Shown one piece after another: positions 1-64,000 of a stretch of 64,000 nt of DNA. The notes beneath the pieces are model-generated. The model saw nothing but the letters and a program-made list of their open reading frames with translations, did no database searches and was not told the origin of the DNA. Where the stretch lies: the NCBI RefSeq assembly GCF_001306035.1, contig NZ_LGCM01000008.1:1-64000 (forward strand), given 5' to 3'. The position numbers and the translations under genes were made by a program. Position 1 is the first letter of the stretch. Each line of letters begins with the position of its first letter. Source of the stretch: Levilinea saccharolytica (lineage in GTDB: Bacteria; Chloroflexota; Anaerolineae; Anaerolineales; Anaerolineaceae).

Positions 1-28
1 CCAAGGTATAATCATTTTGGTGAGTCAT
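1..28 (-). CDS. 5' end of an unidentified divergent gene
   Basis: On the minus strand an ATG at 28 follows an AAGGAG ribosome-binding site at the right spacing and stays open to the window edge (MTHQNDYTL...). Only nine codons are visible, so no function can be given. It is divergent from the Met-rich protein gene, so the 29-179 gap probably holds both promoters. Confidence 0.5.
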
Positions 29-179
29 TTTTAGTCTCCTTCTTCGGTTGTGGTGACCTTAAGGATACTTCTGACTCACCGCTTTTGTTAAGGTTCAGCA
101 TTTTACAGAAAATATGTTACACCAACCTCCGATACACTAAAACAGTAAAGTAACGTAGATAGTGAATAGGAGAAAGTAT

Positions 180-947
180 ATGAATAAAACTTTGGGCATA
201 ACATTAGCGGTAATAGCCGGCGTAGTCATAGCAGCTTTGCTTTTTGGAGCAGGATTCTTCATTGGGCATTCCAATATATTTGCGAACAATCCCGCCACTA
301 GTTGCTTGAACGGGAAAACCACCAATAATACTGGCTACTCGATGATGGGCGGCTACAACATGATGGGTGGATACAACCCGACAGGCACCTTCCCAAATAA
401 CAACAACACAAACGTCAAACCCCTGACTGTCGATAAGGCAAAACAGGCTGTCGAAGATTATTTACAAAACCTGAACAATTCCGACCTTGAGCTCAAAGAG
501 ATCATGATCTTCAATAACAACGCTTATGCCCGCATTGTCGAGAAAAGTACAGGCATCGGCGCCATGGAGTTGCTGGTTGACCCCACTACCTTGTCGGTCT
601 TCCCCGAATATGGTCCAAACATGATGTGGAATCAGAAATATGGACACATGGGCGGATATGGCATGATGGGCGGCGCAGGTATGATGGGTGGTTATTATTA
701 CAACTCATCCGCCTCCTCTTCTCAGATGACGGTCACCTCAGAGCAAGCCTTACAACTTGCACAACAATACCTGGATCAGCAATATCCCGGGTACAAAACC
801 GCGACCGATGCAGATCCCTTCTATGGTTATTACACCATCGATATTATGAAAGACAACCAACCAGCCGGAATGCTGAGCGTCAATGGCTATAGTGGACAGA
901 TCTTCCTGCACACCTGGCACGGCACGTTTATTGAAATGTGGGAATGA
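180..947 (+). CDS. Met-rich secreted/membrane-anchored protein with PepSY-like C-terminus
   Basis: A 255-residue protein with an N-terminal hydrophobic segment (about residues 4-26) that would anchor or export it. Two stretches repeat Met-Met-Gly-Gly-Tyr motifs (about residues 55-70 and 155-175). Met clusters of this kind commonly bind Cu(I). The last 75 residues resemble a PepSY fold, and a similar block precedes the second Met-rich stretch. The start at 180 is chosen because AGGAG lies 8 bases upstream; the ATG at 162 lacks a site. A two-component system, CueP and a copper ATPase follow, so a periplasmic copper-sensing or sequestering role is inferred. The exact family is not recognised. 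Confidence 0.75.
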   Translation: MNKTLGITLAVIAGVVIAALLFGAGFFIGHSNIFANNPATSCLNGKTTNNTGYSMMGGYNMMGGYNPTGTFPNNNNTNVKPLTVDKAKQAVEDYLQNLNNSDLELKEIMIFNNNAYARIVEKSTGIGAMELLVDPTTLSVFPEYGPNMMWNQKYGHMGGYGMMGGAGMMGGYYYNSSASSSQMTVTSEQALQLAQQYLDQQYPGYKTATDADPFYGYYTIDIMKDNQPAGMLSVNGYSGQIFLHTWHGTFIEMWE

Positions 948-969
948 TTTGATCCACACTCCTCCTTAT

Positions 970-1003
970 CAGGGATTGGCAGTTCTGCCGATCCCTGTTT
1001 GTA
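970..1003 (+). terminator. Intrinsic terminator
   Basis: A 12-base-arm hairpin (CAGGGATtGGCA / TGCCgATCCCTG, 970-997, GTTC loop) is followed by TTTGT. It lies 23 bases after the Met-rich gene and before the response regulator. Confidence 0.75.
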
Positions 1004-1046
1004 TGTAAAATAAATAAACAACTAGATCAACTGCGAGGAAATGAAA

Positions 1047-1730
1047 ATGGCAGCTGCAAAGATACTCATAATCGACGACGAAACGTCCATTCACAATGTT
1101 CTTAGCGCTTATTTGAAGGCGGAAGGGTATGAATTCCAATCAGCTTTTGATGGGCCAACAGGGTTGGCTGCCGCCCGCTCTTTCAAACCGGACATTATTG
1201 TTTTGGACGTTATGTTGCCTGGTATGGATGGAATAGAACTGCTTGCCAACCTGAGGCGTGAATCGAACGTTTATGTGATCATGCTTACTGCGCGGTCAGA
1301 GGAAACAGACAAGATCGTGGGACTTTCCGTCGGTGCGGATGACTATCTGACCAAACCTTTCAGTCCGCGTGAATTGGTTGCCCGGATCAAAGCAGCTCTC
1401 AGGCGCTTGCAGAACCCTGCTGGGAATACCGGGGAGGCTGCCATTCTCAATTTTGCACATCTTCGCATTGATGTTGCCGCCCGACGCGTCTGGGTGGAGG
1501 ACAATTTGATCGACCTGACTTCGGTTGAGTTTGATCTACTGCTGGCCCTCGCCCAGCACCAAAGTATGGTGCTCAGCCGCGAACAACTGCTTGAGAAGAT
1601 TTGGGGATATGACTATTTCGGTGACACACGAGTGGTGGATGTCCACATTGGTCATGTCCGCCAAAAATTGGGGAATGAAGCCATGATCGAAACGATCCGC
1701 GGGGTCGGTTACCGCTTCGAGGACAAGTAG
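1047..1730 (+). CDS. OmpR/PhoB-family response regulator
   Basis: A 227-residue response regulator. The N-terminal receiver has the acidic pair Asp10-Asp11, the phospho-acceptor Asp54 (VLDVMLPG), Thr in MLTAR and Lys in TKPF. The C-terminal winged helix (about residues 130-227) carries the typical VDVHIGHVRQKLG and TIRGVGYRF motifs. GAGGAA touches the ATG at 1041 but lies 6 bases from the ATG at 1047, so 1047 is preferred. The histidine kinase follows after 11 bases. Given the neighbours, it is probably the CusR/CopR-like regulator of the copper genes; this is inferred from context. Confidence 0.93.
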   Translation: MAAAKILIIDDETSIHNVLSAYLKAEGYEFQSAFDGPTGLAAARSFKPDIIVLDVMLPGMDGIELLANLRRESNVYVIMLTARSEETDKIVGLSVGADDYLTKPFSPRELVARIKAALRRLQNPAGNTGEAAILNFAHLRIDVAARRVWVEDNLIDLTSVEFDLLLALAQHQSMVLSREQLLEKIWGYDYFGDTRVVDVHIGHVRQKLGNEAMIETIRGVGYRFEDK

Positions 1731-1741
1731 GTGGTTTTATG

Positions 1742-2884
1742 ATGAAATTTATACGCACGCATCTTGCCTGGAAGGTGTTCCTCTCATACCTACTGGTTGT
1801 ATTTATCGGCATAGTGGTGCTGATCACTGCCGCCAGTCTATCCGTTCCAGCGGCATTTGAACGCCACATGGCGGGCATGAACGCGATTATGTCCAACGCG
1901 AACCCAATGGGCAACAACCAGCAAATGCAATCTGAGTTATTTTCACAGTACACGACGGCAGTGTATGAAGCAGTCACTTATGCAACACTCGCAGCCCTTA
2001 TTTCAGCGATTCTGGCCAGCTTTTTCATCAGCCGCCAGGTAGTCACCCCCATGTTGCGCATGATGAGTCTCAGCCACCGCATCGCAGAGGGGGAATACGA
2101 AGAAAGGTTGTCTCTCCCTGGTGGTCAGCAAGCAGACCAGACCGATGAACTTGGCCAACTCGCGCTCAGTTTCAACCAGATGGCAGATAAATTGGAGAAG
2201 ACAGAGACCATGCGCAGGCAACTGATTGGGGACGTTACCCACGAATTACGTACCCCTCTGACAGCGGTCAAAGGATACCTGGAAGGGTTGATGGATGGTG
2301 TTTTACCCCCCGACCCGGAGACTTACCAGCAAATCCACTCTGAAATTGACCGGCTGCAGCGGCTTGTTAACGATCTGCAGGAATTGAGCCGGGTGGAGGC
2401 TGGCGCCATTCAGTTGCAGCTTGCGCCCGTCTCGCCTGCCAGCCTGATCGAGAGAATTCAAAGCGCTCTTGGCCGTCAATTCGAAGAAAAGAACATTCAG
2501 TTGGTGACAGATGTGGAACCCGGTTTGCCCGACGTTCTTGTGGATAAAGATCGAATTATCCAGGTGCTAACAAATCTTGTGGGAAATGCCCTGCAATATA
2601 CACCTAATGGTGGGAAAGTGACCATGACAACGCGACGGGAGAGGTCTGAGATACTTTTCTCGGTCAAGGATACTGGTATCGGTATTTCCGCAGAACAACT
2701 CACCCATGTATTCAATCGTTTTTATCGTACCGATAAGTCGCGCAACCGCGCCAGCGGTGGCAGCGGTATTGGACTAACCATTGCCAAGGCACTCGTACAG
2801 GCTCACCAGGGGAAGATCTGGGCTGAGAGCAGCGGCGAAGGAAAAGGCAGTACATTTTCGTTTCTGATCCCCCTTCCCAAATAA
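1742..2884 (+). CDS. Sensor histidine kinase (HAMP-HisKA-HATPase)
   Basis: A 380-residue membrane kinase. The first transmembrane segment is near residues 12-33. A short extracytoplasmic loop contains several Met residues (about 40-65), and a second segment lies near 78-98. A HAMP domain follows, then the dimerisation/phospho-acceptor helix with His167 in THELRTPL. The ATPase domain has the N box (LVGNALQYTP), G1 (VKDTGIGI) and G2 (GSGIGLTIAK). The sensor loop is very short and Met-bearing, which suits metal sensing. It pairs with the preceding regulator. ATGs at 1739 and 1742 are both possible. Confidence 0.92.
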   Translation: MKFIRTHLAWKVFLSYLLVVFIGIVVLITAASLSVPAAFERHMAGMNAIMSNANPMGNNQQMQSELFSQYTTAVYEAVTYATLAALISAILASFFISRQVVTPMLRMMSLSHRIAEGEYEERLSLPGGQQADQTDELGQLALSFNQMADKLEKTETMRRQLIGDVTHELRTPLTAVKGYLEGLMDGVLPPDPETYQQIHSEIDRLQRLVNDLQELSRVEAGAIQLQLAPVSPASLIERIQSALGRQFEEKNIQLVTDVEPGLPDVLVDKDRIIQVLTNLVGNALQYTPNGGKVTMTTRRERSEILFSVKDTGIGISAEQLTHVFNRFYRTDKSRNRASGGSGIGLTIAKALVQAHQGKIWAESSGEGKGSTFSFLIPLPK

Positions 2885-3020
2885 AGGGGGATTATTTCCC
2901 AGTTTTCTTTAACGAAACTTTACAAACCCTTGATTAAAGCTTCATCCTCAATGGTTAAGATAAGTCTGTAAGTAAAAAACAGACTGCTCTTGATTGAGCT
3001 ACAGGAAAGGATGAAACAGT

Positions 3021-3275
3021 ATGATGATGGGTTATTGGTTGGGCGGTCTAGGCTGGGTCGGCATGATCATCAATATGATCATTTCGATCGCTATGATCAT
3101 TGGAGTTGTTTTCCTGGTCGTTTGGATCGTGAAGCGATTAGGCAATAACGAATCCGGACAACAAATCAACAATAGTACGCCGTCCGTTATCGAGATCGTA
3201 AAACAACGTTACGCCAAAGGCGAGATCACTCGCGAAGAGTTTCAAAAATTTATGGTTGATCTGGGAACAAGGTAG
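3021..3275 (+). CDS. Small SHOCT-domain membrane protein (copy 1)
   Basis: An 84-residue protein with a Met/Gly-rich start, one transmembrane helix (about residues 14-36) and a C-terminal SHOCT motif (QRYAKGEITREEFQKF). SHOCT domains are short C-terminal oligomerisation modules of membrane proteins. AGGAAAGG precedes the ATG. A second SHOCT protein starts 8 bases after its stop and looks like a tandem paralogue. Placed between the two-component system and the copper genes, it may belong to the metal-stress regulon. Confidence 0.85.
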   Translation: MMMGYWLGGLGWVGMIINMIISIAMIIGVVFLVVWIVKRLGNNESGQQINNSTPSVIEIVKQRYAKGEITREEFQKFMVDLGTR

Positions 3276-3282
3276 GTGAAAG

Positions 3283-3492
3283 ATGATGGGCTTTGGAATG
3301 ATGGGTGGCATGTTGGTCTTTTGGATCATTATCATCGTTCTGGCTGTTTTGCTGGTAAAGGGACTGTTCGGTACCAACGGCACTCACGTAAAGAATAACA
3401 CTACAACCGCCAAACAGATCCTGGACGAAAGGTATGCCAGGGGTGAGATCACTCAGGAACAATATCAGACAATGGTGAAAGACATTCATTAG
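3283..3492 (+). CDS. Small SHOCT-domain membrane protein (copy 2)
   Basis: A 69-residue protein with a Met-rich start (MMGFGMMGGM), one transmembrane helix and a SHOCT tail (DERYARGEITQEQYQTM). It is a likely tandem duplicate of the preceding gene. AGGTGAAAG precedes the start. The specific function is unknown. Confidence 0.85.
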   Translation: MMGFGMMGGMLVFWIIIIVLAVLLVKGLFGTNGTHVKNNTTTAKQILDERYARGEITQEQYQTMVKDIH

Positions 3493-3503
3493 CAACATCC
3501 ATG

Positions 3504-3549
3504 ATGGGAGAGCAGGATCGTCTCATAAGATTTGCTCTCCCATTTCGAT
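3504..3549 (+). terminator. Hairpin terminator after the SHOCT pair
   Basis: Perfect 10-base arms (ATGGGAGAGC 3504-3513, GCTCTCCCAT 3534-3543) with a 20-base loop, followed by TTCG. The T-run is weak, so the element may be leaky. Confidence 0.55.
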
Positions 3550-3587
3550 CATACATCAACAAATTTTATCAAAAGGAAACCAATTAG

Positions 3588-4157
3588 ATGAAAAAGACTC
3601 AAGGCTTGATAATCGCCGTAATTATCGCAGTTGTTGTGATCGCAGTCGGTGCCTTTCTGGTGTTGAAACCAGCAAGTCAAACAAACACCACCTTTCTCGA
3701 GAAATATGGATTGAGCGGACTTTCTGTCGAGGAGATCGTGCAAAAGCTCGATAGCTCCACTTCGGATCCTTCAGGGCTCCGGGCCAGTATCACCAGTGAT
3801 TATCTGATCCTCTCAGATGATAAAGATGAAGTCCGCATTGCACTTCCCAAGGATAAGTTTTATCTCTCCTTTGCGCCTTATATTTTCCAAACACATCCTT
3901 GTGGCACACACAGCTTAACCTCATGCCAGGGTGAGCTGGTAGGCAAGGTAATTCATACGGTCATTACCGATAAAGCTGGAAAAGAGGTCGTCAATTCCGA
4001 CCTGACCACCATGGCAAACGGCTTCATTGGGGTGTGGCTGCCTCGTAATTTCGATGGGAATGTGAACGTCAGCTACGACGGGAAAGTCGCCCAGGCACCA
4101 ATCTCGACCTATGCTGGAAGCAATACCTGCCTGACCACTGCCCTTCAACTTAACTGA
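3588..4157 (+). CDS. cueP: CueP-like periplasmic copper-binding protein
   Basis: A 189-residue protein with a signal/anchor helix (about residues 5-27). The remainder matches the CueP family as I know it: LSGLSVEEIVQKLD near the start, then the signature region SFAPYIFQTHPCGTHSLT with a second Cys in TSCQGEL, and a third Cys near the C-terminus (SNTCLTT). CueP in Salmonella is a periplasmic copper chaperone for superoxide dismutase, induced by copper stress; the conserved Cys/His cluster is the metal site. It sits between SHOCT proteins and a copper ATPase, in agreement. Here it appears membrane-tethered. Confidence 0.85.
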   Translation: MKKTQGLIIAVIIAVVVIAVGAFLVLKPASQTNTTFLEKYGLSGLSVEEIVQKLDSSTSDPSGLRASITSDYLILSDDKDEVRIALPKDKFYLSFAPYIFQTHPCGTHSLTSCQGELVGKVIHTVITDKAGKEVVNSDLTTMANGFIGVWLPRNFDGNVNVSYDGKVAQAPISTYAGSNTCLTTALQLN

Positions 4158-4241
4158 TCACCCATTTTGGCAAGGCAAGGTCAAATCACTTGATAGGATA
4201 ATTTCAGAATCAGTGCAAGCCAGTTAAAATGTTTATGTCCT

Positions 4242-4288
4242 CGCCGACGCCGTCATCCAGCCAAAATGAATGCGTCGGCGGTTTTTAT
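4242..4288 (+). terminator. Strong intrinsic terminator after cueP
   Basis: Perfect 9-base arms (CGCCGACGC 4242-4250, GCGTCGGCG 4272-4280) with a 21-base loop, followed by GTTTTTATT. It separates cueP from the ATPase gene. Confidence 0.85.
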
Positions 4289-4350
4289 TGGTGTAGAAAT
4301 GATATGATGAGTACTACTGCCTTGTTTTTTGTTGCTGTATGAGGTGAAAA

Positions 4351-6567
4351 ATGACTGAAGAACCAAAAAAAGACGATGAAATGACACAAAAAATATATCA
4401 TTCCTCCATGCATCATGCAAACATGGAACACGAACATCATATGCATGAAATGACCGGGATGGACCATGACCACAGTAAGATGCCTGCCAGTCATGACGCT
4501 CATGCCGGTCATGAAATGAATATGCACGAGATGGACATGGGAGGGCATGGAGATCATAACATGCCCATGGAACATGGTGGACATGAAGACCACAGCGCCC
4601 ACGTGGATCATTCCGGGCATGAGCAGATGTTCCGACGAAAATTTTGGGTTTCGCTGATACTTTCTCTGCCGGTTCTGCTCTTCAGCCAGGGTTTCCAGGC
4701 CTTGTTAGGATTTTCAATGCCTGTGTTCCCTGGTTCGCGCTGGATAACGCCCATCTTTGCAGTGATCATCTTTGTTTATGGTGGGTTGCCCTTCATTAAG
4801 ATGGCAGTCCCTGAATTACGCAACCGCCAGCCGGGCATGATGACCTTGATTTCCCTGGCCATCATCGTCGCATTTGTTTATAGTGTGGCCAGCCTGTTCC
4901 TGGCGAACCAAATGGATTTCTTTTGGGAGCTTGCGACACTGATCGTCATAATGCTTCTGGGACATTGGATCGAGATGCGTTCCATCCGCCAGGCATCCGG
5001 CGCACTGAACGCCCTGGCCAAGCTGATGCCAGACTCTGCCGAGCGCATTGATGCGAATGGTCAAACAACGAAAGTGGTCGTGTCTGATCTAAAATCCGGA
5101 GACCGGTTGCTTGTTCGTCCGGGATCCAGTATTCCGGCAGATGGCGTAGTGGAGGATGGCGAGTCAGCAGTCAACGAATCCATGATCACTGGCGAATCGA
5201 AACCGGTTCACAAGCACCCAGGTGAAAAGGTTGTGGGAGGTTCGATCAATGGAGACGGAAGTTTGCGTATACGTGTGACGGCAACCGGTGACCAGACGGC
5301 GCTTGCCGGAATCATGCGCCTGGTACAGCAGGCTCAGATGTCAAAAAGCCGCACTCAACTGTTGGCTGACCGAGCTGCCGGGTGGCTGTTCTACATTGCA
5401 CTGGGCACCGCCGTGATCACTGCCATCGCCTGGACGATTGGGGTCGGCTTCAACGTAACGGTGATCGAACGTGTGGCTACCGTGCTGGTGATCGCCTGCC
5501 CGCATGCGCTGGGTCTTGCCATCCCGCTGGTGGTAGCCATCACCACAGCAATGGGTGCCAACAATGGCATCCTGGTGCGCAATAGATTGGCGCTTGAAGC
5601 GGCGCGTGAGATCAACACCGTTATCTTTGACAAAACCGGAACACTGACAGAAGGTCGTTTTGGGGTGGTGGGGATCGAAACACTGGATGGGATCAAACCG
5701 GAGGATGCTCTGGCGTTGACAGCAGCCGTGGAAGGTGATTCTGAGCATACCATCGCCCAGGGCATCCGCCGCTCTGCGCAGCAGAAGGGTCTTCAACTGC
5801 CTGTAGTACAGGATTTTGAAGCGATCAAAGGCCGTGGTATCCACGCCAAAATGAGTGGGCATGATGTCTACGTCGGCGGACCGCGACTACTGGAAATGCT
5901 GACCATCACGCTGCCCGAATCCCTATCCATTTTTGACCAGGCCGCAAGCGCCAAAGGGCAGAGTGTGGTCCATCTTGTACAGGATGGCAAGCCGCTGGCG
6001 TCCCTGGCATTGGCTGACGTGGTCCGTCCGGAGAGCCATGAAGCCATCCGTCGGCTGCATGAAATGGGCGTGCAAGTGGCCATACTGACCGGTGACAGCC
6101 AGGCAGTGGCCAAGGCGGTGGCTGGTGAACTGGGTATCGATACCTATTTTGCTGAGGTGCTGCCGGAAAACAAAGACCAGAAGGTGATCGAACTGCAGAA
6201 GCAGGGACGGCGAGTGGCGATGGTGGGCGACGGTGTGAATGATGCTCCAGCTTTGACGCGTGCGGATGTGGGCATTGCCATCGGCAGCGGCACGGATGTG
6301 GCCGTGGAGAGCGCCGGGATCATCCTGGTGAAATCCAACCCGTTGGATGTGGTCAAGGTGATCGAACTGAGCCGGGCCAGCTACCGCAAGATGCGCCAGA
6401 ATCTGATCTGGGCGGCAGGTTACAACGTGGTCGCCATTCCACTGGCAGCCGGAGTGCTAGCCCCCTGGGGTATCTTACTTTCACCCGCTGTTGGCGCCAT
6501 CTTGATGTCACTGAGCACGGTCATCGTGGCCATCAATGCCCAGTTGCTGCGCACTAAGCATTTATGA
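4351..6567 (+). CDS. copB: CopB-type heavy-metal P1B ATPase (copper export)
   Basis: A 738-residue ATPase. The first 95 residues are extremely His- and Met-rich, a cytosolic metal-binding tail typical of CopB-like pumps; there is no CxxC domain. The core has the membrane metal site Cys-Pro-His near residue 383 ([11 protein letters not shown]), the TGES actuator motif, the phosphorylation motif DKTGT near 427, an HP-like motif (SEHTIAQ) and GDGVNDAP near 627. The CPH signature marks the P1B-3 subclass, associated with Cu(II)/Cu(I) or Ag export, rather than the CPC CopA type. GAGGTG precedes the start. It completes the copper island. Confidence 0.95.
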
Positions 6568-6620
6568 TTAGCGTAAAGATGGCGTTTTGGGAATTAACCC
6601 CATAAATCCGCTGATGTACC

Positions 6621-6668
6621 TATGCCCTTGATAATTTCCGTAAGGTAGTTATCAAGGGCATAAAATAA
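6621..6668 (+). terminator. Terminator hairpin after copB
   Basis: Perfect 14-base arms (TATGCCCTTGATAA 6621-6634, TTATCAAGGGCATA 6649-6662) with a 14-base loop. It is followed by an A-rich stretch on the + strand. On the minus strand the A-rich flank lies upstream, so the hairpin may act mainly as a 3' stabiliser or bidirectional stop. Confidence 0.6.
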
Positions 6669-6769
6669 ATCGCATGTCGGTATTAAACAGCCTAAAATCT
6701 TTCTGAAGGTTGGGATTAAGTGATTGGATAAATAAATAAATTCTTCACTAATTTTGGGTATCGACGCTA

Positions 6770-6865
6770 TTTATGATGGTCGCGCACTCTGATACTTGAT
6801 TCAAAGTACAATGATTAAAAAAGTTACCAGGCTTTTGGACAAGTATCAGTTGTCATCATCATAAA
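6770..6865. repeat. Nested long inverted repeat
   Basis: Two perfect inverted pairs share one centre: TTTATGATG (6770-6778) with CATCATAAA (6857-6865), and CTGATACTTG (6789-6798) with CAAGTATCAG (6840-6849). The structure lies between copB and the next minus-strand gene and overlaps that gene's stop codon. It could be a terminator complex, a regulatory site or a border of the inserted region. No T-run is present. Confidence 0.55.
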
Positions 6866-7329
6866 CCATCTACTTTCCTAAACTTACATCCGAAGGCTGC
6901 CTGTTTCCCCACCATGGTCCAGGATAATCTTTCAACGGTATTCCACCAGATTCCAGGCACTTCATACCACTTAGCATGTGCCACATCCTTTGGAATATCT
7001 GGATCTGGTGCGGTACCTCGCGCAAGAGCTCCATCCGGATGAATGCCAACTTCAGTGTAAACAATTGAATAAATTGGGCCTAAAGTGGCTAAAGACAACA
7101 TCATCCCCCACCCGCACCGGGAAGGTTCTACTGTTTTTGCGGCATCTATCCGGTCAGCAACGAATTCGAAGTAGGTCATCCCTTTCGGAGCTTCAGGAAC
7201 CTGCATTGGCTGGTTTCCCTTGTAGGCAACGAACAAAATACTGGAGCAAATAGCCAGGATGACTGCAGCTTTGACTACCCATCCCATCAACTTAAGAATC
7301 ACTACGATGAATTTCATTTTCTCCTTCAT
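6859..7329 (-). CDS. Hypothetical membrane-anchored protein
   Basis: A 156-residue protein with one N-terminal transmembrane helix (about residues 15-34) and an extracytoplasmic remainder with a few Cys and Trp residues. I do not recognise the family. The true start may be the internal ATG at 7317, because the ATG at 7329 lies deep in the upstream gene. It overlaps the 3' end of the ribbon-helix-helix gene and is probably co-transcribed with it. Confidence 0.6.
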   Translation of the reverse strand: MKEKMKFIVVILKLMGWVVKAAVILAICSSILFVAYKGNQPMQVPEAPKGMTYFEFVADRIDAAKTVEPSRCGWGMMLSLATLGPIYSIVYTEVGIHPDGALARGTAPDPDIPKDVAHAKWYEVPGIWWNTVERLSWTMVGKQAAFGCKFRKVDGL

Positions 7330-7546
7330 TCTTTTTATCTATCTGATACAGATCTTCTGACCGGGCACCTTCACGTAGGACCCGGTTATAACGAATCTCC
7401 TCCCGATACATTCGATCTAGCGCAACCTCAATCACATCACTTTCACTCCGTCCCATAACGCTTGCCATCGCTCTTAATTGACTCACGCCTTCTGGACTTA
7501 TTCGAAAAGATCGTACTGGTTTACTCGCAGAATTTGTTTTCGGCAT
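7292..7546 (-). CDS. Ribbon-helix-helix (CopG/Arc-like) DNA-binding protein
   Basis: An 84-residue protein. Residues 10-55 read as a ribbon-helix-helix domain: a basic beta strand (VRSFRISPEGVSQL) and a helix pair around GRSESDVIEVALDRMYREE. Such proteins are usually autoregulators of small operons, toxin-antitoxin loci or mobile elements. A perfect 6-base palindrome lies inside its own promoter, in agreement with autoregulation. The downstream overlapping gene is not a recognised toxin. Confidence 0.72.
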   Translation of the reverse strand: MPKTNSASKPVRSFRISPEGVSQLRAMASVMGRSESDVIEVALDRMYREEIRYNRVLREGARSEDLYQIDKKNEGENEIHRSDS

Positions 7547-7577
7547 GCTCGTTTTCCTTATCGGTTAGGTTATTTAT

Positions 7578-7606
7578 AATGTAATACTCTAGTATTGCTT
7601 TGTCAA
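7578..7606 (-). promoter_or_regulatory. Promoter with internal palindromic operator for the RHH gene
   Basis: Minus-strand TTGACA (7601-7606), 17-base spacer, TACATT (7578-7583). The spacer contains AATACT-CT-AGTATT (7583-7596, + strand), a 14-base palindrome between -35 and -10. This is a typical position for ribbon-helix-helix autorepression. Confidence 0.65.
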
Positions 7607-7640
7607 GTTAAAATCCGCGTTTTCACCAATTCCGTCAAAT

Positions 7641-7678
7641 TTGTCCCCCTAGGATAAGTGCTTTCTTCTTGCTATGAT
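7641..7678 (+). promoter_or_regulatory. Promoter of machine operon 1 (shared GGATAA type)
   Basis: TTGTCCCCCTAGGATAAGT (7641-7659) is repeated exactly upstream of tadB at 23960-23978. GGATAA (7652-7657) lies 15 bases from TATGAT (7673-7678). The same spacing and box recur before the operons at 24.1 and 60.7 kb, and with 14 bases at 58.9 kb. There is no TTGACA-like -35, so an activator or alternative sigma factor is likely. Confidence 0.7.
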
Positions 7679-7703
7679 TAGAGTCACAACCAAATTTCTG
7701 TTC

Positions 7704-7824
7704 GGTCGCTGATAATCTTCAGCTGGTCCAAATAATCCTTGGAGCGACCATCAGCTTCTTTCCTGTTTACATAACTTGAGCGCATGTAAATGGGCGTTGA
7801 GATCTGAATGGTCGCTTTTGTTTT
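7704..7824 (+). promoter_or_regulatory. Leader attenuator of machine operon 1
   Basis: AGCGACC (7743-7749) can pair either with GGTCGCT at 7704-7710 or with an identical GGTCGCT at 7810-7816. The second pairing encloses a TTTACAT/ATGTAAA hairpin (7766-7772, 7784-7790) and is followed by TTTGTTTT, making a terminator. The first pairing encloses TCCAA/TTGGA (7727-7731, 7739-7743) and would prevent it. These are mutually exclusive structures ahead of the gene at 7865. Confidence 0.65.
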
Positions 7825-7864
7825 AACTAACTTTCAAACCCGTTAACCGGAAAAGGAGAAAAAA

Positions 7865-8425
7865 TTGAAAGAAATTCCAGTCTCAAAACGCAATCTGATC
7901 ATTGCCGTCATCCTGGCAGTCTTCATTGCTATTGGTATCCTGGTGATCGAAAACTGGCCCCTTCGTATGGAACAAGATTCAGCAGCATCAACCAACGAAG
8001 ATAGTCTGGTTTCTACTGCAGCGGTCAATGCCATCGAAAAAGTCTTCCAGGTGAACTATCAGGAAGGAAAAGAAGCCTGGCTTGAGCGCATCTGCGAGCT
8101 CAGCACGCCTGCTGGATGTGAGATGTTTACGGCCGGCGCTGACCGTATGTGGGAAAAATACGTGGATGCCAAATCTGTGGTCACAGCTTCCTCTCAGGCA
8201 GTAGAAAAAGTCGCAGACAATGGTTCCGAGCAAGTCTGGCAGATGACCATCACATTATCTTCCCCATTACCGGGCAGCAATAAAACCCAGGATACAGCAT
8301 ATGTTGTTCTCGCAAAAACCGAAAGTGGTTGGAAGTTTGATCGTTTCCTGATGGAAGAAGAAATCAATGCCATTCTCGCTCGGGGAAAAACTCCCACCAC
8401 AACTGTAGAAGAAGGAAAGAAGTAG
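7865..8425 (+). CDS. Bitopic membrane protein, VirB8/TcpC-like (putative)
   Basis: A 186-residue protein starting with TTG, chosen because AAAAGGAG precedes it. A short cytosolic tail is followed by one transmembrane helix (about residues 9-29) and a 150-residue extracytoplasmic domain. The alternating helices and strands (AVNAIEKVFQVNYQEGKEAW, then GSEQVWQMTITL and AYVVLAKTESGWKFDRF) resemble the NTF2-like fold of VirB8/TcpC assembly proteins. It is the first gene of the operon leading to the VirB4-like ATPase. Assignment rests on fold-style reading and context only. Confidence 0.55.
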   Translation: MKEIPVSKRNLIIAVILAVFIAIGILVIENWPLRMEQDSAASTNEDSLVSTAAVNAIEKVFQVNYQEGKEAWLERICELSTPAGCEMFTAGADRMWEKYVDAKSVVTASSQAVEKVADNGSEQVWQMTITLSSPLPGSNKTQDTAYVVLAKTESGWKFDRFLMEEEINAILARGKTPTTTVEEGKK

Positions 8426-9717
8426 TGAAAAGATTTTTCCTGATCATTGTCGTCTTGACCTTGCTCATACCATCTGCTGTTTATGCTCAGGGCACTGATC
8501 CCTGGTCAGAAGTTTTTCAGCCGGATGGAAATCTGAATCCTGATTTGATTGATCTGGGAGTTACCACCGATCACCCCGATTGGATGTCAATTGAACTGCC
8601 CTTTGGTCAGTCCATTGATCTTGATGCAAATTATCACCGCTATCAAACGCCCAGCGGGAATATCGTTGTCTTACCCTCTGCTTCAACATTGTTTTTTATG
8701 GCCATGAACCCCCAAGAAAGTGGTTTGACCGGCTCTTATGGATCGCTGGGAAATGGTTACGGCAGTCTCATTTCTTTTCTTGGGCTTGTTGCCGGTGATA
8801 ATCTGGATTGGAGCAAGGTACAGGCGGAACATCCAGAGTACACCAGCCCGGATCAATTCTGGGGAGCGGTTCTCAATGGTCAGCAAGATGTGTGGACCTA
8901 TTTCTCCGGGTGGGGATTCATCACAACCCTGCTTCAAATGACGTGGAATGATGGTGCACTCCGCTCTTTGTATCTGTTGTATTTGAATGGATCACAAAAT
9001 TGTGCCGCCATTCCAGGAGGATGCTCAGGGATCGTTACCCCACCTCCTCCCCCAAGGGAGTGTCCTGATCCAACCGTTTCTATACAACAACCTGTCCTCG
9101 TCATTCAGAAAATCGCACCGAACAATCCCCTGGTTGTGGGACAAGATACTGAAAATCGCCGTGGTGCAGATATCCAGGTTAGGGTGACAGTTCCTCCAGT
9201 GATCTTCACCTGGTATGAGCCGATTTATGAAGAGAGAGATGTTTGCCGCTCAGCCAATTCCGGAGAAACCCCCAATTGCAATACCGGATCTGGATCAACT
9301 GTCAACGATGGCGTCTCAGATACAGAAATGGTGTTCAAGGAATGCCGGACACATGTAGAACATTTACCGGACGCTGTAGCATCACTGCAAGCTACTGCTA
9401 CGCTTGATGCTGCTAGCCAGGATTGGATTACAGGTAGATTAGGTCAAACCCATTATGAAGCCTTCGTCCACCAATCAAACTTCGCCCTGATTCCCGGAAT
9501 TGGTTCATGGACAGGCGGATGTGATGGCGGCGGCACCTGTACTGCTACTGGCCAGGCACTCCGTGTTCCATTTGCAGATCCAGGAACCTTCAACTTGCGA
9601 ATGGACGTAGTCACTACGGGCACTCGCTTCCGCGGAGTTCCAATCACCCAACCGAGGCGAGTAGGGATTGATGGAACGATGCAAGTTTATGTGGCTCTTC
9701 CGGCGTTGGTGCCGTAA
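8425..9717 (+). CDS. Large secreted protein of unknown function
   Basis: A 430-residue protein with a clear signal peptide (MKRFFLIIVVLTLLIPSAVYAQG). The GTG start shares its G with the previous stop, so translation is coupled. A Pro-rich linker (TPPPPPREC, near residue 205) separates an N-terminal half rich in Gly/Trp from a C-terminal half with several Cys and beta-strand patterns. I do not recognise the family. An extracellular part of the machine is likely from position. Confidence 0.7.
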   Translation: MKRFFLIIVVLTLLIPSAVYAQGTDPWSEVFQPDGNLNPDLIDLGVTTDHPDWMSIELPFGQSIDLDANYHRYQTPSGNIVVLPSASTLFFMAMNPQESGLTGSYGSLGNGYGSLISFLGLVAGDNLDWSKVQAEHPEYTSPDQFWGAVLNGQQDVWTYFSGWGFITTLLQMTWNDGALRSLYLLYLNGSQNCAAIPGGCSGIVTPPPPPRECPDPTVSIQQPVLVIQKIAPNNPLVVGQDTENRRGADIQVRVTVPPVIFTWYEPIYEERDVCRSANSGETPNCNTGSGSTVNDGVSDTEMVFKECRTHVEHLPDAVASLQATATLDAASQDWITGRLGQTHYEAFVHQSNFALIPGIGSWTGGCDGGGTCTATGQALRVPFADPGTFNLRMDVVTTGTRFRGVPITQPRRVGIDGTMQVYVALPALVP

Positions 9718-9725
9718 AGGTCAAA

Positions 9726-9845
9726 GTGCAGGTTTTATCGATTGCGGTCGGTGTGCTGCTGACAGTCGTCCTGGGATTAATGGCCGTAATCTATTCCCTA
9801 CTGGTAATTGGGTTGTGGTGTCCACGAAACGATTATGACAAGTAA
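9726..9845 (+). CDS. Small single-helix membrane protein (39 aa)
   Basis: GTG-started frame coding VQVLSIAVGVLLTVVLGLMA then VIYSLLVIGLWCPRNDYDK. It is almost wholly one or two hydrophobic helices with a short charged tail. It begins 8 bases after the previous stop with AAAGGT upstream, and its stop overlaps the AAGGAGG site of the next gene. It fits tightly into the operon, which favours a real gene. Function unknown. Confidence 0.55.
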   Translation: MQVLSIAVGVLLTVVLGLMAVIYSLLVIGLWCPRNDYDK

Positions 9846-9859
9846 GGAGGCATTGGTTC

Positions 9860-10543
9860 ATGACAGATTATTTTGTCGTTTTTGGGGATTTTCTCGCTGC
9901 TCTGCCTACTTACCTGTTGAACGGTGTTCTCGCAACCGTTTACTGGCTTAGCGAATCTGGAGCTGCTCTGGTAAGTATTCTTTGCGCAGGGTTGATCATC
10001 CGTTTCGTGGACCAACGTGTGCAATCCAGAGCAGCTTTCCGACCAGGACGAAGTGGGCGGGAGGCTGCTACTCCGGATTTATACACAGCTCAAATCACAA
10101 CGGCGATTATTCTGGTGCTGTGGGTAATCAGCCAATGGGGGATGGGAGCACCGGTTCCCTGGCTGGGTGCAGCAATGTGGATCGCTGGCACAATCATCCT
10201 TTTACTGGTGCACATGCAGGAACATACCCTTTTGTGGAATATGAAATCGGGAATTGCGATTTATTCCCTGGCCGTCATCGGAAGCCGGCTCTACCTGGCA
10301 TACACCGCTCAATTATCAGCAGATCAATGGGCTGCACTGATTGGGACATCTGAAAGCGCATCAGCAGTGATTGCGAATACACGCGGAAATGTAACCACGA
10401 TTATTCTTTGGGCTTTATGGTTGGTGATCCCGTTAGGTTATTTTGCCATGTTGCTGCAGCAAGTTCTGATCAACCCGATGTCACTGGTCAATCCATTGGC
10501 CGGCGCAAGCGAGTTGATCAATCGTTATCGAACCAGAAGATAG
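9860..10543 (+). CDS. Polytopic membrane protein of the secretion operon
   Basis: A 227-residue protein with five or six predicted transmembrane helices (near 12-35, 37-50, 75-95, 100-117, 130-150 and 175-200). AAGGAGG lies 9 bases before the ATG. It holds the place a VirB6-like channel protein would have in a type IV secretion operon, but I see no diagnostic motif. Between it and the next gene lies only a 19-codon frame (10552-10611) of doubtful meaning. Confidence 0.7.
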   Translation: MTDYFVVFGDFLAALPTYLLNGVLATVYWLSESGAALVSILCAGLIIRFVDQRVQSRAAFRPGRSGREAATPDLYTAQITTAIILVLWVISQWGMGAPVPWLGAAMWIAGTIILLLVHMQEHTLLWNMKSGIAIYSLAVIGSRLYLAYTAQLSADQWAALIGTSESASAVIANTRGNVTTIILWALWLVIPLGYFAMLLQQVLINPMSLVNPLAGASELINRYRTRR

Positions 10544-10676
10544 GGTGATAGATGAAACCAGCACACAAAATCGTGGGCTTGCTTGATTTATTACTCTACC
10601 TTTTTAGGTGAGAGTCTTATGAACGTTGGGAATTCTTGATTAACGCCAGATTCTATTTCAACGATTGGAGGTCAAT

Positions 10677-11009
10677 ATGTCACAACTGATGGATTTGCTG
10701 CGCGGACCTGCTTTAGGCGTGATCGTCATGATCATCCTGATGGCAGGCGTCCTCATCATCACTGCATTTGCGGCGCTGATTGCCCAGATGAGTCTCTTGT
10801 TCCGGCTTCGACCTTGGAATACTTCCGAAAAGAGAAGTGAAAAAGGGAATGAAGGTTACCCACAAGAAACATTTGAGCAACGTTCCGCAACTCGTGAAGA
10901 CCAGCGAGCATCATCTCCCCATCGCCAGCGTTCACCACAGGTGGTGGTTGTCGAACCAAATACGAATGAGGTGGTTGATGCAATCTGGTGGGAAACAGTG
11001 AAGCAATAG
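10677..11009 (+). CDS. Small membrane protein with charged tail
   Basis: A 110-residue protein with one strong transmembrane helix (about residues 14-38) and a cytosolic Arg/Glu/Ser-rich tail. The start at 10677 is preferred over the upstream TTG because GGAGG sits 6 bases before it. It directly precedes the VirB4-like ATPase and could tether it to the membrane; this is inferred from order. Confidence 0.65.
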   Translation: MSQLMDLLRGPALGVIVMIILMAGVLIITAFAALIAQMSLLFRLRPWNTSEKRSEKGNEGYPQETFEQRSATREDQRASSPHRQRSPQVVVVEPNTNEVVDAIWWETVKQ

Positions 11010-11022
11010 CAATCCAGGGCTT

Positions 11023-11040
11023 CTTTTGCGCAAGCAAAAG
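11023..11040 (+). promoter_or_regulatory. Short hairpin just before the VirB4-like gene
   Basis: CTTTTGC-GCAA-GCAAAAG forms a perfect 7-base stem with a tetraloop, ending 7 bases before the candidate ATG at 11048. It may limit or time translation of the large ATPase. There is no T-run, so it is not a terminator. Confidence 0.4.
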
Positions 11041-11047
11041 CAGCCTC

Positions 11048-14000
11048 ATGAATTTACCAGCTGATCTGGTTGGCGAATTGATGAGGCAGAACGCCAAGTA
11101 CGGAGAAAAGAGAACGATGATTATTGGAAAACTGACCGAAAAAATACCCTGGCTGAGAACAGATGACCCTCTCTCCATTCCCAATGATCTGGAAGTGGAA
11201 GGCACAGAGCTACATTTCAACGATCGAAATGAGCTTGACTATCTGGTCTTTCGTGTCACAGAGCGGGAAGGTGCGCGGGAATATCAGGGATACCGGGCGG
11301 TCCGGCTGCTGCAATTACGCTACATCTCTCTGGAAGCTCGCCGGGATGCTGGGCTGCTACAGAAGATGCGTACGGTCTTGCGTGGTTTGTATGGTGCTCA
11401 AGTGGATCTGGTTTATCTGGCTGCCGGCGTTTTTAAGAACCCCAATGTAGGAATTGTTCAATGCTATGGAGTCGCTGCGTTTTCGCCAAAGAAAGAAGAA
11501 GCTATCCAACGTTCTTTACGTGATCTATCTGCCTTACGAGCCGGATTGGTGGGTGCTTACCGTCAAATCCGCCTTGAACCACTTTCAACTGAGGTAGCCC
11601 AATGGTTAGCGCGTGCTCTTGAGCAGATGCCTTATGCCATTGTGGCTGTCGGGCATCCAGATCCACGTGAAAACGCTCGCGGTGGTGACTCTTCGATGCG
11701 CGATCCATTAGTGTCTGGAAGTCAGGGTGCACAGCAATATTCCATTCAACAGAATGAACTGCTATTTCGTGGGATGAGCAGCCTGGAAGAAGAATTCTTG
11801 TTGATGCTGCTCACCAATCATGTTCGTCTTGAAGATATTACCCGCATGTTGGCCGGTATGTTGGAAGATACCTCCGTTTACGCTTCCCGTCAGTTGGGAA
11901 CCCGGGCTGCTTCGTTTGGAATCAGCCTGCCGGCCATTTTGACTGGGGGACTCGCTGAAAACGCATCCAGGTCTTATGGCACAAACCATTCGAGCGGCGT
12001 CACCCAGGGTGAAGCTGCCACAGATGGCGTTGCAAATTCAGAAGGCCAGGCACACACGGACGGTCATGCCAGTACTCGCGGTTGGGCGCACACGGTTGGA
12101 ATCTCCGAAACCGATACGATTGGTTCATCTTCCACGGTTGGAACTGCAGTCAGTCAAGGGACAGCTCATACGGAAGGAACAGCAGTAACCGATGGAACAT
12201 CCCACTCCGATTCGTCCGGTGTAGCGAACTCCCATACGGATAGCTCTTCCTATGGCGTGAATGGTGGAGTGGGTGGGAGCATTGCTCCGGCCGGCGTAGG
12301 TTTATCGGCTAACGTAGGTGGCAATGCTAACTGGGGTTCAGCAGATGGTGTGGTCGTCAGTAGCGGATCATCTGACTCAAGCATGAATTCGGTCACACAC
12401 AGCCAGGCAGACACCGTTTCGCAAAGTACTACTCAGAGTCAATCGAATACAACCTCCCAAAGTCACTCAACGACGCAATCGGAAGCTTGGACAACCTCTG
12501 GAGCTGAGACGGATTCAGTGGCCGACACGACCAGCACATCCACCACCCAGAGCCATGCAGATACAAAAAGCACAGCTCGATCTGAGACAGATGGGGTTGG
12601 CTTGGGGCAAAGTATTGGGCGTGGGATTAGCGCCGGGATGAGTGTCGGAGTTGCTCCTTCCTTCTCGCTTTCAAATGCCTATCAATGGCAGGATGATCCT
12701 TATATCCTCCTCACGGATATCATGCGCACTCAACGCAAGTTGTTGGATATAGCCAGTCGGGAAGGTGCTTTTTATACAGATTTGTATGCTTTGGCCACCA
12801 GCGAACAGGGCATTCAGGCAATGATGGGACTCATCCCTGAAGCGTTTCATGGCACCGAGGATGTCGTTTCAGGTGTGCAAACCCGCGCGTTAACTGATCC
12901 GGAACAGGCTTATATCGGTTTACATGCGCGTGCGTTCACCCCATCGACCCGCATCGAAACAATCCCAGAAGCCATGAGTGGGTACGCTGATTCAACCTTA
13001 CTCACTATGCTTCAGGTGGCAGCTTATACCGCGCCAGGTATGTTCGAGCAGGGATCAGCGCTTACTACCCAGGAAGAAACCCCAGCATTTGCTTTTTATC
13101 CGGATATGCCTGGGAATATCACCCTCGCCCGGCAGTGGTCGAGCGAAACAGGTTTATTAACAGATACTTTTCTGAAGTTATCTCCAGACCGCCATTTTCA
13201 TACTGCATTTGTCGGAGATACTGGTTTTGGAAAATCGATTGCAGCTGAACGCCTGGCTTATGAGACGACTCGTTTCTGGCATTACCGCACCATTGTGTTG
13301 GATTTCGGCCAGGGTTGGCGTAAAGCGTTGAACTGGCCGGGGGTGGGTCCGAAAGGTTCAGAAGATAGTCTTGGACATGTGGATATCCGTCAGCTCTATC
13401 CCGGTTCCCCACGCCCTCTCCGATGGAATATCCTGCAAGTACCGAAAAGGATAGAACCCGGCCGCTACCGCAGCATGGTGGCTGAGCTATTTGCGAATGC
13501 TGGCAGGATGGGAGCCAGACAGTTGGGTTTCATGCGCCGCGCGCTAACCGAATTGTATTATGAGGCCGGTGTTCTGACCGGCGATCCCAAGCTGCAGAAT
13601 GGTCCCTTAGGACATCTTCAGGATGAACATGAAGTGGAGTTAATCCGCAATGAACGTCAGAGTCTTGGTGAGGATCTGAATGATCTTCATCCTGGAACTC
13701 TATTAGAAAGTCTCTCGCCGTCCGAACTACAGGCTCTAGCGGTCTATCGTAGCCGGAAGTTGGATGTGTCCAAATGGGTTGATCGTCTGCGGACCTACAA
13801 AGAGAAGCTTGAACGTGATCAGGTAAGTCGTACCAGTCTGGAGGGTGTTCTCCTTCGATTGGAGCAGTTCTCCGAAGGACATATGGCAAAGCAATACGGA
13901 TCTTCAGCCAGTGGAACCGGCGTGGAAGATTTGGGATTGATGGGCAACACTGATAATCCCTGGGGAGTCATTGTCATCGAAGGTGGCGCTGAAATGGATG

Positions 14001-14611
14001 AATACTCCAAAGCAGCATTGCTCTCATTATTGGCCAGCATATTGTATTCGGATGCGGTTACCCGCCGGCGTGAAGCCTTGTCCGGTAAACATTTCCCGCC
14101 CATGCAAATCTTCTTTGAAGAAGCGAATAAAGTCCTGACTGGCGTCTCAGGTGGAGCCGCTTCTGATCAGGGATCAGGAGAGTCGGGTAACCCGGTCAGC
14201 CATCTTTTTCAAACGATGTGGCGTGATGGAAGAAAATACAACGTTTTTCTGCATCTGATGGCTCAAACCGTAAGCGAGTTACCCTCAGGCATCCTATCCT
14301 CCTGTGCGAATGTATTTGTGTTCCAAACCAAAGATCCCAAAGATCGGGATTTGATCTTGCCCCATTTAGGCCGCTCCGAAAAAGGGCTGGTCAATACCGA
14401 ATACAAACGCTACTTAGCGCGCATTCCGCGTACGTATGCGATAGCCAAGTTGGGTTATAGCGATGATGTATTCTGGTTGGAACCAGTTTTAGTCCGCCCA
14501 ATGATCATCCGCTGTAATGAACCCTCTGATCTCGAGATTACCCAGGAATTGGGAGCTGTTTCCCTGGAACGGACAGCGTCTGACATCCTGGCCGCTAATC
14601 GATCCCAATGA
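11048..14611 (+). CDS. VirB4/HerA-like AAA+ ATPase with long Ser/Thr/Gly repeat
   Basis: A 1187-residue ATPase. Walker A is GDTGFGKS near residue 723, and a Walker B-like IFFEEANK with catalytic Glu is near 1022. A sensor-like LHLMAQTVSELP and VFVFQTKDPKDRD follow, the arrangement of VirB4/TraC/HerA motors that power DNA transfer or pilus assembly. Residues about 310-535 (12.0-12.65 kb) are a low-complexity run of short Ser/Thr/Gly/His repeats (SEGQAHTDGHAS style). The start is uncertain: the ATG at 11048 has a poor site, and the ATG at 11117 has GGAG/AGAG upstream. The N-terminal third is unfamiliar. This is the gene that most suggests conjugation rather than a plain Tad pilus. Confidence 0.8.
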   Translation: MNLPADLVGELMRQNAKYGEKRTMIIGKLTEKIPWLRTDDPLSIPNDLEVEGTELHFNDRNELDYLVFRVTEREGAREYQGYRAVRLLQLRYISLEARRDAGLLQKMRTVLRGLYGAQVDLVYLAAGVFKNPNVGIVQCYGVAAFSPKKEEAIQRSLRDLSALRAGLVGAYRQIRLEPLSTEVAQWLARALEQMPYAIVAVGHPDPRENARGGDSSMRDPLVSGSQGAQQYSIQQNELLFRGMSSLEEEFLLMLLTNHVRLEDITRMLAGMLEDTSVYASRQLGTRAASFGISLPAILTGGLAENASRSYGTNHSSGVTQGEAATDGVANSEGQAHTDGHASTRGWAHTVGISETDTIGSSSTVGTAVSQGTAHTEGTAVTDGTSHSDSSGVANSHTDSSSYGVNGGVGGSIAPAGVGLSANVGGNANWGSADGVVVSSGSSDSSMNSVTHSQADTVSQSTTQSQSNTTSQSHSTTQSEAWTTSGAETDSVADTTSTSTTQSHADTKSTARSETDGVGLGQSIGRGISAGMSVGVAPSFSLSNAYQWQDDPYILLTDIMRTQRKLLDIASREGAFYTDLYALATSEQGIQAMMGLIPEAFHGTEDVVSGVQTRALTDPEQAYIGLHARAFTPSTRIETIPEAMSGYADSTLLTMLQVAAYTAPGMFEQGSALTTQEETPAFAFYPDMPGNITLARQWSSETGLLTDTFLKLSPDRHFHTAFVGDTGFGKSIAAERLAYETTRFWHYRTIVLDFGQGWRKALNWPGVGPKGSEDSLGHVDIRQLYPGSPRPLRWNILQVPKRIEPGRYRSMVAELFANAGRMGARQLGFMRRALTELYYEAGVLTGDPKLQNGPLGHLQDEHEVELIRNERQSLGEDLNDLHPGTLLESLSPSELQALAVYRSRKLDVSKWVDRLRTYKEKLERDQVSRTSLEGVLLRLEQFSEGHMAKQYGSSASGTGVEDLGLMGNTDNPWGVIVIEGGAEMDEYSKAALLSLLASILYSDAVTRRREALSGKHFPPMQIFFEEANKVLTGVSGGAASDQGSGESGNPVSHLFQTMWRDGRKYNVFLHLMAQTVSELPSGILSSCANVFVFQTKDPKDRDLILPHLGRSEKGLVNTEYKRYLARIPRTYAIAKLGYSDDVFWLEPVLVRPMIIRCNEPSDLEITQELGAVSLERTASDILAANRSQ

Positions 14612-14669
14612 CGCTCCGTGTCGGGGCATATTGAATCCAATGATTAGGAAAAAGGAGAAAAAATAATTC

Positions 14670-15566
14670 ATGCAAACAAAAAAACGTTCCCCCATTGCCG
14701 CTATTGTACTTGCCGTCGTGATCGGTTTGCTTGTGATCGCCCTTTTGAACGGGGTGATCCGTCCAACTCAGGTCGTGGTCGCCAAAGTCGCTATCGCCCC
14801 AGGAACTGTTCTGACTGACCAATTGGTCGAGTTGCGAACCATCCCGATGGGCGCTAAACCTGCGGATGCCACTTCAAAAATTGAAGATGTGACCGGGAAG
14901 ATCCTGGCTGTTGGACGAACTCCGGGGGATCTGATCGTTACCTCCGTTTTGGGAGAGATAGCCAGTGCAGGCATTCCGGCTGAACTTCCTGAAGGGCATG
15001 TTGCTCTGGCGATCCATGTGGATCTGGCCAGCGGCGTGGCTGGTCTACTTCGTCCAGGACAAACCGTTACGGTGATTGGCATGATTTCTCCAGATATTCT
15101 CAAGACGAGTACCACCTCAGTGTTCACTGCGCCGATTGCAGAATTTACTTCACCTATTGTTTCACTCACTCCTGATGTAACCGCAACACCTACCCCTACG
15201 CCTACCCCCGCTCCGCCAGCTTCTCCTCTCGCTCGCCTGGCAATCACAGGTGTGCGAGTCCTGTTGGTACCTCAATCCTTTCGTTATGAAGAGGTTCCAG
15301 CCGGTGCCAGTGAAGAAGAATTGTTTTCCTCTGCTCGAACAAGCATGTCAGCTCAGGAAGGTAGTGTGATCGTTCTGGATGTTCCCACGGGATTGATCGA
15401 GGTTACTCCAGGATTCAAGGTTGATCCGGCAACCTTGCTGGCTGCTCTAGACCAATATGGGATTATTCACCTTGCTCTGGAACCAACCTCAGGGTTGGCG
15501 TTGGATGTTGCGGACGTGATTACCCTCAATCTGGGTGAGTTGTATACCGAGATCAACGGCCATTAA
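14670..15566 (+). CDS. cpaB: CpaB/RcpC-like SAF-domain protein (copy 1)
   Basis: A 298-residue protein with an N-terminal transmembrane helix (about residues 8-28) and a SAF domain (VVVAKVAIAPGTVLTDQLV ... GKILAVGRTPGDLI). A second CpaB/RcpC region has a Thr-Pro linker (TPTPTPTPAPP). CpaB proteins sit in the periplasm or cell wall and help guide the Tad/Flp pilus. A paralogue is at 29499. The stop codon is followed immediately, on the other strand, by the stop codon of a TnpB gene. Confidence 0.85.
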   Translation: MQTKKRSPIAAIVLAVVIGLLVIALLNGVIRPTQVVVAKVAIAPGTVLTDQLVELRTIPMGAKPADATSKIEDVTGKILAVGRTPGDLIVTSVLGEIASAGIPAELPEGHVALAIHVDLASGVAGLLRPGQTVTVIGMISPDILKTSTTSVFTAPIAEFTSPIVSLTPDVTATPTPTPTPAPPASPLARLAITGVRVLLVPQSFRYEEVPAGASEEELFSSARTSMSAQEGSVIVLDVPTGLIEVTPGFKVDPATLLAALDQYGIIHLALEPTSGLALDVADVITLNLGELYTEINGH

Positions 15567-16673
15567 CTAGTGAAAATGGCTTGTCCCTGAACCTAAATGG
15601 TTCGAGACCATAGGCTGGTTGATAACAGCCCTGGCAGCGATGTTTACTGCCGCGTTTGTATCTGCAGGCGCAGAGTGACCACAAGATACACAGGAAAAAA
15701 TAGATTGAGTAACTCGATTACGCTTATCGACACAACCACATTTAGGGCAGGTTCGGCTGGTGTTGCGCGGGTCAACGAAAATTACTGGGACCCCAGCAAG
15801 TTCTGCCTTATAGGAGATATACTGCCGAAGTTGGTAAAACGACCAGTTAGCGTTCCGTGCCCTCTGCTTGCGCCCTCTAACCGTTACCCGGTCACGAATA
15901 CCGCCGAGATCTTCCATGGCAATAGCGCGTCCGGTGTCTTGCGCTTTCTGCACGAGCCGTTTGCTGATCAGGTGACTGGTGTCCTTCTGGAAGCGAGCCT
16001 GCTTGCCAGAAATTTTCTTGAGTTTACGCTTTGCTGCCTTCGTCTTTTTCCTTTGAAGGTTACGGCGACGGTGAGAATAAATCCTACGCTTAGTCTCTAC
16101 GGAGTCCCCACTGTAAACAATTCCGTCACTGTCTGTAGCGATATTGACAATTCCCAGGTCCACACCCATTGCTTCGGTAACCAGTTTGGGGTCTGGAACT
16201 TTCACTTCACAGGAGGTGGAAAGATAAAAGCGGCCTTCACGAATGGACAGATCACTCTCGCCCCGTATTCCAACCAACAATTCCCGTTGGCGTTCCCCGC
16301 AAACAAATGGGATATGCATCCGCCCAGTAATGGTCCAGATCGAGACCTCAGATCTGTCCATTTTCCAGGACAGAATACGGTTGTCATAGGCGATTGCACC
16401 ATGCGGTCTAAAAACACGCATTACCTTCTGATCAACCTTATACGCATCAGCCACTTTGGAGATGCAGCGCACAACAACCTGAGCGGCCAGGGGGAAAATT
16501 TCACGAATTGCCTGGTATGTCAGGTGGTGAAGCGGAAACTGACGAAAACAGTGGTCGTTCCAGGCTTTTTGGCTGATGATATTGCAGGCATCGTTAGCAA
16601 TTTCCAGCGTTTTCAGAAGAGCAAAAGCCTGGTCGGGATTTGGGAGAAGTTTGACTTGTGCCGTCAATTTCAT
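15567..16673 (-). CDS. tnpB: TnpB-family RNA-guided nuclease (solo, no TnpA)
   Basis: A 368-residue TnpB. The RuvC residues are all present: Asp in MGVDLGIVNIATDSDG, Glu in AIAMEDLGGI, Asp in APADTNAAVNIAAR. The zinc finger is CPKCGC ... FSCVSCG. The ATG at 16673 gives the usual MKLTAQVKL start. TnpB of IS200/IS605-type elements cuts DNA guided by an RNA made from its own 3' end. No TnpA gene accompanies it, as in IS1341-type elements. It is antisense to the operon and abuts the cpaB stop codon. Confidence 0.92.
   Translation of the reverse strand: MKLTAQVKLLPNPDQAFALLKTLEIANDACNIISQKAWNDHCFRQFPLHHLTYQAIREIFPLAAQVVVRCISKVADAYKVDQKVMRVFRPHGAIAYDNRILSWKMDRSEVSIWTITGRMHIPFVCGERQRELLVGIRGESDLSIREGRFYLSTSCEVKVPDPKLVTEAMGVDLGIVNIATDSDGIVYSGDSVETKRRIYSHRRRNLQRKKTKAAKRKLKKISGKQARFQKDTSHLISKRLVQKAQDTGRAIAMEDLGGIRDRVTVRGRKQRARNANWSFYQLRQYISYKAELAGVPVIFVDPRNTSRTCPKCGCVDKRNRVTQSIFSCVSCGHSAPADTNAAVNIAARAVINQPMVSNHLGSGTSHFH
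15589..15603. repeat. Candidate right-end hairpin of the solo TnpB element
   Basis: GAACC-TAAAT-GGTTC, a perfect 5-base stem near the 3' end of tnpB and overlapping its last codons. IS200/IS605 ends carry such hairpins, and the guide RNA would extend past it into the 3' end of cpaB. Confidence 0.45.
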
Positions 16674-16782
16674 ATTTGAATTATAAAACAAATGTTCTGT
16701 TATTTCAATCTACAAAAACTAAAAAGGAGCTGCGCTTTCAACCCAATGCCTCAAAGGCGGGGATCATCCGCGCTAATGTCAA

Positions 16783-18096
16783 ATGAATGACTTCGCTTAC
16801 CAAACCAATAAAATCACCATCATGCTGGCAGGAGCCGGTCATGATGTTGTTTACTACCAGATGCAGCAGCCGATCCTGGCAGACCAACGCTTTATGATCT
16901 CAGGTCATGCCGCCCAATGGTCCATGTTCGAGACCAATTTGAACAACCTGCGGCCAGATCTGGTAATCGTACAGACCGATATCGCTCCTGATCCGGATAC
17001 GCTGATTCGTTCTCTTCAGAAAATTTCAGCCTGGCGTGGAATTGCGATTGTTGTATTGCCTTTGGCTCAAAAGGATTTTCAGGGAGCCTTTACCAAGGTG
17101 GATACTGTGCGCGGAGTTTTCGTCGCACCGGTCAACTGGACTGAGATCATCCAGGCAGCTTATGGTGCTGCTATGACGGCACGGGCAAGCCTGACTCAAG
17201 CTGCACCCATGCAGCAAGGGGTATCCAGCTATTCCAACAGCGGAGCATCTGCGTACATCACCGGCACGAAAAGGATCGCTGTCCTATCGCACGCGGGTGG
17301 ATCTGGTTGCTCAACCATTGCTGAAAACCTGGCTTATGAATTGTCTGTCCGGCTTAGCGTGAAAACGTTGCTGGTGTCCATGGGGTTGCCACCAGCTGCT
17401 GCGCCACATTTAGGGTTACGATATGTCCCCAATTTAACCGAATACTTTGATCGTCCGGGCAAGGCGGCTTTTCAGGCCGCAATCCAACGCAAGGAAAATT
17501 TAGAGATCTTGCTTGCGCCAGAATCCTCCCTGGAATACATGCATATTCTGGAAAGCTCAAGTAAAGGAACCGGAGAAGGCAGCATTAATGGGATGTTGAT
17601 TGACTCGGAAGATGGTCGTTATGCCGCTATTGTCATGGATGTGCCAACCACAGAAGATTTGTGGATGATGCATTCGATCATTTTTGCCAATTATGCCTTG
17701 ATCGTTGCCCGACCTACTCTGGCTGATTTAACTGCGATTCGCCATACCCTCACCTTATTGTTGACCGGCTTGAAAAGTGAGAAACGCCTGGCCCGAGATT
17801 CAATCTACCTGGTTCTAAACCAAACATCTGATCGCAGCAGCTTTACACCCCGGTTATTTCAGGAAGAGCTTTCCAAATCCTTGGGTTGGGCTCCCCCCAT
17901 CGCAGCCATTGTACCTTTTGACCCAGGTGTTCCTCAGGCACAAGATGATGGTTTGATGCCGGTGACGCGAGGGGATGAGTTTGCCAAAGGGATTCGCGCC
18001 ATCATCAACACTTTATTTCCCTTGGTGGAAAACAATCTGGCTCGAGCGGATGGGAAAAAGGGTATTTTGCGACTACCTAAAATACGATTTACGTAG
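16783..18096 (+). CDS. tadZ: TadZ/CpaE-like ATPase (copy 1)
   Basis: A 437-residue protein. Residues 10-130 form an atypical receiver-like domain (ITIMLAGAGHDVVYYQMQQ ... LVIVQTDIAPDPD). Residues 165-420 are a MinD/ParA-like ATPase with a degenerate P-loop, HAGGSGCSTIAENLA, where the signature Lys is Ala and the catalytic GKS is GCS. Atypical P-loops are known in TadZ/CpaE, which positions the Tad machine at the pole. The ribosome-binding site is weak, perhaps because the tnpB insertion separates it from cpaB. The 90-base leader 16692-16782 shows no other feature. Confidence 0.82.
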   Translation: MNDFAYQTNKITIMLAGAGHDVVYYQMQQPILADQRFMISGHAAQWSMFETNLNNLRPDLVIVQTDIAPDPDTLIRSLQKISAWRGIAIVVLPLAQKDFQGAFTKVDTVRGVFVAPVNWTEIIQAAYGAAMTARASLTQAAPMQQGVSSYSNSGASAYITGTKRIAVLSHAGGSGCSTIAENLAYELSVRLSVKTLLVSMGLPPAAAPHLGLRYVPNLTEYFDRPGKAAFQAAIQRKENLEILLAPESSLEYMHILESSSKGTGEGSINGMLIDSEDGRYAAIVMDVPTTEDLWMMHSIIFANYALIVARPTLADLTAIRHTLTLLLTGLKSEKRLARDSIYLVLNQTSDRSSFTPRLFQEELSKSLGWAPPIAAIVPFDPGVPQAQDDGLMPVTRGDEFAKGIRAIINTLFPLVENNLARADGKKGILRLPKIRFT

Positions 18097-18149
18097 GAAT
18101 ATATTTATTCTCTTGAGTTGGAAAAGGTTCTTAATATTGGAGGTTTTCT

Positions 18150-19433
18150 ATGCCAGGAATATTAGGTTTGTACGACACTGCTACGAATGGGAATAACCTG
18201 GACGAATCTATCCGGTCTGAGGTTTTCAACGAGGTAATCGATCAGGTCAACCATGATTTCCCGACTTCTGTTCTTCAGAGTCCGAATGAGAACGACCGGC
18301 AGCGCATCCGGGAGCGGGTCGAAGCCCAGATCGCTGCTGCGTTAAGAAAACGCAACTGCCGTCCAGGCGCTCTTCAGGAAGCTACCATCGCTGAGGAACT
18401 CACTCGGCGGATATTGGGATTGGGATTCTTAGATTTACTCTTACCGCCGGCTCGCACAGACATCTCTGAAATCACCATTTACTCCAGTGGCCTTCTGCAA
18501 ATCATGCGTAAAGGATCAGTTCGTTGGGAGACCATTGAGCTGCGGCCTGAAGCGGGTGAAATCTGGCGTGTATTGGACCGCTTGATTGGTCCGCAAAACA
18601 AAACTTTGAATGAGACCAACCCAAGCATCAATGCAAAATTGCCGGCAACGCCACATAATCCAGGTGGTGGACGGATCAAGGCGCTTCATCCAGTCATTGC
18701 GCCACCAGGTCGTAATCCTTCTATCAATATCCGTCTTTATGAACAAAAGCCGGTCAAACCAGAGTGGTTATTGGAGCGCGGAATGATGAGCTCCGAAATG
18801 ATGGAGGTTCTTCGTCAGGCCATGGAGAAAGGATCCCGTATCCTGATTTCCGGGGGAACACGAACCGGAAAGACCACTCTGCTTAGTGCCTTATGCAATT
18901 TTTTGCCTACGATCTGGCGCATCGTGAAGATCGAAGACCCAGAGGAAATCTGGGTAGATCGCCCGACCGTCCAGACGGTGGAAGCCCGCCCGCAGGCGAT
19001 TGGCACGGATGTCCGACCATATACCCTGGCAGACGGAGTCGATGATGCCATGCGAATGTCACCTGATTACCTGGTCATTGGAGAGGTACGTGATGGCGTG
19101 GCAGCCATGAGTTTGTTTCGGGCTTTGATGACAGGGCACAGCGGAGCCTGTACTTTCCATGCGGACAGTCCGCGTGAAGCAGCTCGCCGTCTAGCAACAG
19201 TCATGGGTGCGGATGCTGGAGTTAAGCCACATGAGGCGAATCAAATGATCTCTGATGCAGTTGATTTGTTAGTGCAGATCGGAATCCGTCACGAGATTCG
19301 CCGAGTGATCGCCATATCCAATGTGTTCAAGGATTTGAAGAACGGTGATGTATATTTTGAACCAATCTATCGATATAAAGAGGAATCCTCAGCGGTAGAA
19401 CCTTACTGGGAAAAATTAGGGGAATTGAAATAA
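18150..19433 (+). CDS. tadA: TadA/CpaF secretion ATPase (copy 1)
   Basis: A 427-residue VirB11/TadA-family ATPase. Walker A is GGTRTGKTT near residue 235, the Asp box is KIEDPEE, Walker B is LVIGEVRDG and the His box is HSGACTFHAD. It powers assembly and retraction of the Tad pilus. GGAGG precedes the start. It ends operon 1. A second TadA is at 30185, and the two are clearly diverged. In ordinary tad loci tadB follows directly; here an AbiE pair and a four-gene cassette intervene. Confidence 0.92.
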   Translation: MPGILGLYDTATNGNNLDESIRSEVFNEVIDQVNHDFPTSVLQSPNENDRQRIRERVEAQIAAALRKRNCRPGALQEATIAEELTRRILGLGFLDLLLPPARTDISEITIYSSGLLQIMRKGSVRWETIELRPEAGEIWRVLDRLIGPQNKTLNETNPSINAKLPATPHNPGGGRIKALHPVIAPPGRNPSINIRLYEQKPVKPEWLLERGMMSSEMMEVLRQAMEKGSRILISGGTRTGKTTLLSALCNFLPTIWRIVKIEDPEEIWVDRPTVQTVEARPQAIGTDVRPYTLADGVDDAMRMSPDYLVIGEVRDGVAAMSLFRALMTGHSGACTFHADSPREAARRLATVMGADAGVKPHEANQMISDAVDLLVQIGIRHEIRRVIAISNVFKDLKNGDVYFEPIYRYKEESSAVEPYWEKLGELK

Positions 19434-19442
19434 TCAAGACTA

Positions 19443-19490
19443 TTTTACAACCATGCTGATTTGACGTATAATATAAGCATGGTTGTAAAA
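19443..19490 (+). promoter_or_regulatory. AbiE promoter framed by a perfect 14-base inverted repeat
   Basis: TTTTACAACCATGC (19443-19456) and GCATGGTTGTAAAA (19477-19490) are exact inverted copies 20 bases apart. Between and within them lie -35 TTTACA (19444-19449), a 17-base spacer and -10 TATAAT (19467-19472). Transcription would start about at 19479, which is the A of the start codon. So the repeat is the operator, and the mRNA is predicted to be leaderless. AbiEi antitoxins are known to repress their own promoter through inverted repeats. Confidence 0.85.
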
Positions 19491-20090
19491 AACAAAGCAA
19501 ATCCAATTGATAAAATCCTGGAAATTTTGAAGAACCAGAATGGCATCCTATTAACTTCTGATCTTGCGAAACTCGGAATTCCGAGAACCTATCTTTCTAT
19601 TCTAATAAAGAAAGGCGAGATCCAACGGATTTCAAGAGGTGTTTATTCGGCTGCCAATTATATGGTCGATGAGATGGCCAGTATGCAAGCAAGGTACAAA
19701 GGAGCGATCTTTTCGCATGAAACAGCCCTTTACCTTTTAGGGCTGACAGATCGGACTCCGCTCTTTTATTCTATGACAGTGCCGGCGGTATATAACGCAA
19801 CACCATTAAAAGCGAGTGGAGCAAAAGTATATTTTGTAAACCGCAATTTATTCCTATTAGGAGTAATCACGCTTAAATCGTCTCACGGGAATGATATCAA
19901 GACTTTTAACCTCGAAAGAACTATCTGTGATGTATTAAGAAACAGAAACCAAGTAGATGTTCAACTTGTGAATGAAGCCTTGAAAAAATATGTACTCCAT
20001 AAAGACAGGAATATCGACCAGCTTTATAACTTTGCCAAGCAATTTAGAATCCAAAAGATCGTCAGGGAATATATTGAGGTTCTTTTATGA
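19479..20090 (+). CDS. abiEi: AbiEi-family antitoxin / transcriptional repressor
   Basis: A 203-residue protein. The N-terminal winged helix (about residues 8-55: ILEILKNQNGILLTSDLA, then PRTYLSILIKKGEIQRISRG) binds DNA. The remainder matches the AbiEi C-terminal antitoxin domain (AIFSHETALYLLGLTDR ... TFNLERTICDVLRNRN). AbiEi neutralises AbiEii and represses the operon. The start at 19479 is preferred, since it follows a perfect promoter by 7 bases and no ribosome-binding site is present. The gene is AT-rich compared with the flanking tad genes, suggesting acquired cargo. Confidence 0.88.
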   Translation: MVVKNKANPIDKILEILKNQNGILLTSDLAKLGIPRTYLSILIKKGEIQRISRGVYSAANYMVDEMASMQARYKGAIFSHETALYLLGLTDRTPLFYSMTVPAVYNATPLKASGAKVYFVNRNLFLLGVITLKSSHGNDIKTFNLERTICDVLRNRNQVDVQLVNEALKKYVLHKDRNIDQLYNFAKQFRIQKIVREYIEVLL

Positions 20091-20914
20091 GTAAAGCGAT
20101 GCAGCTAAAAGCCAAAATTAAAAACTTGGCTTTGAAAAACCATGTACCTGCTCAAGCAGTATTACAAAATTTTATGCTGGAACGTTTACTGGAAAGAATT
20201 TCGCTCTCAAAATATAAAGACATGGTCATTCTTAAAGGGGGAATGCTGATCGCTTCAATGGTTGGGATCAGCAGTAGAACAACCATGGACATGGACGCTA
20301 CTTTGAGAGGATATCCTCTTACTGAAAAAGCAATCCAAGAAGCTCTTTCGGAAATATGTGCCATTCCACTTGGGGATGAGGTCAGCCTGAAATTGGATCA
20401 CATCGCACCTATCCGAGAGGATGACGAATATGGTGGTTTTCGAGTGGCAATTATTGCCAAGTACGAATCGATTAATACTCCTTTGAAAATTGATATCACC
20501 ACTGGAGACATCATCACCCCTGAAGCGATCAGATATGCCTTTCAATCGAATTTCGAAGATAAAAAGATTGAGGTTTGGGCTTATAACATCGAAACAATCC
20601 TGGCAGAAAAGGTAGAAACTATTTTGCGAAGGAGTGTACTCAATACTCGGCCAAGAGATTTTTATGATGTTTACATTATCATGAAGACCCAACGTCGTGC
20701 CATTAATAAGAATATTTTTAGGATTGCTTTGAACGCGACTGCCCAAAAAAGGACGTCTCTTGCAGCGTTGAGGGATCAAGACAAAATTCTACAAACAATT
20801 CAGACCGATACAATTATGAGGCAACGATGGGAACGATACTGTAAAGAGAATTACTATGCAAACGGTATCGAGTTTGATGATGCGATTGGAGTTTTAAAGG
20901 AATTAGTAAATTAA
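20087..20914 (+). CDS. abiEii: AbiEii-family nucleotidyltransferase toxin
   Basis: A 275-residue toxin overlapping abiEi by 4 bases (ATGA). Nucleotidyltransferase motifs are in order: GGMLIAS, TMDMDAT (the metal-binding Asp pair), KIDITTGD (third Asp), ETILAEKVETIL and RPRDFYDVY. Family members block growth by nucleotide transfer to tRNA or similar targets, giving abortive infection or element maintenance. All key residues appear intact. Confidence 0.9.
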   Translation: MSKAMQLKAKIKNLALKNHVPAQAVLQNFMLERLLERISLSKYKDMVILKGGMLIASMVGISSRTTMDMDATLRGYPLTEKAIQEALSEICAIPLGDEVSLKLDHIAPIREDDEYGGFRVAIIAKYESINTPLKIDITTGDIITPEAIRYAFQSNFEDKKIEVWAYNIETILAEKVETILRRSVLNTRPRDFYDVYIIMKTQRRAINKNIFRIALNATAQKRTSLAALRDQDKILQTIQTDTIMRQRWERYCKENYYANGIEFDDAIGVLKELVN

Positions 20915-20977
20915 TTTAGGCCTTCCAAGGGGATCGGCTTATTCATAACGATTAATTATTCGGGAAAAACCTTAAAT

Positions 20978-22003
20978 CTATAACCAATGGATATCAAGGT
21001 TTTGTGAGGGGAACGCTTTTGGATCAGCCCGGTAATACTCACATGATACTGCCCTGGTGGAAACGTATTTCTGTTTTAAAAACTTACAATAAATTGGACC
21101 TTCGTCATCATCACGAAAAATATTTTCTCCGTGATACCGGCAAAGAAAACAATTTCGTATCTTCTTCTTGGCATGATATGCATTTTCCAGTTCATCAATA
21201 TAGATTTGAGGGCCTCCATGCGGTAGGACTTTTGAGAATTCGATATCGCCTTTCTCTAGACGCAATTTATATTTCTTGGGGGTGTCATTTAACACATAAG
21301 CCCCACCATCGGTTTTTAATAGAAAAAAGAAGAGTTTATTATTGCATGAAGGAAAACTACATCGTGTTTTTACGATTTTTTTGAAATTCAGAAATTCAGC
21401 CTTGAAGTAAGTTTGAGTGATCAGCTTTTGCTGAATTGGCTCGAGATCTTCTTCATCTTCAAGCGAAAGCTCGATTATTCGAGCGCCCGAATTTCTTTTT
21501 TCTTCTGATGATACATGGGTAACTACGAACTCAATGAAAAGTTTTTCTCCGTTTCCATTGGATAAGAGAATATCGGGAATAAACGAGCCATCCGGAGTCT
21601 CTATCGAAATATTCGGAAATAGTTTTACTAGGTCGAATTTTATTAACTTTGGATCAAGCTCGCAAGTAATTTCAAACTCATCCTTACAGCTGGTGCATAC
21701 CCAATTTTCATACAGTTCGATATTAAATGGGGAGCCTTTTTCCAAGCAGTCCGTATAGACATGAAAAAACAGTCTCTTTGCAAGTTGATGCAAGTAAGTT
21801 TCCGGGTTGCAGTTCGCTTCCACTACATGGCGGAAATGCTTTTTTCTTACTTCACCTAATACAGGCCTGAGAGAATTTCCGCAAGATATGCATCGATAAA
21901 TTTCCCTACGGATTTCATCAGTCTTCGATAGGGCGTTAATATTCTGAATCTCATCTTTAGAATTCAGGGCGTATTGATATTTGACAGTAAATTCTTTGGC
22001 CAC
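20978..22003 (-). CDS. CoiA-like putative PD-(D/E)XK nuclease with zinc fingers
   Basis: A 341-residue protein starting with GTG, with GGGGGAAA upstream. The N-terminal zinc motif YRCISCGNSLRPVLGE followed by RKKHFRHV is the pattern of CoiA-like proteins. A second CxxC (WVCTSCKDE) follows. The nuclease-like core has FIPDILLS and LFIEFVVTH (Asp, then Glu-x-Val-x-x-His, typical of CoiA). Several more Cys residues occur in the C-terminal half (RCSFPSC, NCFLCRYHG, SCEYY). CoiA helps process incoming DNA in competent cells. Here the protein is the last gene of a four-gene minus-strand cassette, so a nuclease effector role is inferred. Confidence 0.65.
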   Translation of the reverse strand: MAKEFTVKYQYALNSKDEIQNINALSKTDEIRREIYRCISCGNSLRPVLGEVRKKHFRHVVEANCNPETYLHQLAKRLFFHVYTDCLEKGSPFNIELYENWVCTSCKDEFEITCELDPKLIKFDLVKLFPNISIETPDGSFIPDILLSNGNGEKLFIEFVVTHVSSEEKRNSGARIIELSLEDEEDLEPIQQKLITQTYFKAEFLNFKKIVKTRCSFPSCNNKLFFFLLKTDGGAYVLNDTPKKYKLRLEKGDIEFSKVLPHGGPQIYIDELENAYHAKKKIRNCFLCRYHGENIFRDDDEGPIYCKFLKQKYVSTRAVSCEYYRADPKAFPSQNLDIHWL

Positions 22004-22022
22004 GCAATTTCCCCCAGAAAAA

Positions 22023-22664
22023 CTATTCGTTTGGAAATATCATCCGTTTTAGGTTTTCAAACTCTAATTGAGTGAGCGGTTGTTTATATAGTTCGTTGAC
22101 AATCCACAAACCACTTTCTCTGATTTTTTCTTTGGGCGAGAACAAACCCAGCCAGTACGGAGAAGGCCGACATGACGGGCACAGAGAAACGGTTGAAATA
22201 ATCCGAGATTCCAATATCAGACGATCCTCTTTTTGAGGGACAGGAAAGACAACAAACCAAAAATGAGATTGAATGTAATCGGATACCTGGCGTTCCACCT
22301 GCTTCTGTTTCTCATGGTCAATTTGAAATCTGAAATTATCTTTTGCCGCGCGCGTGGTTAGATCCAATTCCCATTTTTCCAGGAATGGATCATTTCCTTT
22401 GTTTAGGAGTGCACGTCCTATATTCTTTCGAAAAATACTTCGGTCTTTATTTTCCAAGATGAAATGCTGTTTAAGCCGAGAACGTAATTGATCTTTCCCG
22501 GTATGAGTACCAATTCGCACAATCCGATTTGTCCCATGTGCTATTTCACCATCTTCAAACAAAATATAAATCCCATTCAATGGAATCAGAGCATTATCAA
22601 AAGGAAAATGATGGTGGGGAAGACGCTCCAAAATTCGGTGTAATTCGGGACAAACTTCCATCAT
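22023..22664 (-). CDS. GIY-YIG nuclease-domain protein
   Basis: A 213-residue protein. Residues 28-90 read as a GIY-YIG domain: NGIYILFEDGE, then RIVRIGTHTG in place of YIG, then LRSRLKQHF (catalytic-type Arg) and IFRKNIGRALL; a Glu lies further on. The second motif is degenerate (RIGT for YIG). It overlaps the DUF6884-like gene by 4 bases (ATGA) and is the third gene of the cassette. A DNA nicking or cutting role is likely from the fold; the substrate is unknown. Confidence 0.7.
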   Translation of the reverse strand: MMEVCPELHRILERLPHHHFPFDNALIPLNGIYILFEDGEIAHGTNRIVRIGTHTGKDQLRSRLKQHFILENKDRSIFRKNIGRALLNKGNDPFLEKWELDLTTRAAKDNFRFQIDHEKQKQVERQVSDYIQSHFWFVVFPVPQKEDRLILESRIISTVSLCPSCRPSPYWLGLFSPKEKIRESGLWIVNELYKQPLTQLEFENLKRMIFPNE

Positions 22665-23074
22665 GATATCCTTCGCTTTAGTTCCTGAAGTTGTCTGCCG
22701 AAAGACAGCCCTTCCAATGGGATTTCATAATGTGTTAACTCCGGGAGAAGATATTTGCGGTAATTCATCCCGGCAAGAATAACAAATAAATCTGATTTCA
22801 AATCCGCCTTCTTTTGTAATACATCCAGTACCCGTCTTGACCAGCCCTTTTTCTCTGCTTCAGTCATTGTATTCAAGGTCATTTCATACGGGGCAATTAT
22901 TTGATCAAGATCCAATAATCCATACTTTGCTGAGAGGATGTAGATAGCGTCTGGTTCTAATTGGTAAGCGTATTGCAGATTGGATTGGAATAGAGTACTC
23001 GTGTATAAGTCCTTTGCTTTGGCTGGATATTTGAGTTTGCTTTTGACGCATGAAACAAGCACGATTTTTTTCAT
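22661..23074 (-). CDS. DUF6884-like protein
   Basis: A 137-residue protein with the pattern I associate with DUF6884: an N-terminal LVSCVKSKL, then AKDLYTSTLFQSNLQYAY, YILSAKYGLLDLDQ and IAPYEMTL. The family is uncharacterised as far as I know. Its shape recalls the small domain seen with deazaguanine and other base-modification enzymes, but that link is recall and not shown here. Co-transcription with a DNA glycosylase and two nucleases makes a nucleic-acid role likely. Confidence 0.68.
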   Translation of the reverse strand: MKKIVLVSCVKSKLKYPAKAKDLYTSTLFQSNLQYAYQLEPDAIYILSAKYGLLDLDQIIAPYEMTLNTMTEAEKKGWSRRVLDVLQKKADLKSDLFVILAGMNYRKYLLPELTHYEIPLEGLSFGRQLQELKRRIS

Positions 23075-23104
23075 GGTTACCTCAAAAAGAGAATTCCTTT
23101 TTTC

Positions 23105-23878
23105 CTACCACACCGATGCATCTTCAGGCCACTCATCAATATCGTAGCTAGAAAAGATTGCGGCATCCAAAATACATGGCAGAATACCGGTTTGAATACA
23201 CCAATCCCGAAGGATATCGGATACAAAACAATAGTATTCCTCTTCTCCTAAAGCCATCGAAGAAAGGGGGAGGGAAAAACCAATCGTACGAAGCCACTTA
23301 AGAACGCGGGAATCTAGAACAAATTCATATCGGGTCAATCCAAGAGATTGCCAAAAATTACGAGATTGTTTTGGCCCAAAACCGGAGAAAGTTTTCTGGA
23401 TGTAAAGAGCTGCTTTCCGTTCGAGCATATAATGATCTGGGGAGGGGTCTGATTTTCGCTGTTCCTCAAGATGATTACCAAATTCATACATGGTCGACCA
23501 ATTACCAGAAAATAAAACATCATAATTGTGTTTCATCTGCTTGGCTATCTTAGGCCCAAATCGAATCCCACCAAATCCCTCGATTTTCTGTTGAATAAAT
23601 TTTTCAATATCATTAACCTTGGAACATTCCTCCAACGAAAGCGGAAAAGGCTCAGCGAGTAAAAACCTACTAATCGGGCTTTTTGGTCCAGATCGTTGTT
23701 GTGTTGTAAAAAGGCACATTGCCATTGTGAGCCAAATATCTTCTCGAGAGCGTAAGGGAATTTTGCCATTCACATTTCTCAATTTGCGTTGAACAACAAA
23801 AGTTCGCTTTTCATTGGCCTTCACGAATGAAATCAATGCTTGGTTATCATACTCTTGGAAAGATATATCGAGTCTCAT
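23105..23878 (-). CDS. HhH-GPD DNA glycosylase/lyase-like protein
   Basis: A 257-residue protein. Near residues 170-205 lies a helix-hairpin-helix followed by the GPD Asp: GFGPKQSRNFWQSLGL, then FVLDSRVLKWLR. The Lys and Asp match the catalytic pair of OGG/endonuclease III-type bifunctional glycosylases. The N-terminal region (DIWLTMAMCLFTTQQRSGP) fits the first helices of that fold. The ATG at 23878 is chosen because AAAGGTGG precedes it. It is the first gene of the cassette. It could excise damaged bases, or modified bases in invading DNA; the latter is inference. Confidence 0.72.
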   Translation of the reverse strand: MRLDISFQEYDNQALISFVKANEKRTFVVQRKLRNVNGKIPLRSREDIWLTMAMCLFTTQQRSGPKSPISRFLLAEPFPLSLEECSKVNDIEKFIQQKIEGFGGIRFGPKIAKQMKHNYDVLFSGNWSTMYEFGNHLEEQRKSDPSPDHYMLERKAALYIQKTFSGFGPKQSRNFWQSLGLTRYEFVLDSRVLKWLRTIGFSLPLSSMALGEEEYYCFVSDILRDWCIQTGILPCILDAAIFSSYDIDEWPEDASVW

Positions 23879-23959
23879 ACCGCCACCTTTTCTATTATTG
23901 ATTTTAGTTGAGAATGTTATTTTCAATCAAGCTATGACCGAGTTTTGATATTTTGGAAG

Positions 23960-23997
23960 TTGTCCCCCTAGGATAAGTCCTTTTCGCTTGCTATACT
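23960..23997 (+). promoter_or_regulatory. Promoter of machine operon 2 (shared GGATAA type)
   Basis: The 19 bases 23960-23978 are identical to 7641-7659. GGATAA (23971-23976) is 15 bases from TATACT (23992-23997). This gives tadB its own promoter downstream of the inserted cassette. Confidence 0.72.
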
Positions 23998-24039
23998 CAA
24001 TCTAAACTGACAACTTAATTATTTTTTCTTTCAATCGTT

Positions 24040-24106
24040 AGCCGGACTCTACCTGCTGGATGCGCACGTCAAAGGCGCATGAGCACGAGTGTCTGGCTTT
24101 TGTTTT
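24040..24106 (+). terminator. Leader terminator/attenuator before tadB
   Basis: Outer stem AGCCGGAC (24040-24047) with GTCTGGCT (24091-24098, one G-T pair) encloses ATGCGC (24060-24065) / GCGCAT (24075-24080). TTTTGTTTT follows. It lies between the promoter and tadB and shares the preceding motif AATCGTTRGCYGGAC with the leaders at 58.77 and 60.57 kb. Confidence 0.65.
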
Positions 24107-24126
24107 AAAACTTACCTGGAGGATCT

Positions 24127-25008
24127 ATGACGATATTAATTCCAGTGGTTGGGCTCTTATCCACTACTTTGGTGCTCTTACTGTGGTATCCAAAGCAAAT
24201 CAAAACGGGTAGATTATCCGCTTTATATACGGTTGATTCAGCCCGAACTCTATCCAGCCTCGATCAAAAATCGCTGGAGTATAAACTATTAGCCTCCGGT
24301 CTAAATATCAAACCCGTTACCTTCCGCTTACTACGTATCGCTGCTGGTGTTTGCGGCATGGTCATTGCCTGGTTGTTCCTTCCCGGTCTACCGGCAATTG
24401 TAATTGGTGGAATCCTAATTTACATACCTGGCGCATGGTTGGATGATCGAGTGAAAAGTCGTGGTCGGAATATTGACCAGCTGCTCCCAATTGCGATTGG
24501 TCGAACCGCTGCTGGCCTACTCGCTGGTGGATCCGTGCCCGATGTTTTACAACAAGTCGGTGAGTCCTTGGAGATAGAAAAAACCAATCCACTCACCCCA
24601 GAGTTTATTCTCACTGCTTCAGAAATGCGAATCAAAGACAGGGTGGATGCATTGCGAAGTCTGGCATCGCGCAGCCCTTCCGTGTCCCTGGCCAATCTAG
24701 CTCAACTGTTGGAAGGATATACCGAAGCAGGCGGACGAGCCTACACCGCAGTCCTCATGGATATCTCAAGCCGGGTTCAGCAAATCCTGATTGCTCGGAA
24801 TCGTGCCCAGGCGAAAGCCGGCGATTCGCTGGTTTCTGCAAAAGTCCTGCCAGCTGTCTTGATCTTCATTCTGATTTATCTCAGCCAGGACCCAATGGTG
24901 CGCTCTTCGTTAACCGCCCTCCCTGTTCAAATCGTAATTGGTGGCACGATGGCAGCCATGGTGGGTGGGTACTTCATTATCCGTTCCATGATTATGGAGG
25001 CAGTGTAG
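24127..25008 (+). CDS. tadB: TadB-like T2SSF-domain inner-membrane protein (copy 1)
   Basis: A 293-residue protein with four transmembrane helices (near 4-22, 70-105 as a pair, 240-260 and 268-290). The central cytosolic T2SSF domain has LLPIAIGRTAAGLLAGGSVP and AGDSLVSAKVLP. TadB/TadC form the inner-membrane platform of the Tad machine. GGAGG precedes the ATG. The next gene starts immediately after its stop. Confidence 0.85.
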   Translation: MTILIPVVGLLSTTLVLLLWYPKQIKTGRLSALYTVDSARTLSSLDQKSLEYKLLASGLNIKPVTFRLLRIAAGVCGMVIAWLFLPGLPAIVIGGILIYIPGAWLDDRVKSRGRNIDQLLPIAIGRTAAGLLAGGSVPDVLQQVGESLEIEKTNPLTPEFILTASEMRIKDRVDALRSLASRSPSVSLANLAQLLEGYTEAGGRAYTAVLMDISSRVQQILIARNRAQAKAGDSLVSAKVLPAVLIFILIYLSQDPMVRSSLTALPVQIVIGGTMAAMVGGYFIIRSMIMEAV

Positions 25009-25869
25009 ATGACTGCACTCATTTATCTCACCGGAATCGCTGTTTTTGCATTGGTTATCTACCTGACACTTGAACTTGCACCTGCAGCACCCACAGGCCG
25101 GTTATCTGAGATTCTTACCCCAGCAGATGGCGTTATCCTGACCGGATGGCGTAAATCCCTATCTCCCCTAGACAAGCCTGTATCTAGATGGACGCCAGCC
25201 GGTTTTTTACGGAAAACACGGGCAGATCTGTATTGGGCTCACATCGGAGATCGCTGGAACGATTGGAACGAAGTGCAATTTACCTCTCTGCGGGTGGCTT
25301 TAGCTGTAGCAGGGTTTGGATTGGGGATGGTAGCCACTGCGGAACCAGTATTTGCTTTGGTAGGTGGATTGGTTGGATTTCAATATCCTGCTATGTCTAT
25401 GGGCGGGGTTGCCCGTCGTTATCGCCGTCATTTTATTGCTCAACTTCCAGAATTTGTTCAGCTAGTTTCAGCCCAGATGTCTGCAAATGTTTCGATGGAA
25501 GAAGCCTTGCGTCGGACAGCTCAAGCGCAAAGCTTGGTAGGTAAATGGATGCGGTGGGTTCTTCAGATGGCGCAAGGTCGTGATCTGATTGAGCAAATGC
25601 AACGCGAAGCCCAGGAATCGCATCTCCCCGAATTGATCGGCATGTCTGTTCAATTGGAATTCATCCGACGCGGTACTGCCCAACAGGAATTGATGGGACA
25701 GCTGGCAACCAGTATTGCAGCTGATTATATTGGCTCCGCTGAGCAGCGAGCAGAAAAAGTGGGGTCCGAACTGGTAATCCCAATGGTGGTTTTTTATTTC
25801 CTGCCATTCCTGGTGACGTTGCTGGCTGTAATCGGATGGCCAATTGTCCAGAATCTAGGTGCGATGTAG
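25009..25869 (+). CDS. tadC: TadC-like T2SSF-domain inner-membrane protein (copy 1)
   Basis: A 286-residue partner of the preceding TadB. It has transmembrane helices near 3-22, 95-130 and 255-280, and a T2SSF domain with QLPEFVQLVSAQMSANVSME and AEKVGSELVIPMVV. Its start codon follows the tadB stop with no gap. An IS200/IS605 element begins directly after its stop. Confidence 0.85.
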   Translation: MTALIYLTGIAVFALVIYLTLELAPAAPTGRLSEILTPADGVILTGWRKSLSPLDKPVSRWTPAGFLRKTRADLYWAHIGDRWNDWNEVQFTSLRVALAVAGFGLGMVATAEPVFALVGGLVGFQYPAMSMGGVARRYRRHFIAQLPEFVQLVSAQMSANVSMEEALRRTAQAQSLVGKWMRWVLQMAQGRDLIEQMQREAQESHLPELIGMSVQLEFIRRGTAQQELMGQLATSIAADYIGSAEQRAEKVGSELVIPMVVFYFLPFLVTLLAVIGWPIVQNLGAM

Positions 25870-25878
25870 TGACGTTCT

Positions 25879-25898
25879 CCGTCGCCTTTAGGCAACGG
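25879..25898. repeat. IS605 right-end hairpin
   Basis: CCGTCGCC-TTTA-GGCAACGG, an 8-base stem with one mismatch, lies 5 bases beyond the tnpB stop codon and 10 bases from the tadC stop. It is placed like the transposase-recognised hairpin of IS605 right ends. Confidence 0.6.
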
Positions 25899-25902
25899 CT
25901 TC

Positions 25903-27072
25903 TCAGCCAACGCTTTCCCCAACGGGATACGTTATCGGCTGACCGCTCCGTCCGAGCGGAGGTAGTAAAGCCATAGATAGGATATTCCGAGCCGCATTTA
26001 TGTCTCGATCGAGAACCAAACCGCAATTAGGACATACATGAACACGAACCGACAAACCTTTTGGAACAATACTCCCGCACTCGCTGCAAGCTTGAGTTGT
26101 GTTGGAAGCGTTCACGGCAATCACTTGAATCCCGGCACTTTCAGCCTTGTATTCAAGCATATGCCGGAACAGACCAAACCCTGCGTCGTGCGAAGACAGG
26201 GAAAGATGCCTATTTCGGTTCATGAATCTCGGAGAGAGGTCTTCAATCGCTATCAGGTCGTTTCCGGCAACGAGCCGATTACTGATCTTGTGCAAAAAAT
26301 CTGCCCGCTGATTGGCAACACGCTCATGCAAGCGAGCAATCTGGTGGTAGGCCTCTTTTTGCCTATGGCTTCCCTTGGCCTGTCGAGAGGCGTGACGTTG
26401 CAACCTCCGCAGTTTCGCGAGACTCTCTCGCAGCCAACGAGGGTTATCAATCAACTCGCCAGTAGAGAGGGCGGCAAGGTTTTTCAAACCAAAGTCAATG
26501 CCGATTTGTTGGCCTGTTTGTACCTGACGTATACCAGGGTCTGGCAGTTTCAGCATCAAACAAACATACCACCGCTCACCAACCCGCTTGACAACAACAT
26601 GCTTGATTACGGCATTGGTCGGGATAGCTCGGTGGTAGCACATACGCATCTCGCCCACGTTCTGAACGTAAAAGGACTTGCGCCCATACTCATCTTGCCG
26701 CAGTTTACAACCATCTCCATAGGTGTATTCGATGCTATGAAAGCGTTTGCTGCTTTTGAAGCGGGGAAAACCTGGCTTATCTCCTGCTTTCAAACGGCGG
26801 AAGAAACCGGTAAACGACTTGTCCAATCGGCGCAAGAGGTGCTGCAAACTGGAAGCATTCACCTGACCGAGTGTGTTGGGATTTTCTCGACGTGTGTTTC
26901 GAAAATTCATCCATTGTGCTCCATAGCCAATGCCCTTGCCCGTTTCTTGATAAACGGCAATGCGCTGCTCCAATGCGGCATTGTAAACAAGACGAGACTG
27001 CCAAAGCAAAAAGTCCAGCTTTTCAATCTGCTCAGTGTTTGGGCGAAGGAGGTACTTGTAGGTACGAATCAT
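25903..27072 (-). CDS. tnpB: TnpB-family RNA-guided nuclease of the IS605 element
   Basis: A 389-residue TnpB with all RuvC residues: Asp in QIGIDFGLKNLAAL, Glu in IAIEDLSPRF, Asp in LVLDRDINAARNIL. The zinc finger is CSECG ... VCPNCG. The N-terminal MIRTYKYLLRPN start is typical. It begins 3 bases after tnpA ends. It is distant from the solo TnpB at 15.6 kb, so the two were acquired separately. Confidence 0.93.
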   Translation of the reverse strand: MIRTYKYLLRPNTEQIEKLDFLLWQSRLVYNAALEQRIAVYQETGKGIGYGAQWMNFRNTRRENPNTLGQVNASSLQHLLRRLDKSFTGFFRRLKAGDKPGFPRFKSSKRFHSIEYTYGDGCKLRQDEYGRKSFYVQNVGEMRMCYHRAIPTNAVIKHVVVKRVGERWYVCLMLKLPDPGIRQVQTGQQIGIDFGLKNLAALSTGELIDNPRWLRESLAKLRRLQRHASRQAKGSHRQKEAYHQIARLHERVANQRADFLHKISNRLVAGNDLIAIEDLSPRFMNRNRHLSLSSHDAGFGLFRHMLEYKAESAGIQVIAVNASNTTQACSECGSIVPKGLSVRVHVCPNCGLVLDRDINAARNILSMALLPPLGRSGQPITYPVGESVG

Positions 27073-27075
27073 TGT

Positions 27076-27477
27076 CTAACTCGACTTCTGCATTTCGATA
27101 TATCGCTTTACGGTTCCCTCGTACACGTGGCTTATCGAGCCAATGAAGTTGCTCTTACTGCACATAATCGGAAGGTTGAAACGCAGTGGGGAATACTTCA
27201 AGCGCGGCGACAGAGAGGTAGTTTCTCTGAACCGGTTTCTCAGGCGCTGAGGCGCATCAGTTGGGTGGCTCTTTATGAACAGGTGTATGTGGTCAGACAT
27301 GATTTCAAGCGCCTCAATTGTCACATCTACCTCTTGCGCCTTTTGGTGCAGCAACGAGCGCAATTGATCTGTGATTCCGCCAACAACCACCTTCCGTCGG
27401 TAATTGGGACACCAAACCAAATGAAAGTTCAGGGAGAAAACACTTCCCGAATTGCGTCGATTTGGCACGTCACCCAT
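27076..27477 (-). CDS. tnpA: IS200/IS605 TnpA (Y1 HUH transposase), probably inactive
   Basis: A 133-residue Y1 transposase with the family start SVFSLNFHLVWCPNYRRKVV and the HUH motif MSDHIHLFI. The catalytic helix, normally S-Y-F-V-x-T-V-G before VSEETVRKYI, reads SNFIGSISHVYEGTVKRYI; the codon is AAC (Asn) where TAC (Tyr) is expected. If this alignment is right, the nucleophile is lost. The region before it (NRFRETTSLSPRLKYSPLRF) is also unusual. The start at 27477 is chosen from family length. Confidence 0.8.
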   Translation of the reverse strand: MGDVPNRRNSGSVFSLNFHLVWCPNYRRKVVVGGITDQLRSLLHQKAQEVDVTIEALEIMSDHIHLFIKSHPTDAPQRLRNRFRETTSLSPRLKYSPLRFNLPIMCSKSNFIGSISHVYEGTVKRYIEMQKSS

Positions 27478-27582
27478 AGAACAATTGTACAACAATATTC
27501 GAGATCGGTTAACCATGTAATACAAAAGAAGAAAGCGGCTTCCATTTCCTCATTCAAGCGACAGTCCTTGTCTCGTATCTTT

Positions 27583-28185
27583 ATGGCCACCAATCCCCTC
27601 CATTTCATTCGGAATCATTCCGATCGCATACGTGACCTGGTTGGTTTTGGCTTTTTCCTTTTTGCCACGCTTATTTCCGGGTTGGCAGCCTGGCAGCATC
27701 CTTCTATCCTGGCCTGGCTGTTTGCGATTCATAACGGGTTATTAGCTTTCTTCTACACCCGGCGAACACCGGCGAAACAATATGATCGCACCGGATTATG
27801 GCTCGGAATGATCGCCTCATTCTTGCCCACATTCACAATTTCCAGCCATAGTGAGTGGTATTTGCTCATACCTGCCCTGGCTAGCTACTCGCTGATCTTG
27901 TGGTCTCTCATCACTTTAGGATCACGTTTTGGGGTTGCTCCTGCGGATCGTGGCCTGACCAGTCGTGGTCCCTATCGGTTTTTACGTCACCCGATGTATC
28001 TAGGAGAACTGGTGTTCAGGGCAATGATGGTCTTCAGTTCTCCAGATTGGTTCACTGCCATTCTTTTATCTGTTGCTCTGACGTTCATTCAATGTTGGCG
28101 AATCCTTCGAGAAGAAAAAATGATTGACGGATATGCCTGCTACATGCGGATTGTACCTTGGCGATTGATACCTGGACTCTGGTGA
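27583..28185 (+). CDS. Isoprenylcysteine methyltransferase-like membrane methyltransferase
   Basis: A 200-residue protein with five transmembrane helices and the ICMT/phospholipid-methyltransferase C-terminal signature: GPYRFLRHPMYLGEL, then a helix, then RILREEKMI. These motifs bind S-adenosylmethionine in that family. No ribosome-binding site precedes the ATG, and the IS605 left end lies just upstream, so the original 5' end may be altered. In this locus a substrate among the pilins is conceivable but unproven. Confidence 0.75.
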   Translation: MATNPLHFIRNHSDRIRDLVGFGFFLFATLISGLAAWQHPSILAWLFAIHNGLLAFFYTRRTPAKQYDRTGLWLGMIASFLPTFTISSHSEWYLLIPALASYSLILWSLITLGSRFGVAPADRGLTSRGPYRFLRHPMYLGELVFRAMMVFSSPDWFTAILLSVALTFIQCWRILREEKMIDGYACYMRIVPWRLIPGLW

Positions 28186-28190
28186 GAAAT

Positions 28191-28532
28191 ATGACGCGGA
28201 ACTTATCAAACATGTGCTTTGCGTTAGCTTTGAGTATCGCCCTACTCATGAAATTATTTGCAGTTCAAGACGAATTAGTCTGGTTGGCGGTGTTCAGTGT
28301 ATTTGTTTCTGCCATTCTGACCAATTTGATGTGGATTCGATCCATTGGAATTGCCGGGATTAGTGGTTTATCCATCGTGTATATCAAGTTGGGTAGCGGT
28401 TCACTACCAGGAACCATTTTGACGGTCATAACCACCTTGCTTTTGGCTATTGCGGTTTTCTTGGCAATCTATGCAGATTTGTCCTACCCATCGAAAAACA
28501 TCCAAGGAGATGAAAAACAACATGAAATTTAG
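28191..28532 (+). CDS. Small polytopic membrane protein
   Basis: A 113-residue protein with three or four hydrophobic helices and a short charged tail. It starts 5 bases after the methyltransferase stop with GTGAG upstream. An alternative TTG at 28158 would overlap that gene and is less likely. I do not recognise the family. Its 3' end overlaps the next gene. Confidence 0.6.
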   Translation: MTRNLSNMCFALALSIALLMKLFAVQDELVWLAVFSVFVSAILTNLMWIRSIGIAGISGLSIVYIKLGSGSLPGTILTVITTLLLAIAVFLAIYADLSYPSKNIQGDEKQHEI

Positions 28533-29499
28533 TTTTGGAAATTCCTTTAATTTGAAACGGAATTCGGCTCTTGTTATTTTACTCGGGGCTCATCAACCTG
28601 ATCAAAAAGTATTGGAAGCACTCTCCCAGACTGACAATCTCTCAGTACGGGAAGCATTCTCTTCTCGTGGTGTTTTACAGAACCTGTCTGGAGTACACCT
28701 GGTTATTCTCGGTGACCTGCTCCCAATATCAGATGTATCTGAAGAGATACTTCACAGTGCGCTGGATAAGAGTGGGATTCCGGTGGTTACTCAAGACAGT
28801 TTTGTAATAGACCCGGCTGAATGGCTAGGGCGAGCCCGGTTGACCAGTGCCAAACAAGTCTCGTTTCTACCAGCCCGTCAGATTAATTTGGTGAATTGGT
28901 CTGGAGGAGTGGGAAAAACAACCCTTGCGATGGCTGTTTGTAAACGCTTCGTCAGGAATACGGGACTGCCAGCGGCATTGCTTGAACTTAGTATGGGCGG
29001 AAGCGCACTTCACGCTCGAATTTCACCCGACCTTCCCGAATTCTTTACCATTGCCACTCATAAAGCAGAGCCTGCTCTTTGGAATGGGGTCAGTTTATAC
29101 CCGATGGACGGCCGAACAATCGATGTCCTATGGAGCGAAGACCCGCAAGGGGTTCGAAATCTACTGGTCGATATCCAACGGAAACACACACTTTTTGTCG
29201 TGGACTGTTTTCCCGGTCATCCCCTTTTCTCGGAATTGTCGAAACCTAAGCCTGGTTTGATCAACCTGGTCGTTTCCTCTCCTCGCGATGATGCCATATT
29301 ACAAGCCAGACGATTGATGAGCGAAGTTTCAGAACCACACCATTTAGTCTTGAACATGGCCAAATCGGTCTCTGATCGTGCAGAAAGCGGCGTGTCGATT
29401 GTGTTGCCTTACAACGAAACATGGGCTCAGTCACTCGATCCACGATTGGCTGATCCCATTTTAGAACAAGCATATACCGGCTGGAAACGGAGGAATTAA
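28522..29499 (+). CDS. TadZ/ParA-like ATPase (copy 2)
   Basis: A 325-residue protein with an N-terminal receiver-like half (ALVILLGAHQPDQKVLEALS) and a MinD/ParA-type ATPase with P-loop NWSGGVGKTT near residue 127. This P-loop keeps GKTT but has Ser where ParA has the signature Lys. A later FVVDCFPGH matches the switch II region. It heads the second Tad set. ATGs at 28510 and 28522 are both possible, as AAGGAG abuts the first and is 12 bases from the second. Confidence 0.78.
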   Translation: MKFSFGNSFNLKRNSALVILLGAHQPDQKVLEALSQTDNLSVREAFSSRGVLQNLSGVHLVILGDLLPISDVSEEILHSALDKSGIPVVTQDSFVIDPAEWLGRARLTSAKQVSFLPARQINLVNWSGGVGKTTLAMAVCKRFVRNTGLPAALLELSMGGSALHARISPDLPEFFTIATHKAEPALWNGVSLYPMDGRTIDVLWSEDPQGVRNLLVDIQRKHTLFVVDCFPGHPLFSELSKPKPGLINLVVSSPRDDAILQARRLMSEVSEPHHLVLNMAKSVSDRAESGVSIVLPYNETWAQSLDPRLADPILEQAYTGWKRRN

Positions 29500-30209
29500 T
29501 GAATCGAACTGTTCAATTTATTATCGGTGTAATTGCCGTTGTGGTTGCCCTGGGAGCAGGTTTCTATGGACGTAATCTATATTTGAAGGAAGTTTCCACT
29601 TATCAGGTACCAGTACCCATCAATACAATCCCTGCTTATGCAATTCTAGATGCAGACATGTTCCAAATGCGCGAGATGCCTCGCACGATGGCGTCTTTAC
29701 CCTATTACCAATCCACCCAGGATCTGGAAGGAAAGATCAGCACGGTTTCATTGCCGGCAGAACTGCCGGTTGCTCAGGCAAATGCGGTGCGAGTCACGCA
29801 GTTTCGACTGGCCGATGTAAAATATGAAGTTCTCTCAATCCCGGTTGAACCTGTTTCTGCAGTAGGTGGACAAATTCGAATCGGAGAACACGTCAATTTG
29901 TATCAAGTGCTTCCCGAGGAAATTGACCCTGAGAATACAGCGATTTCAGCCAACGATCAATCTACCTTCAAGGTCGAGCTCATCGCCAGGAGTGTTTTGG
30001 TAGTAGATGTCCGCAATGCACAAGGTGTCGCTGCAGAATCCAATCAGAAGAGTGAGGATAACTCAACGTTTGGTGGCAGCCCTCAGAACGAACAAGTCCA
30101 AATCCTTACCCTGGCGGTAGAGCCGAAATATGTGGACGTTATTCTCACTGCGGTTGCAGCAAGTAAAAAACAAGGTGGATTGTTATGGTCGACCCTGGCA
30201 CTTCCTTGA
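29499..30209 (+). CDS. CpaB/SAF-domain protein (copy 2)
   Basis: A 236-residue protein with an N-terminal transmembrane helix (residues 5-24) and a SAF-like region (YQVPVPINTIPAYAILDADM ... VSLPAELPVAQAN). It parallels the CpaB at 14670 but is shorter and lacks the Thr-Pro linker. Its ATG shares an A with the previous stop, and GGAGG is upstream. Confidence 0.78.
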   Translation: MNRTVQFIIGVIAVVVALGAGFYGRNLYLKEVSTYQVPVPINTIPAYAILDADMFQMREMPRTMASLPYYQSTQDLEGKISTVSLPAELPVAQANAVRVTQFRLADVKYEVLSIPVEPVSAVGGQIRIGEHVNLYQVLPEEIDPENTAISANDQSTFKVELIARSVLVVDVRNAQGVAAESNQKSEDNSTFGGSPQNEQVQILTLAVEPKYVDVILTAVAASKKQGGLLWSTLALP

Positions 30210-31540
30210 TTCATCCAACCGCTCCACCAACCATTCAGCCCTTAAACCAATCTGATCTGCTCCTGATTGAACGGGTCCGTGAGGAATTGGTACAGCGTGG
30301 AATCAACCCACCCAGCTGGCGAGAAGCAGACTCGGAAAAACGTCGTCGTTTCTATGATGAGGTGCGCTCTATCTTGATTGATCAGGGTGAGAATCGCAGC
30401 GTCGTCAATCGCAATGCACAAATTATCACAGATGCATTGTCCGGGGTGGGATTGCTTGACCAGTTGCTGCGCGACCCATACGTGGAGGAAATCTTCGTGC
30501 GCAATGGGAAGGTAGCCGTGGAATATGATGGGAGTTTTTATCATCTGGGGAAACTGGCTGATGACAGCTATTTCGAAAACCTCGCTGTGCATGTTGCTGA
30601 TCAAGGCGGCGCTACTTTGCGCGGAGATCGCCCGGCTGTGTTAATTGATCTGCCAGGTGGAGAACGGTTTACCGCCATCGTTCCGCGCCTGTCAACTGAG
30701 GGGACTGCAATCAATATCCGTACTTTCGGCCGGCGTGTTCGCACATTGGAAGAAATGGAGCAGACTGGTACGTTTGCCAAATGTGATCCGACATCAATCG
30801 GATTGATGCAGACATTTACCAGCCCTGCCGAAAAAGATACCAAGTCCGAACTGACCCGTCGGATCCAATCTCTGAAAGACACACCAGATCGATTTCTAGC
30901 CTGGATGGTAGCCAACATGGCCGGCAGCCTGATGATTGCTGGGGAAATGGGTTCTGGCAAGACGACTTTACTCAACGCCCTCTCGGGTTTTTTGCCTGTA
31001 TCTGCGCCGATTGCTGCGCTGGAAACCTTCCGGGAATTGGAAATCCAGCACCCATTTTTATTACGTACAGTAGCGCCAGCTGAATTATCGCCTGGCACGC
31101 CTGGCGTGACCCTGGATTGGGTCCTAAACGTCATTTATACCCGTATGAACCCGGCAGCCATCCTGGTGGGTGAGGTAGTAGGAAATGAGGCACTGCAATT
31201 CTTAAAAGCCACTTGCTTGGGGCGCAAAGCATTGACAACCATTCACGGTGGGACGATAGAAGAATCCCTGATGCGCCTTGAACAACTTGCCCTGGCTGCA
31301 GCGCCTGAATTGGGATTGTCTGCTGTTCGCTCGATGGTTGCGATGGGATTGGATGTTGTTGCTTTGATGGGAAGAGTCACCCGATCAGGAAGAGTTCAAC
31401 GCACTTTACAGGCCATCGCCACGATTAATGGAATTAATGCGAAAGGTGATTATTGTTTGAACTACCTTTACCGGGCAGAAGGTGATGAGAACCTCCCTGT
31501 CTTTGAACAAGCCTATCACCAGTTGGAGGGAATAAAATGA
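30185..31540 (+). CDS. TadA/CpaF-like secretion ATPase (copy 2)
   Basis: A 451-residue VirB11/TadA-family ATPase with Walker A GEMGSGKTT near residue 254, Walker B-like ILVGEVVGNEA and the His box TTIHGG. Between the N-terminal domain and Walker A there is an extra segment (FTSPAEKDTKSELTRRIQSL) absent from copy 1. The start overlaps the CpaB-like gene by 25 bases with AAGGTGG upstream. Two different TadA ATPases may drive separate extension and retraction, or separate pili. Confidence 0.9.
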   Translation: MVDPGTSLIHPTAPPTIQPLNQSDLLLIERVREELVQRGINPPSWREADSEKRRRFYDEVRSILIDQGENRSVVNRNAQIITDALSGVGLLDQLLRDPYVEEIFVRNGKVAVEYDGSFYHLGKLADDSYFENLAVHVADQGGATLRGDRPAVLIDLPGGERFTAIVPRLSTEGTAINIRTFGRRVRTLEEMEQTGTFAKCDPTSIGLMQTFTSPAEKDTKSELTRRIQSLKDTPDRFLAWMVANMAGSLMIAGEMGSGKTTLLNALSGFLPVSAPIAALETFRELEIQHPFLLRTVAPAELSPGTPGVTLDWVLNVIYTRMNPAAILVGEVVGNEALQFLKATCLGRKALTTIHGGTIEESLMRLEQLALAAAPELGLSAVRSMVAMGLDVVALMGRVTRSGRVQRTLQAIATINGINAKGDYCLNYLYRAEGDENLPVFEQAYHQLEGIK

Positions 31541-32199
31541 ACCGCTTCGTAAAGTGGATCCTTGTCGTTGTATTTCTACTTGCTGTCGTAGGATGCCTGG
31601 TTTTTATTTTCGGGAACCTGAATGCCCTAATGAAGGTGGACCCTGCACCATCAAGTGTAGATTATTCCGAAGATGTGAATCATAAGAACGAGGAAATCGA
31701 GAGCAAATTGCGGAATGCCCCCTGGCAAGGATTGCGTTTTATCCGACAAGAACAAACGTGGCGTTTTTATGGGGTAGCCGGTGAAACCAAACAGATCGAT
31801 TTTATCCAACCGATGAGCTTGGTGAAAGTCTACTATCTCGAAGCAGACGGTGACCTTAACTTCACCTGGGCGGCTACTGAAATTCAATTTTCTGGAAAAC
31901 CGGCATATTCATTGATTTCCCATCCTATCCAAGAAGGCCAGTTGATTGGAGTTCAACTGAAAGGGGATTATGTCACTCAAAATGGCGTTTATTGGGAGGA
32001 TTGTGAGTCTGATTATTGCCACCTGGCGCAAATGATAGACACCATGATTGTGCTGGATGATGTGGGAACTGGACTTACAAACGGGTTTATTCGTTATGGT
32101 TGGGAACCGCCAACTTATCCGATGTATGGTTTTTTATGCTGGCAAATCATCTCCACAAATGATGAACCGGATCAGTCGTCATTAATTGGTCAGGAGTGA
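31537..32199 (+). CDS. Hypothetical membrane-anchored protein
   Basis: A 220-residue protein starting in a 4-base overlap with the ATPase gene. One N-terminal transmembrane helix (about residues 5-27) precedes an extracytoplasmic beta-rich domain with three Cys (WEDCESDYCHL and GFLCWQ). I recognise no family. Its position suggests a structural or periplasmic machine part. Confidence 0.65.
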   Translation: MNRFVKWILVVVFLLAVVGCLVFIFGNLNALMKVDPAPSSVDYSEDVNHKNEEIESKLRNAPWQGLRFIRQEQTWRFYGVAGETKQIDFIQPMSLVKVYYLEADGDLNFTWAATEIQFSGKPAYSLISHPIQEGQLIGVQLKGDYVTQNGVYWEDCESDYCHLAQMIDTMIVLDDVGTGLTNGFIRYGWEPPTYPMYGFLCWQIISTNDEPDQSSLIGQE

Positions 32200-32202
32200 C
32201 TT

Positions 32203-32766
32203 ATGGAACCTTGTGATTATCACAAAGATTTTCATCCAGTCATCAATCCTGAAACCGGACAGCAGGAATTCCAGGATTGTCATCACCCCTTGGCCAGAAA
32301 AGATGGAAAGGTGATCTTGAGCCGGCATCTGATGTCAGTCAGCTTAGGACGGTGGCTTCGTTCATTTGAGATTGTTATTTATAAGGATGGGAATCCGCAA
32401 AACTTGACGATTGAGAATCTGGTTCTGACAACCCTCGGCAAACTTTCACATGACCCGGATCATAAGGCGGTAATTTTGATTTGCCCATATTGCGGAGAAC
32501 CATTCAAAGTCACCCTTTCTCATAAAAATCGGCGGATCTACCATAACGATACCTGCCGAAGGTTGGCTGATCGGAAATTTATCATTGATCCAGAAGAATT
32601 ACGGCAGTTGGTATGGGAAATTCCAACTACTCAGATTGCTGCCTTATACGGAGTTTCTGATAAAGCCGTTGAAAAGCGCTGCAGGGCGTTAGGTATTCCA
32701 AAGCCTCCGCGCGGGTACTGGACCAGACTGGATCGTATAAAAGGTTCTCCGGAGGATGAGGCATGA
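32203..32766 (+). CDS. Degenerate HNH domain fused to zinc finger and helix-turn-helix
   Basis: A 187-residue protein. Residues 35-78 follow the phage HNH pattern (SRHLMSVSLGRWLRSFEIVI ... NLTIENLVL), but the catalytic His pair (usually VHH) is Val-Ile-Tyr-like, so cleavage is doubtful. A zinc motif follows (CPYCGEPF ... HNDTCRR), then a helix-turn-helix ending in a phage-type tail (IPTTQIAALYGVSDKAVEKR, LGIPKPPRGYW). It looks like a homing-type nuclease turned DNA-binding regulator. AGGAG precedes the start, and its stop overlaps the next start (ATGA). Confidence 0.65.
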   Translation: MEPCDYHKDFHPVINPETGQQEFQDCHHPLARKDGKVILSRHLMSVSLGRWLRSFEIVIYKDGNPQNLTIENLVLTTLGKLSHDPDHKAVILICPYCGEPFKVTLSHKNRRIYHNDTCRRLADRKFIIDPEELRQLVWEIPTTQIAALYGVSDKAVEKRCRALGIPKPPRGYWTRLDRIKGSPEDEA

Positions 32767-33647
32767 GTCCGTTTCGATTCTTAATTGATGCAGGAGCTGT
32801 GTTCCTGGCGGGCGGTATCTTTCTGGTTTTATACAATACGCTGTTATCTGGCGTAGAAATCATAGCGAAAACCTGGCGCAGGATATTTGTTTCCTGGGCA
32901 GGTCGCCGGCTGCGAGCGATGGGCGTTATTCAAGAAAAGCCTTACCAGGCACACAATGAGTTGGATTGGAAGCGATTAATTTTATTGATTGCCACGCCAG
33001 GATTAGCGATTGCAGTCCACGATTTTATGCTCTCACCGCTTGTGCTTGTGATCGGTTTGATCATCCTGATTTGGATTAACTTTCAGCAAAAACAGGTCGA
33101 ACGCGCACAAATCAACGAGGATGCGGAAGCGGTTGCCTTGCAAATTCGATCATTGATGAGTGTAGATCATTCTCTTTTGAATGCTTTGATGAAGGTCAAA
33201 TTGCCTGTGGGCGCGATGAACCACGCCATCGAGCAGGTCGCAAGCCGCTTACGAATGCATCAACCCCCTGGCCAGGCTGCACAGGCATTAAAAGGATTAC
33301 CCGGAAATGTCACATCAAGGCTGTCGGCTTTGATTGCGAATAACGCTCAGCTGACAGAAGAAATTCAGGACGAGTTGCTTGTCTCACTGGAACAGGAGGC
33401 TCACCGACAAAAACTGCTACGCTCTAAGACTCGTCAGACCCTTTCGCTTGTTCGTGGAACAATCCGACTGCTACAAGGTGTAGTTGCCGCTTCCGTGTCC
33501 TTCGTAGTTTTATCACCAGCCTGGCGTGATTTTTTTCTGCAAGATGCACCTCATCGGGTGTTACTGGCAGTAATGATTTGTGGAGTTGTGCTAGCCAGCC
33601 TGTATTTTGAGTACGAAGTCTACCAATTGAGTTTTGGGGAGGTCTAA
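32763..33647 (+). CDS. TadB-like inner-membrane protein (copy 2)
   Basis: A 294-residue protein with a long N-terminal helix, a central helix pair (near 75-110), a cytosolic helical T2SSF-like region (ADAVALQIRSLM style to LLVSLEQEAHRQ) and two C-terminal helices. It pairs with the next gene as TadB/TadC of the second set. The family match is weaker than in copy 1. Confidence 0.72.
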   Translation: MSPFRFLIDAGAVFLAGGIFLVLYNTLLSGVEIIAKTWRRIFVSWAGRRLRAMGVIQEKPYQAHNELDWKRLILLIATPGLAIAVHDFMLSPLVLVIGLIILIWINFQQKQVERAQINEDAEAVALQIRSLMSVDHSLLNALMKVKLPVGAMNHAIEQVASRLRMHQPPGQAAQALKGLPGNVTSRLSALIANNAQLTEEIQDELLVSLEQEAHRQKLLRSKTRQTLSLVRGTIRLLQGVVAASVSFVVLSPAWRDFFLQDAPHRVLLAVMICGVVLASLYFEYEVYQLSFGEV

Positions 33648-33649
33648 GA

Positions 33650-34486
33650 ATGGAAACCTTTTCCCTTGTGGTGGGCTTTAGTCTGGCAATCGGAGTGGGC
33701 ATGATTGCCAATACCGTAATATCCATTTTATTTGAAACAGGAAGGAGGCTTAGCCGTCCGATACAGCGTGGACGATTACACGCTCTCGGACTCGGGACCA
33801 AATATCAAAGCGACGAGAAAAGAACAGAAGAAGCAATTTTGGGGTTCGGCGACATTCCATGGGGAGCACTTTATGCGGGTACAGCCCTGATTGGACTGAT
33901 CCTATTGGCAGTCTTAGGACCGCAGCTTCCCAGTATCCGGTTGGGTTTCCTGGCATTGCCAGGTCTGGTGTGGTTAGCCAAACGCTATTTGATCCAGCAG
34001 CGAAAACGGTTCATGGTCGGACAAATTCGACAGTTTCTGATCGATGTGCGTCTGCATATGAGCTTACAAGGTTCGCTCTTGCTTGGATTGGAGAGCTTGG
34101 CAAAGACGACCGTCGAAACTTCAGTTGTATACCAACGTCTACAAAAACGGCTGCAGGGCAGTTCTGCTCGCAGTGGGTTGGATTTACTTAACCAGTTGGC
34201 TGACGATTTGAAATCTCCCCAGTTGCTTCGCGTTGTACAACGTGTCCAGGCTGCTCAACAATCCGGAGGAGTCTCCGATGTTGATCAAGCGATTGCCAGT
34301 GTCATCGAAGAATTGAACGAAGAGATCGGTTACCAATCCGAAGAACAGATGCAGCGTTTGCCCCTGCGCATCACCTTATTGGCTATGCCGTTTCTCCTTG
34401 GGCCAATTGTTATCTTGTTGTTTTACCCGCTTGTTGACCGCATCCTGAAAACCCTCTCCGGGGTGTCGATTGGCGGCGGTTTCTAA
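33650..34486 (+). CDS. TadC-like inner-membrane protein (copy 2)
   Basis: A 278-residue protein with an N-terminal helix, a helix pair near 80-110, a T2SSF-like region (QIRQFLIDVRLHMSLQGSLL ... DVDQAIASVIEEL) and a C-terminal helix. It starts 2 bases after the preceding stop. It is followed by the pilin genes. Confidence 0.75.
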   Translation: METFSLVVGFSLAIGVGMIANTVISILFETGRRLSRPIQRGRLHALGLGTKYQSDEKRTEEAILGFGDIPWGALYAGTALIGLILLAVLGPQLPSIRLGFLALPGLVWLAKRYLIQQRKRFMVGQIRQFLIDVRLHMSLQGSLLLGLESLAKTTVETSVVYQRLQKRLQGSSARSGLDLLNQLADDLKSPQLLRVVQRVQAAQQSGGVSDVDQAIASVIEELNEEIGYQSEEQMQRLPLRITLLAMPFLLGPIVILLFYPLVDRILKTLSGVSIGGGF

Positions 34487-34510
34487 CCCCCTATCGCTCC
34501 GCGATGGGGG
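34487..34510 (+). repeat. Hairpin before pilin 1
   Basis: CCCCCTATCGC-TCC-GCGATGGGGG forms a strong stem immediately after the tadC-like stop. No T-run follows. It may mark an mRNA processing or stabilising site so that the pilin transcript outlasts the upstream part. Confidence 0.55.
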
Positions 34511-34567
34511 CATACCAGCCCATTTTTCAAAACCCCCGCCCAAAGTGCGAGGGAAAGGAGCCTGTTT

Positions 34568-34738
34568 ATGTTATTCGATAAGAAAGCATCCGAAATTCCA
34601 CAGTTTGTTGTTGTTCTGGCGATCGCCGTTGTCTTGGGAGCAGTGGCCATCTGGGCCATCCTGAGCAATATCGGTACCCAAGGCGGCAGTATTGCAGACT
34701 GGATTAACAGCATCGCTGTGCCGGCTGCACACCCATAA
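34568..34738 (+). CDS. Flp-like small pilin 1
   Basis: A 56-residue protein: short basic start, hydrophobic helix (FVVVLAIAVVLGAVAIWAIL) and a small tail. AAAGGAG precedes the ATG. Size, helix and place before a second pilin and TadE genes point to a Flp-type pilin. Unlike usual Flp pilins it lacks a Gly followed five residues later by Glu-Tyr; the segment is KKASEIPQFV. It may be processed differently or left uncleaved. Confidence 0.72.
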   Translation: MLFDKKASEIPQFVVVLAIAVVLGAVAIWAILSNIGTQGGSIADWINSIAVPAAHP

Positions 34739-34757
34739 TTTTTTAGCAAACCTGGTG

Positions 34758-34783
34758 GCTGGTCTTCTATCCTGAAGACCAGC
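34758..34783 (+). repeat. Hairpin after pilin 1
   Basis: GCTGGTCTTC-TATCCT-GAAGACCAGC, a perfect 10-base stem 19 bases after the pilin 1 stop. No T-run follows, so an mRNA-stabilising role is more likely than termination. Confidence 0.6.
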
Positions 34784-34801
34784 TATCAACCATTAACACT
34801 C

Positions 34802-34830
34802 CGCTTCCTCTGTAAAAGTGCAGAGGAGCG
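34802..34830 (+). repeat. Hairpin before pilin 2
   Basis: CGCTTCCTCTG (34802-34812) and CAGAGGAGCG (34821-34830) pair with one bulge, ending just before the GGAGAGGAGG ribosome-binding region of pilin 2. It may block 5' decay of the pilin 2 message or expose its start site. Confidence 0.55.
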
Positions 34831-34850
34831 TTCCAGGGAGAGGAGGAATT

Positions 34851-34997
34851 ATGTTGCATGATCGAAATGGACAGAGCGTTGTTGAGTACATCGTTGTCCT
34901 GGCGATCTTTATCGCTCTGGTTGGCGGCGCGCTCTGGGAAGTCTTTTCCACTTTAAAGGTCAAGTTCAATGATGTCAACGCCGAAATTGGGTCTTAA
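34851..34997 (+). CDS. flp: Flp-type pilin 2
   Basis: A 48-residue pilin with the classic motif: basic leader MLHDRN, cleavage Gly7, then QSVVEYIVVLAIFIALVGGA with Glu at +5 and Tyr at +6. The mature subunit would have about 41 residues. GGAGAGGAGG gives a very strong ribosome-binding site, as expected for a major subunit. Confidence 0.88.
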   Translation: MLHDRNGQSVVEYIVVLAIFIALVGGALWEVFSTLKVKFNDVNAEIGS

Positions 34998-35415
34998 ATC
35001 AGATTCAAAAGGGCAGGCAGCGGTTGAGGCCTTGTTAGTTCTGATGGTGCTTGCACTGGTAATTTTTGGAGGAATTGAACTCAGCCGTGGAGTGGCCATT
35101 CGACAGGCATTGGACAGCAGTGCCGGCGCAGCTGTTCGCGCTTTGTCCCTGGATCCTTCCCAATGGAGCTATGCAAGGAACTTGATTCAAGAAGGGACGA
35201 ACCAAAATGTGATGGGTACGGGTGAGGCTACGACCATTCAAGTTTTTGATGCTGCCGGTACTCCACGGAGTTCAGCCTGGCTTTCAGGCAGCCCATTTGG
35301 GACCACTTTTATCCTGGAGGCTTCAGCACCATTTCAGGCAGATATTCCCTTCCTCTCTGAACCCATCATGACAATACGGGTTCAGCACTGGGGAATCGTG
35401 GAGCGGTATCCGTGA
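34969..35415 (+). CDS. TadE-like minor pilin
   Basis: A 148-residue protein with the pseudopilin leader KGQAAVEALLVLMVLALVIF (Gly, then Glu at +5) and an extracytoplasmic domain typical of TadE. Its start lies inside the pilin 2 gene, so the two are translationally coupled. Confidence 0.82.
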   Translation: MMSTPKLGLKSDSKGQAAVEALLVLMVLALVIFGGIELSRGVAIRQALDSSAGAAVRALSLDPSQWSYARNLIQEGTNQNVMGTGEATTIQVFDAAGTPRSSAWLSGSPFGTTFILEASAPFQADIPFLSEPIMTIRVQHWGIVERYP

Positions 35416-35951
35416 TCCCATTACCTTTAAAAGCTTTTACGGGAAATGGGATGATTATTGAAAGAAAAGCACAATCCGCAGTGTGGGGATTATTATCCAT
35501 CCTCGTGCTTGTAGTGATTGCAGGTGGGCTCGTGGATATTTACAGGTTATATGCGGCGCGTAATTGGGCTTATTCTGTGGCGCAAGAGGCTGCGCTTGCT
35601 GGTGCATCCCGAGGAAGGGACTGGGATGCAGTTCTCAATACTGGCTTTATCCAACTGGATCAAGCCGTGGCCAGTAATGAAGCCCAAAACGTAGTTTATT
35701 CTGCTATGCAAGCGCGTGGAATTATTGGTTACACCTCGTCAATTCGGGTTCTGCCTGATCCTTTTGGGGGAACGATATCCGGATTTCCACCCCGTCCAAT
35801 CCGCTTGGGAGATGGATTGAGCGATTGGTCAAGTAATGAACCTGCTGTTGGAGTCTATTTGGAGGTTCCAATCCAATGGACGATTCTAAACATTTTCGGA
35901 ATCGAATTGAAAACCGTTCGGGTATTTGCATCCGCTGGGGTTGTCCAATGA
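35412..35951 (+). CDS. TadE/TadF-like minor pilin
   Basis: A 179-residue protein starting with GTG overlapping the previous stop. One transmembrane helix (QSAVWGLLSILVLVVIAGGL) is followed by ARNWAYSVAQEAALAGASRG, the Ala-rich helix typical of TadE/TadG pseudopilins. The cleavage-site Glu is replaced by Trp-Gly. An ATG at 35451 is an alternative start. Confidence 0.72.
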   Translation: MIPLPLKAFTGNGMIIERKAQSAVWGLLSILVLVVIAGGLVDIYRLYAARNWAYSVAQEAALAGASRGRDWDAVLNTGFIQLDQAVASNEAQNVVYSAMQARGIIGYTSSIRVLPDPFGGTISGFPPRPIRLGDGLSDWSSNEPAVGVYLEVPIQWTILNIFGIELKTVRVFASAGVVQ

Positions 35952-37762
35952 AAAAATTTATCTTAAATCTGATAAAGCGTAAGAAAACATTTCTGGGAAT
36001 TATCCTTGCCATTGTGATTGGTTTGGTGATCACGATCTCTGCACTGGCGGATTATGGCCATCCTATCGTTTCTTATAATCGAAATCCCGTTTCGATCACG
36101 TTCCCCAGAGCTGGAAGAATTGTTTTATGGAATGTTATCACCTCAAGCTCACCGGGGTATTTTTCGCGCTATTACTTCATCCGTAATGGCTGCAGGGTAG
36201 GGCAGAACTGCACATATATGGATGTGATTAACAATCAAACAGTGCTGACACCGATCACGGTTGCAGCGGGTGAGACGATCCAGATCAGAGGTTGTGATTG
36301 TTATGGAGGTAACTGCGGTTCAGGGGGGTGTGCTAACCCGCATGTGGGTTGGAAAACGCCTCATCACGATTACTTTTGTCCAAATTACTTCTATTCGCAA
36401 AACTACAACCCAAGCGCTGGTGGTAGAGACTTTACCAGTTTAATGACAGCATTCCTCGCTTCCGGGGATACCATAATTGGCACTCCACAATGTTGGGGAG
36501 ATTGGGATGAAGATAATAGTAATGGCGGTTATGACCACGACTTTGAAGATTTCGTCTTAATCTGGGCTTATAGAGATACCTTTACTGGCTACCATGACGG
36601 AGCCTCTGGAACGGTTCCTCAATCCCAATGTCGGGCTTACGGCTGGGTGATGCAAGATGCCGCTCCAGGGTTGGATATCAGTTACCGCATCCTGGTAGAT
36701 GGCAATTTGGTAGCGAATGGAGTCGCTAACCAGTACAGGGCGGATCTGACCGGAACATGCACGGGCGGCACTTGTGGGTTCACTCAAGATTTGTGGGGAT
36801 TGATATCACCCAATGTTCAACACACCATACGCGTTCAGGGTCAAAATCCCTATAATTCCTCCTGGTTTGATTTGTCAGGAACAAATAAAACGATTCGATG
36901 CTCACTCCCGCCCAGTGTGGATTTGAAAGCGAATAACCAGGATGGAACGATCCGCCTGACTTCTCCCGCTCAATATCTGTTGAGTTGGACATCCAGTAAT
37001 GCAGATACCTGTACTGCCTCAGGAAGCTGGACTGGAACGAAGGGTCAGTCTGGCTCGACGAATTACACTGGCATCACCACCGGAAGTTACACCTATACGT
37101 TGACATGTTCCAATCCCATTGGCTCCGCATCAGATAGTGTCACTGTCATTGTCTACAATCCACCCGCAGTGGATTTGAAGGTTAATAACACCGATGGTCC
37201 TCTGACATTAATTTCTCCCGCAAGCTTTACCCTGAGTTGGATCAGTCGCGATGCGACAAATTGTTCAGCAGCCAGCTCAAATGGCAGCTGGGATGGGAAT
37301 GTGGTCATATCTGGAAATCAGCCTATGAGTGGAGTCCCGACTGGAACGCACACCTATACAATCACCTGTTCTAATCAGTATGAAACTGCTAGCGATTCAG
37401 TCACGGTTATTGTGATTGCACCACTTCGCGGGACAATAGCGGTCACATATGCGCGTTTATTGTTATTTGCTCCTAGCCTGGATCAACCCGCACAGACCCT
37501 AACTGGAGAGGTAACAGGTGGTGTTCCACCTTATTCTATTTTGGTGCAAGTTCGGGCACCATCGGGAGCTCAATTTTCTTTGAACCGCAATGGCTCAACC
37601 TGGTCTGTGACTCCTGAAAATTCAGGAGATCTCAATTTTGGCACCACAGAAGAGGGTATCTGGACCGCATGGGCTGATTTGTCGGATGATTTTGGCCAGA
37701 CATATCGAACACCCAGCGTAGTTTGGGAGGTGGCATGGCATCCCGTGCATGGTCGCCCGTAA
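35948..37762 (+). CDS. Large surface protein with Ig-like repeats
   Basis: A 604-residue protein with an N-terminal signal anchor (FLGIILAIVIGLVITISALA). The first 300 residues are Cys-rich (CRVGQNCTY, GCDCYGGNCGSGGC). Two Ig-like repeats of about 80 residues follow (LSWTSSNADTCTASGSW ... TYTLTCSNPIGSASDSVTVI and its second copy), then a beta-rich end. It looks like the tip or adhesin part of the pilus. Its start overlaps the previous stop (ATGA). Confidence 0.75.
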   Translation: MKKFILNLIKRKKTFLGIILAIVIGLVITISALADYGHPIVSYNRNPVSITFPRAGRIVLWNVITSSSPGYFSRYYFIRNGCRVGQNCTYMDVINNQTVLTPITVAAGETIQIRGCDCYGGNCGSGGCANPHVGWKTPHHDYFCPNYFYSQNYNPSAGGRDFTSLMTAFLASGDTIIGTPQCWGDWDEDNSNGGYDHDFEDFVLIWAYRDTFTGYHDGASGTVPQSQCRAYGWVMQDAAPGLDISYRILVDGNLVANGVANQYRADLTGTCTGGTCGFTQDLWGLISPNVQHTIRVQGQNPYNSSWFDLSGTNKTIRCSLPPSVDLKANNQDGTIRLTSPAQYLLSWTSSNADTCTASGSWTGTKGQSGSTNYTGITTGSYTYTLTCSNPIGSASDSVTVIVYNPPAVDLKVNNTDGPLTLISPASFTLSWISRDATNCSAASSNGSWDGNVVISGNQPMSGVPTGTHTYTITCSNQYETASDSVTVIVIAPLRGTIAVTYARLLLFAPSLDQPAQTLTGEVTGGVPPYSILVQVRAPSGAQFSLNRNGSTWSVTPENSGDLNFGTTEEGIWTAWADLSDDFGQTYRTPSVVWEVAWHPVHGRP

Positions 37763-38703
37763 TCCGAATTCTACTAGTCGCCCTTACCGTGATGACAACT
37801 GCCAGTTGGGAAATAACATCTGTGAAGGCTGATAGCGGTGGAACCTGCCAGGTGGCATATGGCTTAACCCCAACATCTATTCCAGATTGGTTAATGCCAG
37901 TAAGCGAGAACACGAACCTAGCCACTGCCAACCGTTATGATGTTTTGGCTGCCGAGTTATTGTCATCCGGATTAGTCGATGGTATTACCTGCCCAGCACA
38001 AGGGTTGAATCCTGATGGCTCCGCAAATGGTTGTGGAATCGAACTTACTAAAGACCAAGTTCTCACATGGCAGAATCAATTTGACTCGGTGATTCTGTCT
38101 TCTTCTCAGGCTGCAGAGTTACCCCCAAAGGTAGTTAAAGCTGTCATTGCCGTTGAATCGCAATTCTGGCCAGCGGCAAATTGGACTTTAGGGGAGATTG
38201 GATTGGGTCAGATGACCACATATGGTGCAGACCTTGTTTTGATGTGGCGGCCGGCTTATTTCCAAACCATCTGCCGGCAAACATACGGTGAAATAGGGTG
38301 TACTACCCAATATCAATTCCTGGATTCTTCAACGCAATACCTATTACGCGGAATGGTTTTACGAGATATCGAGGCCACATGCCCGAATTGTCCAGGGGGT
38401 GTTGATCTTGAAAAAGGAAACCAAGCGATACGAGTTCTGACTGAAACCCTCAATGCAAGTTGTTTGCAATTGACCAGGATATTCAATCTGGCAACCGGCA
38501 AACAACCAGCTGCGTTTTTAAGTTATGACGATTACTGGCGTCTGGTTCTAGCAAATTACCATGCCGGCGCTGGGTGTGTTTATCAAGCTCTTCGAAAAAC
38601 CGGAAATCCGAACAATTGGAATAGCATTGCAGCCAATTTTTCAAGCGGTTGTGCAAGTGGCGCTGAATATATTCGACGGATAGAAGGGCAGATCAAGCCG
38701 TAG
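37735..38703 (+). CDS. SLT-type lytic transglycosylase
   Basis: A 322-residue exported protein with a signal sequence. The transglycosylase core has the catalytic Glu in VKAVIAVESQFWP, then GEIGLGQMTTYGADL and a late LANYHAGAGCVYQAL, the usual motif order of SLT domains. It opens peptidoglycan for a secretion or conjugation channel (compare VirB1). GGGAGG precedes the ATG at 37735, which lies inside the adhesin gene's end. Confidence 0.85.
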   Translation: MASRAWSPVIRILLVALTVMTTASWEITSVKADSGGTCQVAYGLTPTSIPDWLMPVSENTNLATANRYDVLAAELLSSGLVDGITCPAQGLNPDGSANGCGIELTKDQVLTWQNQFDSVILSSSQAAELPPKVVKAVIAVESQFWPAANWTLGEIGLGQMTTYGADLVLMWRPAYFQTICRQTYGEIGCTTQYQFLDSSTQYLLRGMVLRDIEATCPNCPGGVDLEKGNQAIRVLTETLNASCLQLTRIFNLATGKQPAAFLSYDDYWRLVLANYHAGAGCVYQALRKTGNPNNWNSIAANFSSGCASGAEYIRRIEGQIKP

Positions 38704-38715
38704 AAAAGAGGTGTT

Positions 38716-39291
38716 ATGGATTGGATTATTTTTGGCCTTGTTGTAACCTGGTTGGGAATCGTATCTTGGTTCGATATTCGAAAAAGTGAAATACCTCACA
38801 GCGCATGGGTGGTTATTCCTCTCATTGGCGCAGGTCTTTATCGAATCTTGCAGGGAGACTGGACATTAGTCCTACTTGCTGCTGTAGTTGCTGCTGTTAG
38901 TGAACGGTATAGGATATCTAAAGCATTTGGCTGGGAAGAATTAAGCCGAATAATCACCTGGCTCCCATTGCTATTTTTGGGAGCATTCCTCTCGATTCAA
39001 TCTTCACCACTTTCAGCTTTGGCAATCATTGGCTTCTGGGCAGCCTGGGAATTGAAGTGGTGGGGTGGCGCGGATGCAGTTAGTGCAATTACCGTTTCTT
39101 TGATATGGCCCAGTGAAATCTTTATCTTTGCATTTCTAGCAGCTCATCTTATTGTGGTTTTCCGCTTAGGTTTGGTGTCAGCGATTCGGGAAAAGAAAAT
39201 TAGTTTTCACCGACTGCCAGGAATACCCATTTTGTTGGCATCTGTTATCTTCTTGAAAATTAGCTGTGTCTTCCTAAACCAAATCTTGTGA
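38716..39291 (+). CDS. A24-type prepilin peptidase (TadV/CpaA-like)
   Basis: A 191-residue membrane peptidase with six helices. The catalytic Asp20 (WFDIRKSEIP) and Asp120 (WWGGADAVS) match the aspartic-protease pair of prepilin peptidases. It lacks the N-methyltransferase domain of PilD. AGAGGTG precedes the ATG. Its last 275 bases recur as a fragment at 56.3 kb, with 38 bases identical around Asp120. It may cleave the pilins encoded just upstream. Confidence 0.88.
   Translation: MDWIIFGLVVTWLGIVSWFDIRKSEIPHSAWVVIPLIGAGLYRILQGDWTLVLLAAVVAAVSERYRISKAFGWEELSRIITWLPLLFLGAFLSIQSSPLSALAIIGFWAAWELKWWGGADAVSAITVSLIWPSEIFIFAFLAAHLIVVFRLGLVSAIREKKISFHRLPGIPILLASVIFLKISCVFLNQIL
39043..39080 (+). repeat. 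38-base identical segment, left copy
   Basis: Inside the prepilin peptidase gene. It is identical to 56360-56397, 17,317 bases away in the same orientation. Outside this core, identity falls sharply on the left and, after a further 11-base patch, on the right. It is a candidate recombination or attachment core bounding the 39-56 kb block. Confidence 0.6.
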
Positions 39292-39300
39292 GAGGTTGAG

Positions 39301-39954
39301 CTAAACTTTGGAATTCAGCGCAAAATTATCAATGCCTTCTTCCCCTATTTTTTGATGGACTACTTCACATAAATACAATGACAACGTGTCTTTGTTATTC
39401 GTGTCCTGTCCTATTATCAACAAGTATAGCCCTGCAAACAACTTGAATAAGCCATAACCCAATATAACTCCAAATGCGTTAAACATTGCATCATTAATAT
39501 CAACTACACGGTAAGGGTATCTCAATGCAAGAGACAGTAGAAGTTGCGCTATCTCAAGTCCTAATCCAAGGAAAATGGAAACACTAACTATTTTTTTGAC
39601 ATTCATCCTTGTTAAAAAATTTATACCAAATCCAAAGGGTAAAGTCAGGAGAATGTTGTAAACTAAGAATCTTAATCCACCCGCGGTCAACCCAAATTGA
39701 CCAAAATAGAACGGCACAAAATTTACAGAAGACAATATCTGTAAATTCCTCATTGCATCCGAGAATGATCCACTTATTTCTATGGGAAAAAATACTTTAT
39801 CAATTCCGTACATCAAGTACACACCAAACAGAGATAAGAAAAAAATGTAAGGCAAATTATGCTTTCGTCTCCATTGGGTAAATAGAATTACAATAAACAC
39901 TAATGATACTAAAGGGAATAATGGAATACCTAGATTGTCAGTGTAGATATACAT
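39301..39954 (-). CDS. VanZ-family membrane protein
   Basis: A 217-residue protein with five hydrophobic helices. It has the VanZ pattern NFVPF, then NILLTLPFGFGINFL, LGLGLEIAQLLL and DINDAMFNAFGVILGYGL. VanZ proteins affect resistance to teicoplanin or lipoglycopeptides and other envelope functions. It is AT-rich and convergent with the peptidase gene. Its function here is unknown. Confidence 0.82.
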   Translation of the reverse strand: MYIYTDNLGIPLFPLVSLVFIVILFTQWRRKHNLPYIFFLSLFGVYLMYGIDKVFFPIEISGSFSDAMRNLQILSSVNFVPFYFGQFGLTAGGLRFLVYNILLTLPFGFGINFLTRMNVKKIVSVSIFLGLGLEIAQLLLSLALRYPYRVVDINDAMFNAFGVILGYGLFKLFAGLYLLIIGQDTNNKDTLSLYLCEVVHQKIGEEGIDNFALNSKV

Positions 39955-40023
39955 TTTTGATCCTCTAAATAAGGATTCTCGTGGGCCGATTGTGCTCTCG
40001 GCCCACGAGAAATGAGATACTTT

Positions 40024-40482
40024 TTACGGTGTACTTAGTGTACCCGACCCTTCTACTTCACGATTATCCGTTTCTGTTCTCCAAATTTTCATAAAGTAGC
40101 TTCCCGATGTAACGTTAGCGCATCTGTAACTAAAAGAGACTGTGTCCCCCCAACCTGCAGGAGCAGCGACTTTTCCAACTGCGCACATTTTTTGATGTAT
40201 AAGGGTATCTTTCCAGGCTTCGAAAGTCCATCCTTGGTTTCCATTAGGTGATCCATATATTGCAGTTGTTTCAAGGGTTCCAGCGACGGTTAAATGCCCG
40301 GCATTCATCTGGTGAAAGACCCCATTGTCGTGACCATTCACTACTCGGCCATCGTAATAGGCGAGAAAATACGAGTCGCTACTGTTTGCCATTACGGGAG
40401 TGACCATGACTAACGCTGCCAGTAACGCCATGGCGATAGTTATGGTTCGGTTTTTGAAAAACTGATTCCTCAATACATTCAT
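40024..40482 (-). CDS. Secreted small protein, possible bacteriocin-like product
   Basis: A 152-residue protein with a signal peptide (ALLAALVMVTPVMANSS) and a mature part of about 120 residues with two Cys (QKMCAVGK and SYRCANV) and many aromatic residues. I do not recognise the family. Followed by a VanZ-like gene and preceded by an ABC exporter on the same strand, it resembles the layout of a secreted peptide with transport or immunity genes; that is inference. Confidence 0.6.
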   Translation of the reverse strand: MNVLRNQFFKNRTITIAMALLAALVMVTPVMANSSDSYFLAYYDGRVVNGHDNGVFHQMNAGHLTVAGTLETTAIYGSPNGNQGWTFEAWKDTLIHQKMCAVGKVAAPAGWGDTVSFSYRCANVTSGSYFMKIWRTETDNREVEGSGTLSTP

Positions 40483-40573
40483 CTAAGCGAATTGTTCTTT
40501 ATGAATTTTGTTATTAAACCTTATCAAATTTGCTAAGGAAGACCACGTAATAGAAAAAATCGCTATAAGCGTA

Positions 40574-41266
40574 TCAAAGTGCCAACACGATTCTTTCCTT
40601 TCTCAAGAACTTTAAGCCGATATACGATAACAAAAAAACACATAATAAACCCATAATATAACCGCCCAAAACGGCGGGACTTATGCCAGAAGAAGAATGA
40701 GCACCTGCACGAAATATGAGAAGATAAACGCTAAAGTTTACGATCAGGCTACCCATAGAATGATTCAAATACATTAACAACAATGTGTTTATACAGATTG
40801 TTCCAAATAACAGAACTGGAGATATGAAAAAGAGAATCCACCCGGGACTTGAAGGAAGAATAAGAGTTGCCAATCCCAATGGCCAATTTGCCTGAAGAAA
40901 AACAATGATTACACAGAATAAAGAAGGAATGTAACTGAGAATAAAAATTGCCAGAGATTTCCCCAATAAGATTGAAGTTAAAGATAAAGGTGTTGCTAAA
41001 ATTGTCTCCATACATCTTTGCCGCATATAATCCTGGACTTGTAAAGTTGACAAAACCCAACTGAATACTATTTCCGTTGACAGGAAAAAGAAAGCCAGGT
41101 ATGTATCAATTCTGATTTGCGGGTCAGGGATCAGGTTTGTGTACGCCATGGATAAATATGTGCCGACATAAAATGATACGAGATAAGTAAAGAGAAATAA
41201 AAACTTATAATTAGTAATCACCAGCAATTCTCTTTTTGCTACGGCGACAATATCATTGAACCTCAT
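40574..41266 (-). CDS. ABC-2 type permease
   Basis: A 230-residue protein with six transmembrane helices, matching ABC-2 export permeases (VAVAKRELLVITNYKFLFLF start, then RCMETILATPLSLTSILLGK). Its start overlaps the end of the ATPase gene by 14 bases and has GGAGGAGG upstream. Confidence 0.82.
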   Translation of the reverse strand: MRFNDIVAVAKRELLVITNYKFLFLFTYLVSFYVGTYLSMAYTNLIPDPQIRIDTYLAFFFLSTEIVFSWVLSTLQVQDYMRQRCMETILATPLSLTSILLGKSLAIFILSYIPSLFCVIIVFLQANWPLGLATLILPSSPGWILFFISPVLLFGTICINTLLLMYLNHSMGSLIVNFSVYLLIFRAGAHSSSGISPAVLGGYIMGLLCVFLLSYIGLKFLRKERIVLAL

Positions 41267-42206
41267 GATGTTCCTCCTCCTTTACAATTGAAATATACAG
41301 GTCCTCTAGGCTGTTTTTAATTTGGGTAATCTCTTTAATTGGGATAGAATTTTGCGTAAGTGCATTAAAAAGGAGGAGCCGTGAAGAATCGTCGTTCAAC
41401 TCGATGAAGGCAACCTCTTTTTCTATCTTAAAATTAGAGACATAGGATAAAGAACTTAATAGATTCTCTAATTCTGGAAAAGATTCATTTTCTTCCAACT
41501 TAACTTCAAGAGTTGTTTGATTGTTTTGCCTTAACAAATCAGCAATTACCCCCTGGAGCATAATATTCCCATGTTTCATGATCACTATCCTGGAGCAGAT
41601 CCGTTCCACTTCATCCAGGTCATGCGAATTGATATAAATTGTAATTCCCGCCTCTCTTGACAATCTGAGGATCAGATTTCTGATATAGACAGTTCCCTCT
41701 GGGTCAAGATTAGATGTCGGTTCGTCGAGGAATAAAATCCTCGGCTCGTGTATCAAGGCTCTGGCGAGCGATAGTCGTTGTTTCATCCCTTTGGAAAAAG
41801 TACCTACTGGTTTCTTTATGTATGAAGACAAGTCCACTTTATCGAGCATTTCAAGAATCCGGTCTCTGCGCTTTTCTTTCGCTAATCCATAAACCTGAGC
41901 GAAGAAATCGATATTTTGGTAAGCAGTAAGTCTTTCATTTAGGCCATGATCTTCTAGAACGAAACCAATCCCATTTTTATCCTCTCTGGTCATGCTTAAT
42001 GGATTCTGCCCCAACACCTTAACTTCACCGGTATCGTGCACGATCAAGCCTAACAAGATGCGTAATAAAGTGATTTTCCCAGATCCATTCGGCCCCAAGA
42101 TCCCAAATACTGATCCATTTGGAACCTGGAAATTGATATCTGATAAGACGGTGTGTCCTCCCAACGACTTCGTTACATGTTTTACTTCAATGATGGTATT
42201 TTCCAT
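41253..42206 (-). CDS. ABC transporter ATPase with altered Walker A
   Basis: A 317-residue ATPase. The signature FSKGMKQRLSLAR, Walker B ILFLDEPTSNLD and switch His (INSHDLDE) are intact. Walker A reads GPNGSGKITLL: the Ser/Thr after Lys, which binds Mg, is Ile (codon ATC). A C-terminal 90-residue extension is typical of peptide or antibiotic exporters. The ATG at 42206 is preferred, with GGAGAA upstream. Activity may be reduced. Confidence 0.85.
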   Translation of the reverse strand: MENTIIEVKHVTKSLGGHTVLSDINFQVPNGSVFGILGPNGSGKITLLRILLGLIVHDTGEVKVLGQNPLSMTREDKNGIGFVLEDHGLNERLTAYQNIDFFAQVYGLAKEKRRDRILEMLDKVDLSSYIKKPVGTFSKGMKQRLSLARALIHEPRILFLDEPTSNLDPEGTVYIRNLILRLSREAGITIYINSHDLDEVERICSRIVIMKHGNIMLQGVIADLLRQNNQTTLEVKLEENESFPELENLLSSLSYVSNFKIEKEVAFIELNDDSSRLLLFNALTQNSIPIKEITQIKNSLEDLYISIVKEEEHHEVQ

Positions 42207-42307
42207 AAGGTTCTCCGAAAAAGAACGATCAATCGTAGAGATGTGGTAATCCAATAAGCAATTTCCGAAGAGAACATTAACAAACTAATCAAGTTTCGTC
42301 AAGCTGT

Positions 42308-42412
42308 TTACGACCTCGGCATAACCCGCCGGCGCGATGTAGTGTTTGAACTGCAGCATGCGATGATTACAGTCACTACAACGAATAGCCCTCTTTTCTG
42401 TGATTTGGTCAT
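42308..42412 (-). CDS. Small lipoprotein-like peptide gene (34 aa)
   Basis: An ATG at 42412 follows AGGAGG. The product MTKSQKRGLFVVVTVIIACC then SSNTTSRRRVMPRS has a basic start, a hydrophobic helix and a lipobox-like IIAC. The strong ribosome-binding site favours a real gene. It sits just upstream of the ABC exporter genes. The remainder of the 42207-42596 gap shows no gene. Confidence 0.5.
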   Translation of the reverse strand: MTKSQKRGLFVVVTVIIACCSSNTTSRRRVMPRS

Positions 42413-42596
42413 AATAAATTCCTCCTGCCTGGTACAACTACCTGTCCAATTTATTTCTATTTATGTAGTTTGGCAAATCAATTGCTTTTTTGAGTAGTTT
42501 ACGGGAATTGACCCATTTGGCTCATCATGGAGGGTCAAATGCTGGTCAGCTAAATATTATATAGGACGTACGATTCCAGAGTAGCCATGGCAGGAG

Positions 42597-44951
42597 TTAC
42601 TCTGTGCCTGAAGTAAATGCAGATAGATCCCAGATTTGTAGGGTGCCGTCACGGGCAACAGAAGCCAGACGGTTACCGGCAGGAGACCAGGCCAGTTGAT
42701 CGCTTATATCGGTATGACCGCCCAATTTTGCCAGAGGTTGACTGGTGGTCATATCCCACAAGAATATATCGCTGCCGGTCGAGCCGACAGCCAAGAAGCG
42801 ACCATCCGGCGACCAGGCAACGGTCCATAGCCGGTAATCGTTCATTCCTGTGGTCAGCAACTGCTCCTGTTTCCCAGTCACCACGTCCCAGATCAGGATC
42901 ATGCCTTCATCTGCCCCACTGTCCGGATGCATCAGCGCTCCCACCGCAGCCAGTTTTTTGCCGTCCGGAGACCAGGCCAGCCCGAGCCACAACGGTTTGA
43001 GATCCCCGGTCTCTGCCTGTAAAATGAATAGCACCTTTCCGGTCTGGGCGTCCCAGATGACGGGGGGCTGCATATTCAATGAATCCGCCGAGGCGAGACG
43101 TTTGCCATCGGGCGACCAGGCGACCTGGTCTGGTGTATGCCGCTGAGTTGGGTCCTGCAATTGAGATAGGAGTTTTCCTGTGCCGGCATCCCATACATGG
43201 GTGGGATCAGCCAGGTGACTGCCATCCCAAGACCAGGCGGATGAGAATGGGTACTGGTTGTTATCACTTTCGAGGGGGCGTTTTGAACATACGCTTCCCA
43301 CCAGATGAGTTTGATCGCCGCTGGTAAATAAATAGGTTCCAGGGCCGATAGGCGGCCAGGAGTTTACCCATTTCTGAGGGGTACCGACCATTTCCTGGCG
43401 CAAGGATTCACCGCTAACCGGGTTCCACCACGTGATGGCTGCGCCGTTCGTGGAGGCTAACCCGTCCAGCGTCCAGGTCAAAAAGGTTCCCACAGATGCA
43501 TGACCGCCCAGGCTGCGCAGCACACTGCCAGTGCTTACTGTGAAAGCATTGATCTGGCCATCCGGAGTTTGCAGTCCGAAAAGGGTCTTCCCGTCAGGCG
43601 ACCACCCCAAGCCGGGGGCAGTGTAATAACCCTCGATCTTCTGCTCCACCTGGCCGGTGAGGGCATTCCAGATCAGGATAAGGCCGGTGTCCATCCCGTA
43701 TGCTACAGCCAAATGCTGCCCATCCGGCGCCCAGGCCAGGGTAGTAATGGACCCGTTGACCTGCTGGTCAAGCAGATGAATCTGGCGATCTTGCTTCGCA
43801 TCCACGATGGCGACGATCGGTAAGCCCATACTGTCATACTGCGCCAGAAGATTGCCCACAGGAGCGGTGAAGATGGCACTGATCCAGGTATCTTTGGTAC
43901 CCTCGGCTGAAAAATCCTCCACCTGTGCGTACGTATCCCCCTCCCAGGCCAATATTTTCGTTCCCATCGAAACCCCGTATATGCGTCCATCTGCTGCCCA
44001 GGCGACTTTCATCCCGCTGTAGCCTTCGGAGCACTTGCCGCCACTGAGTTCTTTCAGTGAGGTACCCTTATTTGCGTCCCAAATGGTTACCTGTACGCAA
44101 CCACTGCCGCTGACCAGCCGCTGGCCATCCGGCGACCAGGCAAACGAGCCGCCCGCGCCTTCCAGCCTGGTCAAAAGCTTACCGTTACCCACATCCAGAA
44201 TGACAATGGCACTGCCTGATACAACACCCAGGCGTTCACTTTGGGGATCGAAAATTACCAGCCCAGCCTTTTCCGGCAAGGGAGCGAACCAGGACTCAGC
44301 AAATGTGTTGGCATTATACAGAAAAACCCCGAAATGTGTACTGACGGCCATCCGTTGTCCATCAGGAGAGACCGCCAGAGAAGTCGAGCTGCCTTTACCA
44401 ATGCGTAAAGTGGGGTTTAACACCGGGAGGGAAACTTCCTCTGGTTGATCTATACTCACCTGGACAAGCTGGATCACCTGGCCTTCCGTCTGCCAGCGGG
44501 CAGGATCCACCTCGATGATGTAGGTAAAATTCTCTCCCGGCATCGGAGTTTCGCCCACCCAATCGACTACCGGCTGCTGGTAGCTCTGCCCGTTCACTTC
44601 AACGTCGTAGGCAGCATAACGGTAGACCCCTTGCGATATCTCCCGATATTCCGTGGTGGTCCCGCCCGGAACATCCCCGAACTCGATTCGTTCGTCAGGG
44701 AATCTCACGACCAGATTATGCAGGGTAAAGGTGCTTTGGTTGGTAATCCGCAATCGTTGGAGTTGCGATTGGGCATCTGGTGTTTTTGCTGGGATCGTTG
44801 CTTCGGACTCAGAGGGAGGAATTGTTGCGGCATCTGGGGATGTAATCTGACCAGGCGTTACATCTGGTGAAACCATTGGTACAGCGGTACAACCGTTCAA
44901 CACCGTAAATAGGATTAACGGGATGAACACCCTAGACAACAGTTTGGACAT
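42597..44951 (-). CDS. WD40-repeat beta-propeller lipoprotein
   Basis: A 784-residue protein with a lipoprotein signal (VLNGC, lipobox Cys21). An N-terminal DUF-like beta domain (about 60-170) precedes some ten or more WD40-like blades, each with a WSPDGKRLAS- and IWDAQTGK-type motif. Beta-propellers of this type serve as protein-binding platforms outside the membrane. GGAGGTAAAA precedes the ATG. The gene is GC-richer than its AT-rich left neighbours. Confidence 0.85.
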   Translation of the reverse strand: MSKLLSRVFIPLILFTVLNGCTAVPMVSPDVTPGQITSPDAATIPPSESEATIPAKTPDAQSQLQRLRITNQSTFTLHNLVVRFPDERIEFGDVPGGTTTEYREISQGVYRYAAYDVEVNGQSYQQPVVDWVGETPMPGENFTYIIEVDPARWQTEGQVIQLVQVSIDQPEEVSLPVLNPTLRIGKGSSTSLAVSPDGQRMAVSTHFGVFLYNANTFAESWFAPLPEKAGLVIFDPQSERLGVVSGSAIVILDVGNGKLLTRLEGAGGSFAWSPDGQRLVSGSGCVQVTIWDANKGTSLKELSGGKCSEGYSGMKVAWAADGRIYGVSMGTKILAWEGDTYAQVEDFSAEGTKDTWISAIFTAPVGNLLAQYDSMGLPIVAIVDAKQDRQIHLLDQQVNGSITTLAWAPDGQHLAVAYGMDTGLILIWNALTGQVEQKIEGYYTAPGLGWSPDGKTLFGLQTPDGQINAFTVSTGSVLRSLGGHASVGTFLTWTLDGLASTNGAAITWWNPVSGESLRQEMVGTPQKWVNSWPPIGPGTYLFTSGDQTHLVGSVCSKRPLESDNNQYPFSSAWSWDGSHLADPTHVWDAGTGKLLSQLQDPTQRHTPDQVAWSPDGKRLASADSLNMQPPVIWDAQTGKVLFILQAETGDLKPLWLGLAWSPDGKKLAAVGALMHPDSGADEGMILIWDVVTGKQEQLLTTGMNDYRLWTVAWSPDGRFLAVGSTGSDIFLWDMTTSQPLAKLGGHTDISDQLAWSPAGNRLASVARDGTLQIWDLSAFTSGTE

Positions 44952-45002
44952 TTTTACCTCCTGTATTGGCTAATCGCTGATGCCCCGCGACAGTGGTGGC
45001 TG

Positions 45003-45677
45003 TTAGAAATGGTATCCCGGAATGTGGTGATGAAGATCTTCTGTTTTTCCAGAGAAAATTACCCGGCCTTGTTGTAAAACAATAGCTTGTTCTGTGAAAC
45101 GTTCAACATCAGGCGGATCGTGGGTGCTGAACACGATCAGACGACCTGATGACGATTTGCGAGCCAACGCAAAGACACGTTCGCGTTCTTCTACGTCCAA
45201 TCCGCGCGTCAATTCGTCTAGCAACAACAGAGACGGCTTTCCGAGGAAGGCCTGCGCGATCCCGGTCAGGCGGATTTGCCCCCCGGATAGTCTTCCAAAG
45301 GGTCGGTCGGCCACGGATTTCAATCCTAAGGCGGAAAGCAAATAGTCTACCTGGCCAGACTCAGAGATATTCTTCAGCGTCCCAAGATATTCCAGGAGCT
45401 GCCTGGGCGTCAAATTGTGGGGGAAATCCAACTCTTGCGGCAGGTAACCGCACTGGCTCCTCAGGAGCTTGAGATTACGCCGATATGGGATTCCGTCGAA
45501 CCAAAGCTGGCCGTGATCCGGCCTGGTCAGTGAGGCTAGGCAGCGCAGAAGCGTGGTTTTCCCTGAGCCGTTCGGACCGAGCAAAGCAATTGTGCCGGGC
45601 TGGAAGTCCAGGTTTACGTTCCGCAGCGCCACCTGTGTGCCGTAAGATTTCGATAACTCCCGAATCCTCAGCTCCAC
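45003..45677 (-). CDS. ABC transporter ATPase
   Basis: A 224-residue ATPase starting with GTG. Walker A is GPNGSGKTT, the Q-loop is YLPQELD, the signature is LSGGQIRLTG, Walker B is LLLLDELTRGLD (Leu for Pro) and the H-loop is STHDPP. It overlaps the end of the permease/anti-sigma fusion gene by 10 bases and closes a six-gene minus-strand operon. Confidence 0.9.
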   Translation of the reverse strand: MELRIRELSKSYGTQVALRNVNLDFQPGTIALLGPNGSGKTTLLRCLASLTRPDHGQLWFDGIPYRRNLKLLRSQCGYLPQELDFPHNLTPRQLLEYLGTLKNISESGQVDYLLSALGLKSVADRPFGRLSGGQIRLTGIAQAFLGKPSLLLLDELTRGLDVEERERVFALARKSSSGRLIVFSTHDPPDVERFTEQAIVLQQGRVIFSGKTEDLHHHIPGYHF

Positions 45678-46516
45678 GATTTCTCCCCACCAGGTGCAGT
45701 CCGCCCGGCAAGGCCTAGTAGCCCCAGACCAACCAGGCAGGCCAGGCTCGCGCCAATTAGTAGCGGGTCAGATCGGCTAATGATGAGTAGCAGCCAAAAG
45801 GCCGGAGTCATTCCCTCAGTTGCCCGGGCCACGGCCTCGCTCCAGCCAAGGAGGATTAAGCATCCCCACAAGCCCAGCGGAAGGATGGCCCCTACCAATG
45901 AGTTCCAACGGATCGTCGCGTAGAAGGCCAGCCCAGTCAAAGCTAGCATCGGGCCTAGCCAGATCAACGTCAGCCGCCATAGAACTACCTGCGGACCTTC
46001 TAACCAGATCAGCAAGAGCAGCAGCAGCGAGATCAGCAGGTTGAAAGCCAGTACCAGCGCCAGACGAGTATAGAGCAACTCAGCGGCACCGGTGGCTGTG
46101 AGGCGCTCTAATTCCCCTAAAGTGCGTGTCTCAGGACGGAACACATAGGCGACGCCAACAGCGGCCAGCAGAGGTGCAACCACTATGAATACTAGCGGAA
46201 GTAGGTCTCGACCATCGATGACAGACAAGGACAGCCCAAGAAGCAGCACCAGCAGACCGGCCAGCCAGAAGGATTTCTCGAACAGAACGGATTGGCTGTG
46301 GGCTAGGCGCAGCCAGTTCGTCCATTGTCGGCGTTTTATAGCAGGAGAGCCAGGTAAATACTGTTCCAGTACGGTCAGCAGGTGATCTCTCCCTGCTGTT
46401 TCAGGCTCAGTCCCTAGATCGGTTTCTAGAAAATGCGCCAGAGCATTTAGATCTCCCAATGCTTGGCGTTGGGTTTCGTCCAAACCATCAGTCAATCGGT
46501 CAACAGGGTTATTCAT
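45668..46516 (-). CDS. Membrane protein, anti-sigma-like N-terminus plus ABC-2-like permease
   Basis: A 282-residue protein. The first 85 residues are soluble, acidic and helical, as in zinc-free anti-sigma domains, and the remainder has six transmembrane helices. Its start overlaps the end of an ECF sigma gene by 8 bases (GAGGTGG upstream), the usual place of an anti-sigma factor. So it may both restrain the sigma factor and act as permease with the next ATPase. The double role is inference. Confidence 0.65.
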   Translation of the reverse strand: MNNPVDRLTDGLDETQRQALGDLNALAHFLETDLGTEPETAGRDHLLTVLEQYLPGSPAIKRRQWTNWLRLAHSQSVLFEKSFWLAGLLVLLLGLSLSVIDGRDLLPLVFIVVAPLLAAVGVAYVFRPETRTLGELERLTATGAAELLYTRLALVLAFNLLISLLLLLLIWLEGPQVVLWRLTLIWLGPMLALTGLAFYATIRWNSLVGAILPLGLWGCLILLGWSEAVARATEGMTPAFWLLLIISRSDPLLIGASLACLVGLGLLGLAGRTAPGGEKSWS

Positions 46517-47069
46517 CTTGTCCCACCTCTTCCTGCTCCAGGATCATCCTGGCGCGCCGCAGCCCGTGGAACAATCTACTTTTGACTGTGCCGAGGGGCG
46601 CGCCGGTTATCGTGGAAATTTCTTCCAGAGAAAACTCCTGGTAAAAACGAAGTAAGATCACCTCGCGTTGACGCGCTGGTAAACACTGTAACAAGGCGTT
46701 GACCTGCACGCAGTCAGAGGATTGCAGCGCCAGGCTTTCGGTTTCAACAGGTGCGGCCATCCAATCGTCCCCTTGATCTTCGTCCGGCAGATAAAATGTC
46801 TCCCGGCGGAAGGCAGCGGAACGGAAATAATCACGAGCCAGGTTACGAGCGATCTGGTAAATCCATGGCCGGAAGTGCTCCGGTGGAACACCACGGCAAG
46901 TCAGTATGCGGATAAACGTGTCCTGTACCATATCTTCTGCGGACTGAGTTTGGCCGGTCATTCGGGAGAGGAATTTCAAGAGCGGTCCATGATAGCGCTC
47001 GACCAATCCGGCAAGCGCTGTACGGTCTCCCCCCCGCACCCGGATATACAATTGCTCATCGCTCTCCAA
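46509..47069 (-). CDS. ECF RNA polymerase sigma factor (1)
   Basis: A 186-residue ECF sigma factor: region 2 with AEDMVQDTFIRILTCRG and IYQIARNLARDYFR, region 4 with LPARQREVILLRFYQEFSL and LGTVKSRLFHGLRR. The TTG at 47069 is preferred because GGAGGAG lies 5 bases before it; the ATG at 47096 overlaps the upstream gene further and lacks a site. It probably controls the surrounding ABC operon. Confidence 0.9.
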   Translation of the reverse strand: MESDEQLYIRVRGGDRTALAGLVERYHGPLLKFLSRMTGQTQSAEDMVQDTFIRILTCRGVPPEHFRPWIYQIARNLARDYFRSAAFRRETFYLPDEDQGDDWMAAPVETESLALQSSDCVQVNALLQCLPARQREVILLRFYQEFSLEEISTITGAPLGTVKSRLFHGLRRARMILEQEEVGQDE

Positions 47070-47742
47070 GTAAACTCCTCCGAATTGAACCGCCATTCAG
47101 ATAAGCATACCATGCAGCATTGATCACGATGAACGCAAACCCCAACCCGGTGAGGAGCGACCGGTTGAGGGGATAACTTACCTCCCTCCAGTTCCAAACG
47201 GTCGCAAAAAGGAATAGCGCGCCACTGATTTTTCCCCGTGTTTGCAGCTCGAGGAACCAATAGACCAACACCGTACCGGCTGCTGCCCAATAAGAGCGTG
47301 ACAATCCCCCGACGAGCAGCGACAGGCCGGTCATAAACAGGGATGGCGCAAGTGCTGGCAAGACAGCTACGAAAACATTAGAGGTACCCCACAAAAAGAG
47401 AAAGGCGAATGCACCCAGCGTCAGCGCCAGGAAAAGAAATGCCAGCGCTGCGCCGCTCCGTAGAAGTGGTAAACGCAGCCGGGATTCTGGATACGATCGT
47501 CGCAGCTCAGCGAAGCCTTCCTCAGTTTCGATAGTCATCAAATGGGCAGCAGATTGCCCGGCTGCCAAGGGGAGGATGATCTCGAAGGCGTTGACTATCA
47601 TCGGGAGGGGCATCTCCGTATCGAAGCGGCCCCACAACAGCCGGGAAAGAACAGCAAAAGCCGGTAGCCCAAGACACGGCAGCAGCCCGGCCAAACCTGC
47701 CACCAAACGCGTTTCGTAATACAAAGGCGACTTCGTTCTCAT
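47056..47742 (-). CDS. ABC-2-like polytopic membrane protein
   Basis: A 228-residue protein with six transmembrane helices. The ATG at 47742 overlaps the previous stop (ATGA). It lies between a large permease gene and the sigma gene and is probably a permease subunit of the same system. Confidence 0.7.
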   Translation of the reverse strand: MRTKSPLYYETRLVAGLAGLLPCLGLPAFAVLSRLLWGRFDTEMPLPMIVNAFEIILPLAAGQSAAHLMTIETEEGFAELRRSYPESRLRLPLLRSGAALAFLFLALTLGAFAFLFLWGTSNVFVAVLPALAPSLFMTGLSLLVGGLSRSYWAAAGTVLVYWFLELQTRGKISGALFLFATVWNWREVSYPLNRSLLTGLGFAFIVINAAWYAYLNGGSIRRSLLGER

Positions 47743-49757
47743 CGCATACCGCCTGCCGAGCGGATCCACTGGGGCAGAGCCTCATACGGCAGACCCCGGA
47801 GTTCGTCCGGCTTCTGGTACATCTGATTCAGTACATTTTTTACAGCCTCCTGGCCGCTTTGGCGATAGATTTCCAGAAGCGCCAGCCGATCTTCATCTAC
47901 GCCTCCTTGCATTTGTGCGTCAGATTGGATCAGAGCCTGCATGCGTTCTGGATTGCCATCCTCTCGAACATAGATGTCCAGGAAACCGACAACGGCCTGA
48001 AAGGCGCGCTCCAGACTGGTAATCGGTCCACCATATTCGGGATCCAATTTGCCGTCGCTTAAGCTCCATAGGTCGGTGAGCAACGTTTTGATGACAAACT
48101 GCCGAGACGAAGAGAGGGTTGCACTCATATTTGCCGGCGAGTAACGCGGCGTGACTACCAAGGGGTATCCGGCTGCGGGCGGTGTCCTTCCGGGCAAACC
48201 GCCTTCTTCACCCAGCACCATCAAGATCAGTCCTTGAACCTTTGCGTCAGGAAAGAACGGAGTAATTTTCCGCAGGGGATCTTCAAAAACGCTGGCCAAC
48301 CCGCGCGCTTGCTCCAGATCTGCCCGGGATGTTATCAAGGTGATATCGCCCACCTGCTCAACGACCAGGCGGGGGGAGCCAATCAGGAAGACCCAGCTGG
48401 CAGAATTTGCTTCGAAGGTATTCTCTCCCACAGCAGGCAGGTTGGCAGCAAAGGGAAGGCTGCCGCTGTTGATTACCGTCAAACGGATGTGCGCCGGATC
48501 ATGTTGGGTGTATTTCATGTTCGGGCCCGAAAGAATCGGAACCGGATACCAGTTCGCTGTGGGGGTCAGGCGCACACCGCGTGGGTCGATAAAATCGCTG
48601 GCTTCCACTACCCCATCAGAAATACTCTCGACGCGCAGCATGCCCTGATAATTAATGGAAAAAGAAAGGGTTTCGCCAGGACCAACCGGCTGGGACAGGT
48701 GAACAATTACCAATTCGTTCCTGCGTTCAACCGGTAAACTGGCATCCGTGACAGTCAGAACAGGATTGAGGCGGAAGGGTAATGTATCGAGTGGATCCGA
48801 GCTTTGATTAACCGCCGTTAATTCCGCGGTGAAGTGTGCCGGTTGGGCATCTTTCAGATCGAGGATCAGTTGGTAATCGGTGACAGTGAAAGAGTTGGTC
48901 TCAATTGATAGGGTCTCGAATGTATTCGAGATCTGGGCGGCTTGAACGCCGGAACCATACCGCATACCGCTCCATCCTGCCAAAGTAAGCGCAATAATCA
49001 GCAGGACGCTGCCCACCAAAGAAGATCGGTAAAAACGGCGAGACGATAGGCTTATCATCAAAATTGCCAGGAACAACAGCAGCAGCCCGATGTAAAACAG
49101 GTTAAACCAGAAAGGTTGATCACCGTACAATAACCGCCCCCATAATTCTGAATAAAAGCTCACTCCCTGGCGCATGAAGTTGAGCAGGCTGGCGAAAGGG
49201 AAACGGTCTGCCAGGATGGTTGGGCCAAGCAGAAAGCCAAGCCACCCGGCTGCCAGGAGCGGGTAAGCCCAGCGGCCGGGTCTGGACCAGGACATCAGCG
49301 CCCAGGCAAATGCACTGGCAACCGCGAAGGTCAGCCCAGCCTCCCCTAAATAAGTAGGCAGTTCTGCCAGCAGCGACGTGAGCGGACCCTGGGTTGCGGC
49401 GAATGCGATTGGCTCTACCAGGAAGACCACCAACGCAAGCAGACCTGCCAACCAACGACCGAAAATCACCTCAAACCCGGTGGGAAATGAATCCTCAAGT
49501 TCGTGGAATTTCATCCGATTCGAGCGTGAGGAGCTGATCGCTGCCAGAAAAAGGCTCACTAGTGATATCAGCCCGATGGCAGTTCGTCCCAAAGTCGTTT
49601 CAAGCAGCCCCTGCGCGGAGCGATTGTCATGGCCAAGGAACATCAAGACAAGTGCAGCCCATAAAACATGCAGCGAGAGATACATCCAATTCCCAGCCAG
49701 CAGACGAAATTCTGTCCGGAAGGCAGTCCATAAACGGTTGAGAGTCAAGCTACCCAT
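47739..49757 (-). CDS. Large ABC permease-peptidase-like membrane protein
   Basis: A 672-residue protein. Six transmembrane helices in residues 1-280 resemble ABC-2 permeases. A large extracytoplasmic part follows (YQLILDLKDAQPAHFTAELT, LSFSINYQGMLRVES) that looks like the N-terminal domain of M1-type aminopeptidases, a known fusion in ABC-2 proteins. No HExxH zinc motif is visible, so it is not an active peptidase of that type. The ATG at 49757 overlaps the end of the ATPase gene. Confidence 0.72.
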   Translation of the reverse strand: MGSLTLNRLWTAFRTEFRLLAGNWMYLSLHVLWAALVLMFLGHDNRSAQGLLETTLGRTAIGLISLVSLFLAAISSSRSNRMKFHELEDSFPTGFEVIFGRWLAGLLALVVFLVEPIAFAATQGPLTSLLAELPTYLGEAGLTFAVASAFAWALMSWSRPGRWAYPLLAAGWLGFLLGPTILADRFPFASLLNFMRQGVSFYSELWGRLLYGDQPFWFNLFYIGLLLLFLAILMISLSSRRFYRSSLVGSVLLIIALTLAGWSGMRYGSGVQAAQISNTFETLSIETNSFTVTDYQLILDLKDAQPAHFTAELTAVNQSSDPLDTLPFRLNPVLTVTDASLPVERRNELVIVHLSQPVGPGETLSFSINYQGMLRVESISDGVVEASDFIDPRGVRLTPTANWYPVPILSGPNMKYTQHDPAHIRLTVINSGSLPFAANLPAVGENTFEANSASWVFLIGSPRLVVEQVGDITLITSRADLEQARGLASVFEDPLRKITPFFPDAKVQGLILMVLGEEGGLPGRTPPAAGYPLVVTPRYSPANMSATLSSSRQFVIKTLLTDLWSLSDGKLDPEYGGPITSLERAFQAVVGFLDIYVREDGNPERMQALIQSDAQMQGGVDEDRLALLEIYRQSGQEAVKNVLNQMYQKPDELRGLPYEALPQWIRSAGGMR

Positions 49758-50652
49758 AGTGGACCTCTTTCTGGACCAGGGTCGACTTGATGACAGCCAT
49801 ATAACCGTCTTCCAGGCCAGGTTCGATGGGTTGTGCGCCATTGAACGGGGAGTGGATTGCCAATAGCCGGGCCTGCATGTGTCTGTTCAGCATTCGGGAG
49901 GATAAAACAGGATATTTTACTTCCAATTTTGGCCACGCATCTAATGGAACATCCACCTGCCATACGGCTCCTTTGGCCTGGTCTATCAATGCTTCGGGCG
50001 TGCCGTTGAAGACCAGTTTGCCCTGATACAACACCGCCAGCCCGGTGCAGCTGGCTTCGATGTCGGCGACGATGTGGGTCGATAGCAATACGGTGCGATC
50101 CTGCGCCAGGCGGGAGAGCAGATTGCGGAATCGAATGCGTTCCTCCGGGTCTAGCCCGGCGGTCGGCTCGTCGACCACGATGAGTTCGGGATTTCCCAAC
50201 AAGGCCTGGGCGATCCCTAACCGCTGGCGCATCCCGCCAGAAAAGGTCCCGACTTTTCGCCGCGCTTCTTCGAGCAGGTTGACTTCCGTGAGCGTTTTCA
50301 TGACCTGTTCCTTCCGCAGGCTGGCGGGGACGTTTTTCATCGCGCCGATGTAGTCCAGCATCTCGAATGCAGTAAGGCTGCGATAGAAGCCAAAATCCTG
50401 GGGGAGGTAACCTAAGCGCTGCCGCACTGCTCCCGGATTTTGCACCACGTCGAACTCCCCAATCCTTACTTGGCCACTGGTAGGCGCGAGTAGGGTGGTC
50501 AGGATGCGCAGCAAGGTCGTCTTCCCGGCGCCGTTTGGTCCTAGGAGACCGAACATACCTCCAGGGATGTGCAGTGAAATGCTGTCGAGCGCCCGAAACT
50601 TGCGATAGTTCTTCGTCAGTTGATGAATAGAAATTTTCACGCTTTTCTCCAT
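49750..50652 (-). CDS. ABC transporter ATPase
   Basis: A 300-residue ATPase with Walker A GPNGAGKTT, Q-loop YLPQDFG, signature FSGGMRQRLG, Walker B LIVVDEPTAGLD and H-loop STHIVAD. It is the first gene of the six-gene operon (ATPase, large permease, permease, sigma, anti-sigma/permease, ATPase). AAAGGATC precedes the ATG. Confidence 0.92.
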   Translation of the reverse strand: MEKSVKISIHQLTKNYRKFRALDSISLHIPGGMFGLLGPNGAGKTTLLRILTTLLAPTSGQVRIGEFDVVQNPGAVRQRLGYLPQDFGFYRSLTAFEMLDYIGAMKNVPASLRKEQVMKTLTEVNLLEEARRKVGTFSGGMRQRLGIAQALLGNPELIVVDEPTAGLDPEERIRFRNLLSRLAQDRTVLLSTHIVADIEASCTGLAVLYQGKLVFNGTPEALIDQAKGAVWQVDVPLDAWPKLEVKYPVLSSRMLNRHMQARLLAIHSPFNGAQPIEPGLEDGYMAVIKSTLVQKEVHYG

Positions 50653-50860
50653 GATCCTTTACTGTACATTAACAAGACGAAATACCGCAAGGGAAGGTTT
50701 AAACGACCTTCATGAAAAATAAACCTACAATATGAAATGTTCTCTCTATGATGTCACTTATCTTGGGCACGATGGGATGCATAATTTTGACGAAGTGGTT
50801 CCAGTTCCTCATTGCGGGAAAAATTGCCACGCGCATGCGCGTTTGGGATAGAGCGATGGA

Positions 50861-50891
50861 AAAAAGCGTTGGATCATATCCAACGCTTTTT
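50861..50891. terminator. Bidirectional intrinsic terminator
   Basis: Perfect 14-base arms AAAAAGCGTTGGAT (50861-50874) and ATCCAACGCTTTTT (50878-50891) with a 3-base loop. A-run and T-run flank it, so it works on both strands. It ends the minus-strand operon of the next gene. Confidence 0.9.
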
Positions 50892-50919
50892 CATAATTAC
50901 CTGGTTTCTCGTAAAGCAG

Positions 50920-52455
50920 TTACTTTCCAGGCGACCAGGAGCCGATGAAACTGATCAGGTCGCCAAGGACTGCCGGCTGAGAAACGCGCACGGTTAGCAT
51001 GCCGGTCGGAATTTGCGAGTACATTTCTGCCTGGTAGAAGTGGAAAGGGTCACCCGGGTTGAAACTGCTGCCACCGCCCATGTTGGTTTTGTACCCAACC
51101 AGGCCGGCCTGGCATTGGACGACTTTCCCTTCGGCGCCATCGAAGAGGAAGGAGTAACCGCCATACGGGTTCTTCTCGACGGCACTCAATGTGAATTTGA
51201 CTGAACCGAGCTGGATTTCCTGGTTGATCTCAACTGGATTGTCTGAGGTTTGTACCTTGCTTCCATCAAATTCAATCTCAGCATAAGCCTCTTTTTCGGG
51301 GAAGGAACGTTCATAAACGTTTTGCTTGGCATAAACAGGGAAAGCAACACCCGATTTCGGTACGGCAAACGTGTACATCGAGCCCAGGTATTTCAGTTGG
51401 TCTTGACCTGAAAGCTGGCTGCGCAGGCTCTCTTCATATTTCCAAAGTTCAAGTTGGGTTTCATGGTCTGGCTCTTGCAGTTCCGCGCCGTTCGCATCGT
51501 AAAGGACAGGATTGAAGGGTACGGCATAGAGTTCGCCATTGATCTGAATATCGTTATCGCGTTTACCGGGGTAAGCCCAGGTCACCCAGTAGGCATCTGG
51601 TTGTTCGACCATGGCAAGGACGACCATCTCCTCTTGGCGGTCTCCATCGACCATCATCGCCGGCATGGCAGGTGTTCTGGATTCGACCTGAGGTTGCGCG
51701 GCAGGTTCCACCTTGGTCGACGCAGGGTTTTCGACCTGAGCCTGAGACGGCATGAGCGTGGCCGGGTAAACCGCGAGGTTCTCAGGTGCTGGCTTGAAGG
51801 TAAGAGCGAACTGCCAGTCTTCAGGTCCCTTGCCCCGAGCTGTTCCTTCCAGACAGGGAAAGACCAGAGTAGCCTGGTTGAAGTTCGTCGGGACCGTGTC
51901 GCTGAAGCGAATATTATTGGCGTATGACCCGTCCGGCGTGAGGCCGCTGCTGCTTCCCGATGCTTCAACTCTGCTGCCATCCGGCAGGGTCAGATAAGCA
52001 GGTGTGAAGCACTCTGGATCGCCAAATTTGGCATGTTTAATTTCAACGGGCAGGTCGGACATAGTGTAGGTGATGATTGTTTGGTCAGCGCTCAGGAAAG
52101 CAGATTGGATGTCAAGGGTAACTCCATCTCTCGTATCACTCACCGGTTCAGCCAGTTGCCTGAAGGGTGAACTGGTGTCCACAAGCCCGACATTTGGCAC
52201 AAATCCGAAAACAGCTTGTATCTGCGCCAGAACCTTCGAAGGGCCGATGGCAAGAACCATGACTCCGATTAAAAGAAAGGCGGCCATAGCGTATGCCCAG
52301 CCGCGGGCAAAGTGAAAGGCGGGCCTGGCGCTCACTTCAGGATGGGGCTGCTTAGCCTGTAGTTTGGCTTCGAGTTGCTTGAAGTAGGCCGGGTTGGCCT
52401 CCGGCAGTCGGTAGGTTTGCTTGATTTCTTTCTCAAAAGAATTGAGGTTGTTCAT
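50920..52455 (-). CDS. DUF4179-type membrane protein, putative anti-sigma factor
   Basis: A 511-residue protein: an 80-residue soluble N-terminus, one transmembrane helix (near 62-82, AMAAFLLIGVMVLAIGPS), then a DUF4179-like extracellular part (SPFRQLAEPVSDTRDGVTLD, IITYTMSDLPVEI). It follows an ECF sigma gene with one base between, the standard sigma/anti-sigma layout. GGTGGAG precedes the ATG. Confidence 0.78.
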   Translation of the reverse strand: MNNLNSFEKEIKQTYRLPEANPAYFKQLEAKLQAKQPHPEVSARPAFHFARGWAYAMAAFLLIGVMVLAIGPSKVLAQIQAVFGFVPNVGLVDTSSPFRQLAEPVSDTRDGVTLDIQSAFLSADQTIITYTMSDLPVEIKHAKFGDPECFTPAYLTLPDGSRVEASGSSSGLTPDGSYANNIRFSDTVPTNFNQATLVFPCLEGTARGKGPEDWQFALTFKPAPENLAVYPATLMPSQAQVENPASTKVEPAAQPQVESRTPAMPAMMVDGDRQEEMVVLAMVEQPDAYWVTWAYPGKRDNDIQINGELYAVPFNPVLYDANGAELQEPDHETQLELWKYEESLRSQLSGQDQLKYLGSMYTFAVPKSGVAFPVYAKQNVYERSFPEKEAYAEIEFDGSKVQTSDNPVEINQEIQLGSVKFTLSAVEKNPYGGYSFLFDGAEGKVVQCQAGLVGYKTNMGGGSSFNPGDPFHFYQAEMYSQIPTGMLTVRVSQPAVLGDLISFIGSWSPGK

Positions 52456-52456
52456 G

Positions 52457-53020
52457 TTAATTCTCCACCTGGGCTTGCAGGCGCTCCAGGAGCCGGTAAT
52501 ATTTCTTTTTGATGCGGGTCTCAGGCTCGCTCAGGATTGAGGCAATCTCGGCGAAGGGAAGGTCTGCTACAATGCGCAGGCGCAGGTACTCCTGCTCGAG
52601 CGGGCTGAGCCGGGATATCAGGCTTTCCAGGTCGCACAGACGGTCCTGGTCTGTTTGGGACAGTGTCACTTCCACAGCTTTTGCTGATTCCAGTTCTTCG
52701 TCAAAGTCCGCCATAGGGCGGCGCTGAGATTGGCGGAAATAGTCGAAGGCCTTATTGCGGGCGATGGTAAAAACCCAGGGCGTGAATTTCCGCGGGTCGC
52801 GCAGCCCGGACAGGTTTTCAAGCGCGGTCACAAACGTCAGTGAGGTCAGGTCTTCCGCATCTGCTACGTTGCGCACGCGACTGTAGAGATAATAGAAGAC
52901 ATTGGTTGCATTCCTACGATAAAGCTCAGTAAAGTCCGCTGTTATCGTCTGGTGGGTTCCTTCGGCTTCGTTCATCATCAAGGCAAGGGATTCCTTTTTA
53001 AGGGCTTTGGTTTCATTCAT
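52457..53020 (-). CDS. ECF RNA polymerase sigma factor (2)
   Basis: A 187-residue ECF sigma factor: region 2 AEDLTSLTFVTALENLSGL and FTIARNKAFDYFR, region 4 LSPLEQEYLRLRIVADLPF and TRIKKKYYRLLERL. AAGGAAC precedes the ATG. It is paired with the DUF4179-type gene downstream. Confidence 0.9.
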   Translation of the reverse strand: MNETKALKKESLALMMNEAEGTHQTITADFTELYRRNATNVFYYLYSRVRNVADAEDLTSLTFVTALENLSGLRDPRKFTPWVFTIARNKAFDYFRQSQRRPMADFDEELESAKAVEVTLSQTDQDRLCDLESLISRLSPLEQEYLRLRIVADLPFAEIASILSEPETRIKKKYYRLLERLQAQVEN

Positions 53021-53539
53021 TGATGTTCCTTTTCAGGATCGATCCATTTGATTGTATTGTAGCTACATTAAGTAAGTCGCTGGAAGGGAGAGCAATGTGA
53101 CAATTCATGCCGCGAGTGTAAAGATAGGTTTTAGATGACCTTACCTCCAGCGCCTTGAAACCTGAAAAGATAACAAAATTGGATATCTCGACCCTCAGCT
53201 GGGTTACTAGTTGTTGGCCAGAACGGAAGTTGAGGAGGTGACTCTGGTTTAATCGCCCATTTTGATGTAACAACAGGAGGTCCAATCTACATATGACAGA
53301 AAGACACACCAAATGATTGGTGCTTGAGAGGATTCCGCTTTAGATCAGGAAAGGTTGAATTGTTTACCTTGAGTACCTGGCGCAGCCTTCGTTCAGCCTG
53401 TTAGTAGATTAATACGGACAACCTTATCACCTTCAAAAAGACCATCAACCGCCTTGGGCTTTTATAAAATTGGCTGTGAGCGAAGAACAAGGGGTCTTTC
53501 AGCTCTTGAAGGTGAAACTTGCTTGAGGACAACAAGGTT
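53021..53539. other. 519-base stretch without a recognised gene
   Basis: Mixed composition, with several stop codons in all frames. A strong AGGAGG-type site precedes an ATG at 53293 that stops after seven codons, so this could be the remnant of a lost gene. I see no repeat, tRNA or long hairpin. It separates two sigma/DUF4179 pairs and must hold the promoter of the sigma gene at 53020. Confidence 0.4.
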
Positions 53540-55648
53540 TCAAGGTACTATCACTTTGGCCACGACATCTAAGATTTCCTGTGGTGGGAAAGAAACTTTT
53601 TCTATTAGCAAATAGCGTTCGGTGGATTCTACTCTGTTCGTTCCATCCTCCAACCGCCAGAATGCCTGGAATTGGATTTGTTGGCCTGTAGCCAGGTCGA
53701 TCCATACCTTATTGCCAGATCCGACAAATGCTTGCGCTTCGCCTGCAAGCAGGGTGGGCTGTGAAAAGGATTCTACTGATGTGATGACAATGCAGGCTTG
53801 GCCATCGTCACAGGCTATTTCCTCGCGTGTAAAGGAGCCACCATATTGTACTGCACGCTCCAGGTCACGTGTAAGTATGTCTGCAGAAAAACGGTAAGGC
53901 TGACCATTATTGAAACCCGCATCACCGGTCGTGAAGTTGACCGAATAATCGCCGATCGTTGCTGTCAACTGGATTGTATTTCCATTTGCATCCTTATCCA
54001 TCCAAACGCTGCGGATAACGTAGCCGTTGGCATCCGTCTCGATCCATTGTTCGCTGATTAAATAAGGCAGGGGATACGTTTGACCAGAACGAGGAATCGA
54101 TGTTCTCTCCGTCACCACATGAATCCATGCCGGGCCTTCCTGGAAAGGTGCATCGAACTGCTGGGCCAGCATCTGGACTTCGAGCAAAACCGGATTCGTT
54201 GAAGCAAAGGTTGGGGTGGCATAGGGTGGTTGGGTTGGGGCAGATGTTACAGTAGGTTGCACTGCTGCCCCCTGGGGCGCAGGTGAGGGCTGCCATTGGA
54301 TCTCCCAAGAACCGTGAGCCGTATAGTATGCACGCGTCACCTGCACTTCAAACGGTTGTGATGGGATTTTCTCAAATCTCATTCCAGCCGAAATTCCCCC
54401 GTTTGCCAGTGGGATACCACCACCAGCGCCGCGCACCAAGGGATCTGGAGTGTACAACATGACACCCGTCAGGTTTTCAGCTGGCTCAAATTCAAACAGC
54501 AGCTCCGTGGTTGATACGAGACTCGCCCTGGCAGCCCGCAGCGTGAAACCACCAATTTGGATCACATCGTCCAGTGTCCAGATTTGTCCGACCGCCGGAT
54601 CTGGCCCGGGGTCGAACAGAAAACCATTGGCGTCATCCATCGAGAAGTCAATTGACACAGGCAATTCCTTCGCGGTGGGAAAAACATTCAATGAAACCGT
54701 TAACTGCTCATTACCGGAGAAGGGTGAGGTTTGGAATATCTTGGCATTTCCATCCATCGTATCGGGAGTGATATCGATGGCCGGATATATTGCGCCATTT
54801 TGATCTGTCAGGACAACATTCCAATCGTTGTTGAGTGACATGCCGGGTTGATCGAAGTGTAGAGAAACTTGAAATACAGTTTTGTTGCTGGCCGGGGCGA
54901 TATGGTCCAGAACCAGGGTAACCCCATCATGGGTTTCGCTTCTCAATTGCTCTGACTGTTCCGGCTCAGATGGAAGGATTTCACCTGGTTTTGCCAGGCG
55001 CAATTGCATAGGCACGCTAAAATTCTGGCCACCCAGGTTTTCAACAAACAAAACCAGATCACTTGTAGCAGTAGGCAATGGTGGAAAGACGTAAGTCAAG
55101 TGTGCACCATTTGAATCAACTGCCATGCCGCTGCTCATTTGGAAGGATATTTTTTCACCGTTTGGCAAGAAAACAAAAGCCTGAGAAAAATCCTGTTCTT
55201 CAGGTAACCCCGTTACGGTCAGATTTACCCACAACTTACTCTCGTCACTTACCGCCTGATCTACGCTCAGTGTTACACCCCCGCTAATAGCATCAACCGG
55301 TTCTGACAGTAGATAGACCGACCGGATATCTGAAGTAAAACCAAAGCCGGGGATAAATCCGGTTAACCTGCCAAGCGCATACACCACTCCAGTTAGCAAG
55401 GATAAGGCAATAAGTACCACGATCAACGCAAAGATGGGGCGAGCTCGTAAAGTTTGCATGATTTCTCTCCTATCACTCCACAAAAAATGGAATCGGGGTT
55501 TGGTTTTGTGTTGAAGCAATTCACCCTGGCGCTGGCGCAATTCTTGTTCCAGGCGGGCTGCAAAAGAGGACGATGGTTCGAGAGTGGCATAATACTCGGT
55601 AATTGCAGCGTCCAGTTCCGGCGGAAGTGCCCAATCTAAGTCAGACAT
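53540..55648 (-). CDS. Large DUF4179-type membrane protein, putative anti-sigma factor
   Basis: A 702-residue protein: a soluble start (about 1-65), one transmembrane helix (ARPIFALIVVLIALSLLTGV), two DUF4179-like beta domains (SVYLLSEPVDAISGGVTLSV; LRSETHDGVTLVLDHIAPAS), a Thr/Pro-rich linker and a C-terminal beta domain. The ATG at 55648 is preferred, with GGGAGG upstream, and overlaps the sigma gene by 8 bases. It is a larger relative of the protein at 50920. Confidence 0.78.
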   Translation of the reverse strand: MSDLDWALPPELDAAITEYYATLEPSSSFAARLEQELRQRQGELLQHKTKPRFHFLWSDRREIMQTLRARPIFALIVVLIALSLLTGVVYALGRLTGFIPGFGFTSDIRSVYLLSEPVDAISGGVTLSVDQAVSDESKLWVNLTVTGLPEEQDFSQAFVFLPNGEKISFQMSSGMAVDSNGAHLTYVFPPLPTATSDLVLFVENLGGQNFSVPMQLRLAKPGEILPSEPEQSEQLRSETHDGVTLVLDHIAPASNKTVFQVSLHFDQPGMSLNNDWNVVLTDQNGAIYPAIDITPDTMDGNAKIFQTSPFSGNEQLTVSLNVFPTAKELPVSIDFSMDDANGFLFDPGPDPAVGQIWTLDDVIQIGGFTLRAARASLVSTTELLFEFEPAENLTGVMLYTPDPLVRGAGGGIPLANGGISAGMRFEKIPSQPFEVQVTRAYYTAHGSWEIQWQPSPAPQGAAVQPTVTSAPTQPPYATPTFASTNPVLLEVQMLAQQFDAPFQEGPAWIHVVTERTSIPRSGQTYPLPYLISEQWIETDANGYVIRSVWMDKDANGNTIQLTATIGDYSVNFTTGDAGFNNGQPYRFSADILTRDLERAVQYGGSFTREEIACDDGQACIVITSVESFSQPTLLAGEAQAFVGSGNKVWIDLATGQQIQFQAFWRLEDGTNRVESTERYLLIEKVSFPPQEILDVVAKVIVP

Positions 55649-56180
55649 TTTTCGCCTCCCAATTCTCACGCAGCCAGTGGATCGTGCGGTGGACCATCAT
55701 TTTGACCGCAGCTTCGCTCTTACCATCTAGTGCAGCTATTTCCGCGAAACTTAGTCCACCGGCAAAGCGCAGGCGCATCAGCTCTTGTTTATCTTCATCC
55801 AACTCTGAAAGTAATTCTTTAAGACGAGTTTTGTTATCAGAAAATTGAATCTGATCGAATGGATCCGGGTCAAGGAGAGCAGCTTCTTCAAGTGAGACAG
55901 CGGGGCGCTGACGATACAAATCGATCAGCCTGCGCCTTGCAATGGTAAATAACCAGGCCGCGAAATTTCCACCTTCACGGTATCGCTGATGGATAAGTCC
56001 TTCCAGAGCTTCAGTGAACACTCTGGAGGTGATATCCTCAGCATCTTGAGAATTCCCCAGGCGTATGAGCAAATAGCGATAGACCGGTGTTAAATAACGC
56101 CGGTAAAGAGCGGCAAAAGCATCTGGATCGTGCCGGGCATTTTCTACAAGAGCATCATCATCGGGCAATGTTTGCATCAT
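55641..56180 (-). CDS. ECF RNA polymerase sigma factor (3)
   Basis: A 179-residue ECF sigma factor: region 2 AEDITSRVFTEALEGLIH and LFTIARRRLIDLYRQ, region 4 LDEDKQELMRLRFAGGLSF and AAVKMMVHRTIHWLREN. It is coupled to the DUF4179-type gene downstream. Confidence 0.9.
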   Translation of the reverse strand: MMQTLPDDDALVENARHDPDAFAALYRRYLTPVYRYLLIRLGNSQDAEDITSRVFTEALEGLIHQRYREGGNFAAWLFTIARRRLIDLYRQRPAVSLEEAALLDPDPFDQIQFSDNKTRLKELLSELDEDKQELMRLRFAGGLSFAEIAALDGKSEAAVKMMVHRTIHWLRENWEAKNV

Positions 56181-56319
56181 CGTATTAGTATATCGGGGAA
56201 ATAGTCCGAAAGTAACAAAGGCTCATTTCTTGAATTATATTGTGGAGGACCAGCAAGCGTATGCTGGCCATGTCATAGAATAATAAGGTACTCGTGCGTT
56301 GAGTAGATGCCGGATGTCC

Positions 56320-56599
56320 GCAACATTCATCTTCTGTAGCGATTATCGGTTTTTGGGCTGCCTGGGAATTGAAGTGGTGGGGTGGCGCGGATGCAGTGAG
56401 TGCAATTACAGTTTGTCTAATCTGGCCAGGGATGTCATTTATTGTATCGTTTTTGGTTATTCACTTTATCGTTGTGATTGCTACAGGATTGGTTTCAATG
56501 ATACGGGAACAGAAAATCAAGCTTCATCGATTACCGGGATTGCCGATATTGTTAGCCTCTGTATTAATCTTGAAAGTAGGGATAACCTTTTTAGGTTAA
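56320..56599 (+). pseudogene. 3' fragment of a prepilin peptidase gene
   Basis: The frame reads SVAIIGFWAAWELKWWGGAD ... REQKIKLHRLPGLPILLASV and matches the C-terminal 90 residues of the peptidase at 38716. It includes the second catalytic Asp but lacks the N-terminal half and Asp20. An in-frame stop lies just upstream near 56300. It has no start codon at the expected place, so it is a remnant left after recombination or duplication. Confidence 0.8.
56360..56397 (+). repeat. 38-base identical segment, right copy
   Basis: Identical to 39043-39080. It lies in the peptidase fragment, at the right end of the 39-56 kb block, and 218 bases from an excisionase-like gene. Confidence 0.6.
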
Positions 56600-56614
56600 T
56601 CCGCAATGCCTGGA

Positions 56615-56770
56615 TTATGCTTTTGTGTTCAATACAAAACTTTCGATGTCTTCCTCTCTTACGCGGACTACTTTACCAATTCTCACAACTGGAATTTCAC
56701 CAGTTTGCATCAACCGATAAGCACCGGATTTACTTATTCTTAGGTATTTCGCAACTTCCTCGGCTTTCAG
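56615..56770 (-). CDS. Excisionase-like helix-turn-helix protein, possibly 5'-truncated
   Basis: The frame reads KAEEVAKYLRISKSGAYRLM, then QTGEIPVVRIGKVVRVREED, the HTH_17/excisionase (MerR-like) pattern of recombination directionality factors. No ATG, GTG or TTG opens the frame; CTG at 56770 would give 51 residues. The open frame continues upstream to about 56870. Either it uses a rare start or its 5' end is lost. It sits beside the peptidase fragment, where an element border would be. Confidence 0.6.
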   Translation of the reverse strand: MKAEEVAKYLRISKSGAYRLMQTGEIPVVRIGKVVRVREEDIESFVLNTKA

Positions 56771-56906
56771 TAGCCGTTTTTGAGGATATGTGGGAGGTGT
56801 AGCTTTATCTAAGGGAGTTTTTTCAGTGGCTTGGTTTGGAATAACCCGAAGTAGATTCTTAACCCCTCACCGTTCACGCAATTCGCCCATCTTGATTCAC
56901 AATAAT

Positions 56907-56940
56907 GCGAGGTTGTCCAAAACAATGTAAACAACCTCGC
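56907..56940. terminator. Hairpin terminator
   Basis: Perfect 10-base arms GCGAGGTTGT (56907-56916) and ACAACCTCGC (56931-56940) with a 14-base loop, 35 bases beyond the stop of the DUF4367-like gene. The minus-strand flank ATTATTGTG is only partly T-rich. Confidence 0.6.
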
Positions 56941-56974
56941 TTGGGTGAAGATTTCTCTTTTTCAGTGAGGAACG

Positions 56975-57784
56975 TTATGGCTCGACAGTTGTCATTTGTG
57001 CTGGTTGAGCTTCGACATTCTGCAGTGAGGAGGCAATTTTCAGCACTTGCTTTAGAGTGAGATTGGAGAGAATTTCCAGCCGGATCTCTCCGATCTGCCA
57101 GGTCAACCGAACGCCGTCAGTATATTGGATCGGATTGAGGTAAACTTGCCCATTAGGCTCAGGCTGAACTCCGCCATCCTTGGCCAAAGGGATTCTTGCA
57201 TCCACTTCTCCTGACAATCCGGTGAATAAAACTGCGGGTAGATCATTTACTTTAATTTCCCTGCCTAGGGGTAGAGTTTCGCCCAATAACGTCTTTCGCT
57301 CATTTAGAATTACAAATTGGTCGTCTTTGTTGATGGTGAGTTTTAATGTATCAAGATTTGTAACCTCATCTGTGTAAGAATCGGGGACCATTACCCAATC
57401 CCCATATGGCAGATAGTTCGGGTATAGTGGGGTAAATCCCAAAGAGCCGTCACTGAACAAGCCCACTTGCACCTTGCTATGAGGGGTCAAAAAAGAGAAT
57501 ACAGTTATTTGGTCATTAATCCAATCAACTACTTGAGCTCGAACGGTGGGAATAAACGCTGTAGTTGCAACAGCTACAAGTACCAGCAATAAAGTTGCGT
57601 AAAGAAAAGCTTTTCTCATAGAGAACCCTCCTTTCAAGTTTCTTGTTGTGACTTCATTTTGGTGTTCATTCGATCTTGAACCAAGGCGCGACTCAATCTG
57701 TGGCCACAGGTTAATGGTTTTTCTTGGAGATTGCTCATCAGCAATCTTTTGTATAATCCAGTGAGAGTGATTTACATTCTTCAT
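56975..57784 (-). CDS. DUF4367-like membrane protein, putative anti-sigma factor
   Basis: A 269-residue protein: a soluble N-terminus, one transmembrane helix (near 58-77, AFLYATLLLVLVAVATTAFI), and an extracellular part resembling DUF4367 (PLYPNYLPYGDWVMVPDSY, LTWQIGEIRLEILSNLTL). It follows an ECF sigma gene by 20 bases. AAAGGAG precedes the start. Confidence 0.75.
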   Translation of the reverse strand: MKNVNHSHWIIQKIADEQSPRKTINLWPQIESRLGSRSNEHQNEVTTRNLKGGFSMRKAFLYATLLLVLVAVATTAFIPTVRAQVVDWINDQITVFSFLTPHSKVQVGLFSDGSLGFTPLYPNYLPYGDWVMVPDSYTDEVTNLDTLKLTINKDDQFVILNERKTLLGETLPLGREIKVNDLPAVLFTGLSGEVDARIPLAKDGGVQPEPNGQVYLNPIQYTDGVRLTWQIGEIRLEILSNLTLKQVLKIASSLQNVEAQPAQMTTVEP

Positions 57785-57804
57785 TTACTTTTCTCCTTTC
57801 ATTA

Positions 57805-58362
57805 TCATTTGAACGGGGCAAGCAGGTTTCGCAGTCTTTTCCGTGCCACACTCAAATGCCATCGTATTGTGCCAGGCGAACAATTTAGCTGACTGGCAGA
57901 GTCCACGGTACTCAGATTTAGAAAATAGTGCATCACTATCGCTGCCTTTTGGGTCGGCGAGAGCTGGATAATGGCCTGTCGCATTTCACTTACCAGTTCT
58001 TCCTGCTCGATAGAACTCTCAGGCTCTCGAATATTTTCGGCCAATTTTCGTAACACAAACGCATAATTCTCGTCCCCATCATCACTCAATGCAACATTAC
58101 GGCTTTGCTGGCTTGACGCCTTTATCGAATCATTGATCACGATCCGGAGAAACCAGGGACGAAATGGGCGTGTCTCATCGAACCCTTTGATCTTATCAAA
58201 GGCTCGAAGAAACGCCGTTTGTACGATATCCTCGGCTATCACTCGGTCGCCAGTAATAAGACATGCCGCTTGGATCGCATCTATTTGGTACATTTCCACA
58301 AGCATCTGCAACCCACCGATGTCTCCCGCCTTGAGTTGGGTGATAGCTTTTGCTTCATCCAT
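57805..58362 (-). CDS. ECF RNA polymerase sigma factor (4)
   Basis: A 185-residue ECF sigma factor: region 2 AEDIVQTAFLRAFDKIKGF and FLRIVINDSIKASSQQ, region 4 LSPTQKAAIVMHYFLNLST and GTIRWHLSVARKRLR. The ATG at 58362 is preferred, with AAGGAG 5 bases upstream. The fourth sigma gene in 12 kb. The 58363-58710 stretch upstream shows no gene. Confidence 0.9.
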   Translation of the reverse strand: MDEAKAITQLKAGDIGGLQMLVEMYQIDAIQAACLITGDRVIAEDIVQTAFLRAFDKIKGFDETRPFRPWFLRIVINDSIKASSQQSRNVALSDDGDENYAFVLRKLAENIREPESSIEQEELVSEMRQAIIQLSPTQKAAIVMHYFLNLSTVDSASQLNCSPGTIRWHLSVARKRLRNLLAPFK

Positions 58363-58710
58363 TAATACTCCTTGCATTCTGAAGTTGAGAGCCCTCACTA
58401 TTAATATCCCTGAAAATGAAAAATGTTGGGGTGGAGGATTTTCAAAATGATTTAATATCTATCTACGCATTATACTAACCAAAGAATAGAAAGTTGTTTT
58501 CAGTAATTTTGCCCTTCTGTTCTTTACGCGTGAGCATTCCTTTATAAGTTGATATTTACACAAACTGAGGTGTAGAGAGACCTATCGGAAATGTTTGAAA
58601 TCGCATATTTCAGGCGGGTGTATATTGACAGCAATACATGGAAATGACATCCATTAATTTCTCACAAAAATATAGTTGGGGTGGTTCTGGTATCTTCCTA
58701 AACTTTCTAT

Positions 58711-58745
58711 GGCCATCTTGGATAACGCTTTTTCAGCAATATAAT
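58711..58745 (+). promoter_or_regulatory. Promoter of machine operon 3 (shared GGATAA type)
   Basis: GGATAA (58720-58725) is 14 bases from TATAAT (58740-58745), preceded by GGCCATCTT. It parallels the boxes at 7652, 23971 and 60513. Confidence 0.62.
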
Positions 58746-58775
58746 TATTAATAGACAATCTTTGATTAATCGTTG

Positions 58776-58823
58776 GCTGGACAGAACCTTCTGGGCGCAG
58801 AAGTGAGTCCAGCTTTAATTTTT
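58776..58823 (+). terminator. Leader terminator/attenuator of operon 3
   Basis: Outer stem GCTGGAC (58776-58782) / GTCCAGC (58807-58813) encloses CTTCT (58788-58792) / AGAAG (58799-58803), followed by TTTAATTTTT. It is preceded by ATTAATCGTTG. It has the same build as the leaders of operons 1, 2 and 4. Confidence 0.68.
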
Positions 58824-58861
58824 AAGCACTTGCACTGATGCAGAATGGATAGGAGCGCCTT

Positions 58862-59362
58862 CTGATCGCTACTTTCGCCGTTTTAACCCTGTTTTTTGCC
58901 TGTATGGTCTACGATCTCCGCAACCACCAGGTCCCCACACCATTAACCGTTGGCGGGATGGTTGGTGCAGGTTTGTATGCCCTTTTCAACGGCTTATGGG
59001 CTCCAGTATTGTTGATGATTGCATTGACACACGTATCAGATTTCAACCCCCGAGAAAAACGTCTGGCATTCGCCCTCACGTTGTCCGTATTTTCTGCAAT
59101 TTTTCAACCTTCAGCGGCGTTGATTTGCCTTCTTATCCTTGTCGTGTGGGTACTTTGGGAATTTGGTGTTTTGGGAGGTGCGGATGTCAAGTTGATCATT
59201 ACTGCTGCCCTGGTTCTTGGAAATCCAATTTTTCTGATCCCGATAACAGTTGTCGGTGGAGTGCAGGGCGTAATCGCGAGCCTTCAGAAAAAGAGGGAAA
59301 TTCCTTTTGTCGTATCAATTTTTTGTGGGACATTGTTGTTCGTTCTCTATCCATATTTCTAA
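58862..59362 (+). CDS. A24-type prepilin peptidase (copy 2), CTG start
   Basis: A 166-residue membrane peptidase. The first catalytic Asp is in MVYDLRNHQVP and the second in LGGADVKL. The ATG at 58904 would cut off the first transmembrane helix, while CTG at 58862 keeps it and has AGGAG 6 bases upstream. So a rare CTG start is proposed. It is followed by a pilin and TadE/TadG-like genes, which it may process. Confidence 0.8.
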   Translation: MIATFAVLTLFFACMVYDLRNHQVPTPLTVGGMVGAGLYALFNGLWAPVLLMIALTHVSDFNPREKRLAFALTLSVFSAIFQPSAALICLLILVVWVLWEFGVLGGADVKLIITAALVLGNPIFLIPITVVGGVQGVIASLQKKREIPFVVSIFCGTLLFVLYPYF

Positions 59363-59384
59363 AGAAGGAAGGAGGTGATTGGCA

Positions 59385-59531
59385 TTGCGTTTCCTAAATG
59401 ATAACCGGGGAATTGAGTCGACTGAGGTCGCATTGATCATTGCAGTGGTTGTTCTGGTGGCTTATGGTGCATATCGGTTGCTGGGTCAAAATATCGCTGC
59501 CATCGTGACTGATATTGCTGGAAAAATATAG
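59385..59531 (+). CDS. flp: Flp-type pilin 3
   Basis: A 48-residue pilin with a TTG start; AAGGAGGTGA lies just upstream. Leader MRFLNDNR, cleavage Gly9, then IESTEVALIIAVVVLVAYGA with Glu at +5 followed by Val. This matches the Flp pilin plan and resembles pilin 2 in size. Confidence 0.82.
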   Translation: MRFLNDNRGIESTEVALIIAVVVLVAYGAYRLLGQNIAAIVTDIAGKI

Positions 59532-59611
59532 TCAAATCAATGGTCTGCCAGCAATGCTCCCTTCGGGGATGTTCCATAAACTGGCAGATCAATTATTCCT
59601 CAAGGAGGATT

Positions 59612-60022
59612 ATGAGGTTTATTAAAGACACTCGTGGGATGGAATTGCTTGAGGCTGCAATTACAACTCCAATTGCGATCATGGTAATGTTGGCGATTGT
59701 TAACCTGGGGATGTTAGTCTATGCCCAACAGGCAGTGCAAGCCGCTGCCAGGCATGGTGCGCGCATGGGAAGTGTGGCGCAGCAATGTCCAGCCTGTTAT
59801 GCCATGAGTGGAGCAAGAGACGCAATCGCCCAGGCAGGGATTCTGGAAAATACTTCGGTCAGTGTCTTGGCTCCTGGAGGAAGTGCCGGCAGCATTTTAA
59901 AGATTCAAGTCAGCGGCAGTGTACCCAACTTTATGGCTCCTCTGACCAGCCTGTTTCCAGGTTTGCCAGGGCAGACGTTTACTGTCCGTGCTGATTCAAC
60001 ATTTCGGCAAGAAGGCTGGTAA
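59612..60022 (+). CDS. TadE-like minor pilin
   Basis: A 136-residue protein with the pseudopilin leader RGMELLEAAITTPIAIMVML (Gly, then Glu at +5) and the Ala-rich AQQAVQAAARHGARMG segment of TadE. AAGGAGG precedes the ATG. Confidence 0.83.
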   Translation: MRFIKDTRGMELLEAAITTPIAIMVMLAIVNLGMLVYAQQAVQAAARHGARMGSVAQQCPACYAMSGARDAIAQAGILENTSVSVLAPGGSAGSILKIQVSGSVPNFMAPLTSLFPGLPGQTFTVRADSTFRQEGW

Positions 60023-60023
60023 T

Positions 60024-60458
60024 ATGCTGTGGCGAGATCGACGTGGCTATTCAATGACTTTCTGGGCGGTATTCATTGGGTTGGTGATGATACCTGCCCT
60101 GGCATTGGCTATTGAACTCGGACGGTATTTTTATGCCATTTCAGAAGTGGCAAAAGCAGCGGATGCAGCAGCAGTTGCCGCTTCCGCTGAGATCAATCAG
60201 CAAGTTTTTCAAGATACCGGAAGTCTTGTCCCTACTTCAAGAACCTGGGGGAACGCTCAGGCTTATGTGACGTCAAATACAGCCAGCTTATCCGCTAAGG
60301 GGGTACATGCCTTTGTTACAGGGATTCAGGTCAGTGGGGGAGACAACACTGTACGGGTTTCTGTATCCGCAGATTTATCTATCCTGTTTCCATCAGTAGT
60401 TCCCAAGGTGCTTGTCACTCAAACCGGGGTGGCTAAACTACGTGTCTTCACACATTGA
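60024..60458 (+). CDS. TadG/TadE-like pilus-associated protein
   Basis: A 144-residue protein with one N-terminal helix (RRGYSMTFWAVFIGLVMIPA) and the Ala-rich AISEVAKAADAAAVAASAE segment of TadG N-termini. It starts one base after the TadE stop. It is short for TadG and lacks its large C-terminal part. Confidence 0.78.
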   Translation: MLWRDRRGYSMTFWAVFIGLVMIPALALAIELGRYFYAISEVAKAADAAAVAASAEINQQVFQDTGSLVPTSRTWGNAQAYVTSNTASLSAKGVHAFVTGIQVSGGDNTVRVSVSADLSILFPSVVPKVLVTQTGVAKLRVFTH

Positions 60459-60507
60459 TCGATTTTTACCCATAAAGGAGCGTGGCATTATTGAAAAGAA
60501 ATAGACC

Positions 60508-60539
60508 ATCTAGGATAAGCACCTTGTAATTGATATACT
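60508..60539 (+). promoter_or_regulatory. Promoter of operon 4 (shared GGATAA type)
   Basis: CTAGGATAAGC with GGATAA at 60513-60518, 15 bases, then TATACT (60534-60539). It is the fourth copy of the module and lies upstream of the OB-fold gene. Confidence 0.7.
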
Positions 60540-60575
60540 CTGATTGATAACTCAATATTCCTTAATCAATCGTTG

Positions 60576-60616
60576 GCCGGACAAAACCCACTGGGATCTG
60601 TCCGGCATTTTCTTTT
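60576..60616 (+). terminator. Leader terminator/attenuator of operon 4
   Basis: Outer stem GCCGGAC (60576-60582) / GTCCGGC (60600-60606) encloses CCC-ACT-GGG and is followed by ATTTTCTTTTT. Upstream, GATTGAT (60542-60548) pairs with ATCAATC (60565-60571). Confidence 0.7.
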
Positions 60617-60656
60617 TAACCCTAGATGACGAAGGTTTCATAAACACGGAGGTCAG

Positions 60657-61181
60657 ATGATAAACGATGTAGTTCTAGAAGGAATCGTGGTACGAGATCC
60701 ATGGAAATTTATGGATGACCTGTTCTTCAGGTTGGTGATCTATAGAGACAGTGATCTGCCTGCCAAGAAATTGGATCCGGAACGTGATGCAGGTGATTAC
60801 ATCAACGTCCGGGTAAATGGTGGAGCTAATGGGCTGATCCACATCCGACGCGGCATGCGATTGCGAGTGCATGGTTTCCTCCAGTCCCGAGATTTCCGCG
60901 AAAGCTTGGAGGAGTTTATCAACAAGGCGCGGAAATCCAAGAATTGTACTGACCTGACGGTGGATATCAAATCATGCGATTTGAAACAAAACCAGGTATT
61001 CATTGACCGAAACGTGGTAGAGGCAGTCGCCAGGCGCATTATTGTGTTGGATGCTGCCGCACCGAACGAGAAAAAAGCCAGATCAATTGAGAGAGTTACG
61101 ACTGGCAAGCACCCTGAAGCGGAAAACGATTCACGTGAGATGGAATCTACTTCTGGAGAAATTGACACAACTGCTGAATAA
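60657..61181 (+). CDS. OB-fold single-strand DNA-binding-like protein
   Basis: A 174-residue protein. Residues 1-95 follow the SSB pattern: INDVVLEGIVVRDP, RLVIYRD, DYINVRVNGG, RRGMRLRVHGFLQSRDFRE. The C-terminal 40 residues are acidic and Ser/Glu-rich, without the classic DDDIPF end. GGAGG precedes the ATG. It probably protects or routes single-stranded DNA in the element. Confidence 0.7.
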   Translation: MINDVVLEGIVVRDPWKFMDDLFFRLVIYRDSDLPAKKLDPERDAGDYINVRVNGGANGLIHIRRGMRLRVHGFLQSRDFRESLEEFINKARKSKNCTDLTVDIKSCDLKQNQVFIDRNVVEAVARRIIVLDAAAPNEKKARSIERVTTGKHPEAENDSREMESTSGEIDTTAE

Positions 61182-61282
61182 CTCATCCTATCAATAAACC
61201 GAAGGTGAGCATGGTTAATTATCTTTTTTGATTACCTGCAAAAGACCTAAGCGTGTACAAAAGATAGATGGATGGGTTCAGA

Positions 61283-61422
61283 CCTGAAGTGAATTCTTGA
61301 TACTTCAGGGTACGTGGAGGATCACAAGATGACGTCCGAATCCCTTGCATAAAGCAAGCTGGATTTCGAGAACTGTCATCGTAAGCTCCCATTGGTATTG
61401 GGAGCGAGTGATCCTCCTTTTT
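61283..61422 (+). ncRNA. Multi-branched structured RNA with terminal stem and T-run
   Basis: A hairpin CCTGAAGT/ACTTCAGG (61283-61290, 61302-61309) precedes a closed structure. P1 is GGAGGATCAC (61316-61325) / GTGATCCTCC (61408-61417). P2 is GATGAC (61328-61333) / GTCATC (61375-61380), extended by CTTGC/GCAAG (61344-61348, 61354-61358). P3 is GCTCCCA (61385-61391) / TGGGAGC (61399-61405). TTTTTG follows P1. This is a three-way junction ending in a terminator: a riboswitch-like leader or a small RNA. No coding frame explains it. Confidence 0.6.
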
Positions 61423-61541
61423 GTTTCCGGAAGTCCCCGGATAGTGGGCTTGCACTTTAACAAACAACCTTTTCCTCCCAGGAGGCGTCATGGCGTGCTG
61501 AGAAGCAGAAAGGTTCATATTACAAGGAGAAAACAATACTG

Positions 61542-61574
61542 TATGGGTGGGATGAGTCATTCATCCCACCCATA
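61542..61574. terminator. Perfect 14-base-stem hairpin
   Basis: TATGGGTGGGATGA (61542-61555) and TCATCCCACCCATA (61561-61574) with loop GTCAT. TATTCTC follows, so the T-run is weak. The surrounding 61580-61760 region has no convincing gene. Before the next start it holds GTTGAT/ATCGAC (61703-61708, 61715-61720) followed by CTTTTG. Confidence 0.55.
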
Positions 61575-61760
61575 TATTCTCACATCCATAGGGCTGCAAA
61601 TGTCAGCGATGAAGAAAAAGTCTTCACCATTGTCGTTTTCTGCCCTGTGTTTGTTCACGGGTAGTAAATAACGTCGGAACACTCCTGGTGCTTAGCCATG
61701 AGTTGATCTTTCGAATCGACCTTTTGTTAATCAACGTCGGATATTTCCACAAGGAGGATT

Positions 61761-62858
61761 ATGCAAAAAACACAAGACCTTACCCAAGCACAAGTTGAAC
61801 GTACTGAACGTGCACAATCTGCGATTCTCGCTGGCAAGTTCCAGGTCACCCGAACCAATCCCCACCAATGGACGGTCAAAAATGGCGACAAGCTACCGTA
61901 TGTAGTCTCGTTGAGACCATCTCAAGGTGATTCTGAAGAGGTCAATTGGGCGTGTACCTGTATGGACTATCAGCAGCGGGGACCTCAGATTCTCTGCAAA
62001 CACATTGAAGGTGTCCGCCTTTTAGAAGCGGCGCAACCACAAATTCACATAATTCAAGAAAAGGAGAGTCAAATGAATGAAACCATCCCTTCAAATGATG
62101 GGAACCTGAGCGACCGGCTGAGCCGCATCCTCTGGGAACTTCGCCAGCCATTGGACATGTCTCGCGTCAAACGCCGCCAAGCGCCAGGTATGGGATCCGT
62201 CCCATATCTGGAAGGATACGACGTTATTGATCGAGCCAACAGTATCTTCGGATTTACCTGGTCATTTGACTTGATTGGTGATCCGGTCATCGTGCGTTGG
62301 CAAAAAAAGGTGCTGATCTGGAATCAACATGAAAAACGCAAGGTTCCTGCCCTGGATGCCAATGGGAATGTTCAGACCGAGGAAGTCGGTTTAGTGTATA
62401 TCACTGGCAAAGTATCTGTCGATCTGGACGGAAAAACATACAGTCACGCCGATCTTGGTCGTTGTGTCTTCACTGGTGATACACCCGAAGCTCTTGATAT
62501 GGCCTTGGCAGGTTCAGCCACAGACTGTCTGAAGCGCTGCTTCCGCCAGTTGGGTGAACAGTTCGGCAATCTGCTGTATGACAAGGAAATTGCTCAAAAC
62601 GCAGGTATTGATCAAAACCGATCCAATGGCACCTCATCTACGGCAATTCCAACTTCGAAAGCAAATTCAATGCCTCCCACCACCTCTATCGTACGCAAGT
62701 ATGGGGATGGTGTCTCCGTGAATGGCAATGTCTCCGAACAAGAGGCATTTGACCAATTCAAAGAGAAATCCGGGAGAGTTCCTGCTTCAAAGGATGAATT
62801 GCGTAATTGGCTAGCCAGTCAACGCGCCACTCCGACGCCTGCATCCGTTGCAGCGTAA
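61761..62858 (+). CDS. SWIM zinc-finger and Rad52-like annealase fusion
   Basis: A 365-residue protein. Residues 65-85 hold a SWIM finger (CTCMDYQQ ... LCKHIEG). Residues 120-280 match the Rad52/Rad22 annealing domain: SRVKRRQAPGMGSVPYLEGY, IFGFTWSFDLIGDPV, then ALAGSATDCLKRCFRQLGEQ with FGNLLYD. Such proteins anneal single strands in phage and plasmid recombination. AAGGAGG precedes the ATG. It lies in one run with SSB. Joining SWIM to Rad52 is uncommon in my experience. Confidence 0.85.
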   Translation: MQKTQDLTQAQVERTERAQSAILAGKFQVTRTNPHQWTVKNGDKLPYVVSLRPSQGDSEEVNWACTCMDYQQRGPQILCKHIEGVRLLEAAQPQIHIIQEKESQMNETIPSNDGNLSDRLSRILWELRQPLDMSRVKRRQAPGMGSVPYLEGYDVIDRANSIFGFTWSFDLIGDPVIVRWQKKVLIWNQHEKRKVPALDANGNVQTEEVGLVYITGKVSVDLDGKTYSHADLGRCVFTGDTPEALDMALAGSATDCLKRCFRQLGEQFGNLLYDKEIAQNAGIDQNRSNGTSSTAIPTSKANSMPPTTSIVRKYGDGVSVNGNVSEQEAFDQFKEKSGRVPASKDELRNWLASQRATPTPASVAA

Positions 62859-62890
62859 AAACCATATACCAAAGAGAAAGGAAAAACACA

Positions 62891-63310
62891 ATGTACCAAA
62901 CGATTATCCTCATCGGAAATTTGGGAAAAGATCCCGAAATGCGCTTTACCCCTGGCGGACAACCGGTGACTACCTTATCGGTAGCCACGAATCGCCGTTA
63001 CAACGGTCAGAATGGACAGCCAGTCAAAGAAACAACCTGGTTTCGTGTCACTGTGTGGGGAAAACAAGCAGAGTCCTGCAATGAATTCCTACACAAGGGA
63101 AGCAAGGTGTTAGTGGAAGGACGTCTAACCCCCGATCCTGAAACTGGTGGGCCACATATCTGGGAAAACAACGGAAAGGTTGGCGCTTCATTCGAAGTAA
63201 CCGCCTCTACCGTACGTTTTCTTTCTGGACGTGAAGACCAGGAGGAAGCAGAACCCGCGGTAAATACTCAGGTTCCGCCAAACTTAGACCCAAGCGAAAT
63301 TCCATTTTAG
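62891..63310 (+). CDS. ssb: Single-strand DNA-binding protein
   Basis: A 139-residue SSB with the normal start MYQTIILIGNLGKDPEMRF, then WFRVTVWGKQAE and VLVEGRLTPDPETGG, and the acidic tip DPSEIPF. The tip usually recruits partner proteins. It follows the Rad52-like gene by 32 bases. Confidence 0.95.
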   Translation: MYQTIILIGNLGKDPEMRFTPGGQPVTTLSVATNRRYNGQNGQPVKETTWFRVTVWGKQAESCNEFLHKGSKVLVEGRLTPDPETGGPHIWENNGKVGASFEVTASTVRFLSGREDQEEAEPAVNTQVPPNLDPSEIPF

Positions 63311-63342
63311 CCAGAGTCAAAACGCACCGGTGAATCACAACG

Positions 63343-63375
63343 AAGGACATGCCATTCAGGGCATGTCCTTTCTCA
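63343..63375 (+). terminator. Intrinsic terminator after ssb
   Basis: AAGGACATGCC (63343-63353) and GGCATGTCCTT (63360-63370), 11 perfect pairs with a 6-base loop, then TCTCATT. It lies between ssb and the next gene. Confidence 0.7.
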
Positions 63376-63404
63376 TTCCTATTGAAAGAACACAGGAGGA
63401 ACAC

Positions 63405-63749
63405 ATGGTAAAAGCGGAAATCACAATCGGTACATGTTATGGAGATGCGGTCATTCCCGTTGAGGTAGTGGGAAAAGGCCCGAGACCTGGAACAGTATGG
63501 GTACGCGCGCTCAATGGACTGGAACCATTTACCAAGAACAGTCACGGTGGCCCTTATCAGGACAGCACTACGGTGGTTCATATCCCTCACTTGAGGGATG
63601 TCCGTGTTGAGAATGATCCTGAAGAAGCACCAATCTGTGAAACGATTGAACTAGGAGAACTAGAAATCCAAATCTCTCCGCAGGATCACTTGCTTCCAGC
63701 GGATTGGTTTCTGGAGAGTGCTTATGAAGACCGAACTTGCTCCGAGTAG
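63405..63749 (+). CDS. Small hypothetical protein
   Basis: A 114-residue soluble protein rich in beta strands and acidic at its end (EITIGTCYGDAVIPVEVVGK). AGGAGG lies before the ATG at 63405. I do not recognise the family. Its end overlaps the next gene, suggesting an operon. Confidence 0.65.
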   Translation: MVKAEITIGTCYGDAVIPVEVVGKGPRPGTVWVRALNGLEPFTKNSHGGPYQDSTTVVHIPHLRDVRVENDPEEAPICETIELGELEIQISPQDHLLPADWFLESAYEDRTCSE

Positions 63750-64000
63750 AACCGCAGGTACGGTTAGAAGCAGTCAGGGGATCCCAAAAGCGCATGCCAG
63801 TGCAATGATCCGGGAAGACTTTATGGTGTTCACGCCATCCGTTTCCATCCAGGGATATCAATACCTGGTTGATTTTGGTTCGGGCAGTGTACATCGTTTT
63901 CACAGGGTCAATAAAAACAAGGAGTGCTCTTGTGGTGCAGCTTATTGCGAAGCGATTGATGCTGTTCGTTTTTATCTTCAAGCTGGTGGTGCACGAGCGC
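63724..64000 (+). CDS. SWIM-like protein, cut by the window edge
   Basis: The frame opens with ATG at 63724 (GGAGAG upstream) and runs off the end after 92 codons. The visible part includes YLVDFGSGSVHRF and a Cys cluster CSCGAAYCEAIDAV, close to the SWIM pattern CxC...CxH but with Ala in place of the final His as far as seen. It may relate to the SWIM part of the Rad52 fusion. Confidence 0.55.
   Translation, partial: MKTELAPSRTAGTVRSSQGIPKAHASAMIREDFMVFTPSVSIQGYQYLVDFGSGSVHRFHRVNKNKECSCGAAYCEAIDAVRFYLQAGGARA

Follow-up and report, generated by a model that had tools for sequence, protein, structure and literature searches.

Intrinsic-terminator attenuators are leader RNAs that contain a conditional terminator stem. 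Two other described systems involve genes for single-stranded DNA-binding proteins. In T4, gp32 binds its own mRNA in an autogenous control of this SSB, as stated in the excerpted text of PMC535899, and in two plasmids an SSB gene directly follows Frpo-like sequences, according to excerpts of PMC11541004. In the literature searched, no description of the leader RNA reported here was found, nor any study of how such elements are regulated in the Anaerolineaceae group.

The window, by which we mean the whole stretch of DNA that was analyzed, comprises 64,000 nt of Levilinea saccharolytica (contig NZ_LGCM01000008.1, positions 1 to 64,000 of the forward strand). Positions 61283-61422 contain a domain that we give about an even chance, judged from its sequence, of being a conditional intrinsic terminator (attenuator), which would form the first domain of a cis-acting leader of about 480 nt between an OB-like gene and the genes for Rad52 and SSB.

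The folded domain and its conservation

The domain has a minimum free energy of -62.7 kcal/mol, as compared to a mean of -35.8 (sd 3.8) for shuffled sequences (z -7.1), and none of the 200 shuffles was as stable. The reverse strand of 61283-61422 likewise forms a fold that none of 200 shuffles matched in stability (z -8.5), so the strand is not readable from a single sequence. The following features were identified on the forward strand:

61283-61309 (+), P0, a 5' hairpin of 9 pairs, from the fold; 96.5% of its cells are paired over 20 loci
61316-61325 (+), 5' strand of the closing stem P1, GGAGGATCAC, which holds a Shine-Dalgarno-like GGAGG, from the fold and covariation
61328-61380 (+), P2, a long arm with bulges and an internal loop, from the fold and alignments
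61329-61352 (+), a possible 7-codon leader frame, with its ATG 8 nt past GGAGG, from the sequence
61385-61405 (+), P3, a short arm of 7 perfect pairs, from the fold and covariation
61408-61417 (+), 3' strand of P1, GTGATCCTCC, from the fold and covariation
61418-61422 (+), the T run TTTTT, a terminator-like end immediately 3' of P1, from the sequence

The closing stem of 10 pairs and the terminal T run in the original prediction were both recovered, in that P1 consists of 10 perfect pairs (61316-61325 with 61408-61417) that enclose P2 and P3, and TTTTT immediately follows. The domain has the form of an intrinsic terminator, a GC-rich stem with a U run immediately after it, and P1 with its T run was not among the hits of an intrinsic-terminator scan of the window that admits loops of 3-8 only. 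The three-way junction was confirmed, while the separate hairpin at 61283-61309 had been omitted from the name given to the structure. Both arms exist, of which the short arm is perfectly paired as claimed and the long arm is not. Lowest-energy folds of single sequences from relatives miss some stems, such as P0 in L026, which uses another hairpin, and part of P2 in L017 (L-numbers, such as L008 and L054, denote loci in relatives that carry the Rad52-like gene block).

Conservation of the pairing was examined in a MAFFT alignment of 19 loci and in an alignment of these plus L054 (20 loci) that was fitted to a covariance model; the partial locus L012 was left out of both. In the alignment of 20 loci, 98.2% of the pair cells pair, as compared to 37-44% when the partners were slid, and 10 of the 43 pairs had changed on both sides, as compared to 3.0 in shuffles. 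The covariation score, 0.146 versus 0.094 when shuffled, was reached by none of 500 shuffles of this model-fitted alignment. Agreement was weaker in the MAFFT alignment, where 98.2% of 773 cells pair (37-44% slid), 6 of 43 pairs show double changes (reached by 6 of 500 shuffles) and the covariation score is 0.114 versus 0.085 (0 of 500), with further pair types not above those in shuffles (123 of 500). A check of co-variation among relatives had been proposed originally, and the pairs proved to be kept by compensatory changes. The shape has been kept by evolution while the letters changed, and we conclude that the structured RNA is real.

The conservation is unevenly distributed over the stems. 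In P1, 100% of the cells are paired over 20 loci and 8 of the 10 pairs are invariant, and a U-A to A-U swap was observed in L080 and L089, where both arms are one hairpin. Double changes were found in 3 of the 9 pairs of P0 (20 loci), and the arms P2 and P3 vary more than P1, with a mostly conserved P2 tip (CTTGC/GCAAG) from which L009, L017 and L018 each depart once. The best single case is L054, in which Rad52 is 54% identical and the sequences of P0, P2 and P3 are largely different, with every stem kept. Because P1 hardly varies and the arms are fused in L080 and L089, P1 (GGAGGAnCACArG ... GUGnUCCUCC) and the preceding hairpin are the fixed part, with a free interior. The T run reads ATTTT in L010, L011 and L025 and in the partial copies L012 and L071, has four T in L009 and is degenerate in L081.

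In L021 and L022, the unit is 66-69% identical to that in the window, as compared to 33-39% for the fourfold sites of rad52 and 31% for the spacer before the unit. In L019 and L020, it is 91-92% identical, with an identity of 40-43% at the fourfold sites of rad52, which are saturated; in L019, the values are 91% for the unit and 47% for the spacer before it. At fourfold sites of the upstream gene, the identity is 52%. The high identity in L019 and L020 may reflect local recombination of a cassette rather than selection. The copies at L019:5456-5615 and L020:5456-5615 represent a possible cassette exchange.

Several other interpretations were considered and rejected. The region had been described as containing no gene; it is overlapped by a 113-aa frame (-) and a 108-aa frame (+), both called mechanically, and neither is kept in relatives. 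A protein-coding role was dismissed, with the plus-strand frame open to the end in only 4 of 20 aligned loci and the minus strand stop-free over at least 113 codons in 4 of 20. The start of the 7-codon frame is an NTG in all 20 three-way-junction loci (18 ATG, TTG in L017, GTG in L021); a GTG is present in L079, and the start codon is absent in L080, L089 and L081. The start is thus kept and the peptide is not, which speaks against a leader peptide as a conserved product. The P1 strands might mimic the 3' end of the 16S rRNA, but the resemblance is not kept in L080 and L089. That the 3' strand of P1 can pair with the ribosome site of Rad52 is expected of any Shine-Dalgarno sequence, and no consistent covariation was seen by eye. 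ARAGORN identified no tRNA or tmRNA genes in the window, and no Rfam family matched there at the gathering score; the best match at E<=10 was a Tetrahymena snoRNA at E 0.055, far below the cut-off (1.9 in L021).

The rest of the leader and the transcribed strand

Our results support that 61283-61422 heads a leader of about 480 nt with conserved hairpins up to the Rad52 ribosome site. The T run is followed by the small hairpin M2, a linker, M3, a second conserved linker (TTCATA..ACA.GGAGAA), M4, the hairpins A and B, hairpin C with a repeat on either side, and the ribosome site. A whole-leader consensus was built from 12 of the 20 aligned rows. The parts of the later leader are as follows:

61452-61466 (+), a conserved unpaired linker, GCACTTTAACAAACA, from sequence comparison
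61466-61515 (+), M3, with the stem AACCTTT/AAAGGTT, from the comparison of loci
61542-61574 (+), M4, a perfect 14-pair hairpin, from the fold and alignments
61590-61646 (+), M5 hairpin A, with the 3' strand CTGCCCT, from fold comparison
61640-61664 (+), M5 hairpin B, which uses the same CTGCCCT strand, from fold comparison
61670-61741 (+), two AACGTCGGA repeats around hairpin C (61681-61703), from the comparison of loci

The exact degenerate pattern of the first linker was found in one of 396 genomes of the class, namely this one, in a sample that included few genomes with the element. The interior of M3 ranges from a 4-nt loop in L054 to a large branched insert in L037. In distant relatives, the stem of M4 is retained with its sequence replaced, and its loop is reverse-complemented between near relatives (the window versus L008 and others; L080 versus L089), which suggests a flip-flop of a DNA hairpin that forms in DNA at times. 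The copy at L018:4671-4672 is without the stretch that corresponds to 61502-61578 of the window (part of M3 and the whole of M4), and either this part is dispensable or the L018 copy has decayed. In Flexilinea flocculi (L025:4539-5699, -), an insertion of about 1.3 kb with a gene that we take to be TnpB-like is located inside hairpin A, near window position 61602, and the three-way junction before the insertion is intact.

Hairpin B excludes the base of hairpin A because both need the CTGCCCT strand. An overlap of 4-9 bases on the strand CTGCYCT was observed in all 20 loci tested. In a control of 12 of these loci, 23-201 of 300 shuffled tails overlapped as much, and since shuffled tails often overlap too, the alternative A/B pairing in M5 is only suggestive. 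Overlap and stability were jointly reached by 0-11 of 300 shuffles in 11 of the 12 loci; in L079, 55 of 300 shuffles reached both. The stability includes the neighboring hairpins.

AACGTYGG repeats precede the ribosome sites of three element genes, at window positions 61670 and 61733 and on contig C9 at 65608, 65664 and 65687 and at 68954 and 68977, with spacings of 63, 56, 23 and 23 nt. They are possibly a shared operator or UTR motif.

The transcribed strand was examined by counting G-U and A-C pair columns on the plus strand, in a consensus of 18 of the 20 aligned rows (without L012 and L018) and for pairs with a Watson-Crick majority. The counts were 12 versus 5 in the 61283-61422 domain (p 0.14) and 23 versus 8 over the remaining leader (p 0.011). 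Restricting the count to pairs that were predicted independently on both strands gave 22 versus 7 overall, 9 versus 4 in the domain (p 0.27) and 13 versus 3 in the remaining leader (p 0.021). Structures predicted from the minus strand gave 10 versus 6 (domain) and 18 versus 12 (rest), neither of which is significant. The excess of G-U over A-C on the gene strand favors an RNA transcribed in the direction of Rad52 rather than a fold of the opposite strand, with support mainly from the rest of the leader. This asymmetry is compatible with a folded plus strand of DNA.

Occurrence and the mobile element

A search with the downstream Rad52-like protein recovered 20 loci in genome contigs, including those of Leptolinea sp. 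HRD-7, Leptolinea tardivitalis, Flexilinea flocculi and Chloroflexi or Anaerolineaceae MAGs; the oddly labelled loci (a Micrarchaeota MAG, a Bacteroidota MAG) are taken for binning errors, and L002-L007 were judged to be duplicates of other loci. The covariance-model search envisaged in the original prediction located the RNA unit in 15 of 147 Anaerolineaceae genomes, at 18 places, and a comparison with the places of the protein matches showed that all 18 precede the same Rad52-like gene. Among 400 genomes drawn from the order Anaerolineales, 13 matched the model, all 13 of which belong to the Anaerolineaceae. These searches of more than 40 genomes (147 of the family, 400 of the order) used stricter filters, with which weak matches are lost.

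The Rad52 core was identified at 27 places in 22 of the 147 family genomes, of which 18 have the full three-way junction, one a match cut by a contig end (L071), four a reduced form, three a different hairpin and one a contig end (L085). In the reduced form, found in the distant loci L079, L080, L089 and L081, the closing stem is kept and the two arms are fused into one hairpin; a hairpin at the place of P0 is also present in all four, and the covariance model gives only weak matches in L079, L080 and L089 (E 0.0057 to 1.2e-5). The unit is replaced by a different strong hairpin without a T run in L037/L082, L083 and L090. No model match was obtained for L081, L083, L090 and L037, which were compared by eye on their folds. 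The plasmid and phage collections contained no match to the RNA, and viral contigs contained no relatives of the Rad52-like protein and no exact junction patterns; the linker pattern had 13 matches in viral contigs, no more than a rough chance estimate. The structured RNA is real, specific to a mobile element of the Anaerolineaceae and outside every Rfam family.

The genes that flank the leader are as follows:

60657-61181 (+), the upstream gene, 174 aa, syntenic in relatives, with no Pfam family at E<=0.01; we presume by eye that it is OB/SSB-like
61761-62858 (+), the Rad52 gene, with PF04098 (E 5.7e-16) as the sole Pfam family matched
62891-63310 (+), the SSB gene, PF00436 (E 4.4e-28)

The downstream gene had been named SWIM-Rad52, of which the Rad52 part agrees with Pfam and the SWIM part had no Pfam match. 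These genes belong to a block at about 58.9-73.5 kb that is syntenic across relatives and encodes a prepilin peptidase (PF01478, just above the cut-off), TadE (PF07811), the OB-like protein, Rad52, SSB, RadC, the DNA polymerase III beta subunit and a methyltransferase/helicase. Two T2SSE ATPases and a tyrosine integrase (96275-97450 of the contig) are encoded elsewhere in the element. Because of the integrase and the patchy, near-identical distribution, we infer that the gene block is part of an integrative element. In this genome, the element also carries a BREX set with AbiL-like genes. The BREX cargo at 75871-90778 of contig C9 (L034/L035) includes BrxC and BrxL, with PglX split over two frames at 82522-84600 and 84707-87151 (profile positions 663-1311 and 1-658), and an AbiL-like pair (AbiLi and AbiLii models) is located within the BREX island at 80488-82417. 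In L. tardivitalis, distant AbiL homologs are present elsewhere, near its own copy of the gene block. A 37-nt direct repeat with 81% identity was observed at window positions 58759-58795 and 60559-60595, before the prepilin-peptidase and OB-like genes, and a terminator-like hairpin is located at the end of the second copy.

In the 12 P0-carrying loci measured, P0 is separated from the upstream stop codon by a gap of 36-194 nt, with 36 nt in L054, and the gap to the hairpin is 98-108 nt in the three loci with the other hairpin. Since no sigma-70-like promoter was found in this gap in the 5 loci scanned, for sigma-70-like sites only, transcription probably arrives from upstream. No -35/-10 pair was found at 61182-61760 on either strand of the window, and a single minus-strand -35/-10 site in L054 is at chance level (1 found, 1.0 expected). 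A promoter-like match before the OB-like gene, at 60530-60559, is within chance numbers.

Possible functions and comparison to known systems

Under the attenuator reading, RNA polymerase coming from upstream would make P0, next the 5' strand of P1 and next the arms. If P1 closes, the stem and U run would end the transcript; if its 5' strand is held, read-through into Rad52 and SSB would follow. The strand would most simply be held by a ribosome at GGAGG-N8-AUG, or else by a protein of the element (SSB, OB-like or Rad52). Termination, read-through and a controlling agent are what we infer from the stem with its U run and from the Shine-Dalgarno-like strand, which are seen in the sequence only. 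Control by a ribosome would not be general, because L080, L089 and L081 have no start codon past GGAGG; it fits only those loci that have the three-way junction. If the later leader is RNA, transcription must sometimes pass P1, because the T run is immediately followed by further conserved structure.

In favor of attenuation, P1 is retained where the arms fuse into one, the identity of the unit in L021 and L022 exceeds that of the rad52 fourfold sites, the fold lies far beyond shuffles and covaries over 20 loci, all 18 family copies precede Rad52, and G-U exceeds A-C on the gene strand. It is weakened by the T run, which is broken by an A in five copies, short in L009 and poor in L081, by the different hairpin without a T run in L037, L083 and L090, by an almost invariant stem sequence that would be needless for a plain terminator, and by the terminator scan, which did not return P1 with its limit on loops. 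Furthermore, the G-U excess is not significant in the domain alone and is weak on minus-strand structures, and folding of the single sequence gives no advantage to the plus strand. Inspection by eye showed no anti-terminator partner or alternative structure that excludes P1.

More tentatively, the whole of 61283-61760 may be a single large regulatory RNA, specific to the element, in which two decisions are made. One would fall at the P0/P1 terminator, which includes a ribosome-site strand, and the other at hairpins A and B, which compete for a common strand. Together they would match the timing of the ssDNA-annealing and SSB genes to the transfer or integration of the element, with domains as exchangeable cassettes around fixed linkers.

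It is unlikely that the structure is a simple, unregulated constitutive terminator of the upstream gene with a large folded loop. The stem and U run, the short gap to the upstream stop codon in L054 (36 nt) and the substitution by another strong hairpin in three relatives would agree with this, but the conservation of the unit exceeds that of fourfold sites, its stem hardly varies, and conserved structured sequence follows directly, with no sigma-70-like plus-strand promoter seen between.

Autogenous control, in which an ssDNA-binding protein of the element (SSB, OB-like or Rad52) would bind the leader in analogy to gp32 (PMC535899, as excerpted), is rather improbable as the explanation, and it is compatible with attenuation, not opposed to it. 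The downstream genes encode Rad52- and SSB-family proteins, and conserved unpaired A-rich linkers are present between the hairpins.

We give an equally low probability to an independent or processed sRNA of about 140 nt (P0, three-way junction and U tail) that acts in trans. Its compact fold, 5' hairpin and U tail and the cassette-like jump in identity at the unit in L019 (91% versus 47% in the spacer) would suit such a molecule, but no sigma-70-like promoter was seen between stop codon and P0 in the 5 loci scanned for such sites, all 18 family copies stay before Rad52, and the arm sequences able to pair with targets vary. The original proposal of a riboswitch-type leader or an independent sRNA is upheld only as to the leader type, which is well supported, whereas the sRNA and a ligand riboswitch are unsupported: no Rfam riboswitch class matched, and the arms vary more than P1 and are one hairpin in 4 relatives.

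Least probable is a function at the DNA level, as a single-stranded promoter or initiation site of the Frpo/ssi type or a transfer origin in a leading region adjacent to Rad52 and SSB, for although the setting resembles the leading regions with Frpo-like sequences before SSB genes (excerpts of PMC11541004) and the M4 loop flips suggest a hairpin in DNA, there is no -35/-10 pair at 61182-61760 on either strand, the L054 site is at chance level, the wobble asymmetry counts against a folded opposite strand (the plus DNA strand being unaffected), and no relaxase was found in 20 distinct proteins scanned with Pfam, which are part of the genes of the element.

The leader RNA offers a testable control point for an element with Tad/type II secretion-like genes and its own Rad52, SSB, RadC and sliding clamp, here with BREX too. 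Tests are feasible in two named-genome strains that carry it, Flexilinea flocculi TC1, with the insertion in the later part, and Leptolinea tardivitalis YMTK-2. The contrast between the almost invariant stem and the swappable or losable arms distinguishes the part of the RNA that does the work from the part that serves as scaffold.

Among known systems, the leader resembles the candidate structured RNAs of bacteria from comparative genomics, as a covarying motif before one gene family, and differs from catalogued RNAs in having no Rfam family at the gathering score. With the Frpo/ssi single-stranded DNA promoters, as described in the excerpts of PMC11541004, it shares a hairpin-rich non-coding stretch before genes that include SSB in a mobile element; unlike these, it is without -35/-10 sites in the window, and its wobble pattern favors the gene strand. 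As in the T4 gene 32 leader (PMC535899, excerpted text), it precedes a gene set with an ssDNA-binding protein, but here several hairpins extend over about 480 nt. Attenuators differ in that P1 closes a three-way junction of about 80 nt instead of a short loop, with no anti-terminator partner found and a T run that is not universal; like them, the leader combines a stem with an immediate U run and genes on the same strand after it, here with a Shine-Dalgarno-like sequence within the stem.
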